Assembly: GCA_023261445.1 (NCBI GenBank)
Contig: JAHFOX010000008.1
Location: forward strand, 1 to 41,585
Reading direction: 5' to 3'
Length of the DNA stretch: 41,585 nucleotides
DNA from: Planctomycetota bacterium
GTDB lineage: Bacteria > Planctomycetota > Brocadiia > Brocadiales > Brocadiaceae
This document shows, piece by piece, positions 1 through 41,585 of this stretch; position 1 is the first letter of the stretch, and each line of letters opens with the position of its first letter. A model generated the notes under the pieces. That model saw only the letters and a program-made list of their open reading frames with translations, did no database searches and was not told the origin of the DNA. The translations under genes and the position numbers were made by a program.

Positions 1-1176
1 CGTCAATTTCGCTGGTTTCTTCAATATCTTTTCAGGTATGTAAATCTTTCCAACATCGTGCAGGATGCTTGATATCCCGATTTGTTCCGCCTGTTTTTGA
101 GGAAACCCTAACTCCAGCGCCAATGCCTCAGAATAATGCTGTATGCGTCTGATGTGTTTGCCTGTGGTTTCGTCTGACGCCTCACACACTACCGCCAACA
201 TGTACACTGTATCAGAATACGAGTCCTTAAACTCGCCTTGCATCTTTTCCATTTCACCTCTGCTTGTCTCTACATAAGCCAATCGTCTCTTCTTTTCAGT
301 AATATCCCTGAGTATGCCTACATAAGCATAAGGAACGCCTAAAGCGTTTTTCACGGTGGTAATGGTCAGATTGCAATCCCATTGTTCACCGCTCTTCTTT
401 TTGTTTACAAGCTCTCCTTCCCACCATCCCTTACCTGCAATCGAACCCCACATCGAAGAAAATACTGTTGAAGGAGTGTACTCTGATTTCAAGACTGATG
501 GTTTTTTACCCAATACCTCTTCCTGCTTATAGCCCGTTATCCTTTCAAAACCATTGCTCGTATGGGTAATATTCCCATTTACATCGGTGATAATTATAGC
601 ATCCATTGAATTATTGCACGCATCCCGAAACACTTTTAATTCTTCTGACTTTTTTTCGAGATTGTAATTATAACCGTAGCTGTATGAGTCTATTACAAGC
701 TGCATATCCAGGTTTGTTATTTTTTCAACAGCAAGCACAGCATCCAGGAATTTTTCTATGTCTCCTTTGTATCTCTTGAAAATCAGCGGCATCAGAAGCA
801 TTTTGTATACGTTATAAGCGCCCATGTACAATTTTGTAGGCACTCCAATCTTAATGTGGACGTTACCTATATGAAGCCTATTTTCAAAGTATGCGCCGTC
901 ATAATTACCTTCAAACAGGCTTAAAAGATATTTCTTCTGCATCTTTAATAATCTTGGGAGGCTATTTGGATCCATCCCAAAAGCCGTCACTTCTGGAAAA
1001 TTGCCTATATATTTGTAAAATGCCTCCACAAGATTGTCCGCATTTTCATCCATTAATGTCTTTAGTTCTTTCAATAATGCCGCATCTTTGTCTTTGAAAT
1101 CCAGGTAATCCTTCCTTTTTTGCATCTCTTTTTCATCAATAACTAATTGGTTATTCTCGTATTGATTTTGAGACAT
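1..1176 (-). CDS. Globin-coupled sensor with PAS and HD-GYP domains (3' end cut by window)
   Basis: This is a signalling protein, open at the left window edge; 392 codons are visible. The start is ATG at 1176 behind a strong ribosome binding site (AGGAGGG at 1183-1189). Residues about 25-165 form a sensor globin. The stretch LHIGNVHIKIGVPTKLYMGA matches the F-helix region of globin-coupled sensors such as HemAT, making His107 the likely proximal haem ligand. Residues about 180-300 form a PAS domain with its C-terminal PAC part. Residues about 320 to the edge begin an HD-GYP domain, with TGKHIRRI and then the HD pair in ILHDVGKIYIP. HD-GYP domains hydrolyse cyclic di-GMP, so the inferred role is an oxygen- or gas-responsive phosphodiesterase. 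It lies 70 bp downstream of the V-ATPase F subunit, possibly on the same transcript. The GYP motif and the end lie outside the window, so activity cannot be judged. Confidence 0.88.
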   Translation of the reverse strand, partial: MSQNQYENNQLVIDEKEMQKRKDYLDFKDKDAALLKELKTLMDENADNLVEAFYKYIGNFPEVTAFGMDPNSLPRLLKMQKKYLLSLFEGNYDGAYFENRLHIGNVHIKIGVPTKLYMGAYNVYKMLLMPLIFKRYKGDIEKFLDAVLAVEKITNLDMQLVIDSYSYGYNYNLEKKSEELKVFRDACNNSMDAIIITDVNGNITHTSNGFERITGYKQEEVLGKKPSVLKSEYTPSTVFSSMWGSIAGKGWWEGELVNKKKSGEQWDCNLTITTVKNALGVPYAYVGILRDITEKKRRLAYVETSRGEMEKMQGEFKDSYSDTVYMLAVVCEASDETTGKHIRRIQHYSEALALELGFPQKQAEQIGISSILHDVGKIYIPEKILKKPAKLT

Positions 1177-1245
1177 TTTAAACCCTCCTAGTTTACGTGA
1201 AGAAATAAAAGATCAAATTTTCTGGATATTTCTGATGTAAACCAA

Positions 1246-1566
1246 CTAATCCTTTGCAAAAACATCTATCCCTACAGCACGTCCAATCTCTCTGTTGAGT
1301 TCTGTCATTCCGGTATTCCTGCTTTCTTGCTGTGTAGGAATAATGATTATAGCCTCACCTGTTTTATTCCTTAATTGGGTAATAGCATCAAGGCATTGTT
1401 CTGCCATATTCTCTGCAATCAATATAATTCCAACCAAAGGATCCTGTGTTATTTTTCTAAGCACAGAAATTGTTTCAACTGCTGTTTTAACTGGTTCAAT
1501 TTCAACTCCAATGCTTTGGTACGGCAATATGTGTTCTCTTTCACCAACAATAACTATTTTATACAT
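1246..1566 (-). CDS. ntpG: V-type ATP synthase subunit F
   Basis: A 106-residue protein with the small alternating beta/alpha (Rossmann-like) fold of the A/V-ATPase F subunit (NtpG in Enterococcus). It opens with MYKIVIVGERE and has the family hydrophobic strands VGIILIAE and AIIIIPT. This subunit sits in the central stalk and binds the D subunit, coupling rotation to the catalytic head. Its ATG overlaps the end of the C-subunit gene by 8 bases, so the two are probably translationally coupled. It is the last recognisable ATPase gene in the operon here. The A, B and D genes that normally follow F are not next to it. Confidence 0.85.
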   Translation of the reverse strand: MYKIVIVGEREHILPYQSIGVEIEPVKTAVETISVLRKITQDPLVGIILIAENMAEQCLDAITQLRNKTGEAIIIIPTQQESRNTGMTELNREIGRAVGIDVFAKD

Positions 1567-2599
1567 AAGCTTTCCGTAATCGTTCTTTTAATAAATTGTT
1601 TCCAATCTTATGTACCTTTCCACCCAACACTAATTTTAAATTAAACACCTCTGTAGTAAGACCACATAGATACCCAAATACCCTTTCCGGTCCGAAAGGC
1701 GTGTATTTTACAGGACGTATCATGTCCAGCAAATAGTTGTCAGTTTCCACTTCGTATTGAAAAGAAATATTTTTGGATGTGTTTGATGATATCATGCGAA
1801 CAAGCATTTCGTTTTCTTGTAGAGACGCATTACAATGCGTTTCTACAATAATTTCGCGAAATGTCTTCTCAGATGTCCGTACTGTATCTGTAAATAATTT
1901 ACGAAGCATGTGGCACTGGTCAAATCCCATCAAAAAATATTTATTCAAAAGATTTATATCAAGCTTTAAAGCCATTGCACGCCGTAGCACCTCAAACCCT
2001 TTAATGAACTGGTAAGCCATCATATATCTCTTAATAATTTCAACCTTTATTGTTTTGTGAATATTTTCGATATACTTTAAATAAGCACCGTCTATTATCA
2101 AATCAATTACAAAAGGCAATTCCTCCTTTTTCACAGCAGTCATACTTTTTTTAGACAGCGAAACCGTTTCCTTAATTACTTCAGGTAAAGAAACCGCTTC
2201 GTCATTCCATGTATCATCATATTTATTCTTATCAATGGTCTCTCTGGAATATTTATCTACGCCTGTGCCGCAGGCTTTGAGCTTTACAAAATTCTTTAGA
2301 TTAAGGATGTCATTTTTTATCAGGAAGAAGTCGCAAACAGTGCTATCGGGCGTTAAAGACCGTATCTCATACAATCTGGTATAATAATAGTCGTCAAGCA
2401 ACGTCTCAAATTCGTACAAATGCTTAACGTGTGTAAAATAAGTTTTTAAAGTGGTATTATTCAAATTTATTAACATATCCCCAAGAACATTGCTTGATAG
2501 TAATCTATCAAAGAATATTGTGTTGAGTAGCTTACACTCAAGAACATTAACAAGTCCTGACACATAACACCATTCATGATGAAGCGCACCATTTCCCAT
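1559..2599 (-). CDS. ntpC: V-type ATP synthase subunit C (V0 d/AC39 type)
   Basis: A 346-residue protein matching the A/V-ATPase C subunit, the funnel-shaped helical adaptor between the membrane rotor ring and the central stalk. The near-invariant opening (HHEWCYVSGLVNVLE) and the C-terminal segment with FGPERVFGYL followed by EVFNLKLVLGGK are family-like. The latter resembles the conserved tail in which Arg and Glu residues contact the K ring. Gene order (K-E-C-F) supports the call. Oddity: codons for about residues 251-261 (ETHCNASLQ) coincide with a 32-bp near-perfect palindrome at 1817-1848 that also occurs, degraded, near 3896. This looks like a dispersed repeat inserted in frame. The gene is still open throughout, so the product is probably made with a small extra loop. 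Confidence 0.85.
   Translation of the reverse strand: MGNGALHHEWCYVSGLVNVLECKLLNTIFFDRLLSSNVLGDMLINLNNTTLKTYFTHVKHLYEFETLLDDYYYTRLYEIRSLTPDSTVCDFFLIKNDILNLKNFVKLKACGTGVDKYSRETIDKNKYDDTWNDEAVSLPEVIKETVSLSKKSMTAVKKEELPFVIDLIIDGAYLKYIENIHKTIKVEIIKRYMMAYQFIKGFEVLRRAMALKLDINLLNKYFLMGFDQCHMLRKLFTDTVRTSEKTFREIIVETHCNASLQENEMLVRMISSNTSKNISFQYEVETDNYLLDMIRPVKYTPFGPERVFGYLCGLTTEVFNLKLVLGGKVHKIGNNLLKERLRKAYV
1817..1848. repeat. Palindromic dispersed repeat inside ntpC
   Basis: Two 15-base arms, TTGTAGAGACGCATT and AATGCGTTTCTACAA, separated by 2 bases. They are perfect inverted repeats except for one G-T wobble position. The same leading motif TGTAGAGACGC recurs at 3896-3906. On the minus strand the repeat is translated as part of ETHCNASLQ in the V-ATPase C subunit. 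In other frames it reads RDALQCVS, a peptide I recall from many unrelated database ORFs derived from this repeat family. Confidence 0.8.
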
Positions 2600-2676
2600 A
2601 TTATATTGGCTCTAAAGTATTAAAATCACTATTTGTGTACATCTGCGGAAATCTGTGTCCAATTTAAATTTTCTGT

Positions 2677-3273
2677 TTACAATTCAGTACAAGATAGTTG
2701 CAGAAATTCATCTAACTCTGGGACTAAAGTAGTACGAAGGCTTTTTACAAGGGTATCAAGGGAATAGTCAATTTCGTAATGTTCCGTCTTTACAATAAAA
2801 CCGCCTTTTATTTCAAGCGTAGTGTTATTTAAAATAAGCCTTGTTTTTCTATTTTTATTAATAGCATCAATGAAATCGCTCGTTATTCGTTTTAAATCCC
2901 TTGTATTAACAAACAATTGCCCATCTAAATAATCGGGTATATTTGCCAGCCATTTTCTTACAAGTGCCAGATATTCATCGTCAGGGAGTGATTGTATCCG
3001 GTTTACGGCACGAGCCAGAACATCATCAATTATATTGTTTTTAATCTCCAACAATTTCATTTTATAATCTCTTTTTAATGTGCTTAAACTTCTTTCCATA
3101 TCTTCTTTGATTCGTTTTTCTTCTTTTTGCAAAAATTCTTGGGATTGTTTTTCCAAGGAAGCCTTGGCTGCATTTACTTGAGTACGAAATTGCTCATCCG
3201 CCGTTCGGACTATTTGTTCCGCCTCTTTTTGGGCATTCCCGATGATATGATTTTTAATATGTTCTATAGACAT
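2677..3273 (-). CDS. ntpE: V-type ATP synthase subunit E (peripheral stalk)
   Basis: About 198 residues. The N-terminal half is a long charged coiled coil (IIGNAQKEAEQIVRTADEQF onward to about residue 90), followed by a compact C-terminal domain ending near ELDEFLQLSCTEL, as in the E subunit of the peripheral stator. E pairs with the G/H subunit to hold the catalytic head still. I chose ATG at 3273 because family members start with the MSIEHIKNHI-like helix. A TTG at 3315, directly abutting the stop codon of ntpK, would add 14 residues and cannot be excluded. No clear ribosome binding site precedes either start. The E-to-C gap is 77 bases. Confidence 0.82.
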   Translation of the reverse strand: MSIEHIKNHIIGNAQKEAEQIVRTADEQFRTQVNAAKASLEKQSQEFLQKEEKRIKEDMERSLSTLKRDYKMKLLEIKNNIIDDVLARAVNRIQSLPDDEYLALVRKWLANIPDYLDGQLFVNTRDLKRITSDFIDAINKNRKTRLILNNTTLEIKGGFIVKTEHYEIDYSLDTLVKSLRTTLVPELDEFLQLSCTEL

Positions 3274-3315
3274 GATGGCAAGTGAAGTTAATTGTGAAAC
3301 GGCAATTTTATACAA

Positions 3316-3858
3316 TCACCAAATTTCAGTGCCTGTTCTTGGAGAATATGAAATCCCCCCTTCTTTTGTCAGCCAGGTAATTAATAAAATGGAAATTAAC
3401 AAGGCAATGACAGCATAAGTTTCTACGAGCGCCGGGATCAGAATAGCACGCCCCCCCTCCTCAGGTTGTTTTCCAGTAAGGTTAATAGCGGCTGTAGCTG
3501 CCTTGGCTTGCATAAGCGCAGTAAAATATTCTACTATACCCATACATATTGCAATAGCCAGAATGGCGAGACCAACAGAAGGAGATATACTTATGTGTCC
3601 AGCAATAACCCCTGTTCGAAGCGCTATCATAATAGCGCCAATAAATCCATAAAAACCCTGTGTGCCGGGCAAAGCCATGAGCACCAGCATTTTCCCAAAT
3701 AGTTCGGGTTTTTCTGATAAAACACCAGCCGCCTGAGATGAGGCAATCAAAATACCCTTCGCAGAACCCAAACAGCTAACCGTGACTACTATAATTGCAC
3801 CAAGGATAGCCCATCCACAACCCGTTTGCACAAAATACAGTTTTAGTAATTCAATCAT
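3316..3858 (-). CDS. ntpK: V-type ATP synthase subunit K (rotor ring proteolipid)
   Basis: A 180-residue, four-helix membrane protein made of two fused hairpins, as in V-type rotor subunits. The first hairpin carries LPGTQGFYGFI (residues 63-73) and no acidic ion-binding residue. The second carries PALVETYAV with the essential Glu146. All five side-chain positions that bind Na+ in Enterococcus hirae NtpK have matching residues here: Leu63, Thr66, Gln67, Gln117 (in TALMQAKAA) and Glu146. Na+ coupling is therefore plausible. I chose ATG at 3858 because AGGAG lies just upstream. A longer reading to 3918 would translate a dispersed repeat. Confidence 0.9.
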   Translation of the reverse strand: MIELLKLYFVQTGCGWAILGAIIVVTVSCLGSAKGILIASSQAAGVLSEKPELFGKMLVLMALPGTQGFYGFIGAIMIALRTGVIAGHISISPSVGLAILAIAICMGIVEYFTALMQAKAATAAINLTGKQPEEGGRAILIPALVETYAVIALLISILLITWLTKEGGISYSPRTGTEIW

Positions 3859-3895
3859 GGTATTGAACTCCTTTTTTCGTAAATTATTTTTTATT

Positions 3896-3925
3896 TGTAG
3901 AGACGCTTTGCGATGCATCGCTACA
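3896..3925. repeat. Degraded copy of the TGTAGAGACGC palindromic repeat
   Basis: TGTAGAGACGC is followed by TTT, the 12-bp palindrome GCGATGCATCGC and TACA. Compared with the intact copy at 1817-1848, the right arm has lost the bases that would pair with GAGAC. It lies between ntpI and the chosen start of ntpK, inside the transcribed region, and its presence argues against the longer N terminus for NtpK. Confidence 0.65.
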
Positions 3926-3944
3926 CTTCTTTTTGTGAATATAT

Positions 3945-5972
3945 CTAATGTTTATTTTGAAATATTTTTACAATAGTTATACGCTGGCTGCTAAAACCAT
4001 AAGGTTGGAATTTCTGGGCGCCACCTTCATAGAACCTTCCAAATAATTCAAGGAAGATTAATCGTGCGGGATGGACAAAGGCACTAAGAATACTCATAAC
4101 AAAATTGAATGAATGACCAGAAATCAAAATGATAATAAACAGTACAGTGCCAATCAATGTACCTGTTTTGAATACCCCCGCTATAATGTTAAATGACATG
4201 CCTACAATTGACGTTGTAAGGCTAAGCGCCAAGATACGTGTATAAGACAGAATATCCCCAATAAAACTAACACAACCATAAGTTCCAACAATGCCATACA
4301 AACTGATAATCCCTGTAAATATTTTGCCTGCAATCCCTTTTGCATTTCGTCCTTGTGTAGAAATCAACCCAATGGCACCAATAACGGTCAAATATTTTCC
4401 AACGCTAACAATGACAGCGGGTATATTTAGAAATATTGTTGATACCAATATCAAGAATCCGGGTAACGCAATAAGCCATAGCAATCCATCGCAAACGGCA
4501 TTCACAATATTTTTTCTTCTAAATTCTCCATACATCTTAAGTACTATACCATAAAATTGATTCAATATGCCAAGTCCTATAGACAAAAGAAGGGCTATAA
4601 CAGGTTTTGAGAGCGGGTCAAGAATCGTGAATTTTTCTTTTAATTTCAACAAAATGTTATTCTCGCCTAAATATGCCTGATTATACAAATCTCCTGCCCA
4701 GCCGCCAGTCAGAGCGCCAAATATGATCGTACTTATGCCAGCATAAAAAAAAAGTTTTAAGAAGTTAGACAACGCCTCAGACTTTTTATATTTTCTAATC
4801 ATCCATGCGGAAAAAGCAATTAGACACATACCGTAAAACACATCGCCAAAGCAAATGCCGAATAAGATTAAAAAAGATACCGTGATAAAAGGTGTTGGAT
4901 CGAATGTAAAATAATTGGGCAATCCAAACATATTAATCAATAACTGGGCAGGCTTTAAAAATCTATTCAACGAAATGCAGACAGGTACTTTATCCGATGG
5001 CGAAGGCTCTTCATAAATAACCGATGCCTGTGGAAACTCATTGTAAAGTAATTTATCAAGCATGGGTTTGTCTTTTATTTTAACATAACCAATCAGTACA
5101 AATGTCTTTTTGGACATAACACACCTGCGTTGGTCAACCATTTTATTTTTTTCGTTTTCCCAATACCCCAACAATATCTCCATAGAATGCCACTCTTTTG
5201 ATAATTCGCGAAAGCGACGTTGAATTAGACTAAGTTCGTGAACTATGTTGGAATTTTCCATACCTAGTTTATCAATATGGTCTTTTACATTGCCAGATAT
5301 GGCAGGTAATGGTGTTTCTTTTAAATCATATTTTGAAAAAATTCTTAGTGCTGCATCTTTGCTATCATTTAGATATGCAAAGAGGACTTTCAACTCCTTT
5401 TCGGTTTTTGAAACAATCTGCCATGCAAGGAATTCATTTGCAGATGTATCCATTAAAAACCTGTTCCATCGTGACTTAGACAAACAACAGAAATAAAACG
5501 CAGCTTGCCTTATATTACGAATTTGTGTAACTTGATCTGACAGCGGTAAAAAGTCGGAAAGTTTGTCTGCTTCTTCACGTAGCTGTTTCAACCTCTTTTG
5601 GAGATTTATGTACTTTTCATGCTGATTCTTACATTCTTTGTAAATAGACTCTATGTCTATACTGGAAAGTGTTTGGTCTAATTCCTTACTGGTAATTTGC
5701 AGTGGAATGGGGAAAATACCTTCCACGAACCCTTTCTTTTTCTGGACAAACACTTTTAGAATGGGGAGTATGTTATTCAGTTTTTGAATATTTTTTTCTA
5801 TGTCTTCGACTGTTGTGGGGAATCTATGGAAATAAGGGACAGACGAATCGTCAAGTCGGGAAAGAGTGTCTATTATATGAATAATATTCAAGTGGTAAAG
5901 CTGGCCTAGAAACCACCGGGCGTCTTCGATAGGAAGTAAAATACTTACTTTGTTAAGCCTTTCAATAGCCAT
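3945..5972 (-). CDS. ntpI: V-type ATP synthase subunit I (stator a subunit)
   Basis: A 675-residue protein with the two-part layout of the A/V-ATPase I/a subunit. The N-terminal half of about 340 residues is cytoplasmic and rich in helices and coiled coil (MAIERLNKVSILLP opening). The C-terminal half has about seven or eight membrane helices, starting with PFITVSFLILFGICFGDVFY and including the GHSFNFVMSILSAFVHPARL segment. That segment corresponds to the family region near the essential Arg of the ion half-channels. It forms the static ion path against the K ring. Its ATG is one base after the stop of the preceding stalk gene, so the two are likely coupled. Confidence 0.9.
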   Translation of the reverse strand: MAIERLNKVSILLPIEDARWFLGQLYHLNIIHIIDTLSRLDDSSVPYFHRFPTTVEDIEKNIQKLNNILPILKVFVQKKKGFVEGIFPIPLQITSKELDQTLSSIDIESIYKECKNQHEKYINLQKRLKQLREEADKLSDFLPLSDQVTQIRNIRQAAFYFCCLSKSRWNRFLMDTSANEFLAWQIVSKTEKELKVLFAYLNDSKDAALRIFSKYDLKETPLPAISGNVKDHIDKLGMENSNIVHELSLIQRRFRELSKEWHSMEILLGYWENEKNKMVDQRRCVMSKKTFVLIGYVKIKDKPMLDKLLYNEFPQASVIYEEPSPSDKVPVCISLNRFLKPAQLLINMFGLPNYFTFDPTPFITVSFLILFGICFGDVFYGMCLIAFSAWMIRKYKKSEALSNFLKLFFYAGISTIIFGALTGGWAGDLYNQAYLGENNILLKLKEKFTILDPLSKPVIALLLSIGLGILNQFYGIVLKMYGEFRRKNIVNAVCDGLLWLIALPGFLILVSTIFLNIPAVIVSVGKYLTVIGAIGLISTQGRNAKGIAGKIFTGIISLYGIVGTYGCVSFIGDILSYTRILALSLTTSIVGMSFNIIAGVFKTGTLIGTVLFIIILISGHSFNFVMSILSAFVHPARLIFLELFGRFYEGGAQKFQPYGFSSQRITIVKIFQNKH

Positions 5973-5973
5973 A

Positions 5974-6288
5974 TTAGCGCTCGTAAATGTGCTTTAATAC
6001 CCAGTTAACGGCGTCATCAGTGCTTTTGCTGTCTATATGCAGAAGTTTTTCTTTCAACGATTCAAATTTGTTTTTCAGGACTTCTTCTTCTGCCCTTTGC
6101 AAGCTGGACATCTTCACTCTTAATTGTTTTATTTTTAAATGATTTTCATTCTCAAGTGTTCCTTTATATAAATTAATTTCATTGTCAATATCAGAAATAA
6201 TTTTCTCGGCTTTCTGTTTGGCATTATTTACAATAGTGTCAGCTTCTGCTTCAATATCCAAAATATTTGTAATGAGTTGGCCGCTCAT
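5974..6288 (-). CDS. ntpF: V-type ATP synthase peripheral-stalk subunit G/H
   Basis: A 104-residue, almost wholly helical charged protein (EAEADTIVNNAKQKAEKIIS and onward), fitting the small coiled-coil stator subunit (AhaH, NtpF or G) that heads many A/V-ATPase operons and pairs with subunit E. Sequence alone is weakly diagnostic because any coiled coil looks similar. Position as first gene, directly before ntpI, is the main support. The gene order F-I-K-E-C-G is the same as in the Enterococcus hirae ntp operon. I saw no strong promoter in the 170 bases before it. Confidence 0.75.
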   Translation of the reverse strand: MSGQLITNILDIEAEADTIVNNAKQKAEKIISDIDNEINLYKGTLENENHLKIKQLRVKMSSLQRAEEEVLKNKFESLKEKLLHIDSKSTDDAVNWVLKHIYER

Positions 6289-6459
6289 ATAAGATTCCTT
6301 ACAAAAGTGATGTTCCCTAGTTGACGCTAATGTTACTTTTAAATGTGTGACGATTCAAGAAAAAACCAACATGTTGAAAATGTTTGCTATTAACAGCATC
6401 GGTTTTTAAAATGAGACATGCGTTCTCAAAGTGTTTTTTCTAATGGGAGATTGTTTTAA

Positions 6460-7065
6460 ATGGAAAATATATCTTCTCAAGCGTTAGCAATGCTGATAGC
6501 AAAATATCTTGATACAGAAAAATTAATTAAAGATAACCCTTCAGTTACTAAAGAAATGATAAATTTATTGCTTCAAAACATTTCCACAAGTAAAAAAGGA
6601 GAGAAACCCCTCAATGCCAGCTCATCACTAACCAATATTCATCAGCGTTGGAAAAAAGAATTTGGTGAACTTATCATTCATACAGACGGCGCATCAAGAG
6701 GAAATCCAGGCAAAGCTGGCATTGGTGTAGCCATTTATGATAAGGATTATAATCTAGTTGCGGAAATATGCAGTTTTATTGGGGAATCCACAAACAACGT
6801 TGCAGAATATCAAGCCATGCTTCTTGCGGCTCAAAAAGCAATTGCCTATAAAGTTAAAAAGGTTATATTTAAAACCGACAGCGAACTTCTGGTAAGGCAA
6901 CTCAACGGTTTGTACCGTGTGAAGAATCCAGGTCTTTTGCCCCTTTATAAAGAACTCACAACACTTTTGACCAAAATACCATCGTGGAAAATTCAACACG
7001 TATGCAGGGAAGAAAATGCCTGTGCAGACGCACTGGCTAACAAAGGAATAGACTCTCAAAAATAA
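6460..7065 (+). CDS. rnhA: Ribonuclease HI family protein
   Basis: A 201-residue protein. Residues 1-65 are a helical extension of unknown role. Residues about 68-200 form an RNase H fold of the RVT_3/archaeal-type RNase HI class. The four catalytic acidic residues are present in order: Asp76 in IHTDGASRGNPG, Glu116 in NNVAEYQAM, Asp140 in FKTDSELL and Asp190 in CADALAN. The enzyme cuts the RNA strand of RNA-DNA hybrids. A GGGAG sequence lies about 10 bases before the ATG. The gene stands alone, divergent from the V-ATPase operon. The symbol is by function; this subclass is distinct from E. coli RnhA in sequence. Confidence 0.88.
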   Translation: MENISSQALAMLIAKYLDTEKLIKDNPSVTKEMINLLLQNISTSKKGEKPLNASSSLTNIHQRWKKEFGELIIHTDGASRGNPGKAGIGVAIYDKDYNLVAEICSFIGESTNNVAEYQAMLLAAQKAIAYKVKKVIFKTDSELLVRQLNGLYRVKNPGLLPLYKELTTLLTKIPSWKIQHVCREENACADALANKGIDSQK

Positions 7066-7241
7066 TGTTATGGTCCTTTGTAACTCAGGACTTTAGCCGT
7101 ATCTTGTAGCAAAAACATATCAAAACACATCAATATACACAAGAATTAAATTTCGTTGAATGTCTTTAAATTACTGATAAAATCAAGGAATATTAAAAAG
7201 ACGAGAATATATAGTGCTAAACGTGAGACCTAAATAAACGA

Positions 7242-7270
7242 TTGACTTGCACTTGCAGGTATGTTATAGT
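7242..7270 (+). promoter_or_regulatory. Sigma-70-type promoter for the LolD-like gene
   Basis: TTGACT at 7242-7247 and TATAGT at 7265-7270 are separated by exactly 17 bases, close to the bacterial housekeeping consensus. Transcription would start near 7277, leaving a leader of only 17-30 bases before the TTG (7294) or ATG (7306) start, with no Shine-Dalgarno sequence in it. Confidence 0.6.
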
Positions 7271-7305
7271 TTCACACTAAAAATATTTGTTCATTGTTTA
7301 TCAAA

Positions 7306-8019
7306 ATGGTAACTAATAATACGAATGGCAATAGTCTTTTGCAGGCTATGAATGTATTCAAAGAATACAAGAACGGTGAGCGTACATTACCTGTTCTACA
7401 TGGAATTAATTTATCCATAGAAAAAGGAGAAATTGTAGTAATTGTAGGCGCTTCTGGCGCTGGGAAAAGCACTTTATTACATATCCTTGGAATCCTGGAT
7501 ACACCCACTTCTGGTTCTGTAGTGTACAAAGGAACTGATCTGACGAAATTAAGTTCAAATAAACAGTCAGAAATGCGGAACCGTATTTTCGGATTTGTTT
7601 TCCAGTTTTACCATCTCTTGCCTGACTTTACCGCATTGGAGAATGTTTTATTGCCAAGCTTAATTAGAAGCAGGGCTGTAAACCATAAACATGCAAATGA
7701 AAACTATACTAACAGTGCCATTTCGTTACTGGAAAGAGTCGGACTGGGAGACCGTTTAACTCATAAACCTTCTCAACTCTCTGGTGGTGAAAGACAGCGC
7801 GTTGCCATTGTACGCGCACTGATAAATAATCCCGAGTTACTACTATGCGATGAACCTACCGGTAATTTAGATACGAAAACTGGCAACGAAATTCGCGAAC
7901 TAATATGTGATTTGAACAGAACATTGGACCAAACAGTCGTAATTGTTACACACGATGAAGAAACAGCCAAACATGCCAATCGTGTTATAAGAATTGTAGA
8001 TGGACGTATTCTAGGGTAA
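7306..8019 (+). CDS. ABC transporter ATP-binding protein, LolD/MacB class
   Basis: About 237 residues with a complete ABC ATPase: Walker A GASGAGKST, Q-loop region FGFVFQFYHLLPDFTALENV, signature LSGGERQRVA, Walker B LLLCDEPTGNLD and switch His in IVTHDEE. The sequence class is the MacB/LolD/FtsE type that works with FtsX-fold permeases, for example lipoprotein release (LolCDE) or peptide efflux. No permease is adjacent: upstream is RNase HI and downstream, after 26 bases, is ilvE. It is an orphan ATPase here whose partner must be elsewhere. LolD is the likeliest identity but is not proven. I chose ATG at 7306; TTG at 7294 would add four residues. Confidence 0.82.
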   Translation: MVTNNTNGNSLLQAMNVFKEYKNGERTLPVLHGINLSIEKGEIVVIVGASGAGKSTLLHILGILDTPTSGSVVYKGTDLTKLSSNKQSEMRNRIFGFVFQFYHLLPDFTALENVLLPSLIRSRAVNHKHANENYTNSAISLLERVGLGDRLTHKPSQLSGGERQRVAIVRALINNPELLLCDEPTGNLDTKTGNEIRELICDLNRTLDQTVVIVTHDEETAKHANRVIRIVDGRILG

Positions 8020-8045
8020 AAAGGAAAGGAGTAAATTTTTTAACA

Positions 8046-8909
8046 ATGGGATTAAAGATTTATATAAATGGTCAAATTCTTCCTCAAGAAGATGCAAAAA
8101 TATCAGTTTTTGACCACGGACTCCTATATGGGGATGGTGTATTTGAAGGAATACGCGCTTATAATGGGAAAATATTCACACTGGAGGAACATTTGGACAG
8201 ATTGTACGATTCCGCAACGGCCATAGCGCTAAAAATACCTATAACAAAGGCAGAGATGGCAAATGCCATTAAAAATACTATGGAAGCCAATAACATGAAG
8301 GACTCCTATATCCGCCTTGTTGTTACTCGAGGCGTTGGGAAACTAGGGTTAGACCCAAACAAGTGTGCAACACCACAGATTATAATCATCACAGATACAA
8401 TTGAACTATATTCAAAAGCGCTTTATGAAAAAGGGCTTGATATTGTAACCGTTACCACAATCAGAAATCATTTCTCTGCCCTTGACCCCAAGATTAAATC
8501 CCTCAATTATCTGAATAATATCCTGGCAAAGATTGAATCAATACAGGCTGGGGCTGGAGAAGCTTTAATGCTCAACAAAGACGGCTATGTGGCAGAATGC
8601 GCCGGGGATAATATTTTTATTTACAAAAATAAAACTCTTTTAACACCTCCTACGAGTGCTGGTATATTGGTTGGAATTACCAGAAATGTTGTAATGAAAT
8701 TAGCCGCAGAGATGGGAATTGAAGTCAAAGAGGAATTAATGACTCGATATGATTTATACATTGCCGAAGAATGTTTTTTGACTGGAACGGCCGCCGAGAT
8801 TATTCCAGTTGTGAAAATTGATGGACGAACTATTGGCACTGGAAAGCCGGGGAAGACTACTCTCGATTTGCTAAAAAAGTATCGCGACCTCACAAGAAAT
8901 GGTTCTTAA
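8046..8909 (+). CDS. ilvE: Branched-chain amino acid aminotransferase
   Basis: A 287-residue class IV PLP-dependent aminotransferase, full length for the family. Hallmarks are FDHGLLYGDGVFEGIRAY near the N terminus, the PLP-binding Lys151 in KIKSLNYLNN, and the EECFLTGTAAEI phosphate-binding region. It makes or degrades leucine, isoleucine and valine using glutamate or 2-oxoglutarate in the cytosol. A D-amino-acid or 4-amino-4-deoxychorismate lyase role is less likely, given the long KSLNYL and GTAAEI matches. A GGAG lies about 14 bases upstream of the ATG, longer spacing than usual. It is probably cotranscribed with the preceding ABC ATPase. The stop overlaps the stop of convergent lspA by three bases. 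Confidence 0.9.
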   Translation: MGLKIYINGQILPQEDAKISVFDHGLLYGDGVFEGIRAYNGKIFTLEEHLDRLYDSATAIALKIPITKAEMANAIKNTMEANNMKDSYIRLVVTRGVGKLGLDPNKCATPQIIIITDTIELYSKALYEKGLDIVTVTTIRNHFSALDPKIKSLNYLNNILAKIESIQAGAGEALMLNKDGYVAECAGDNIFIYKNKTLLTPPTSAGILVGITRNVVMKLAAEMGIEVKEELMTRYDLYIAEECFLTGTAAEIIPVVKIDGRTIGTGKPGKTTLDLLKKYRDLTRNGS

Positions 8910-9382
8910 ACGGTATCCTTACGCTTTGATTTTAAAAATGATGTAATGACCATAATAGATATCCCAATACAAATCAAGCTGTCTGCAACGTTAAAAGTAG
9001 GCCAATGATATTTATCCCCTGCATGTAAATCTATAAAATCCCTTACACGCCCATACCATACCCTGTCCCATAAATTACCTATGGCTCCTGCCAAAACAAG
9101 TCCGAGGGTAAGATTTGACATAATGTGTTTTTTGTCAGACCAAATATAAACGCACAAAATCACTATAATTGCTATGGCAGATAAAATAATAAAGGCGTTG
9201 GTTTTGCCTGGAAACATGCCAAAAACAACGCCTTCATTTTCGCTTCGTAGTATATTTAATACATTGCGAATTAAAGTTATCTTGCCAAACTCTTCCAGTC
9301 TGGAAAAGACAACCCATTTTGTTACAATATCTATGATAACACCACTCACAACAGCGACAATAAATGTAGTAGTGTTTCTCAT
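8906..9382 (-). CDS. lspA: Lipoprotein signal peptidase (signal peptidase II)
   Basis: A 158-residue inner-membrane aspartyl protease that removes signal peptides from lipid-modified prolipoproteins. About four membrane helices are visible. The conserved boxes are SENEGVVFGMFPG, AGAIGNLWDRVWYGRVRDFI with catalytic Asp115, and FNVADSLI with catalytic Asp134. The length is normal. It follows the DksA/TraR-like gene by 9 bases, so the two form an operon. A substrate in this window would be the lipobox protein at 25733-26608. Confidence 0.93.
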   Translation of the reverse strand: MRNTTTFIVAVVSGVIIDIVTKWVVFSRLEEFGKITLIRNVLNILRSENEGVVFGMFPGKTNAFIILSAIAIIVILCVYIWSDKKHIMSNLTLGLVLAGAIGNLWDRVWYGRVRDFIDLHAGDKYHWPTFNVADSLICIGISIMVITSFLKSKRKDTV

Positions 9383-9391
9383 AAACCTATT

Positions 9392-9769
9392 TTAAACGCT
9401 ATCAACCTCCTCTTCTCTTTGACAATCTATACAGAGTCTTGCGTATGGTACAGCCTTAAGCCTTTCCTTATTTATTTTTTTATTGCATAATTCACAAACA
9501 CCAAATGTACCTTCTTCGATTTTTTCTAGAGCCATGTCTATATTGCGGACGCTTTCTTCACCATTTTGTATAAGTTCAATCATAAGGTCTCTTTCATAAT
9601 TGTCCGTACCAACGTCTGCCATGTGAATTGGAACGTTAGACAAATCGCCAGACGCATCCTGTCGGGATTGTTTTAATGCCTCCCCTTGCATAGAGTCTAC
9701 CTTCCCAACCAGTCTTTCTCTTAGCGAGAGTAAGAGTTTTTTAAACTGAGCGGATTCTTCTGCTTTCAT
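9392..9769 (-). CDS. DksA/TraR family zinc-finger protein
   Basis: About 125 residues: an N-terminal helical hairpin and a C-terminal four-Cys zinc finger (CELCNKKINKERL...LCIDC). The family acts on RNA polymerase through the secondary channel, as DksA does with ppGpp, or has related roles. I chose ATG at 9769 because GGAGAAGGA lies immediately before it; the ATG at 9781 would place that sequence inside the codons. A promoter match lies at 9932-9960, giving a leader of about 155 bases. DksA-like genes next to lspA are common in bacteria. Whether it has the acidic tip needed for DksA function is not clear. Confidence 0.85.
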   Translation of the reverse strand: MKAEESAQFKKLLLSLRERLVGKVDSMQGEALKQSRQDASGDLSNVPIHMADVGTDNYERDLMIELIQNGEESVRNIDMALEKIEEGTFGVCELCNKKINKERLKAVPYARLCIDCQREEEVDSV

Positions 9770-9931
9770 TTCCTTCTCCATGAATTAAATTATTAAACAA
9801 TAGATCTAAAAACAACTCCTGCACCTTCATATATTATTGTCACATGGCTTTTGAAGTAATTCAGAGAACATAAAAAAATTCGCGCTTCCTAATCATAATG
9901 TTTTTAAAACCTTACGCTTAAATTCTTACGT

Positions 9932-9960
9932 AATTTAGCATATATTAAACATCTAGTCAA
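9932..9960 (-). promoter_or_regulatory. Sigma-70-type promoter for the dksA-like/lspA operon
   Basis: On the minus strand TTGACT (9960-9955) and TAAATT (9937-9932) are 17 bases apart. Transcription would begin near 9925. The 355-base gap 9782-10136 contains this site and the hairpin at 10068-10102; I see no other gene in it. Confidence 0.5.
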
Positions 9961-10067
9961 TAGAATTTGAAGCCAACGTTGTTTAAGTCTTTCAAGGAAA
10001 TTTAATGTTTTAGTTAGAGTAATAATATAAGCGATTATTATCCTGAATTGTTTATATGCACCAAATG

Positions 10068-10102
10068 AAAAAGGGATAATTTATGCTATATTATCCCTTT
10101 TT
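10068..10102 (-). terminator. Intrinsic terminator after the small Cys-rich gene
   Basis: Perfect 13-bp inverted repeat AAAAAGGGATAAT / ATTATCCCTTTTT with a 9-base loop. The A/T run at the stem base gives a U tract on either strand, so it may act both ways. It lies 35 bases beyond the stop of the small gene at 10137-10328. Confidence 0.75.
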
Positions 10103-10136
10103 ATCTTAAAACATTTTCTCAATGTTAAATATTTTT

Positions 10137-10328
10137 TTAGAGTTCCTTTTTTCTTTCCTTTGTTTTTTCAGAAACAATATCATTTATCTGCCAATTGCGC
10201 TCAAAGGCAGTACAAGACTTGTAAGACACATTACGCATTAAAACATTGCAAAAAGCAATTTTGCCATCCAGAATAATTGCATAGTTACACTCAAAACAAA
10301 TGCTCTTCTTGCTTTTTTTGTTTTTCAT
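10137..10328 (-). CDS. Small Cys-rich protein (possible metal-binding)
   Basis: A 63-residue basic protein with four cysteines: Cys11, Cys14, Cys27 and Cys39 (C-x2-C-x12-C-x11-C), in the frame SICFECNYAIILDGK ... FCNVLMR ... SYKSCTAFE. The spacing suggests a zinc or iron-sulfur site; no family is recognised. Lysines dominate both ends. It has a near-consensus promoter 51-79 bases upstream and a strong intrinsic terminator downstream, so it is a stand-alone gene rather than a chance ORF. I chose ATG at 10328, preceded by GGAGTGAAGG; a TTG directly upstream is the alternative. Confidence 0.7.
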   Translation of the reverse strand: MKNKKSKKSICFECNYAIILDGKIAFCNVLMRNVSYKSCTAFERNWQINDIVSEKTKERKKEL

Positions 10329-10378
10329 CAACCTTCACTCCAAAAGGGTTAGAAGAAAGATTATCAATTCGTAAATAA

Positions 10379-10407
10379 ATAATAGGGATATTTACTGGGA
10401 AAGTCAA
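10379..10407 (-). promoter_or_regulatory. Sigma-70-type promoter for the small Cys-rich gene
   Basis: On the minus strand TTGACT (10407-10402) and TATTAT (10384-10379) are 17 bases apart. Transcription is predicted from about 10372, giving a leader of about 44 bases. It is among the best promoter matches in the window. Confidence 0.6.
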
Positions 10408-10454
10408 TTTAAAAACTTTGTGGAAATCAATATAAACAATCAACTTGTTTGTAT

Positions 10455-11555
10455 TCAAAATACACCTTCAATAACTATATCATTTGAGAATCTATTCACA
10501 GTAATTTCCTTAATTTGATAGGCTTCGCATATTCTATCAATACCCTTTCCAACCACTGGCAATTTAGCTCCCTCGCCCCCTATAACTATTGGGGCAATAA
10601 AGACCATAAGTTTATCAACCAGCCGCTCTTCAAGCATGGATGTAATAACACTGCCCCCCCCTTCCACCAATATATTTGTTAAATTCATCGCTCCTAGCCT
10701 TTTGAATAGCTCATTCAAATCAACACGATCATTAATACCATTTGTTTGAATGATTTTACATCCCAATTTCTCAAGCATTTCAACCTGTTTTTGACGGGCA
10801 TTTTCATTTACAGCAACAATTACTTCACCTTCATTAATTGTATTCACAATGCGGGAGTTTAATGGTAATGATGCATTACTATCTATAATAATTCTTTTGG
10901 GATTTCGCCCTCCTTTTATACGGCAGGTTAATAATGGATCGTCCCGTAATACACTATTGATTCCTACTAAAATACCATCCATTTGTCCACGGATCTTGTG
11001 TACATACTCTCGTGACTCCTCTGATGTAATCCACTTAGAGTCTCCGGTATATGTGGCAATCTTGCCATCAATTGACATCGCCCATTTCACAATTACGTAT
11101 GGAAATCCTTTTTGCATCAATTTAAAAAAAGGGGCATTAAGCCTCTTTGCCTGTGATTCCATAACACCAATCCCAACCTCAATTCCAGCCGCTTTCAGCT
11201 TCTGTATTCCTTTCCCAGACGTAATTGGGTTGGGATCAGTAACCGATATTACTACCTTTGTGATACCTGCTTTAATAATTGCATCAACACACGGCGCAGT
11301 TTTTCCATAGTGTGCGCACGGCTCCATAGAAACATAAAGTGTCGCTTCCGTGCAGTTTGTACCTGCCTCGTTTATTGCGTTTATTTCAGCATGATGCCCT
11401 CCAAAGACCTGATGATAGCCCTTTCCTACGATCTCTCCGTTCTTCACAAGCACTGCGCCAACCATGGGATTCGGCTCTACTTTTCCGCGTCCCTTTTCTG
11501 CCAGTTCCAGTGCAAGCGACATATATTTTCCACCAATAACTGAATTACGATCCAC
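10455..11555 (-). CDS. ribD: Bifunctional riboflavin biosynthesis deaminase/reductase RibD
   Basis: A 366-residue cytosolic enzyme for two successive steps of riboflavin synthesis: deamination of diaminohydroxyphosphoribosylaminopyrimidine, then reduction of the ribose. Residues about 8-150 are the cytidine-deaminase-like domain with the zinc motifs HHAEINAI and PCAHYGKTAPC. Residues about 155-366 are the dihydrofolate-reductase-like domain (PYVIVKWAMSIDGKIAT, ILVEGGGSVITSML). It starts with GTG at 11555, overlapping the end of aroA by 11 bases, which indicates translational coupling. No FMN riboswitch is seen, and the other rib genes are elsewhere. Confidence 0.93.
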   Translation of the reverse strand: MDRNSVIGGKYMSLALELAEKGRGKVEPNPMVGAVLVKNGEIVGKGYHQVFGGHHAEINAINEAGTNCTEATLYVSMEPCAHYGKTAPCVDAIIKAGITKVVISVTDPNPITSGKGIQKLKAAGIEVGIGVMESQAKRLNAPFFKLMQKGFPYVIVKWAMSIDGKIATYTGDSKWITSEESREYVHKIRGQMDGILVGINSVLRDDPLLTCRIKGGRNPKRIIIDSNASLPLNSRIVNTINEGEVIVAVNENARQKQVEMLEKLGCKIIQTNGINDRVDLNELFKRLGAMNLTNILVEGGGSVITSMLEERLVDKLMVFIAPIVIGGEGAKLPVVGKGIDRICEAYQIKEITVNRFSNDIVIEGVF

Positions 11556-12819
11556 TTCGTAATGCCTCTAATCTTTGAAAATAATCAGGAAATGTTTTAG
11601 AAATACACTCAGGATGTTTTATAGATATTCCGTTTGCCCGCAACCCAATCAATGCAAAACTCATTGCCATGCGATGGTCGTCGTATGTTTCTATTTCAGA
11701 TGGTTGAGGTTTTGATGGTTCTATTTCAAAACCATCTTCATATTCTACAGTTGAAATTCCGAGACGGCGCAACTCAGTCACTACCGCAGCAATACGGTCG
11801 GTTTCCTTTATGCGCATATTTTTTACATTTCGTACTCGTGTTTTACCCGTAGCAAAAACTGCTACGGCTGCTAAAGTCTGCACAACGTCTGGCATATCAT
11901 TCATATCAACATCTACCCCCCGAAGTGTATTTCCTTGTACTTCAATCCAATTAGAGCTCATTCTGACTTTGCAACCCATATTTTTCAGAACATCTACAAA
12001 ATGAACATCTCCTTGCAAGGAATTACTTCCGATTCCGGTAATTCTAACCATCCCTCCGGTAATAGCCGCAGCAGCAAAAAAATAAGAAGCAGCCGATGCA
12101 TCCGCTTCTACTTCGTAATGTATCGGCTTGTAACGTTGTCCTGATTTCACAAACAAGCTTTTGTATTCGCTATTCTCAACTTTTACCCCAAACCGGTACA
12201 TCAACGCCACAGTCATTTCTACATACTGTTTTGAAACAAGGTTGCCATTCACCTTAATAGATACATCCTGTTTTGCGTAAGGCGAAGCCATCAACATTGC
12301 GCTAAAATATTGACTACTCAAATCCCCTTTTACTGTTGCTGAACCACCTGCCAATCCTTTACCTTTAATTATTACCGGTGGACAACCGTTATTGTGTTTA
12401 GATGCAACATCAGCTCCAAGTTGGTTTAGACCATCGAGCAAATCCTGTATAGGCCTTTGCCTCATGCGTGCAACACCATCTATTTCATAAACTCCTTTAC
12501 CAAGGGTTAGCATTGCAGTTAAAAATCTCATTGCAGTGCCCGCATTTCCAACAAACAAATTAGCGCGTTTTACAGGAATAACTCCTCCTTTACCATGCAC
12601 AATAAACTTATTATCGTTTTGTTCTTCCTCTACGAGTATTCCCAATATATTTAGGTTTGACGCCATATATTTAGTGTCATCACTAAACAGAGCATTGGTA
12701 ATTACAGATTCTCCATCGGCTAATGCCGCTGTAATAAGCGCACGGTTTGTATAACTCTTAGAACCCGGAATCTTAACTATTGCATTAATTGGACTAGTTA
12801 TAGGTTTTATCTCGATCAT
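11545..12819 (-). CDS. aroA: 3-phosphoshikimate 1-carboxyvinyltransferase (EPSP synthase)
   Basis: A 424-residue enzyme joining PEP to shikimate-3-phosphate in the shikimate pathway. The N-terminal PGSKSYTNRALITAALADG carries the conserved Lys. The PEP-binding loop GNAGTAMRFLTAML is followed by a DGVARMRQRPI box, and the C-terminal region has MRIKETDRIAAVVTELRRLG and DDHRMAMSFALIG. The loop reads GNAGTAMR with Ala after Asn, the natural glyphosate-sensitive type. It starts 12 bases after the pseudopilin gene and overlaps ribD, so pseudopilin, aroA and ribD are probably one transcript. Confidence 0.95.
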   Translation of the reverse strand: MIEIKPITSPINAIVKIPGSKSYTNRALITAALADGESVITNALFSDDTKYMASNLNILGILVEEEQNDNKFIVHGKGGVIPVKRANLFVGNAGTAMRFLTAMLTLGKGVYEIDGVARMRQRPIQDLLDGLNQLGADVASKHNNGCPPVIIKGKGLAGGSATVKGDLSSQYFSAMLMASPYAKQDVSIKVNGNLVSKQYVEMTVALMYRFGVKVENSEYKSLFVKSGQRYKPIHYEVEADASAASYFFAAAAITGGMVRITGIGSNSLQGDVHFVDVLKNMGCKVRMSSNWIEVQGNTLRGVDVDMNDMPDVVQTLAAVAVFATGKTRVRNVKNMRIKETDRIAAVVTELRRLGISTVEYEDGFEIEPSKPQPSEIETYDDHRMAMSFALIGLRANGISIKHPECISKTFPDYFQRLEALRSGS

Positions 12820-12831
12820 ATATATGGTTTT

Positions 12832-13338
12832 CTATTTTTCAATTTGACAAGTGTTCCCAATTATTGTCCGACTGGTTGTTAAACCAGTTTTAATGTCTTT
12901 CAAAGTAATGACGATGTCCTGCGGAGCATCAGTACTTTGTGTATGTAAAATACCTCTGGGCTCAAAGTAGACCGTCTTTGTTCCGCTAGTAAAACTCTGA
13001 GTGGCACCGCCTACTACTTCATACTGCCAAAACCTTATGTATTTGGGCATACGGTATTGCTTTTTGACAGTTTCACCAACAACTTCCACAGTAAACAAAC
13101 AGGGTAACGGGTTGGGAGCCGTATAATAATCGGCACATAACGATAGTGTACATTGTTTTCTTTTTGTTACGGCAAAGGTTTTGGCGTTGAGTACACTGCT
13201 CTGTAATGTACTAACGCCTTCATCAAGCCCCCCATGTATAAAAACAGGCAATATTATGCCCGCAAGAGTACCTACAATACCTACAACAACGAGGAGCTCC
13301 ACCAGGGTAAAACCATTTTTCCACAAAGGATATTTCAT
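12832..13338 (-). CDS. Type II secretion/type IV pilus pseudopilin (GspH/FimT-like)
   Basis: About 168 residues. The N terminus MKYPLWKNG|FTLVELLVVVGIVGTLAG is a class III (prepilin) signal: short basic leader, cut after Gly9, methylated Phe, Glu at mature position 5 and a hydrophobic helix of about 20 residues. The globular part (KTVYFEPRGIL near the C terminus) resembles the GspH/FimT domain of minor pseudopilins. I chose ATG at 13338 with AAAGGG upstream; the longer reading adds nine residues in front of the leader. It lies 178 bases after the GspF/PilC gene and probably belongs to the same machine. No major pilin or prepilin peptidase is in view. Confidence 0.85.
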   Translation of the reverse strand: MKYPLWKNGFTLVELLVVVGIVGTLAGIILPVFIHGGLDEGVSTLQSSVLNAKTFAVTKRKQCTLSLCADYYTAPNPLPCLFTVEVVGETVKKQYRMPKYIRFWQYEVVGGATQSFTSGTKTVYFEPRGILHTQSTDAPQDIVITLKDIKTGLTTSRTIIGNTCQIEK

Positions 13339-13516
13339 AAAAACCCTTTCGATGCAATGAAACAAGATTACCGATCTTAAATATGAAATAAATTATGAAT
13401 AATTAACTGCTGGATTTTTTTGGGAATGATATCTAAAACGAATAACTAACCACCGACCGGAAATTGCAACCTGAGTTGAATTTCTATTAAATAGTTCCAG
13501 ACTTGTTCTGGTTATA

Positions 13517-14773
13517 CTACTGAGGGCCAATACCCTGCATTAATTTTATCAAAGGTACAAACATGGCGATTACAATAAAACCAACAGAACCACCTAAGAA
13601 TATAATCATAATTGGTTCTATCAGGCTTACCATAGCTTCTACAGCCCTGTCTACTTCATCATCATAACTATCAGCCACCTTAGTAAGCATCTTGTCCAGT
13701 TCTCCTGTCTCTTCACCTACCTGCACCATATTGACAACTATTTCATTACATATTCTCGATGCTCGTAAGGGTTTGGTTATAGTTTCTCCTTCCCTAACGC
13801 TATCGTGTATTTTCTGAATAGCATTAGCCAAAGCCGCATTTCCCGTCGACTCCTTAACGTTGTTGAGTGCATCCAATATTGCCACACCACTGGAAGTTAG
13901 AGTAGCAAGTGTACGAACAAATTTAGAAACGGTAGATTTATTAATAATTACCCCCAAAATAGGTATTTTAAATTTCGCCTTGTCAATTATTAGCCGTATT
14001 TTTTTTATCCTTCCTAATATCTTATAGAAAACAATTATTCCAAACGGTACCGAAGGTATAAATATCCATTGTGTTTTGAGGATCGTACTAAATGTTATAA
14101 GCATCCGTGTTGGCATAGGCAATTCTAAATTCATTTCTTCAAATATTTTTGCAAAATTTGGTATTATAAAAATCATGAGTCCTATTAAAATAGCCGCAGA
14201 GACAACAATAACAACTGTGGGATATATCATGGCACTTATTACTTTTCTAATAACTCGCTCCATCTTTTCGCGGAAATCGGCTAATCGCTGCAGAACAACG
14301 TCAAGCGAACCGCTCAACTCTCCTGCTTTTACGATATTAACATAAAGCTTATCAAAAACCTTTTTATGTCTTGCAAGGGCACCAGAAAGCGTACTTCCGC
14401 CTTCAATATCTTCAGCTACATTTATCAAAGTTTTTTTAAACATGCCTCTCGTTTGAAGTATAAGTATCTTTAATCCTCGGATTAAAGGGAATCCTGCATC
14501 CTGGAGTGTCGCTAGTTGCCGTGTAAAAGTAGTTATTTCTTTCGATCTGACCCCTCCAAAAGAAAATGACATTGACGTCTTTCTTTTAGAAGGAGTTGCC
14601 GCCGTAGTGGATATTTCATCCCCCTTCTTACGGGTTTGGATTTCTTTGATATTTATGGGATAATAACCTAAAGCACGGATCATTGTTACGGCATTGTCAG
14701 AACTGGACGCTTCAATTTTATCCTTTACTGTCTGCCCTTTGTTATTAGCAGCAACATATTGAAAAACAGACAT
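13517..14773 (-). CDS. Type II secretion/type IV pilus inner-membrane platform protein GspF/PilC
   Basis: A 418-residue protein with two repeated GspF domains (about residues 80-200 and 280-400) and three membrane helices, near residues 180-200, 225-250 and 390-412. Typical stretches are FTRQLATLQDAGFPLIRGLK in the first repeat, FVRTLATLTSSGVAILDAL in the second, and VNMVQVGEETGELDKML. It couples the cytoplasmic ATPase to pseudopilus or pilus assembly. It lies 21 bases downstream of the second GspE/PilB gene. Secretion versus pilus function cannot be decided from this sequence. Confidence 0.9.
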   Translation of the reverse strand: MSVFQYVAANNKGQTVKDKIEASSSDNAVTMIRALGYYPINIKEIQTRKKGDEISTTAATPSKRKTSMSFSFGGVRSKEITTFTRQLATLQDAGFPLIRGLKILILQTRGMFKKTLINVAEDIEGGSTLSGALARHKKVFDKLYVNIVKAGELSGSLDVVLQRLADFREKMERVIRKVISAMIYPTVVIVVSAAILIGLMIFIIPNFAKIFEEMNLELPMPTRMLITFSTILKTQWIFIPSVPFGIIVFYKILGRIKKIRLIIDKAKFKIPILGVIINKSTVSKFVRTLATLTSSGVAILDALNNVKESTGNAALANAIQKIHDSVREGETITKPLRASRICNEIVVNMVQVGEETGELDKMLTKVADSYDDEVDRAVEAMVSLIEPIMIIFLGGSVGFIVIAMFVPLIKLMQGIGPQ

Positions 14774-14794
14774 CGCTTCCCCTTAATTCTCAAT

Positions 14795-16537
14795 TTACAT
14801 TATCGTTGTTTCTCTCATAACTTCCTGAATCGTTGTTAATCCATTGTATATCGCTTTTAATCCACTTTCTCTTAAGGTATTCATCCCGCTCCTTTTTGCA
14901 GCCATCCTAATTATATTTGCATTTGTCTGCGCTGTAATTAATTTGCGTATTTCGCTATTTAGAACCATAATTTCATATATTCCCATACGACCCTTATATC
15001 CTATATTTTTACAATTACTACAACCTTTACCCCTGAAAAACTTCTTTCCCTTGACATCATTCCTCGTAAGATTCAAATCTCTTAAAGATCCCTCATCGGG
15101 TTCGTATTCCTCTTTGCATGATGAACATATTTTACGTACCAATCTCTGGCTGATAACAACTTCTACCGTAGCGGCAATTAGATACGGTTTAATACCCATA
15201 TCAATTAAACGCGCTACTGTGGTTGGAGCATCATTTGTATGTAAAGTGCTAAATACCAAATGGCCTGTTAATGCGGCTTGTATTGCAATCTTGGCTGTTT
15301 CCTCATCACGTATTTCACCTACAAGAATGATGTCTGGATCCTGTCTTAAAATTGTTCTCAAACAATTTGCAAAATCCACACCTATAGATTGATTTATTTG
15401 TACCTGAACAATGCCTTCTATATCATATTCTACAGGATCTTCTGTAGTAATAATTTTTGTGCCGATATCGTTCAAATGATTTAATTGTGCGTATAATGTG
15501 GTTGTCTTACCACAGCCAGTTGGCCCTGTAACAAGGATTATACCGTTTGGTTTATTTAATGAATCATAGATTATTTTTAATTCTTCAAGATAAAACCCCA
15601 GCTTTTCTAAATTTAACGATACGCTTGATTTATTCAACAAACGCATAACAACGCTTTCCCCATACTTCGTGGGAAGTGTAGAAACGCGCAAATCAAGAGG
15701 GGTGCCTCCTATATTTATCATGATGCGTCCATCTTGCGGTAATCTCCGCTCGGAAATATCCATGCCAGACATAACCTTTATTCTCGAAACAATAGATATT
15801 CCCATATTCTTTGGTGGAGAGACTTTTTCATAAAGTATACCGTCAATTCTATACCTGACTATAAATCTATCCTCAAATGCTTCTAAGTGTATATCACTGG
15901 CGTTATCTAATATTGCATTGAGGAACATAAGGTTAACCCAATTCTTCACAGTGACAGTGTTAGCCAGTTTTCTTAGTTCTTCAACATCAATATATTCTCC
16001 TGCAACAGATTCTATTTGAGAAGTGTCATCTTTGAATTCCAATAACAATTGTTCTACTGATTCGTGTTTTTTGGGATAGTATTTTTCGATGGTACGATTA
16101 ACTGTATCTTTATAACAAAGAACTGGTTTTATTGTCTGCTTAAGTATTAGTCTTAAATCATCAAGCGTTTCAAAATTTAAAGCATTTGCCTGTACTATTG
16201 TGATGACATCATTTTTGGCACTTATAGGTACTATACGATATAGTTGAGCAATGGCAGTAGGCACCTTGTTAATAACGTCTGTAGGAATATCCATCTCCGC
16301 TATATCCACAATCTCCTGTCCTAAATACTCACCCAGTGTTTGCAAAATCTGCTCATTAGTTATATACTTGAGATCCACAAGGATGTCCCCCAGTAAACCC
16401 CCGCTTTGCTTAGAAATTGAGAGCGCTTCCTGTATTTGGTCTTCTGTGACAAAACCTTTGGCTATCAATAACTGTCCAAAAAGCCTTCTCTTTCCTTCCG
16501 TCTTCACGCTTGTTTTTGGTTTCTCTGTTATCTGCAT
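14795..16537 (-). CDS. Type II secretion/type IV pilus assembly ATPase GspE/PilB (copy 2)
   Basis: A 580-residue hexameric ATPase. The N-terminal MshEN-like domain (about residues 18-150) includes RLFGQLLIAKGFVTEDQIQE, close to the c-di-GMP-binding motif of MshE-type ATPases. The core has Walker A GPTGCGKTTT near residues 334-343, the Asp box IITTEDPVEYDIEG, Walker B DIILVGEIRDEETA and the His box ALTGHLVFSTLHTND. A zinc-binding four-Cys site (CSSC near 470, CSNC near 507) is typical of GspE/PilB. Its neighbours are a paralogue 112 bases upstream and GspF/PilC directly downstream. Which ATPase serves which machine is unknown. Confidence 0.93.
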   Translation of the reverse strand: MQITEKPKTSVKTEGKRRLFGQLLIAKGFVTEDQIQEALSISKQSGGLLGDILVDLKYITNEQILQTLGEYLGQEIVDIAEMDIPTDVINKVPTAIAQLYRIVPISAKNDVITIVQANALNFETLDDLRLILKQTIKPVLCYKDTVNRTIEKYYPKKHESVEQLLLEFKDDTSQIESVAGEYIDVEELRKLANTVTVKNWVNLMFLNAILDNASDIHLEAFEDRFIVRYRIDGILYEKVSPPKNMGISIVSRIKVMSGMDISERRLPQDGRIMINIGGTPLDLRVSTLPTKYGESVVMRLLNKSSVSLNLEKLGFYLEELKIIYDSLNKPNGIILVTGPTGCGKTTTLYAQLNHLNDIGTKIITTEDPVEYDIEGIVQVQINQSIGVDFANCLRTILRQDPDIILVGEIRDEETAKIAIQAALTGHLVFSTLHTNDAPTTVARLIDMGIKPYLIAATVEVVISQRLVRKICSSCKEEYEPDEGSLRDLNLTRNDVKGKKFFRGKGCSNCKNIGYKGRMGIYEIMVLNSEIRKLITAQTNANIIRMAAKRSGMNTLRESGLKAIYNGLTTIQEVMRETTIM

Positions 16538-16649
16538 ATTTCGTTGATTAAAGTTGCAAGAATAAAGTTAAACAGAAAAGTTAATATAAACTGGTTATTA
16601 CGTAAACGTCCGCTTTTGTGTTCGGAACAACACTGTGCTAAACTTCAAT

Positions 16650-18347
16650 TCAGGCGACTCTGAATACTTCTTCAAGTGTTGTTTTGCCGTCTATTGCCTT
16701 TTTTAGTCCGTCATCCCTAAGGCTTGTCATTCCTGATGATGTAGCAGCTTTTCTGATTTCTTCGATAGAAGCCATTCGATATATCATTTCACGTACAGAC
16801 TCATCTATGTCTAACAATTCATATATCCCGATTCTACCATAGTACCCTATTTTATTGCAGTCCTTACAACCTCTTCCTTTATAAAAAGAAAAATCCTTCA
16901 AAGCCTCTGCTTCATATCCCATCTGAATCAACTGCTCCGGAGTGTACTTAACGGGTTCCTTGCAATTCGGACAAATTGCCCTGACTAAACGTTGTGCCAT
17001 TACACCTTGCAAAGAGGTTGCGATAAGAAAATTCTTTAATCCCATGTCAATCAATCTTGTAATAGCAGAAGGCGCATCATTTGTGTGAAGCGTACTAAGC
17101 ACTAAATGTCCTGTTAAAGCTGCGGCAATAGCTGTTCCCGCCGTTTCGGTATCGCGAATTTCTCCAACCATGATAATATTTGGATCCTGGCGAAGCATTG
17201 TTTTCAGAACTATCGGAAAATTAAAGCCAATTTTCTCACTTATTTCACTTTGATTAACACCTGGAATTGTATATTCTACAGGGTCTTCTGCAGTAATTAT
17301 TTTCGTGCTTGGTTTGTTAAGCGCATTAATAACGGCATATAACGTAGTCGTCTTACCGCTCCCTGTAGGCCCGGTGATCAGCAATATACCATTTGGTTTA
17401 TTAATGATAGAACTAAACCGTTTGTAGTCATTTTCATAAAATCCCAAATTTCTAAGGTCCAGCATAAAAGCCGATTTTTCAAGCAGCCGCATAACAATGC
17501 TTTCTCCATAAATGGAAGGCAGGCAGGATACGCGAATATCTAATTCCTTACCGCCATGCTTAACATTAATACGTCCATCTTGGGGTCTTCTTTTTTCGGA
17601 AATATCCATATTAGCCAATATCTTAAACCTGGAAATAATAGCGTCTTGTAAACGTTTCGGTAATACCTCTGCCTCCTGACACACCCCGTCAACACGGTAC
17701 CTTATTCGTAATCTATTATGAAGAGGTTCCACATGGATATCACTGGCACGAAAAGTAATAGCCTTGTTTATTATTAACGTAACCAACTGAATAATAGGGC
17801 CTTCATCTTCTATTTCTTTCTCCTTGTCTCGTCTTTCTCCAAAGTCTTCAATTCCTACTTCAGTTACAGGCATTCCAAGGCTTGTAAGTTCTTTTAAAGA
17901 GGTATCAACATTTTCAGGGCGTACAAATTTATTAATAGCCCCCCTTATACTTTCCGGCGTAGCTAGTACGCATTTTATATCAGCGCTTAACATAAAACGT
18001 AAGTTGTCAAGAAGTTCAAATGATGGTGGACTGCTTACTGCAATGGTTATCGTATTATTATCTCTTGATATCGGTAAGATTTTATACTTATCTACAATTT
18101 GTATAGGCAGAGACCTAGCTATATCCAGTAAAATATCGGTTTCGTCGAGGTTGATTACAGGCAAACCATACTGTGTGGACAGGAACTGAATGATTTCCGG
18201 ATAGGTTGAATAGCCAAGTTTGACGATAGCGTCCTGAAGGCTGATGTTTTCAGTCTTTTGAGTCTCTTTTGCCTTATTTAACTGCTCTTTGTTAACTATA
18301 CCGGGGCTTAATAAGGCGTCATCCATTGGGTGTAAATTTTTCTTCAT
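16650..18347 (-). CDS. Type II secretion/type IV pilus assembly ATPase GspE/PilB (copy 1)
   Basis: A 565-residue paralogue of the adjacent ATPase. Walker A GPTGSGKTTT lies near residues 325-334, with IITAEDPVEYTIPG, Walker B NIIMVGEIRDTETA, the ALTGHLVLSTLHTND box, and a four-Cys zinc site (CPNC near 454, CKDC near 494). Its N-terminal domain begins MDDALLSPGIVNKEQLNKAK and lacks the RLGxxL-like start seen in copy 2, so c-di-GMP sensing there looks less likely. It is the first gene of the minus-strand block, divergent from cobT. A GspE role is as likely as a PilB role. Confidence 0.93.
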   Translation of the reverse strand: MKKNLHPMDDALLSPGIVNKEQLNKAKETQKTENISLQDAIVKLGYSTYPEIIQFLSTQYGLPVINLDETDILLDIARSLPIQIVDKYKILPISRDNNTITIAVSSPPSFELLDNLRFMLSADIKCVLATPESIRGAINKFVRPENVDTSLKELTSLGMPVTEVGIEDFGERRDKEKEIEDEGPIIQLVTLIINKAITFRASDIHVEPLHNRLRIRYRVDGVCQEAEVLPKRLQDAIISRFKILANMDISEKRRPQDGRINVKHGGKELDIRVSCLPSIYGESIVMRLLEKSAFMLDLRNLGFYENDYKRFSSIINKPNGILLITGPTGSGKTTTLYAVINALNKPSTKIITAEDPVEYTIPGVNQSEISEKIGFNFPIVLKTMLRQDPNIIMVGEIRDTETAGTAIAAALTGHLVLSTLHTNDAPSAITRLIDMGLKNFLIATSLQGVMAQRLVRAICPNCKEPVKYTPEQLIQMGYEAEALKDFSFYKGRGCKDCNKIGYYGRIGIYELLDIDESVREMIYRMASIEEIRKAATSSGMTSLRDDGLKKAIDGKTTLEEVFRVA

Positions 18348-18358
18348 ATCGAATTAAC

Positions 18359-18387
18359 TTGAATTATCCTGCTAGGATATATAAAAT
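18359..18387 (+). promoter_or_regulatory. Promoter of cobT with a palindrome in its spacer
   Basis: TTGAAT (18359-18364) and TAAAAT (18382-18387) are 17 bases apart. The spacer contains the palindrome TATCCT-GCT-AGGATA (18365-18379), positioned as an operator could be. No cobalamin riboswitch-like sequence is seen before cobT. Confidence 0.45.
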
Positions 18388-18450
18388 TCGCCTCTGTTAA
18401 GTAATATATAATAAATCATTGTGTCTTGCAATATTTTAATCAATTTATAC

Positions 18451-19542
18451 ATGAAACTATTAAAACGTACATTAGAACAAATCGGGGATGTTCCTATAGA
18501 CCCGGATGGCAATGTCAGGAGAATGTTTAAGTCGTTTGCAATACCAAGTGGTAGTCTGGGAAGGTTGGAGGAGTTGGCAATAATATATGCCTCAATAAAA
18601 GGTACCGTAAAATGCCAAATAAAATACAAAAAAATATTTACTATAGCAGGCGACCACGGCGTTGTAGAAGAAGGCGTCAGCGCCTTTCCCCAGCAAGTTA
18701 CAAAACAAATGGTTAAAAATTTTTTAGACGGCGGAGCAGCTATCAATGTTCTTGCACGGCACATCGGTGCCGAGGTAATCGTGGTTGATTGCGGTGTTGC
18801 TTCAAATCTTGAGGCAAATATATTTCCCAATCAATGTAAAGATAAAAGTCTCAGGATAAAAAAAATAGGTCTTGGTACTAACAATATGACACGTGGACCT
18901 GCAATGTCAAGGGAAGACGCTGTTCGGTCTATAGAGGCCGGCATTGAATTGGTCGAGGAAGAACTAGAAGAAGGACTAGATATCATCGGTACAGGCGATA
19001 TGGGAATTGGCAATACAACACCAAGCAGCGCCATTCTTACCGTTTTGGGAAAAACGGATGTTGATTCAGCAGCAGGCAATGGAACAGGCATAGATAACAT
19101 TACACTACAACGAAAAATTCAAGTAATAAAAAAAGCCATTGATGTAAATAAACCAAATCCAAGTGACCCTATAGACATATTGTCTAAGGTTGGTGGATAT
19201 GAGATTGGAGGTATTGCTGGTTTATGCCTGGGCGCTGCACGCTATCGTGTGCCTGTGGTACTGGATGGTTTTATTTCAACGGCTGGCGCCTTAATTGCCA
19301 ATGCAATTGAACCAAAGGTGGCTAAATATCTAATAGCTTCACATATTTCTGCTGAAAAAGGGCACAAAATAATGCTAAAGCTATTGAATAAAATACCTTT
19401 GTTGGACTTAAACATGAAATTAGGCGAGGGTACTGGCGCCGCATTGGGTATTAGCCTTGTAGAGGCTGGAGTAAAATTATTAAATGAAATGGCTTCTTTT
19501 CATGAAGCAGGAGTATCTGAACCAGTTAATGTTCAACAATGA
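18451..19542 (+). CDS. cobT: Nicotinate-nucleotide--dimethylbenzimidazole phosphoribosyltransferase
   Basis: About 363 residues. It makes alpha-ribazole phosphate from dimethylbenzimidazole and nicotinate mononucleotide for the lower ligand of cobalamin. Family boxes are IPSGSLGRLEELA, IAGDHGVVEEGVSAFPQQVT, GIGNTTPSSAIL, and the C-terminal KLGEGTGAALGISLVEAG holding the catalytic Glu. I chose ATG at 18451 for normal length; a GTG at 18421 would add ten residues. It is transcribed towards the cbiXC-cbiD-cbiE-cbiL block, with a structured repeat between the two ends. Confidence 0.94.
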   Translation: MKLLKRTLEQIGDVPIDPDGNVRRMFKSFAIPSGSLGRLEELAIIYASIKGTVKCQIKYKKIFTIAGDHGVVEEGVSAFPQQVTKQMVKNFLDGGAAINVLARHIGAEVIVVDCGVASNLEANIFPNQCKDKSLRIKKIGLGTNNMTRGPAMSREDAVRSIEAGIELVEEELEEGLDIIGTGDMGIGNTTPSSAILTVLGKTDVDSAAGNGTGIDNITLQRKIQVIKKAIDVNKPNPSDPIDILSKVGGYEIGGIAGLCLGAARYRVPVVLDGFISTAGALIANAIEPKVAKYLIASHISAEKGHKIMLKLLNKIPLLDLNMKLGEGTGAALGISLVEAGVKLLNEMASFHEAGVSEPVNVQQ

Positions 19543-19599
19543 AAAGGAGATTTTATAGTGAACGTAACAAGAAAATTGATATAGTACTACCACACTGTC

Positions 19600-19658
19600 A
19601 TTCCCACCCCTGTTTCCACAGGGGTAAACTTGTCCCCACGAAAGTGGGGAGTGGGAAT
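19600..19658. repeat. Cloverleaf-like palindromic element between cobT and cbiL
   Basis: The outer arms ATTCCCAC (19600-19607) and GTGGGAAT (19651-19658) enclose two hairpins. One is CCCTGT/ACAGGG with a TTCC loop (19608-19623). The other is CCCCAC/GTGGGG with a GAAA tetraloop (19634-19649). Together they can fold as a three-way junction on either strand. It sits between convergent genes, so it may end transcription both ways. It resembles the widespread palindromic elements built on CATTCCC-GAAA-GGGAATC. Confidence 0.65.
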
Positions 19659-19711
19659 CTAGAAAAATGACAACTTTCTTTTGCGTTTACTACATGTAAC
19701 AAAATTTGTGT

Positions 19712-20431
19712 TCATTCACGGTTATTTAGGTTTTTTCTTACAATCAAAACAGACATATATCCTCTTCCGCTGCCCTTCAAAGATCTGATGTCGCATGTAA
19801 GATAGGCGTCTTTTTGCCCAATATACGAAGCAAACACAGCATTTTCAGAAATTCCCATCTGTTCAAGCAGTTGAATTACCTCATCAAGCTTCTTTGCCAC
19901 CTTCATCATAACAACCGTATCAAACATTTCTAGGAAAGGACGTAATTCATCAACGTTCTCTGGTATAGGAATTACCGCTAACCTCTCATCCCCTGTCAAT
20001 AACGGATAATTAGCCAAACAAGCCGCTGCGTTGTATGAAGTAATTCCAGGAATCGTGTTTATTACTTCGCGTGGAAGCATAGCATTCAAATAGCGCAGCA
20101 AATAAATATATGTGCTGAAGGTCATGGGGTCTCCCAATGTTAGATAAGCCACGTTGCTTCCTGATACAATTTCTGAATGTATTTCTTCCGCCGCCTTATG
20201 CCATGCGTTGTTAAGTTTTTGTTTATCCTTTGTCATTGGATAAATCTGTTCAATTACCTTTTTCCCTTTCACATAATCCTTAACAATTTCCAATGCGATG
20301 CTATCTTCTTTGGTATCAGACTTGGGAACAAAGATACAATCTACATCTTGAATAGTCTGAATTGCCTTTAATGTTAGGTACTCAGGATTGCCAGGCCCAA
20401 GTCCAATACCGTAAAAGTTACCTAGTTTCAT
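19712..20431 (-). CDS. cbiL: Cobalt-precorrin-2 C(20)-methyltransferase
   Basis: A 239-residue SAM-dependent methyltransferase of the tetrapyrrole methylase fold, adding the C20 methyl early in corrin formation. Key features are FYGIGLGPGNPEYLTLKA at the N terminus, the YLTLGDPMTFSTYIYLL loop and IPGITSYNAAACLANYPL, all typical of CbiL/CobI. It is the last gene of the minus-strand corrin block and lies 87 bases after cbiE. The context with CbiX and CbiD indicates the early-cobalt (anaerobic) route, so CbiL fits better than aerobic CobI. Confidence 0.92.
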   Translation of the reverse strand: MKLGNFYGIGLGPGNPEYLTLKAIQTIQDVDCIFVPKSDTKEDSIALEIVKDYVKGKKVIEQIYPMTKDKQKLNNAWHKAAEEIHSEIVSGSNVAYLTLGDPMTFSTYIYLLRYLNAMLPREVINTIPGITSYNAAACLANYPLLTGDERLAVIPIPENVDELRPFLEMFDTVVMMKVAKKLDEVIQLLEQMGISENAVFASYIGQKDAYLTCDIRSLKGSGRGYMSVLIVRKNLNNRE

Positions 20432-20473
20432 AGATGCGCTACTCTGTCTAAAATGAACTCAAATTTACAAATG

Positions 20474-20516
20474 CCAAATTACAAACAATGTTTACTTTTC
20501 ATTCTTGCTAATTTGG
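20474..20516. repeat. Inverted repeat between cbiE and cbiL
   Basis: CCAAATTA (20474-20481) and TAATTTGG (20509-20516) are perfect 8-base arms with a 27-base loop. They lie right after the cbiE stop on the transcribed strand. It could slow or protect the transcript; evidence is limited to the symmetry. Confidence 0.35.
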
Positions 20517-20518
20517 AG

Positions 20519-21169
20519 CTAAAAATCACGTTTTTTTATTATTACTACGGAGGTCCCATGCGTTTTTATATTCACAGCGGAAGCCAAATCTAACTCACGG
20601 ATGCGTTCTCCCGGAAGTGAAAGATTCTCGCATATATACATTATTCTATCTCTAATTCCGTCCTCCAGTAGACGACGGGCAATAACAGCTGGTGTGTTTT
20701 TTTGGTCGGTCAATATTCCTACCTTCTGATAATCTCTGACTTTTTTTATGAGTTTTGCATATCCAGCAATTCTTCCATGTAAACTTACAAAGCTGGCATC
20801 ATCCCAACTCTCGCCAATAGCTGCGAAGGCAAGTTGTATGCTGCTGATTGCCGGAATTATTATACAAGATTCACGACCTAGTTTTCTTATTATCATCTTC
20901 GCATAACTGAAAAAACACGGATCGCCACTGACCAACACAACCACCTGTTTTGTAAAACTCCATCTTGAAATTCTGTCCACCATGATTCCATAATTCTTTT
21001 CCAACATAAGTTTTTCTGCATCAACACCCGGAAATAATTTTAACAGGCGTCCACTACCAACCAGAACGTCAGCCTTTTTGACATAATATAATACTTTTGG
21101 GGAAATGTATGCCTTTAGCCCAGGACCACAACCTACAATTATGACCTTATTTTTGTAATATTCAGCCAT
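20519..21169 (-). CDS. cbiE: Cobalt-precorrin-7 C(5)-methyltransferase
   Basis: A 216-residue tetrapyrrole methylase. The SAM-site opening VIIVGCGPGLKAYISPKVL, the VVLVSGDPCFFSYAKMII loop and ISSIQLAFAAIGESWDDASF match CbiE. It methylates C5 of the corrin ring. It is not fused to the CbiT (C15 methylating/decarboxylating) domain, as it is in CobL proteins, and no cbiT is in the window. The start lies 31 bases inside the end of cbiD, implying translational coupling. Confidence 0.9.
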   Translation of the reverse strand: MAEYYKNKVIIVGCGPGLKAYISPKVLYYVKKADVLVGSGRLLKLFPGVDAEKLMLEKNYGIMVDRISRWSFTKQVVVLVSGDPCFFSYAKMIIRKLGRESCIIIPAISSIQLAFAAIGESWDDASFVSLHGRIAGYAKLIKKVRDYQKVGILTDQKNTPAVIARRLLEDGIRDRIMYICENLSLPGERIRELDLASAVNIKTHGTSVVIIKKRDF

Positions 21170-22251
21170 GCTTGAGCGTTACCTGAAATACCTACTGTTG
21201 AACCTTTCATATCAAATAAAATTACGCCCGTCTCAGTAGGAGCGAACGGCCGTTCGCCCTTGCTACAATATTCCAGCACCTTTTTTTCAATACTCTCAGC
21301 CACTTTATTCATTATGGATAAACTCTTGTGTCTCTTTAATACTTCAACAATTCCTTCAACGGTAGAAATCGTTTCTAACTTATCCAGCACTGCATTTGAT
21401 TGAATGTTACGTTTAATAATATCAATAAGAATATCATTGGCAGGTTTAGACACGGCGCTGTGTGTATGAAAATCACCTCTCAACAATTTGATTAATTTAC
21501 CCGGATGTCCGGCAAGTATAACTTTCTTAAAACTTCTCTCCTGAACAGCATCTAGCATAAAACCAACAAAATTGCTTATCTGAATAACCTGGTCTTTTGA
21601 AATATTAACCAGATTAAGAATAGAACGCTCACCCAGATTGCCCGGCACAAGTACCACTGTTTCAAAGCCAATACCCTTAGCAATATCAAGTCCGCATAAT
21701 AAGGAGGTCTTAAAGGCATCCTCTGACATTGGCCTGACAATGCCTGTTGTACCAATAATGGATATACCACCAATGATACCAAGCTTAGGATTAAACGTCT
21801 TCTCTCCTAACACTTTTCCGTTGGGTACAGAGATTACAACTTTTGCCCCACTGTTATTTCCTGTAATCTCTCTTACTGCATTTTCAATCATCATCCTTGG
21901 TACAGGATTGATTGCCGCATTACCTACCGGCACTTGCAACCCGGGTTTTGTCACCCTACCTATGCCTTCGCCGCCGTCAATCTCTACTGTACCACTAATA
22001 CTACGCTCAACTCGCGCATAAATATGGCATCCGTTGGTCACATCGGGGTCATCTCCCGAATCCTTCTGGACAGCACACTCTGAAAAATGTTCAGACAATT
22101 GTTTAAACAGAACTTTAGTTTTAAATTTTATACCACTCGGAGTATCAATTTCTACTTCATCTGGAATACTGCCTTTAAATAACCCGATAGCCGCTGCTTT
22201 AGCCGCTGCGGTTGCACAACTTCCTGTTGTATAGCCAGTTCGTAAGGACAT
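21139..22251 (-). CDS. cbiD: Cobalt-precorrin-5B C(1)-methyltransferase
   Basis: A 370-residue enzyme, full length for CbiD, which methylates C1 in the anaerobic cobalamin pathway. It starts with MSLRTGYTTGSCATAAAKAA, the family hallmark, and has VEIDGGEGIGRVTKPGLQVPVG and ILAGHPGKLIKLLRGDFHTHS. Oddity: near the C terminus the peptide GERPFAPT (about residues 330-337) is encoded by a palindromic dispersed repeat at 21236-21266, apparently inserted in frame between the last helices and the final strand. The ORF continues to a family-like end, so the protein is probably still functional. Confidence 0.93.
   Translation of the reverse strand: MSLRTGYTTGSCATAAAKAAAIGLFKGSIPDEVEIDTPSGIKFKTKVLFKQLSEHFSECAVQKDSGDDPDVTNGCHIYARVERSISGTVEIDGGEGIGRVTKPGLQVPVGNAAINPVPRMMIENAVREITGNNSGAKVVISVPNGKVLGEKTFNPKLGIIGGISIIGTTGIVRPMSEDAFKTSLLCGLDIAKGIGFETVVLVPGNLGERSILNLVNISKDQVIQISNFVGFMLDAVQERSFKKVILAGHPGKLIKLLRGDFHTHSAVSKPANDILIDIIKRNIQSNAVLDKLETISTVEGIVEVLKRHKSLSIMNKVAESIEKKVLEYCSKGERPFAPTETGVILFDMKGSTVGISGNAQAWLNITKIRS
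21236..21266. repeat. Palindromic dispersed repeat inside cbiD
   Basis: A perfect 16-bp palindrome GCGAACGGCCGTTCGC (21242-21257) lies inside an outer pair GTAG...CTAC. This matches what I recall of a repeat with consensus GGGGCGAACGGCCGTTCGCC, dispersed in several bacterial genomes. It is much more GC-rich than the surrounding gene and encodes GERPFAPT on the minus strand. Confidence 0.75.
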
Positions 22252-22284
22252 AAATAACCCACGTTACAATATAGAAATATTACG

Positions 22285-23298
22285 TTACTTATTTTCTTTT
22301 GCCAACTTTATAATCGCATTGATGATAGACACAGCCACTGCGCTGCCACCTTTCCTGTTAGTGTTAGTTACATAAGGAATAGAAATATCCTTTAATTCGT
22401 ATTTTGATTCAACAGCTCCTACAAATCCCACAGGAATACCTATCACCAATGCTGGTTGCGCCAACCCATTTTTAATTAAATTGATAAGCTCAAACAAAGC
22501 AGTTGGAGCATTGCCAATGACCGCTATACCATTTCCCATCTCTTTAATAGAATGTTGCATTGCCACTATGGCACGGGTCTTACCAAGCCGTTTTGCATCA
22601 TCAATAACCGCTTTGTCTGCAATTTTACAAACTATCTTGCCGCCAAATTTCTCAACGGCACTCTTGCTAATCCCCGATTTTATCATATTCACATCGGTAA
22701 CAATGTTCTTTCCTTCTCTTAATGATCGAATACCGCTATCAACAGCCTTTGGATGGAAAATCAAGTTGTATGCATATTCTGTATCGCCCGTAGCATGTAT
22801 TGCACGCTGGATAATCGGCCTGTGCAATTCAGGCACTGACTCCAAATCAACTAATTTGTTGATAATTTCAAAACTTTCATCCACGATAGCTTGGGGCTGC
22901 TCAAGCCGCCGTCCGCTGCCGTACTGTCTTTCAATCAACACCTCGTGAATACGATCTGCTGCAATCAAAGCAATCCGCTCGTCAGCGCCAATATTATTGG
23001 CATAAATAAACTCAATCTGTGGATATTTCTTCTTTTCGTTTTCAAGCATTTCAGGGATATCTTTATAAACATGATTTCCTTTAAACAATAGTAGTGGTAC
23101 CACTACTATCCGTTCAGCACCTCTTTTCACAGTCTTTTTTACAACCTCAACAAAGCCCGGCTCTGCCAATTGCAGAAATGCCGCCTCCACCATGTTCCAT
23201 CTATTCATCGCACGGAGCATATCGGCCACCTTAAACAAACCATCATTGCCACTGCTCAATTTACTGCCGTGTGAAATCAATATTATGCCTGTTTTCAT
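22285..23298 (-). CDS. cbiXC: Fusion of sirohydrochlorin cobaltochelatase (CbiX) and cobalt-precorrin-8 methylmutase (CbiC)
   Basis: A 337-residue two-domain protein. Residues 1-125 are the small-type CbiX chelatase, with metal/porphyrin ligands His10 in IILISHGSK and His76 in LFKGNHVYKDI. It inserts Co2+ into sirohydrochlorin. Residues about 135-337 are CbiC/CobH methylmutase, with the active-site His168 in IQRAIHATGDTEYAYNL and a typical VIGNAPTALFELINLI region. It moves the methyl from C11 to C12. The two activities are far apart in the pathway, so fusion is unlikely to mean direct substrate passing. It heads the corrin block and has AAGGAAAG before ATG. Confidence 0.9.
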   Translation of the reverse strand: MKTGIILISHGSKLSSGNDGLFKVADMLRAMNRWNMVEAAFLQLAEPGFVEVVKKTVKRGAERIVVVPLLLFKGNHVYKDIPEMLENEKKKYPQIEFIYANNIGADERIALIAADRIHEVLIERQYGSGRRLEQPQAIVDESFEIINKLVDLESVPELHRPIIQRAIHATGDTEYAYNLIFHPKAVDSGIRSLREGKNIVTDVNMIKSGISKSAVEKFGGKIVCKIADKAVIDDAKRLGKTRAIVAMQHSIKEMGNGIAVIGNAPTALFELINLIKNGLAQPALVIGIPVGFVGAVESKYELKDISIPYVTNTNRKGGSAVAVSIINAIIKLAKENK

Positions 23299-23393
23299 TA
23301 ACTTTCCTTTTTATTAATTTACAAGAATATTACAAGGAATTATCTTGTCTGATAAGTCATCAATCTTCTTCCCTGTCAATTTTAACTCAAAAG

Positions 23394-24182
23394 TTATACA
23401 GTATCGAATTTAATACGTCTATCATTAAATATATGGTTTAGTTGGGTTATTTGCTTATCATGTGCCTTTTTAGCATTAATCTTAATTACGATTGATTCTT
23501 CATGGTCAGACGAGGCGCGATATAAAATCTCTCCCTTCGTTCCTATAATCTGACTTGCACCGATAAAGGCAAGAGCCTTCCCGGTGCGTTTTTCAACACC
23601 AATGCGATTCGCAGTTACAGCAAAGACCCGATTTTCGATACACCGTGTAATCATAGCCTGCGGACAATAAGGCAACACAAGATTAGATGGATGACAAATG
23701 ATGTCCGCTCCTTTCACCGCTAAATATCTGGCGACTTCAGGAAAGAACCAATCAAAACAAATCATTATACCTATTCTCGCATGCCCAATATCGTAAACTC
23801 TCAACTTAGTATCTCCCGGTACAAACCACTGTTTTTCATTGTAAAACAAATGGAGTTTTCTGTAAGAGTCAACGAAACCATCTGGTCCAGTTAGCACAGC
23901 CGAATTATAACAGCGTCCCTTCCCCTGCTCAGCCAAGCCCGCAACAATATAAATGTGTTTTTCTTTTGAAATATTAATCAACGCTTGCGTTGTTTTGCCG
24001 TCAGGAATTTTTTCTGCTAGCGAAACAACTTCATCTTTGGATTTAAACTGATAACCCGTATTAAATAATTCAGGCAAAACAACAAGGTCTGCATTCAATT
24101 GCTTTATCCTTGAGACGACAATATTTATGTTCTTGCTTTTTTCTCCAAATACGGGAGATGTTTGTAAAAAGCCAACCTTCAC
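23394..24182 (-). CDS. Carbon-nitrogen hydrolase (nitrilase superfamily)
   Basis: A 262-residue cytosolic amidase-type enzyme with the Glu-Lys-Cys triad: Glu38 in VVLPELFNTGY, Lys109 in SYRKLHLF and Cys142 in IMICFDWFFPE. The substrate is unknown; the class includes omega-amidases, N-carbamoyl-amine hydrolases and aliphatic amidases. It starts with GTG at 24182, overlapping the stop of the preceding exported-protein gene by four bases (GTGA), with GGAG upstream. It ends 95 bases before cbiXC, so cotranscription with the cobalamin genes is possible but not shown. Confidence 0.88.
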   Translation of the reverse strand: MKVGFLQTSPVFGEKSKNINIVVSRIKQLNADLVVLPELFNTGYQFKSKDEVVSLAEKIPDGKTTQALINISKEKHIYIVAGLAEQGKGRCYNSAVLTGPDGFVDSYRKLHLFYNEKQWFVPGDTKLRVYDIGHARIGIMICFDWFFPEVARYLAVKGADIICHPSNLVLPYCPQAMITRCIENRVFAVTANRIGVEKRTGKALAFIGASQIIGTKGEILYRASSDHEESIVIKINAKKAHDKQITQLNHIFNDRRIKFDTV

Positions 24183-24775
24183 CGCATCTCCTTTAAATTA
24201 AAAACAAATCTTCGTTCTTTATTCAACGGGCTTATAATCACAAGAACAACCTCCGCATCGGGTTCTACATAATAATTCGGAAAATCATATCTACAAGTTG
24301 CACGATAAAGCGCCGGCAGTCGCACCCCTAAGTTGGCAGATTTAGCATTTGTATCGTTTTGTTCATTAACCGGCTGTATGGGTTTATTTTTATATAATAA
24401 CACTGATTGATAATTTTTGGCAAAATCCGCAGAATTCCCATACAAAACCACATGGAACGACAAAATATCTTCCACTTCGAACATAAATTGAATTGTTTCT
24501 GTTTGTGTTAACTTTTTCGATGTTAGCATTGCCTGTTTTGCCTCATAGGCTAAAATACTGAATTTTGTATTTAAAGCCGCCCATTCATAAGCATCGTCAG
24601 CTACGACCATCCACTCGTCCAAGAACAGAAAATAATCTCTATCTTTATTACTTTCACCGTACTCAACAGCCTGTTTGATTTGTTCATCAGTCAGGTCGTA
24701 GTATATGGCAAGTGTATTTTCTGAAAATATGAAAAACAGAAATATTATTAATATAAAAAGAAACTTCCTTATCAT
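24179..24775 (-). CDS. Exported protein of unknown function
   Basis: About 198 residues, not recognised. The N terminus MIRKFLFILIIFLFFIFSENTLA is a clear signal peptide with likely cleavage after NTLA. The mature part starts with YYDLTDEQIKQAVEYGESNK and is mixed helix and strand. A later strand-rich half (RATCRYDFPNYYVEP, AEVVLVIISP, RRFVFNLKEMR) looks like a beta-sandwich-type domain. One Cys is present and there are no membrane helices after the signal. It overlaps the nitrilase-family gene by four bases, so the two are coupled. ATG at 24775 or GTG at 24778 are both possible. Confidence 0.7.
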   Translation of the reverse strand: MIRKFLFILIIFLFFIFSENTLAIYYDLTDEQIKQAVEYGESNKDRDYFLFLDEWMVVADDAYEWAALNTKFSILAYEAKQAMLTSKKLTQTETIQFMFEVEDILSFHVVLYGNSADFAKNYQSVLLYKNKPIQPVNEQNDTNAKSANLGVRLPALYRATCRYDFPNYYVEPDAEVVLVIISPLNKERRFVFNLKEMR

Positions 24776-24880
24776 CACGTCTGACTTAAACTCAAAAGAA
24801 TTCTTGAAATACTTGTAAAATAATCAATATAATAATCACATAATATATCAACTTCAATTGAAATCAAAGCGGAATCATTT

Positions 24881-25642
24881 ATGAAAATAACATTTCTTGG
24901 GACAGGCACATCTCACGGCATACCAATGATTGCTTGTAATTGCAAGGTCTGCGCTTCAGACAATCCTAAAAACAAGCGGATGCGCACATCAGTACTTGTA
25001 AGTAATAATGGCTATAATATCCTAGTTGATGCCACGCCTGAGTTGAGACTCCAATGTATAAAAAACAAGGTCACTAGATTAGATGCCGTCCTAATTACAC
25101 ATCCTCATGCAGACCATATATTTGGACTTGACGACCTTCGCAGGTTCAATATGATACAACGAGCGGAAATCCCAATTTATGGCACTTCTGACACGCTCAA
25201 TATCATACGAAATGCATTTTCGTATGTATTTAATAACGAACCAGACCCAGGCGGTTATAAACCACGCTTTTCTCTGAACACAATCAATGGTAATGTAAAA
25301 ATAGGCAGTCTTTCAATTGTACCTATAAAAGCGTTTCACGGAGATAGTAATGTAATGGGTTATAGATTTGGAAAATTTACCTATATTACGGATGTAAGCG
25401 AAATTCCTGCAGAATCAATGGAAATGTTAAAAGGACTGGATGTACTTGTACTCGGTGCGCTTCGCTATATTCCGCATGTAAAACATTTCAGTATCGAACA
25501 GGCATTACACGTAGTTAAACAACTAAAACCACAAAAGACATATTTTACGCACATGTGCCATGAGATTGAACACGAAGAGGACAATCGTAAGCTTCCGTCA
25601 GGCGTTGAATTTGCCTATGATGGGCTTGTGATTGATATTTAA
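24881..25642 (+). CDS. PhnP-like metallo-beta-lactamase-fold phosphodiesterase
   Basis: A 253-residue enzyme. The N-terminal GTGTSHGIPMIACNCKVC carries Cys19, Cys21 and Cys24, matching the structural zinc site of PhnP. The catalytic metal motif is THPHADHIFG (His74, His76, Asp78, His79), with later His residues in KAFHGDSNV and THMCHEIEHE. PhnP cleaves 5',3'-cyclic ribose phosphates in phosphonate degradation, but many bacteria carry this protein with no phn genes, as here. The substrate is therefore open. It is a single gene, convergent with the lipoprotein gene. Confidence 0.88.
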   Translation: MKITFLGTGTSHGIPMIACNCKVCASDNPKNKRMRTSVLVSNNGYNILVDATPELRLQCIKNKVTRLDAVLITHPHADHIFGLDDLRRFNMIQRAEIPIYGTSDTLNIIRNAFSYVFNNEPDPGGYKPRFSLNTINGNVKIGSLSIVPIKAFHGDSNVMGYRFGKFTYITDVSEIPAESMEMLKGLDVLVLGALRYIPHVKHFSIEQALHVVKQLKPQKTYFTHMCHEIEHEEDNRKLPSGVEFAYDGLVIDI

Positions 25643-25680
25643 TGGGAAAGACAAGAAACTGCTATGTACTGGATAATAAT

Positions 25681-25712
25681 CCACAGGGACACTGTTCAAA
25701 GCATCCCTGTGG
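25681..25712. terminator. Bidirectional terminator between convergent genes
   Basis: A 9-bp perfect stem CCACAGGGA / TCCCTGTGG with a 14-base loop lies midway between the stop of the PhnP-like gene and the stop of the lipoprotein gene. The right flank is T-rich. Confidence 0.65.
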
Positions 25713-25732
25713 TGTGTTATGAATTTTTACTT

Positions 25733-26608
25733 TTAGAATGAACCTTGCGGAGTGATGTTATATTTTACAGATTGCTGTGCCGTTGCATCAAACACGTTAA
25801 TTTCTATGCGATGATAATTACCCTTTGGTAAAAAAATGAATCCATTGATTGTATAACCTGGGGACACTTGTTGATCCTGTAGCGACTTAGACATTACATC
25901 CCTGTTTATCACCTTTTTCATCTTATCCGTTTCATGTGTTGCACCATAAGCACCACCGCCAATACCACCCGCCGCCGCTCCGATCATTGCACCACTTCCG
26001 GCATCACCAATCACAGCGCCAATCGCAGCGCCTAAAGCTGCACCGCCTGCACCGCCAATCAAAGCACCAGTTCCCGCACCTCTTAGTAAATCCTGTCCAA
26101 CCTCTGAGCTTGCGATCCTGCCCGTCGCTTGTTCCGTAGTTAATGATTGCCACATATTATTATCATAATCAACCGCAAAAACTTGCCCGCGTTGTACGTT
26201 ATAAAAATGGTTTCCACCGTTAGTATAAACAAGCAGTACAGGAAGCACACCTGCACTGTTAAGGTCTACACCGAAATGTTGTTTACATCTATTAGGATCA
26301 GAAAGCACATCAGCTCCTATAGATAATCCTGCCCCTGCATATTGGACAGGCGGTTGATACGGCGCTGGTTGTGTTTGCGCGGACGGACTTGTTGATTGGC
26401 CTCCTGCTTGAGGGAGTGGAGGCAATGATTGTCCTTGTGGTACAGCAGTGGTCATTTGAGGCTGAACTGGAGCCGCAGTATACTGTGGGTGCGCTTGTAA
26501 TGTATATGATGAAGCAGGTTTAATTGGCACTGGTTTCGATTCATAGGTTGCGCATCCACCAGCAAAAAAGGTTATTGATATTATAGAAACAAAAATCTTA
26601 TTTCTCAC
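25733..26608 (-). CDS. Glycine-zipper lipoprotein
   Basis: About 291 residues. I chose GTG at 26608, because AAGGAGGG lies four bases upstream and the protein then begins with a proper lipoprotein signal ending FFAGGC (Cys19). Residues about 25-115 are a Pro/Gln-rich low-complexity spacer. The region near residues 170-225 (GAGTGALIGGAGGAALGAAI and similar) is a glycine zipper, with GxxxG repeats that can insert in or associate with the outer membrane. The C-terminal strand-rich piece ends YNITPQGSF. Function is unknown; such proteins are often envelope-integrity lipoproteins. It is divergent from the export cluster. Confidence 0.8.
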   Translation of the reverse strand: MRNKIFVSIISITFFAGGCATYESKPVPIKPASSYTLQAHPQYTAAPVQPQMTTAVPQGQSLPPLPQAGGQSTSPSAQTQPAPYQPPVQYAGAGLSIGADVLSDPNRCKQHFGVDLNSAGVLPVLLVYTNGGNHFYNVQRGQVFAVDYDNNMWQSLTTEQATGRIASSEVGQDLLRGAGTGALIGGAGGAALGAAIGAVIGDAGSGAMIGAAAGGIGGGAYGATHETDKMKKVINRDVMSKSLQDQQVSPGYTINGFIFLPKGNYHRIEINVFDATAQQSVKYNITPQGSF

Positions 26609-26781
26609 GACACCCTCCTTATTATTTAATTTTCTCAAATACTGAATTATCTTCATATCACTTTGTAATGACATGATTACATTTTCCTTAAACTATTTTA
26701 ATTTGGCTTTATAAGAATAAATATACAACTTAGATCATATAGCGTCAAGGTGATTTACACGAAGCCATTCTCCAAAATTGT

Positions 26782-26801
26782 ATTTGCCAAAAACGGCAAA
26801 T
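26782..26801. promoter_or_regulatory. Hairpin upstream of the MacA-like gene
   Basis: ATTTGCC / GGCAAAT, a 7-bp stem with loop AAAAAC, followed by TTTA. It lies 22 bases before the ATG in the divergent region. It may be an operator or a weak terminator; symmetry is the only evidence. Confidence 0.35.
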
Positions 26802-26822
26802 TTTATTATCTTAATATAAGTT

Positions 26823-28028
26823 ATGAAAAAGTACATTATTATTGGCATCCCTTGTCTTATCGCCATTATAGTAGCATCCATCTATTTTTTTGGCAATAGA
26901 GAAAATATTCAATATAAAACTGCAAAAATTGACCGGGGCACTATCAGTAAACATGTCACTGCAACTGGCACTATAAACCCTGTAAGAACTGTATTAATTG
27001 GCAGTCAGGTGTCGGGTCTTATCTCCAAACTGTATGTTGATTTTAACTCAGTTGTTAAAAAAGGACAAATTGTAGCCCAAATAGATTCTGTCCCATTTGA
27101 ACACCAGGTTAAAAAGGCTGAAGCCACCCTCGCCACAGCCGTAGCTTCTCTTGAAAAGGCAAGTGTAACTTCTAAAAATAACAGAAGAAATTACGATCGT
27201 TCAAGAAAATTATTCGCTAAAAGAGTAATTTCTATTAACGACCTCGACGCAGTGCGAACGACATACGAGACAGGTCTTGCCGAAGAGAAATTAACAGAAG
27301 CACAGGTGCAACAAGCGAAAGCAGCCCTCGAAATTGCAAAAACCGACTTAGAACACACAACAATTCTATCGCCTTTAGACGGAATTGTAATCTCCAGAAA
27401 TGTTGATGTCGGTCAAACTGTCGCAGCCAGTTTTCAAACTCCAACCCTATTTAACATTGCTGAAGACCTGATTCACATGCAGGTTAATACCAACGTTGAC
27501 GAGGCTGATATCGGTTCAGTTAGAGTTGAGCAAGACGCAAGTTTTACTGTTGATGCCTTCCCAGATGATATTTTCGAAGGCAAGGTAGCCGAGATTCGCA
27601 TATCTCCTATTATTTTCCAAAATGTTGTGACCTACGACACAATAATTAGCGTTGACAATTCTTCTCTTAAACTCAAACCAGGAATGACTGCAAATACATC
27701 AATTATGGTGGCAAAGGTAGATAATGCTTTAAGAGTTCCAAACGCCGCTCTGCGTTATACTCCATCTGAAATACTAAAAAGTGAACCGGATAAAAAAAAC
27801 ACTATTGATAAGAAATCTATCAAGAAGAATGACTCTAATATTTGGATATCGGAATTTGGGAAACCAAAACAAGCGACTGTAAAGCTGGGAATAAGTAACG
27901 ATAACTTTTCTGAAATATTAGAAGGAAACGTAAAAGAAAACCAAGAGGTTGTGATTTCTGAGACAGTTCAAAAATCGGGCAGAAAAGATTCTCAAAAGGT
28001 TCCGTGGGGACGCAGTACACGTTATTAA
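26823..28028 (+). CDS. MacA/HlyD-type periplasmic adaptor of an efflux transporter
   Basis: A 401-residue membrane-fusion protein. One N-terminal membrane helix (about residues 4-22) is followed by a barrel-sandwich (lipoyl-like) half (TGTINPVRTVLIGSQVSG, VDFNSVVKKGQIVAQID). Next is a long helical hairpin of about 60 residues, the second lipoyl half (TTILSPLDGIVISRNVDVGQ) and a beta-barrel (FTVDAFPDDIFEGKVAEIRI). It links an inner-membrane pump to an outer-membrane channel. The genes after it make MacAB-type export likely. No TolC-like channel is in the window. No ribosome binding site is visible before the ATG. Confidence 0.9.
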   Translation: MKKYIIIGIPCLIAIIVASIYFFGNRENIQYKTAKIDRGTISKHVTATGTINPVRTVLIGSQVSGLISKLYVDFNSVVKKGQIVAQIDSVPFEHQVKKAEATLATAVASLEKASVTSKNNRRNYDRSRKLFAKRVISINDLDAVRTTYETGLAEEKLTEAQVQQAKAALEIAKTDLEHTTILSPLDGIVISRNVDVGQTVAASFQTPTLFNIAEDLIHMQVNTNVDEADIGSVRVEQDASFTVDAFPDDIFEGKVAEIRISPIIFQNVVTYDTIISVDNSSLKLKPGMTANTSIMVAKVDNALRVPNAALRYTPSEILKSEPDKKNTIDKKSIKKNDSNIWISEFGKPKQATVKLGISNDNFSEILEGNVKENQEVVISETVQKSGRKDSQKVPWGRSTRY

Positions 28029-28046
28029 ATTAATAAACGTCAAATT

Positions 28047-28781
28047 ATGCACGACCTAGTATTATTGAATACAGTGTACAAATTATACACAATGGGAGAA
28101 GTCAATGTTACAGCCCTCAACGGGATCTCTTTAACCATTAAAAAAGGAGAATTTGTGGCCGTCATGGGCGCATCGGGTTCTGGCAAATCCACACTTATGA
28201 ATATTCTTGGCTGTCTGGATAGTCCATCTAGCGGAAAGTATTATTTAGAGGGTATAGAAGCATCACAACTATCGAAAAATGAGTTAGCCGATATTCGTAG
28301 CAAAAAAATCGGATTTGTATTTCAGAGTTTTAATCTTTTAAGCCGTACCACTGTATTAGAAAACATAGAAGTACCTCTTATTTATAGCCGGAGATTATCT
28401 AAAACAGACACAGACAGAGTAACTCAAACAATGAGAATATTGGGGCTTGAATCACTCCAAAAACATTATACAAATCAATTATCAGGCGGACAACAACAGC
28501 GTGTTGCTATTGCGCGGGCTATTGTTAACAATCCCACTTTACTCCTTGCCGACGAACCTACCGGAAACCTTGACAGCGTTACCAGCATGGAAGTAATGAA
28601 CGTGTTTTCCAACTTAAACAACAAAATGGGCATAACTATTGTACTTGTTACCCATGAAAACGAGATAGCAAAATTTGCCCAAAGAGTTATTGTGCTTAAA
28701 GACGGCAATTTATTAAGCGATACTATCTCTCAATCTGCCATGTCTGATGTTTCTAAGATGCCTTGCGAGTCAATTCTTTAA
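28047..28781 (+). CDS. MacB-type ABC transporter ATPase
   Basis: A 244-residue ABC ATPase of the MacB/LolD class: Walker A GASGSGKST, FGFVFQSFNLL-like Q loop (IGFVFQSFNLLSRTTVLENI), signature LSGGQQQRVA, Walker B LLLADEPTGNLD and switch His VTHENE. It lies 18 bases after the adaptor gene and before a separate permease gene. ATPase and permease are therefore split, unlike the single-chain E. coli MacB. Confidence 0.93.
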   Translation: MHDLVLLNTVYKLYTMGEVNVTALNGISLTIKKGEFVAVMGASGSGKSTLMNILGCLDSPSSGKYYLEGIEASQLSKNELADIRSKKIGFVFQSFNLLSRTTVLENIEVPLIYSRRLSKTDTDRVTQTMRILGLESLQKHYTNQLSGGQQQRVAIARAIVNNPTLLLADEPTGNLDSVTSMEVMNVFSNLNNKMGITIVLVTHENEIAKFAQRVIVLKDGNLLSDTISQSAMSDVSKMPCESIL

Positions 28782-28827
28782 TTACAAACACGTCTTACAT
28801 CAGGCAGAGAGAGCACGAATTGACGTT

Positions 28828-28889
28828 GAAGTTGGATGCTGGAGCTTGGAGGGAAAACTTCTAATCCTTAACTTCCAGCCTCTAACCTC
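28828..28889. repeat. Imperfect inverted repeat between ATPase and permease genes
   Basis: Two 20-base arms (28828-28847 and 28870-28889) match at about 14 positions when one is reversed and complemented. They are built on GAAGTT-GG-GCTGGA words. The 169-base gap interrupts an otherwise tight operon. The related word GCTGGAAGTTTAG appears near 32205 and 33820, suggesting a decayed dispersed element. Confidence 0.35.
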
Positions 28890-28950
28890 TACTTTAATCC
28901 ATAATTCGTATATCTAATTAAGAACATTTTAAAAATCCTTTTTTATAACT

Positions 28951-30159
28951 ATGCTTCCGATTTTAAAAATAGCCATACGTGCAATAATGAGGAATAAGTT
29001 ACGCTCCTTTTTAACAATACTAGGTATTGTTATTGGTGTTGGCGCCGTAATCACTATGGTAAGTATTGGACACGGCGCAAAGGTAATGGTTGACAAACAA
29101 TTAGAAAGTCTGGGAACAAATGTTCTTATTATTATTCCTATTAGCACAGCACATTCGGCTGTCAGAGGCACCACAGGAACTATTACTCTAACGGCAGAAG
29201 ACGCTCTTGCTATAAAGAAAGAGTGCGGCGCTGTTAGTCATGTTTCTCCGGGTATCAGGACGTCCATACAGGCTGTTTATGGTAATATGAACTGGACTAC
29301 ATTCGTGTCAGGAGTTGGACCTGACTATCAAATTGTAAGGAACTGGCAGTTGGCATCTGGAAGATTTTTTAATGAGCAAGATATAAACATTATGGCAAAG
29401 GTTTGTATCCTTGGACAAACTGTAGCCATTAATCTTTTCGGAACATCAGATCCAATTGGCATGTGGATTCGTGTAAACAATGTACCTTTCAAGGTCGTTG
29501 GTGTTTTGAGCAAAAAAGGAGAATCACCAACAGGACAGGACCAGGACGACATGATTTTAATGCCTTACACAACTGTACAGAGAAAGATTATGGGGGTAAC
29601 GTATGTCGGTGTAACACTAGCTTCGTCAGTTTCGGCGGAGGCACGATTTGAGGCAATTGAACAAATTACAGCTTTATTAAGACAACGCCATCGCCTCAAA
29701 CCAAACGAAGAAAATGATTTCAGCGTTATCAGTCAAGTCGAATTTGCATCAACTATTGCTGAAACAAGTCGTACTATGACCATACTCTTGGGAAGTATCG
29801 CGTCTGTATCCTTAATAGTCGGCGGGATAGGCATCATGAACATCATGCTGGTATCTACAACTGAAAGAACAAAAGAAATTGGTATCAGGATGGCAATCGG
29901 CGCCAGAGAAAAAGACATTCTTTTCCAGTTTTTAACAGAGGCAATAGTTCTTAGTTCTATTGGCGGCGTAGTGGGTGTTGTTTTTGGCATTGTTTTGTCA
30001 ATATTGATTTCTTATTTTGGAAGCTGGCCTTCATTACTATCCACCCCTTCTATAATCATAGCATTTTTCTTCTCCAACATAATTGGTATCTTTTTTGGTT
30101 ATTATCCTGCCAGAAAGGCATCGCGTCTCAACCCGATTGATGCTCTTCGATATGAGTAA
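28951..30159 (+). CDS. MacB-type ABC transporter permease
   Basis: A 402-residue FtsX-fold permease. One N-terminal membrane helix follows AIRAIMRNKLRSFLTILGIV. The large periplasmic (MacB_PCD) domain spans about residues 45-260. Three C-terminal helices start with SIASVSLIVGGIGIMNIMLV and include the conserved TERTKEIGIRMAIGA coupling region, ending with the family tail YYPARKASRLNPIDALRYE. It works with the ATPase at 28047-28781 and the adaptor, by mechanotransmission rather than through-channel transport. The last eight bases overlap the start of the next exporter gene. Confidence 0.93.
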   Translation: MLPILKIAIRAIMRNKLRSFLTILGIVIGVGAVITMVSIGHGAKVMVDKQLESLGTNVLIIIPISTAHSAVRGTTGTITLTAEDALAIKKECGAVSHVSPGIRTSIQAVYGNMNWTTFVSGVGPDYQIVRNWQLASGRFFNEQDINIMAKVCILGQTVAINLFGTSDPIGMWIRVNNVPFKVVGVLSKKGESPTGQDQDDMILMPYTTVQRKIMGVTYVGVTLASSVSAEARFEAIEQITALLRQRHRLKPNEENDFSVISQVEFASTIAETSRTMTILLGSIASVSLIVGGIGIMNIMLVSTTERTKEIGIRMAIGAREKDILFQFLTEAIVLSSIGGVVGVVFGIVLSILISYFGSWPSLLSTPSIIIAFFFSNIIGIFFGYYPARKASRLNPIDALRYE

Positions 30160-32158
30160 AACAAACCCAAAAAACACCTATATCAGACTTTTAGAATACT
30201 TGAAGCCTTACCGGTATAAGGTTATTATTATTTTGACCCTTTCATTAATTACTTCATATATTGCTGTCTTGCCAACTCAAATTCTAGGTATTGCGGTTGA
30301 TGAAATAAAGATAGCCGATAAGTATTTGAAAAATACTTATAACAATAGTTCTGAAAAATTATCAGATGACAAACAACAGCAAAACGGACTAAAGAACACC
30401 ATTCCAATCTCAAAACCCTTGACAAATATTTCACACTATATTCACAAACACTGGCTTGAAAGTTACAACTCCATCTTTGTTACGCTAATATTTCTTGCCA
30501 CAGTTTTTATTTTCATGCATGCCGTTAACAGTGGCATTATGTTGTTTCATGGCTTTATTACAACTGAATTAGGACAGAGGCTCATTTATGACATGCGAAA
30601 TCAGCTCTACGACCACATTCAGCAATTTCCATTAAGTTACTTTGAAAACAATAAGACTGGCGAAATTATGAGCCGTCTCATGAATGATGTCAACTCACTG
30701 GAACAAGCGATTGTGGGTCCAGTAATAACTTTTGTTACCGATATGTTCAAATTTGCATGGATACTATACTTTTGCATGAAACTCGACTGGCAGCTCACCA
30801 GTGTTGCACTATTTGTTTGTCCATTTATATCCCTCTGCACCTATAATTTCGGTAAAAGGATTCGGAAGGTTTTTCGTTCTTTAAGAGATAGGACGGCTGA
30901 TCTTAACGCATTGATTCAAGACAATATCTCAGGTATTAAGGTCATCGCTGGTTTCGCAAAAGAGGCTGAGGAAATGGAACGTTTCCGTATTAAAAACCAA
31001 GAAAACTATAGTTTATATGTTCGGATATTGAAACTCGTCTCTGCTTTAAGACCGATCGTAGACTTTATGACTGAAATTGGCGCAGTAATTGTCATTTGTT
31101 TTGGTGGCTATAAGGTATTGCAAGGGCAGATGTCCGCGGGAACATTTGTGATATTTTTCCCTTATTTACAGATGATGTACAGCCCCATTACAGGTCTAAC
31201 ACGTTTTTACAATCAGGTTCAGCGCGCGGTTGCTTCTACCGAGCGTATTTTTGAGATATTGGACACACCAAGCGAATTGAAGGATGCCCCAAATGCCATT
31301 GACTTGCCAAAAGTGCGCGGAATCGTGGAATTCAAACACGTTCACTTTAGATATAATCAGGGAATTGAAATTTTGACGAATATTAACATAAGTGTACGTC
31401 ATGGTCAAATGATAGCGCTTGTAGGTCCAAGCGGCAGCGGCAAGACAACCTTAACAAAACTAATTCCACGTTTTTACGACCCGACAAAAGGAGAAATACT
31501 AATTGATGGTTATAATATCAAAGACGTAAAACTCCATTCCCTGCGTAAACAGATGGCAATGGTGCTTCAGGAGCCGTTTCTCTTTAACAATACGGTGAAG
31601 AGAAATATCGCCTATGCACGATCCGATGTATTGAATAGTGAAATTGAAGATGCCGCCCGTGCCGCAAATGCGCATGATTTTATAATGGAATTACCTGACG
31701 GATATGATTCTGTAATAGGAGAACGAGGCGTAAAACTCTCTGGAGGACAAAAACAACGCATAGCCATCGCCCGTGCTATTCTTGCTAATCCACGTATCCT
31801 GATATTAGATGAAGCTACATCCTCTGTTGACACGGAAACAGAGCAATTAATACAAAATGCCATGTATCGCCTGATTAAAAATCGCACTACCTTCGTTATT
31901 GCACACCGTTTATCAACAATCTTACATGCCGATTTAATTTTGGTAATGGACAAAGGGCAAATTGTTGAAACTGGACTTCACAATGAACTTCTGGCAAAAG
32001 GTGGACTATATAAAAAACTATTCGAAATGCAGTTCAAAATTCAGGAAATATCAAAACTTGAAATTACTGAAACAGCGTTGGAAAATGTCGAATTAGTCAC
32101 AGCGCAAGAACCGACCATTGATTTGACCGAATCCCCTCAACATACGAAATGGCCGTAA
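30152..32158 (+). CDS. MsbA-like ABC exporter (fused membrane and ATPase domains)
   Basis: About 668 residues. Six membrane helices are followed by an ABC ATPase with Walker A VGPSGSGKTT, signature LSGGQKQRIAIAR, Walker B ILILDEATSSVD and switch His AHRLS. The half-transporter forms a homodimer; relatives flip lipid A (MsbA), drugs or peptides. Residues about 50-105, between helices 1 and 2, form an unusually long hydrophilic periplasmic loop. I chose ATG at 30152, overlapping the permease stop by eight bases (translational coupling), rather than 30083, which lies deep inside that gene. Cotranscription ties it to the MacAB-type system. Confidence 0.9.
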   Translation: MSKTNPKNTYIRLLEYLKPYRYKVIIILTLSLITSYIAVLPTQILGIAVDEIKIADKYLKNTYNNSSEKLSDDKQQQNGLKNTIPISKPLTNISHYIHKHWLESYNSIFVTLIFLATVFIFMHAVNSGIMLFHGFITTELGQRLIYDMRNQLYDHIQQFPLSYFENNKTGEIMSRLMNDVNSLEQAIVGPVITFVTDMFKFAWILYFCMKLDWQLTSVALFVCPFISLCTYNFGKRIRKVFRSLRDRTADLNALIQDNISGIKVIAGFAKEAEEMERFRIKNQENYSLYVRILKLVSALRPIVDFMTEIGAVIVICFGGYKVLQGQMSAGTFVIFFPYLQMMYSPITGLTRFYNQVQRAVASTERIFEILDTPSELKDAPNAIDLPKVRGIVEFKHVHFRYNQGIEILTNINISVRHGQMIALVGPSGSGKTTLTKLIPRFYDPTKGEILIDGYNIKDVKLHSLRKQMAMVLQEPFLFNNTVKRNIAYARSDVLNSEIEDAARAANAHDFIMELPDGYDSVIGERGVKLSGGQKQRIAIARAILANPRILILDEATSSVDTETEQLIQNAMYRLIKNRTTFVIAHRLSTILHADLILVMDKGQIVETGLHNELLAKGGLYKKLFEMQFKIQEISKLEITETALENVELVTAQEPTIDLTESPQHTKWP

Positions 32159-32211
32159 GAAATAAATATCATTAATTTCGAGTTCTTTATAGAAGGCAAT
32201 AAATGCTGGAA

Positions 32212-32236
32212 GTTTAGATGTATGGAATTTCTAAAC
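32212..32236. terminator. Possible terminator between convergent genes
   Basis: A 7-bp stem GTTTAGA / TCTAAAC with an 11-base loop, followed by a T-rich run, lies in the 84-base gap between the exporter stop and the stop of the minus-strand membrane protein. Confidence 0.35.
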
Positions 32237-32242
32237 GTATTT

Positions 32243-32845
32243 CTATTCTTTTGCATGCAGGATTTTTTCTAAAGCAATTACTTTTGCTTCCATCCTGCCC
32301 ATGCGTTTCGAGAGATCGCCGTATATAAAAAATCCGAGAATAAGCATAAGTGCGGTATAGGCAATGATAATATACGTTGAAAGGCTGAATGCGTAACTGG
32401 AGGAAGCTACACGGTCTGGTCTATAATCTGTTACTTTAAGTGTTTGCCCTGCTTTATAACTGGGAGAAGGTTGTTTTGCGTCGTACCTTTGTTCCAGAGA
32501 AACATCACCTTCAGCCTGCGATTGTTTTATTTTTTCAACTAACGGTTTCTCGTACATTCGCCCGATTACTACCTTGGATTTTGGCGTGGAAGTGTTATTC
32601 GCTACGCTATTAAATTCCTTAGACGTTTGTACTGTTGCGGTTTTTTGAACATCCCGCAGTCTGTTGTCACTTGTTGAAATGGGTTTTTGCTGTTTAATGG
32701 TTGTCTGGGAAATTATCCTCTTGTCGTGCTTTTCGACATTTGGCGCTGCTTTATTTACATCTTCAGGATGAGATGGTTTCCTGTTTTCCTTTGTCACCCT
32801 CATCCAACGCAAAGGATCTTGTCCAAGGGCGCTATCTTTTCCCAT
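32243..32845 (-). CDS. Tail-anchored membrane protein of unknown function, downstream of parA
   Basis: A 200-residue protein, not recognised. Residues 1-20 hold a distinctive motif, SALGQDPLRWMR. Residues about 20-150 are polar and Lys/Thr/Ser-rich, probably disordered. One membrane helix follows (about 153-174, YAFSLSTYIIIAYTALMLIL), then a short C-terminal coiled coil (KRMGRMEAKVIALEKIL). There is no signal peptide, so the long N-terminal part is expected in the cytoplasm. It starts 111 bases after parA and is the only gene downstream. Short basic N-terminal peptides on a disordered linker are how many ParA partners stimulate the ATPase, so a ParA partner is a reasonable but untested idea. 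Confidence 0.65.
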   Translation of the reverse strand: MGKDSALGQDPLRWMRVTKENRKPSHPEDVNKAAPNVEKHDKRIISQTTIKQQKPISTSDNRLRDVQKTATVQTSKEFNSVANNTSTPKSKVVIGRMYEKPLVEKIKQSQAEGDVSLEQRYDAKQPSPSYKAGQTLKVTDYRPDRVASSSYAFSLSTYIIIAYTALMLILGFFIYGDLSKRMGRMEAKVIALEKILHAKE

Positions 32846-32956
32846 ATTCCTATCCTAATCAAAACAAGTTGCAAATCGTAGCACTGCGCTTACAGTATAC
32901 GTTAAAATATTCTTATTAAGAAACTAACATAATTGTAGTTTATATCTCTAATCAAA

Positions 32957-33730
32957 TTAATGTTTTTTAGTTTTTTCCTGCTGTATTACTTCCTTTGCAA
33001 GAGCCATATAGTCTGCAGAGCCATGTGAACCAGGCGCATAATGGATAACTGGCTTGCCATGACTTGGCGATTCCGAAAGTTTTATATTCTTTCTAATAAT
33101 TGTCTTGAATGTCTTATCTTTAAAATGCTCCTTAACCTTTTCAACAACTTCATTGCCGAGTCGCGTACGGCTGGTGTACATACAAAGAATTATTCCGGAA
33201 ATCTCTAAATTGTTATTTAGCCTTTTACGTACAACTTCATAAGTGTCCAATAACTTGCCTACCCCTCTCAAAGCAAAAAACTCTGTCTGTACCGGAATAA
33301 ATATCTCACGCACCAATGTCAAAACATTCAGGGTCAATAATCCAAGCGATGGTGCACAATCAACCAGAACATAATCATATTTGTTCAGTGCATTTCCCAG
33401 GTTTTCCTTCAATAATGTCTCTCGCCCTACCACTCCTACCAGTTCAATTTCTGCCCCAGAAAGCTCAATATTGGATGGAATAACGTCCAAACCCTGTATA
33501 TTTGTTTTTAAAATTACATCGCTCGGCTTGCATTCATCAACAATAAGATTGTAAACGGAATTCTTTAGATTATAAACGTCAATCCCAAGATGCACGCTTA
33601 AGTTTGCCTGTGGGTCCATATCAATTGCAATTACTTTTTTCCCAAGCGTTGCTAGACAGGCTCCCAAGTTTGCAGTGGTAGTGGTCTTGCCTACTCCTCC
33701 CTTCTGGTTCAGCAATGCAATACTTCTCAT
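32957..33730 (-). CDS. parA: ParA/Soj-family ATPase
   Basis: About 257 residues with the deviant Walker A KGGVGKTTTTANLG at residues 10-23, Walker A' AIDMDPQANLS and Walker B YVLVDCAPSLGLL. It closely resembles chromosomal Soj/ParA. I chose ATG at 33730, because GGGAGG lies nine bases upstream; the ATG at 33739 directly abuts that sequence. No parB or parS-like site is next to it; instead a tail-anchored membrane protein follows. It could position chromosome origins, pili, secretion machines or other cargo. Confidence 0.88.
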   Translation of the reverse strand: MRSIALLNQKGGVGKTTTTANLGACLATLGKKVIAIDMDPQANLSVHLGIDVYNLKNSVYNLIVDECKPSDVILKTNIQGLDVIPSNIELSGAEIELVGVVGRETLLKENLGNALNKYDYVLVDCAPSLGLLTLNVLTLVREIFIPVQTEFFALRGVGKLLDTYEVVRKRLNNNLEISGIILCMYTSRTRLGNEVVEKVKEHFKDKTFKTIIRKNIKLSESPSHGKPVIHYAPGSHGSADYMALAKEVIQQEKTKKH

Positions 33731-33876
33731 AATGCACATCCTCCCATTATTAAGGCAGGTCAGAAATCAACACAAATTAAACGATTCATAACTCTGTAAT
33801 AAATATCCAGAATAAAATTAGCTGGAAGTTTAGCATTTATAATAAAAATATCAAGCTATAAATTTAACAATATCTA

Positions 33877-34476
33877 CTACTTACTTATATCCGATTTTTT
33901 TATGATTTCCTCAATACTATGATATTTCTTTGCAATTGCCAATTCGTTTTGTTTAAGGGTGTATATTCGAGCTAAAACCCTTGACATTAATTCAGTTGAT
34001 GAAATACCCAGTTCTCTGGCAATCTTTAAGACAGGCTTTGGTATCAGTGGCGTTTTTTTTACTGCATCCCACAGGATATGGGCTTCAATTCTATATTGTT
34101 CGGCTATATCGTATACATTAAATCTGGAGCGGGGGGAGTTGGAAGTTGTTATACAATGCGCGCCAATTACAGTATTTTCATCAATACATATTGGCATAGA
34201 AAGGAGTGTTAGCCCTCCCGGACATCTGTCTTCAAAAGGTTTTTTGAAGCAGATAGCACTTTTTGACAACTCCCAGCTATAATTACGGCAGTAATCATTG
34301 CGCTCGCTGATAAAATGTAAAGTTTTACAATACGGAGAGGCATTGATTTCGTTAATTACTTCTCCATCTATATCATATACGACATCGTGAGTATTTAGAA
34401 GATTCATCAAATAGATTTGAATACTAGCAACAATTTCCTTTTCGATGTCAATCTTTAATTGTTTAATTGGTTCCAT
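33877..34476 (-). CDS. Stand-alone PocR-type sensory domain protein
   Basis: A 199-residue protein. Residues about 5-125 resemble the PocR ligand-binding domain. An early helix and a PAS-like DIDGEV strand are followed by spaced cysteines Cys50 (ASPYCKT), Cys63 (DYCRNY), Cys76 and Cys85 in DRCPGGLTLLSMPI, then VIGAHCI. In known PocR proteins this domain binds small organic ligands and is attached to a DNA-binding or kinase module. Here the C-terminal part is only helical (about residues 125-199) with no recognised output domain. It lies 137 bases upstream of parA on the same strand. Confidence 0.72.
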   Translation of the reverse strand: MEPIKQLKIDIEKEIVASIQIYLMNLLNTHDVVYDIDGEVINEINASPYCKTLHFISERNDYCRNYSWELSKSAICFKKPFEDRCPGGLTLLSMPICIDENTVIGAHCITTSNSPRSRFNVYDIAEQYRIEAHILWDAVKKTPLIPKPVLKIARELGISSTELMSRVLARIYTLKQNELAIAKKYHSIEEIIKKSDISK

Positions 34477-34756
34477 AACAGATTGCCTTTAAACACCATG
34501 AGCAAACAATGACGCGACAACCGTTTTTTGATATGCTAATATATACACAAATCAAAACTTGTTTTCAACAAAACTCTATGATATTTTTACTAATTGCATC
34601 ATGAATGTATTTTTGATAAACTAACAAACAACTGAAACAGCTTATTCGTCATGCTTTACCGACTATTTTCACGATACGAAAATGGCATCGCACCAAAGAT
34701 CATCTATTATTTAGTTTGTTACAAGAAATAAAACATTTATAAATAATAGACTATAC

Positions 34757-35665
34757 ATGATAAAGGCATCCGTAATAATACCTACGTATAATAGAAAAAG
34801 ATTACTCTGTGATACCCTTAAAAACCTCATAGGACATCTGCCGCCAGGTGTAGAAATTATTGTTGTAGATCAGAGCGAAGAGGTTTACAGCGATCTTATG
34901 GAAATTGTTAAGAGTCATAGCAACACTGTCCATTATTATAAAATATTTATAAAAGGATTGCCACACGCTAGGAATTATGGGTTAAATAAGGCAATTGGTG
35001 AAGTTGTAATATTTTGTGATGATGATATTATACCGTCTGATAATTTTATAAATAATCATCTAAGAAACTACAAAGATAAAGATGTGGGCGGTGTTGGTGG
35101 ACGTATTATTCAGAATTGTGAAAAACATCATTCGTCACCACGCTTAGAATATATTGAGAAAACAAACAAGCCGTATGATAATAGAGTTGTTGGAAAGGTT
35201 CGTTGGTGGGACGCGCACCTTACTGACAACTTCGATGCAACGACTAAAATGTATATTGATCATGTGCAGGGTTGTAATATGTCATTCAAAAAAGAAGCGA
35301 TAACGAAAACAGAAGGATTTGATGAGCATTTCGGCGGCAGCGCTCACCTAGAAGAAACCGACCTCTGCATGCGTATCCGCAAAGCAGGATACAAAATCGC
35401 TTTTGATCCGGATGCTGAACTTGTCCATTTAAAAGACCCTGAAGGCGGTTGTCGTGCCGAGAATTATAAACAATGGTTTTACTGGTACGAACATAATAAT
35501 ACGCTTTTTTTCTTAAAGAATTTTAACAGTTACTTATTCCCAATATTTACCATCTCGAGTTTTACACGCTTAATACTATCTGCCTGCAAAAGACTTAGTC
35601 CCATGATAGTGTTTTGGGGAATTCTTGGTTATTGTGCTGGACTTAAAACGTATAAATCCAAATAA
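34757..35665 (+). CDS. Family 2 glycosyltransferase
   Basis: A 302-residue GT-A-fold enzyme. The N-terminal ASVIIPTYNRKRLLCDTL nucleotide-sugar fold is followed by the metal-binding VIFCDDDIIPS and the acceptor-side VQGCNMSFKKEAI and EETDLCMRIRKAGY, the catalytic-base region. Two hydrophobic C-terminal stretches may touch the membrane. Donor and acceptor are unknown; the nearest pattern is rhamnosyl- or mannosyl-type transferases for surface glycans. It is a single gene with no other glycan genes nearby and no ribosome binding site. The 280 bases before it show nothing else I can name. Confidence 0.85.
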   Translation: MIKASVIIPTYNRKRLLCDTLKNLIGHLPPGVEIIVVDQSEEVYSDLMEIVKSHSNTVHYYKIFIKGLPHARNYGLNKAIGEVVIFCDDDIIPSDNFINNHLRNYKDKDVGGVGGRIIQNCEKHHSSPRLEYIEKTNKPYDNRVVGKVRWWDAHLTDNFDATTKMYIDHVQGCNMSFKKEAITKTEGFDEHFGGSAHLEETDLCMRIRKAGYKIAFDPDAELVHLKDPEGGCRAENYKQWFYWYEHNNTLFFLKNFNSYLFPIFTISSFTRLILSACKRLSPMIVFWGILGYCAGLKTYKSK

Positions 35666-35776
35666 CACAAATCAAATCCAATATTACTTAGACTTAAAAA
35701 GAATCGTGTAATTTATTAAAGGGGAAATGATTTTCAACAAGGTGAGATAATATTCGAAACATAAAAAGAGGTTTAA

Positions 35777-35849
35777 TGACGGTGGAGGGATTCGAACCCC
35801 CGACAAGCGGCTTATGAGTCCGCTGCTCTACCACCTGAGCTACACCGTC
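35777..35849 (-). tRNA. tRNA-Met(CAT) (or tRNA-Ile2 with modified CAT)
   Basis: A full cloverleaf on the minus strand. The acceptor stem GACGGTG/CACCGTC has discriminator A. The D stem is GCTC/GAGC and the anticodon loop is CTCATAA with anticodon CAT. The T arm is GGGGG-TTCGAAT-CCCTC. No CCA is encoded. The anticodon stem is GCGGA/GCCGC, so the pair next to the loop is an A-G mismatch. This is not the initiator, which would have an unpaired acceptor 1-72 position. Elongator Met is likeliest. Confidence 0.9.
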
Positions 35850-35889
35850 ACTTGTTTTACACATTTTTAGCGACTTTATTTTATACAAA

Positions 35890-35918
35890 AGAATAACACC
35901 TCTATCTAATATTTTCAA
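35890..35918 (-). promoter_or_regulatory. Promoter for the tRNA gene
   Basis: On the minus strand TTGAAA (35918-35913) and TATTCT (35895-35890) are 17 bases apart. Transcription is expected from about 35883, 34 bases before the mature tRNA. Confidence 0.45.
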
Positions 35919-36029
35919 GGAATATTCCACCTGTTTCTCATAAAAGTTACGTTAACTTGACACCGAGAATCAACATATACAAAAATGTTTAAACAGATAA
36001 ATATTTGACAGAATTTATATAATTTTAAC

Positions 36030-36058
36030 TTGACAACAACTTTTAGTGGTGATACGAT
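36030..36058 (+). promoter_or_regulatory. Sigma-70-type promoter before the paired hairpins
   Basis: TTGACA (36030-36035, perfect) and TACGAT (36053-36058) are 17 bases apart. Transcription would start near 36065, 330 bases before polA. The gap 35850-36394 holds this, the tRNA promoter, two hairpins and a second possible promoter; no ORF of note. Confidence 0.5.
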
Positions 36059-36064
36059 TATATC

Positions 36065-36215
36065 TAAAGTTTTAGTAATTTTAGGTATCCAGCCTAAAGT
36101 TAGCAACGTTGTGTGCTAACCTTTCCATGTATGGTTTGTTCTGGTATTTTCCAAAATCACTAATTAGCCGTCATAATGCCTCTGTCTTACAGTTATAATA
36201 TTTTTTGTTTTCCAC
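36065..36215 (+). ncRNA. Candidate small RNA or long polA leader with two hairpins
   Basis: Immediately after the promoter come two abutting perfect hairpins: TTTAGG-TATCCAG-CCTAAA (36080-36098) and GTTAGCA-ACGTTGTG-TGCTAAC (36099-36120). A T-rich run ends near 36215. I know no RNA family with this pattern; the right end given is a guess based on the T run. Confidence 0.3.
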
Positions 36216-36342
36216 AAATCAGAAATAATACTTAAATAAATTATTAACGAATATCTCCTCATATTTGTACCTTACCAAGCATTTGTCTATCTGTCCCTTT
36301 TGATTCGAGGATAAGCTTATACTAAATTTCCTTGTAAAATAA

Positions 36343-36369
36343 TTGACAAAAGAAACTATTACATATAAC
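36343..36369 (+). promoter_or_regulatory. Possible promoter close to polA
   Basis: A perfect TTGACA (36343-36348) is followed after 15 bases by TATAAC (36364-36369); the spacing is short. It lies 26 bases before the polA start codon. Confidence 0.35.
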
Positions 36370-36394
36370 CATTACCTTACATCATGAACCAAGA

Positions 36395-39061
36395 ATGTCA
36401 GAACGTTTCTTTATAATAGATGGACATTCACATTGTTACCAGGCTTTTTATGCTATTACAGCAAGACTTACGACACCTGATGGAAAACCTGCCAATGCAG
36501 TATATGGATTCACAAGAATGTTACAAAAATTGCTCAGGGAACATCACCCTGAATATGCAGTAGTAGTCTTTGACACAAAACTGGCAACACACAGGCACAA
36601 CAAATACAATGAATATAAAGCAAACCGCAAACCTACACCGGATGAATTACAAGTACAAATTCCTCTGATCTATAAAGTAGTTAGGGCATATAACATTCCC
36701 ATATATGCGGCCAAAGGATATGAGGCAGATGATGTAATTGGCGCCTTGGTCAAAATACTAAAAGATAAAGATGTTGAAACAATAATAGTAACCTCTGACA
36801 AAGATATGGAACAATTAATAAGTCCAAATATAAAAATATTTAATGCAAAGAAAGGCTTAGTGATAGACCAAGACGTCCTTTTAAAGGAAAAAGGTATACA
36901 CCCAAATCAGGTAGTAGATGTCCTTGCCCTTTCTGGCGATGCATCAGACAATGTGCCGGGAGTGCCCGGTGTTGGAAATAAAACAGCTTTAGAACTCATC
37001 CAAAAATGGGGAACTTTGGAATCTGTGCTTGCAAATATTGATCAAATTTCAGGGAAAAAAAGACAGGAAAATTTAAGATTGTTTGCAGACCAAGCCAGAT
37101 TCTCCCAAGAACTATTAAGACTTTACAACGACATTCCTCTTAAGATAGACATGAGTGCATGCAGGACAAATAACATCAATAACGCAAAACTTAAAAACCT
37201 GTTCAGATTGCTAGGGTTTAACACAATGCTCACAGATGTGGTTGCGACTGCAAAGACAGAAGAAGTATGTTATCAGCTTGTAAACACGATTAATAAGTTT
37301 GATGAATTTCTTGATCAATTAAAAAAACAAGGAATATTTGCTATTGATTTAGAAACAACCAGTACCGATCCGCTTAATGCCAAAATAGTGGGTATGTCAT
37401 TTTCGTGGCGGACAAAAGAGGCGTATTACATACCTTTGATGGCGCCAGAAGGAACCGAGTATTTGAATGCAAATTTTGTTCTTCCAAAAATCAAAACAAT
37501 TCTAGAAGACGAAAACATCCATAAAGTCGGACAAAATATTAAATACGACCTTATGGTGCTTAGAAATAATAATATCATGTTACGGGGAATTGCATTTGAC
37601 TCCATGATTGCTTCGTATTTACTAAATCCGGCGAAAAGAAATCACAATCTGGACGACATTGCCTTTGAGTATTTGTCCTATAAAACAATAAACACATCAG
37701 AGTTAATCGGCTCTGGCAAAGAACAAATTACGATGGACCAAGTGGATGTTTCCAAAATCTGTCAATATGCATGTCAGGATGCGGATGTCGCATTTCGTCT
37801 GGCTGAAGTAATGGAACCCCGTCTCAAGGAAGAAGGATTATGGCATCTTTTCCAAAATATTGAAATCCCACTGATTTATGTTTTAGCAGAGATGGAGTGG
37901 AATGGCGTGCGTCTCGATACCAATGTTTTGAAAGAGATGTCCAGCAGTTTGTCCACAAAGTTACAACAACTCGAAACAGATATCCATGAAGCGGCCGGGC
38001 ACAATTTTAATATCAGTTCACCAAAGCAATTAAGTGAAATTCTATTTGAAAAACTTGAATTACCGCATCTAAGGCGTACCAAGACAGGATTATCTACGGA
38101 TGCTAATGTTCTTGCATCCCTTGCATGGCAGCACCAATTACCCAAATTGGTTTTGGAATATAGACAGCTTATTAAATTAAAAAACACATACGTTGACGCC
38201 CTGCCTAACATGGTAAATGCAAATACGGGACGATTACATACTACATTTAATCAGACCGTTACAACTACCGGACGACTCAGCAGCAGCGAACCAAATCTTC
38301 AAAATATCCCAATCCGTACGGATATTGGAAGGCAGATTAGGCGCGCTTTTATTCCGTCTGATGAGTCTACTGTATTTTTATCGGCTGATTATTCACAAAT
38401 AGAATTACGCATACTAGCTCATTTTTCTGAAGACAAGGCTTTAGTAACTGCATTTCAGCAAGACAAAGACATTCATTCTGCTGTTGCCTCTTCTATTTAC
38501 AATGTTCCATTAGAGCATGTAACTTACGAAATGAGACGAAATGCAAAGGCGATTAATTTTGGAATTGTTTATGGTCTTAGCGAATTTGGGCTTTCAAGAG
38601 ATACTGGTCTGTCTCTGGAAGAGTCAAGAGAGTTTATAAATGCCTATTTTAGTTTATATCACGGCGTAAAGGCATTTAGAGATAATGTTATAGATGATGC
38701 GAGGAGTTGCGGATATGTAAAAACTCTTTTTAACAGAAAACGGCTTGTTTCAGATATCCGTTCAGAAAATAAAAAACGAAGGAACCTCGCCGAACGCATC
38801 GCTGTTAACACAATAATTCAAGGGTCTGCGGCTGATTTAATAAAGGTGGCAATGAATAAAATCTATATACAGTTGGAGAAGAGCGAACATGAGGCAAAGA
38901 TGTTACTTCAAATACATGACGAACTACTCTTCGGGGTGAGGAAAGATAAATTAGAATCAATACGTACCATGGTTCAGGAGGAAATGAGTAACGCCGTTAC
39001 CTTGAAAGTTCCAGTAAAGGTAAATATAAAAACCGGGAAAAACTGGATGGAAACCGAGTGA
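36395..39061 (+). CDS. polA: DNA polymerase I
   Basis: 888 residues with all three classic parts. The 5' nuclease spans residues 1 to about 300 (EADDVIGAL, TSDKDMEQL, GDASDNVPGVPGVGNKTA). The proofreading 3'-5' exonuclease spans about 305-490, with intact acidic residues in AIDLETTS, GQNIKYDLM and YACQDADVA. The polymerase has motif A SADYSQIELR near 664, motif B RRNAKAINFGIVYG and motif C QIHDELLF near 840. Many bacteria have lost the exonuclease residues; this one keeps them. It repairs DNA and removes RNA primers. The stop overlaps the coaE start (GTGA). No ribosome binding site is seen. Confidence 0.96.
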   Translation: MSERFFIIDGHSHCYQAFYAITARLTTPDGKPANAVYGFTRMLQKLLREHHPEYAVVVFDTKLATHRHNKYNEYKANRKPTPDELQVQIPLIYKVVRAYNIPIYAAKGYEADDVIGALVKILKDKDVETIIVTSDKDMEQLISPNIKIFNAKKGLVIDQDVLLKEKGIHPNQVVDVLALSGDASDNVPGVPGVGNKTALELIQKWGTLESVLANIDQISGKKRQENLRLFADQARFSQELLRLYNDIPLKIDMSACRTNNINNAKLKNLFRLLGFNTMLTDVVATAKTEEVCYQLVNTINKFDEFLDQLKKQGIFAIDLETTSTDPLNAKIVGMSFSWRTKEAYYIPLMAPEGTEYLNANFVLPKIKTILEDENIHKVGQNIKYDLMVLRNNNIMLRGIAFDSMIASYLLNPAKRNHNLDDIAFEYLSYKTINTSELIGSGKEQITMDQVDVSKICQYACQDADVAFRLAEVMEPRLKEEGLWHLFQNIEIPLIYVLAEMEWNGVRLDTNVLKEMSSSLSTKLQQLETDIHEAAGHNFNISSPKQLSEILFEKLELPHLRRTKTGLSTDANVLASLAWQHQLPKLVLEYRQLIKLKNTYVDALPNMVNANTGRLHTTFNQTVTTTGRLSSSEPNLQNIPIRTDIGRQIRRAFIPSDESTVFLSADYSQIELRILAHFSEDKALVTAFQQDKDIHSAVASSIYNVPLEHVTYEMRRNAKAINFGIVYGLSEFGLSRDTGLSLEESREFINAYFSLYHGVKAFRDNVIDDARSCGYVKTLFNRKRLVSDIRSENKKRRNLAERIAVNTIIQGSAADLIKVAMNKIYIQLEKSEHEAKMLLQIHDELLFGVRKDKLESIRTMVQEEMSNAVTLKVPVKVNIKTGKNWMETE

Positions 39062-39684
39062 ACTTTATTAAACCTAAGATCATCGGTATAACAGGCGGTA
39101 TATCGAGCGGAAAAAGCACGATAGCCCGTATGCTTGCTTCATTAGGTGCTGAATACATTGACGCAGACGAGATGTGTCACAAGCTAATTCATTTAAAAAA
39201 ATTTAAAGACAAAATCATAGAAAGATTTGGAATCGCTATCCAGGATAATTTTGACAAAATTGACAGGGCAAAACTTGCAAATATTGTGTTTCAGGATAAA
39301 AACTGTCTGGATGACCTTTGCAACATCTTACATCCTGTTGTTATTGAACAAATAAGATCTAAAATAACTGAAATAGAAAAACAGGGAAGGCGAAAGGCTA
39401 TAGTAATTGATGCGGCATTGTTAGAAGAATCCGAACTCTCATTAATGTGTGATTTTGTAATTTTTGTAAATACATCAAAAGACCACAGATTAATGCGAAG
39501 CAAAACCAGCAGACATTGGGCAGAAGGAGAATTAGAAAAAAGAGAGCATTTTCAAATGATTTTGGAGGAAAAGAAAAAAAATGCTGAATATATCATCGAT
39601 AATAACCTTACAATAGAAAATACCTTTAGACAGGTAAAAGAATTTTGGCAACATTATATAGAAAATGTTTATTTTAGAAAATAA
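39058..39684 (+). CDS. coaE: Dephospho-CoA kinase
   Basis: A 208-residue P-loop kinase for the last step of coenzyme A synthesis. The N-terminal [17 protein letters not shown] is the ATP-binding loop. [13 protein letters not shown] carries the conserved Asp, and the region HPVVIEQI and [12 protein letters not shown] is family-typical. It starts with GTG at 39058, inside the polA stop, so translation is coupled. It is a little longer than the usual length of about 200. The operon continues into rho after 14 bases. Confidence 0.92.
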
Positions 39685-39698
39685 GGAGGACATATCGC

Positions 39699-41033
39699 AT
39701 GGCAGTAACGAGTAACAAAAAAGAACAAGTAGTCGCAGACCAAGATACAAACGAAAAATATGAAGAAATAAAACGCGGAGAAATGCACATTACTGAACTA
39801 CAGAAGATGACCATAAAGGAACTGCAGGATACGGCAAAAAAAGAAGGTATAAAAGAGTATACAGGACTTAAAAAACAAGACCTGATCTTTAAAATTCTTA
39901 AAGAACGGGTTAATCAAAATGGTCTTATGTATGGAGAAGGCGTTGTGGAGGTGCTTCCGGAAGGATTCGGATTCTTGCGGTCGCCTGATTATAATTATCT
40001 GCCTTGTCCAGACGATATATACATCTCCCCTTCTCAAATCCGTAGATTTGGTATACGAACTGGCGCTATAGTATCTGGTCAAATCAGACCTCCCAAGGAC
40101 ACCGAGAGATATTTTGCCTTACTGCGAGTAGAAGCTATCAATTTCGAGAATCCAGAAATTATGGGAGAAAAGATTATTTTTGACGATTTGACCCCCCTGC
40201 ATCCCACAGGAAGACTCTTTTTAGAAAAAGACTCCGCAGAGCTTGAAACAAGGATTATGGACCTTGTTACTCCTATTGGAAAAGGACAAAGAGGTCTGAT
40301 TGTTGCGCCTCCCCGTACCGGCAAAACAGTATTACTGCAAAAAATCGCTAACAGCATTACAAAAAACCATCCTGAAGTGTATTTAATTATCCTTTTGATT
40401 GACGAAAGACCAGAAGAAGTAACAGACATGGACAGGTCTGTTGATGCTGAGGTTATTGGCTCAACATTTGACGAACCAGCCAGCCGCCACATACAGATAG
40501 CCGAAATGGTAATTGAAAAAGCAAAACGGATGGTGGAATACGGTAAGGATGTAGTTGTTTTACTTGATTCAATCACAAGACTGGCGCGGGCATACAACAC
40601 TGAGGTTCCTCACAGCGGCAAAATACTTTCGGGCGGCGTGGATGCCAGTGCATTGCAAAAACCCAAGAGATTCTTCGGTGCGGCAAGAAACATAGAAGAA
40701 GGCGGCAGTCTCACAATCGTCGCCACGGCCTTAATAGATACAGGAAGCAGAATGGACGAAGTTATCTTTGAGGAATTTAAGGGAACAGGCAATATGGAGT
40801 TGCATCTGGACAGAAAATTAGCAGACCGCAGATTATTCCCCGCTATTGATATTACGCGTTCTGGCACCCGAAAAGAAGAGTTGATAGTCAATCCGGAAGA
40901 AATCAAACGCATGTGGATGCTCAGAAAGGTACTCAACGAAATGAATCCTGTTGAAGCTATGGAATTGCTCAAAAACAGGCTTGCCAAATCAAAGACCAAC
41001 GCCGAATTTTTGATGACGATGAATATCACATAG
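39699..41033 (+). CDS. rho: Transcription termination factor Rho
   Basis: A 444-residue hexameric RNA helicase. The N-terminal Rho_N helical region (about residues 28-72, [20 protein letters not shown]) is followed by a cold-shock-like RNA-binding fold ([20 protein letters not shown], about 80-155). The ATPase core has Walker [16 protein letters not shown] (about 200-214), [15 protein letters not shown], and the Q/R-loop regions of the family ([22 protein letters not shown]). A strong AAGGAGG lies before ATG. It terminates untranslated transcripts genome-wide. It is the last gene of polA-coaE-rho. Confidence 0.97.
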
Positions 41034-41087
41034 CACTGCCATGCCGCAACCAAATCCCCCTTAAAAAAGGAGTGAATGGGGTTGTAA

Positions 41088-41165
41088 AAAACTTACTAAA
41101 AAATAGTATTACCTTGTAAAAACTTCTTTCCCCATTTTCATGAGGGTAGGTTTTTGGTAAGTTTT
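41088..41165. repeat. Long inverted repeat downstream of rho
   Basis: The 15-base arms AAAACTTACTAAAAA (41088-41102) and TTTTTGGTAAGTTTT (41151-41165) pair with one G-T wobble across a 48-base loop. Just upstream is CCCCCTTAAAAAAGG (41056-41070), a second partial palindrome. They may end the polA-coaE-rho transcript or be a dispersed element. Confidence 0.5.
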
Positions 41166-41309
41166 AGTTCATTAAAAATTGCTAAATCCATATACTGCCC
41201 CCCGTTAATCAAAAGCAATGCTGAAAATCCCTATTAAAATAAGCGTTTTTAACACCCGGAACACCTTCCATTGACCTAAACCACGTTGAGCATACTTGAA
41301 CCGTCGCTG

Positions 41310-41429
41310 TCAGCATAAGATGAGATTGTTGTTGACATTAGCTATTCTAATTGCTACTTTACTAACTCTACGATTAGGCAAAACAGCCAAAACCCGTTCC
41401 TGCCATAGCCCGCCACTGACAAGTTCCAT
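41310..41429 (-). pseudogene. Possible remnant of an IS110-type transposase C terminus
   Basis: A short minus-strand reading frame of 39 codons contains LWQERVLAVLPNRRVSKVAI and then RIANVNNNLI. This loosely recalls the C-terminal end of IS110-family transposases (Trp, Leu-rich, Arg-Arg, Val-Ala, then Ala-Asn-x-Asn). A stop codon lies just upstream in frame, and no flanking transposase parts or inverted repeats are visible. It may be noise. The rest of the 457-base gap 41034-41490 shows only the inverted repeats. Confidence 0.25.
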
Positions 41430-41490
41430 AGCTCGGGAATATTTTCGCTAACGGTAAAGTCAATTTAACCTTTTACTGAAAGGAGTGAGT

Positions 41491-41585
41491 ATGACTGCTA
41501 TAGGAAGATATTTAGCAATGTTATTTGTGGTATTTATTACCTTAAGCTCTGTTGTTGCAGACGCATCCGTAACCCCACAGATCGC
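41491..41585 (+). CDS. Start of a secreted protein (cut by window end)
   Basis: 31 codons are visible. ATG at 41491 follows AAAGGAG at a good distance. The peptide MTAIGRYLAMLFVVFITLSS followed by VVADA is a signal peptide with probable cleavage after ADA; the mature part begins SVTPQIA. Too little remains to assign a family. Confidence 0.7.
   Translation, partial: MTAIGRYLAMLFVVFITLSSVVADASVTPQI

Follow-up and report, generated by a model that had tools for sequence, protein, structure and literature searches.

The gene for subunit C of a V-type ATPase, ntpC, carries within its reading frame a palindrome which, by its structure, its dispersion and the transposase-linked palindromes of related genomes, is a double-foot REP of the TnpA-REP subclass 2.4 kind. 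The genomes display an insertion with its reading frame open, the dispersed class to which it belongs and a link between that class and a transposase subclass; probably, an element of the subclass 2.4 type was pasted into the gene in a Brocadia-family ancestor and later decayed or was replaced. In the window, the whole 41.6-kb stretch of DNA that was analysed, the palindrome and the operon around it are placed as follows.

1246-1566, minus strand: ntpF-like small subunit adjoining ntpC, named by its position, the operon order being conserved in relatives
1559-2599, minus strand: ntpC, V-type ATPase subunit C, 346 residues, host of the insertion (PF01992, E = 1.4e-22)
1818-1847, no strand assigned: double-foot REP palindrome TGTAG...CTACA, in frame in ntpC, residues 252-261
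2677-3315, minus strand: ntpE, V-ATPase subunit E (PF01991)
3316-3858, minus strand: ntpK, proteolipid subunit (PF00137)
3896-3925, no strand assigned: second, degraded copy of the palindrome in the ntpI-ntpK gap, 10/14 core pairs
3945-5972, minus strand: ntpI, V-ATPase subunit I (PF01496)

The palindrome, TTGTAGAGACGCATTACAATGCGTTTCTACAA, occupies 32 nt at 1817-1848 and forms 14 of 16 Watson-Crick pairs. No other 32-nt stretch in the window is paired to this degree and none arose in 20 shuffles, confirming the near-perfect inverted repeat reported in the first-pass annotation. The 28-nt core, GTAG-N20-CTAC, lies at 1819-1846, with the pairing reaching out to 1817 and 1848. RNA folding gave -19 kcal/mol (z = -8.1) for the plus strand and -15 kcal/mol (z = -5.0) for the minus strand. 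Read in frame within ntpC, the palindrome gives residues 252-261 of NtpC, where the peptide VETHCNASLQ is predicted to form part of the protein; the earlier in-frame reading as ETHCNASLQ at about residues 251-261 thus stands, with its span corrected. The degraded copy noted at 3896 is also real. From matching starts of homologues the start of ntpK is likely the ATG at 3858, which would place this copy upstream of ntpK and, with the end of ntpI at 3945, outside both genes. The same ntpI-ntpK gap in a related genome (G005) holds a near-perfect copy with 13/14 pairs, and palindromes of the same general class are seen in the I-K, K-E and E-C gaps of the operon in several genera (loci L167, L168, L170, L172 and L181).

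Alignment of NtpC from related genomes identifies residues 252-261 as an insertion. Extra residues are present at this site in all ten of the family members that cover it, from six genera, and the seven homologues from four other families of the order that aligned in full are gapped there. The net gain ranges from 4 to 11 codons, since the residues on either side vary in length as well. Homologues with the same residues at equal length but no DNA palindrome were looked for; those of the other families are without the roughly ten residues, and the members of the family have the residues in common and in most cases the DNA palindrome too. With all ten covering members, across six genera, carrying it, the alignment marks the insertion as old and common to the Candidatus Brocadia family rather than newly acquired by this genome. 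A single origin is favoured, and the boundaries of the insertion are approximate, since the empty site is seen only in other families, in homologues with 29-38% identity. Modelling of NtpC by AlphaFold2 with four sequences reached a pLDDT of 37, too low to be used, and the best match to a solved subunit C structure covers profile positions 8-134 only. NtpC was matched in only 23 of 59 related genomes, a patchy presence from which the V-ATPase seems dispensable in the Brocadia family, so that the earlier description of ntpC as an essential gene was not borne out.

A second kind of insert, repeat-like in character, also seems to be translated in relatives; its peptides are of the SPPSQGG/DEG type, and TTTCCCCCCCTTCGCAAGGGGGGGATGAAGGG is an example of the underlying DNA. 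These inserts lie in NtpC of loci L010 (G023) and L011 (G005), where they fall between positions 152 and 158 of the window's protein, and in CbiD at about residue 285 in L255, L256 and L267; the window's own NtpC and CbiD are without them.

In the window's own genome GTAGAGACGC occurs 12 times, and this genome-wide count, which the first-pass annotation had proposed, resolves to seven palindromic copies, of which two are intact. Searching with the class pattern GTAGRGRCGY-N-RCGYCYCTAC revealed intact copies in 31 of 33 genomes of the family, at 0-52 per genome, with none for the same pattern reversed, which served as the control; across the order the class was found in 48 of 62 genomes. The dispersed copies are mostly intergenic, and identical 28-mers are scattered within the same genomes. 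Copies in frame are also found in genes with clear Pfam domains, namely those for HsdR (L054), HsdM (L058), a radical SAM protein (L115), a histidine kinase (L134) and a sensor protein (L135). The radical SAM gene is, from these comparisons, a recent analogue with empty sites that allows a clean comparison: VGAYGNTPLH is inserted in G012, with a near copy in G032, for a net eight codons, and 28 other genomes are without the insert. A palindrome-like sequence in cbiD of the window, GTAGGAGCGAACGGCCGTTCGCCCTTGC at 21236-21263 with 11/14 pairs, was rejected as a further copy; most family members have a similar length there with no palindrome, and its resemblance to a worn palindrome is probably due to chance.

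The link to a transposase was not apparent from the best-scoring PF01797 matches, where the top 30 loci seemingly belong for the most part to other Y1 subclasses and only two have palindromes; it emerged after some translated copies were noticed within transposase ORFs. Thirty RAYT-like loci were then gathered by a search with a Y1_Tnp transposase gene containing a translated copy, a query that is biased in holding one such peptide, although only the eight nearest matches share that peptide. GTAG..CTAC palindromes were present in 24 of these loci, 41 in total against 0.2 in dinucleotide shuffles, and in 2/30 of the other Y1_Tnp loci with the best scores and 1/30 control loci. A palindrome lies within the ORF in 25 of the 30 and one flanks it within 400 bp in 17. 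The inside copies are 94% identical to their own flanks and 52% identical to the flanks of other loci. They mostly sit right behind the MPNHxH motif and are read in different frames to give different peptides (VETGLKPVST, VGAGFKPAPT, RDTVHRVPT and VGAIHELPLQ). NH[LIVF]H was found in 27 of the 30 loci and WQ and YIxxNP in most; as judged by motifs, not by a subclass HMM, some loci carry an L within the HuH motif or a different residue ahead of NP. No relative was seen in which the transposase is accompanied by the exact ntpC palindrome; G015 (L207) comes nearest, with 26 of 28 letters. The window's own genome, which is 91% complete, gave no match to the subclass 2.4 transposase query, and its single Y1_Tnp protein is unrelated and has no palindrome nearby. 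With no subclass 2.4 transposase found there, the element in ntpC is probably a relic in this genome.

Subclass 2.4 of the TnpA-REP proteins (RAYT group 4 of Bertels) is described as having a double-foot REP, with the palindrome both flanking the tnpA-REP gene and in frame inside it, 5' GT[AG]G and 3' C[TC]AC ends, and the protein motifs NH[IFV]H, WQ and YIxNNP (Quentin et al. 2018, PMC6006769). The long ntpC palindrome has the corresponding ends, GTAG...CTAC at 1819-1846, and belongs to a dispersed palindrome within the 20-40 bp range of such elements, with its seven copies in the own genome and its presence in 31/33 family genomes. The NHxH, WQ and YIxxNP motifs appear in the loci of relatives and it is there that palindromes of the class both flank the subclass 2.4-type transposase genes and lie in frame inside them, for which reason the ntpC palindrome is filed as a double-foot REP. 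It differs from the published elements in lying in a V-ATPase gene, family-wide, in a genome where no cognate transposase was found; a cognate transposase in the same genome is usual, but is outside the published definition of the subclass.

Palindromes in frame within proteins are already known from Rickettsia, from intragenic REPs and from the tnpA-REP genes themselves (PMC2229807, PMC3733652, PMC6006769). The Rickettsia palindromic elements, or RPEs, were presented as selfish palindromic DNA translated in conserved proteins (Ogata et al. 2000, reviewed in PMC2229807), and one RPE-bearing product, Gmk, has been shown to be translated and active (PMC2229807). While the ntpC palindrome shares with them in-frame translation within a conserved protein, its GTAG/CTAC ends and its 28-30 bp, the features by which it was judged, place it outside the RPE family. 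Classical RPEs are longer, at about 100-150 bp. They are also rickettsial, and the short RPE-4 and RPE-6 are of the CGTC class, not GTAG. Closer in form are the GTAG/CGTC REPs that, in the main text sections of Di Nocera et al. 2013 (PMC3733652), lie wholly within ORFs of several species and add residues with the frame unbroken, as the ntpC copy does, and whose super-families include members from Planctomycetes. In contrast to the ntpC palindrome, their GTAG motif is unpaired at one end only, and in those sections the cases are mostly given per species, many in DNA-repair genes, with ntpC unnamed. The first-pass annotation had called a translated palindrome of this kind unusual; its reading holds in that a conserved V-ATPase subunit does contain, as an insertion translated in frame, a palindrome of a dispersed and mobile type, but in the light of the RPEs, the intragenic REPs and the tnpA-REP copies such a case is not unprecedented. 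An in-frame insertion this old and well kept is, on the other hand, uncommon. The searchable literature, with PMC3733652 covered in its main text, gave no report of a palindrome in a V-ATPase gene or of a family-wide one with subtype switching, and a search for GTAGAGACG together with palindrome gave nothing relevant.

Two types of palindrome occupy the site in ntpC, each matching a dispersed subtype. GAGACGC...GCGTCTC is found in g1, G025 and G007 and, with one paired change, in G005, and GGGGCGT...ACGCCCC in g11, G023 and G002. The first is translated as VETHCNASL and the second as VGAYCNTPL, the protein letters differing where the palindrome is kept. Pairing is at least 13/14 in five of the ten ntpC copies and has fallen to 9-10 pairs in three. 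Monophyly of either type was rejected (AU p = 9e-5 and 0.002) with a tree that was built from the operon proteins, leaving out the palindrome region, and in which the inner branches are weakly supported; a tree from ntpC alone gave no resolution. Over the 54 nt behind the palindrome G023, of genus g9, has 90-92% DNA identity to the g11 species, against 71-73% gene-wide, and the value for its genus mate G025 over the same 54 nt is 56%. As measured in 54-nt windows, the excess identity ends about 75 nt downstream of the start of the palindrome. A tract of about 80 nt that includes the palindrome seems to have been exchanged between G023 and g11. Most of the genomes carrying ntpC are drafts, each in tens to hundreds of contigs. 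Chimeric assembly is an unlikely cause of the G023 tract because the similarity regains the expected pattern past it, but the genomes compared are drafts in which contamination reaches 6%. One contig, at its start (L174, G014:C53), ends within ntpC at the position of the palindrome, NtpC residue 250, the kind of break that a repeat disrupting assembly would produce. G037, a genome from a different family within the order, has a palindrome of the GGGGCGT type in ntpC (L024:1874-1901), near codon 124 of the part that matched; it is in a different frame, with the peptide RGVLQYAPT, and the contig stops shortly beyond. This is apparently an independent hit in the same gene.

These comparisons suggest that the palindrome in ntpC was apparently exchanged or renewed rather than simply inherited, with recombination, conversion or renewed insertion as candidate routes for the replacement of the tract. 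Separate insertions of REPs by lineage at the same hot spot, instead of one ancestral insertion followed by exchange, would likewise give two types that each match a dispersed subtype, neither of them monophyletic. The palindromes that recur in the operon gaps and the one elsewhere in ntpC of G037 fit such a history, for which the REPs at about the same recB site in two Xanthomonas species, given in the main text sections of PMC3733652, provide a parallel. It is nevertheless unlikely, as the codon and phase are the same in all ten family members and the downstream flank goes with the type, as shared descent or exchange of a tract would give.

Less probable again is that the hairpin has been kept for a role in the ntpC mRNA or as a DNA site, for example in tuning expression of the operon, with pairing selected through compensatory changes. 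The fold is stable, five of the copies keep nearly all of their pairs, and the alignment contains paired changes in four pairs, with more paired cells than in shuffles. Those changes are, however, mostly the difference between the two types and amount to few events, not many. Since the downstream flank switches with the type, in-place compensatory mutation was rejected as the main source of the two types; the three decayed copies and the dispersal of the same palindrome at unrelated places also speak against a kept hairpin. That a conserved protein motif is palindromic through chance of codons, as the middle C and N common to most family members might suggest, has next to no likelihood when identical 28-mers are dispersed, mostly between genes, in the same genomes, which already refutes it, and when the residues are absent from other families and vary between types while the palindrome stays.

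For the preferred reading, an ancestral insertion of a subclass 2.4-type REP followed by decay or replacement, a plausible course of events can be outlined. A Y1/HUH transposase of subclass 2.4 would move the non-autonomous REP as single-stranded DNA; transfer of a single strand is what experiments in vitro with other TnpA-REP proteins point to (PMC8266576). One copy would have landed in a permissive loop of ntpC in the ancestor of the Brocadia family, the gene remaining in frame and gaining about ten residues, as could be expected of an element of about 30 bp with two of three frames open on either strand. The protein presumably tolerates the addition in a putative variable loop, given that the flanking residues are variable in length and the inserted residues differ by lineage. 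Afterwards the copy would have partly decayed in some lineages, and in others a tract with another palindrome subtype would have replaced it by recombination or conversion. It is possible, although we put it forward only tentatively and think it rather less likely than its contrary, that the translated REP has been kept palindromic at its fixed codon across the family by repeated renewal, through exchange of tracts, conversion from dispersed copies or re-insertion swapping the subtypes, such that the copying of DNA, not the function of the protein, dictates some ten residues.

A selfish palindrome would in this way have become a lasting part of a protein in at least six genera, with a peptide that changes by lineage while the DNA palindrome is often constant. 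If renewal is true, this would be a coding sequence whose form follows from the copying of a mobile repeat and not from the needs of the protein, and ntpC, with its perfect, decayed and swapped copies, would provide a natural series for how REPs enter genes and persist in them.
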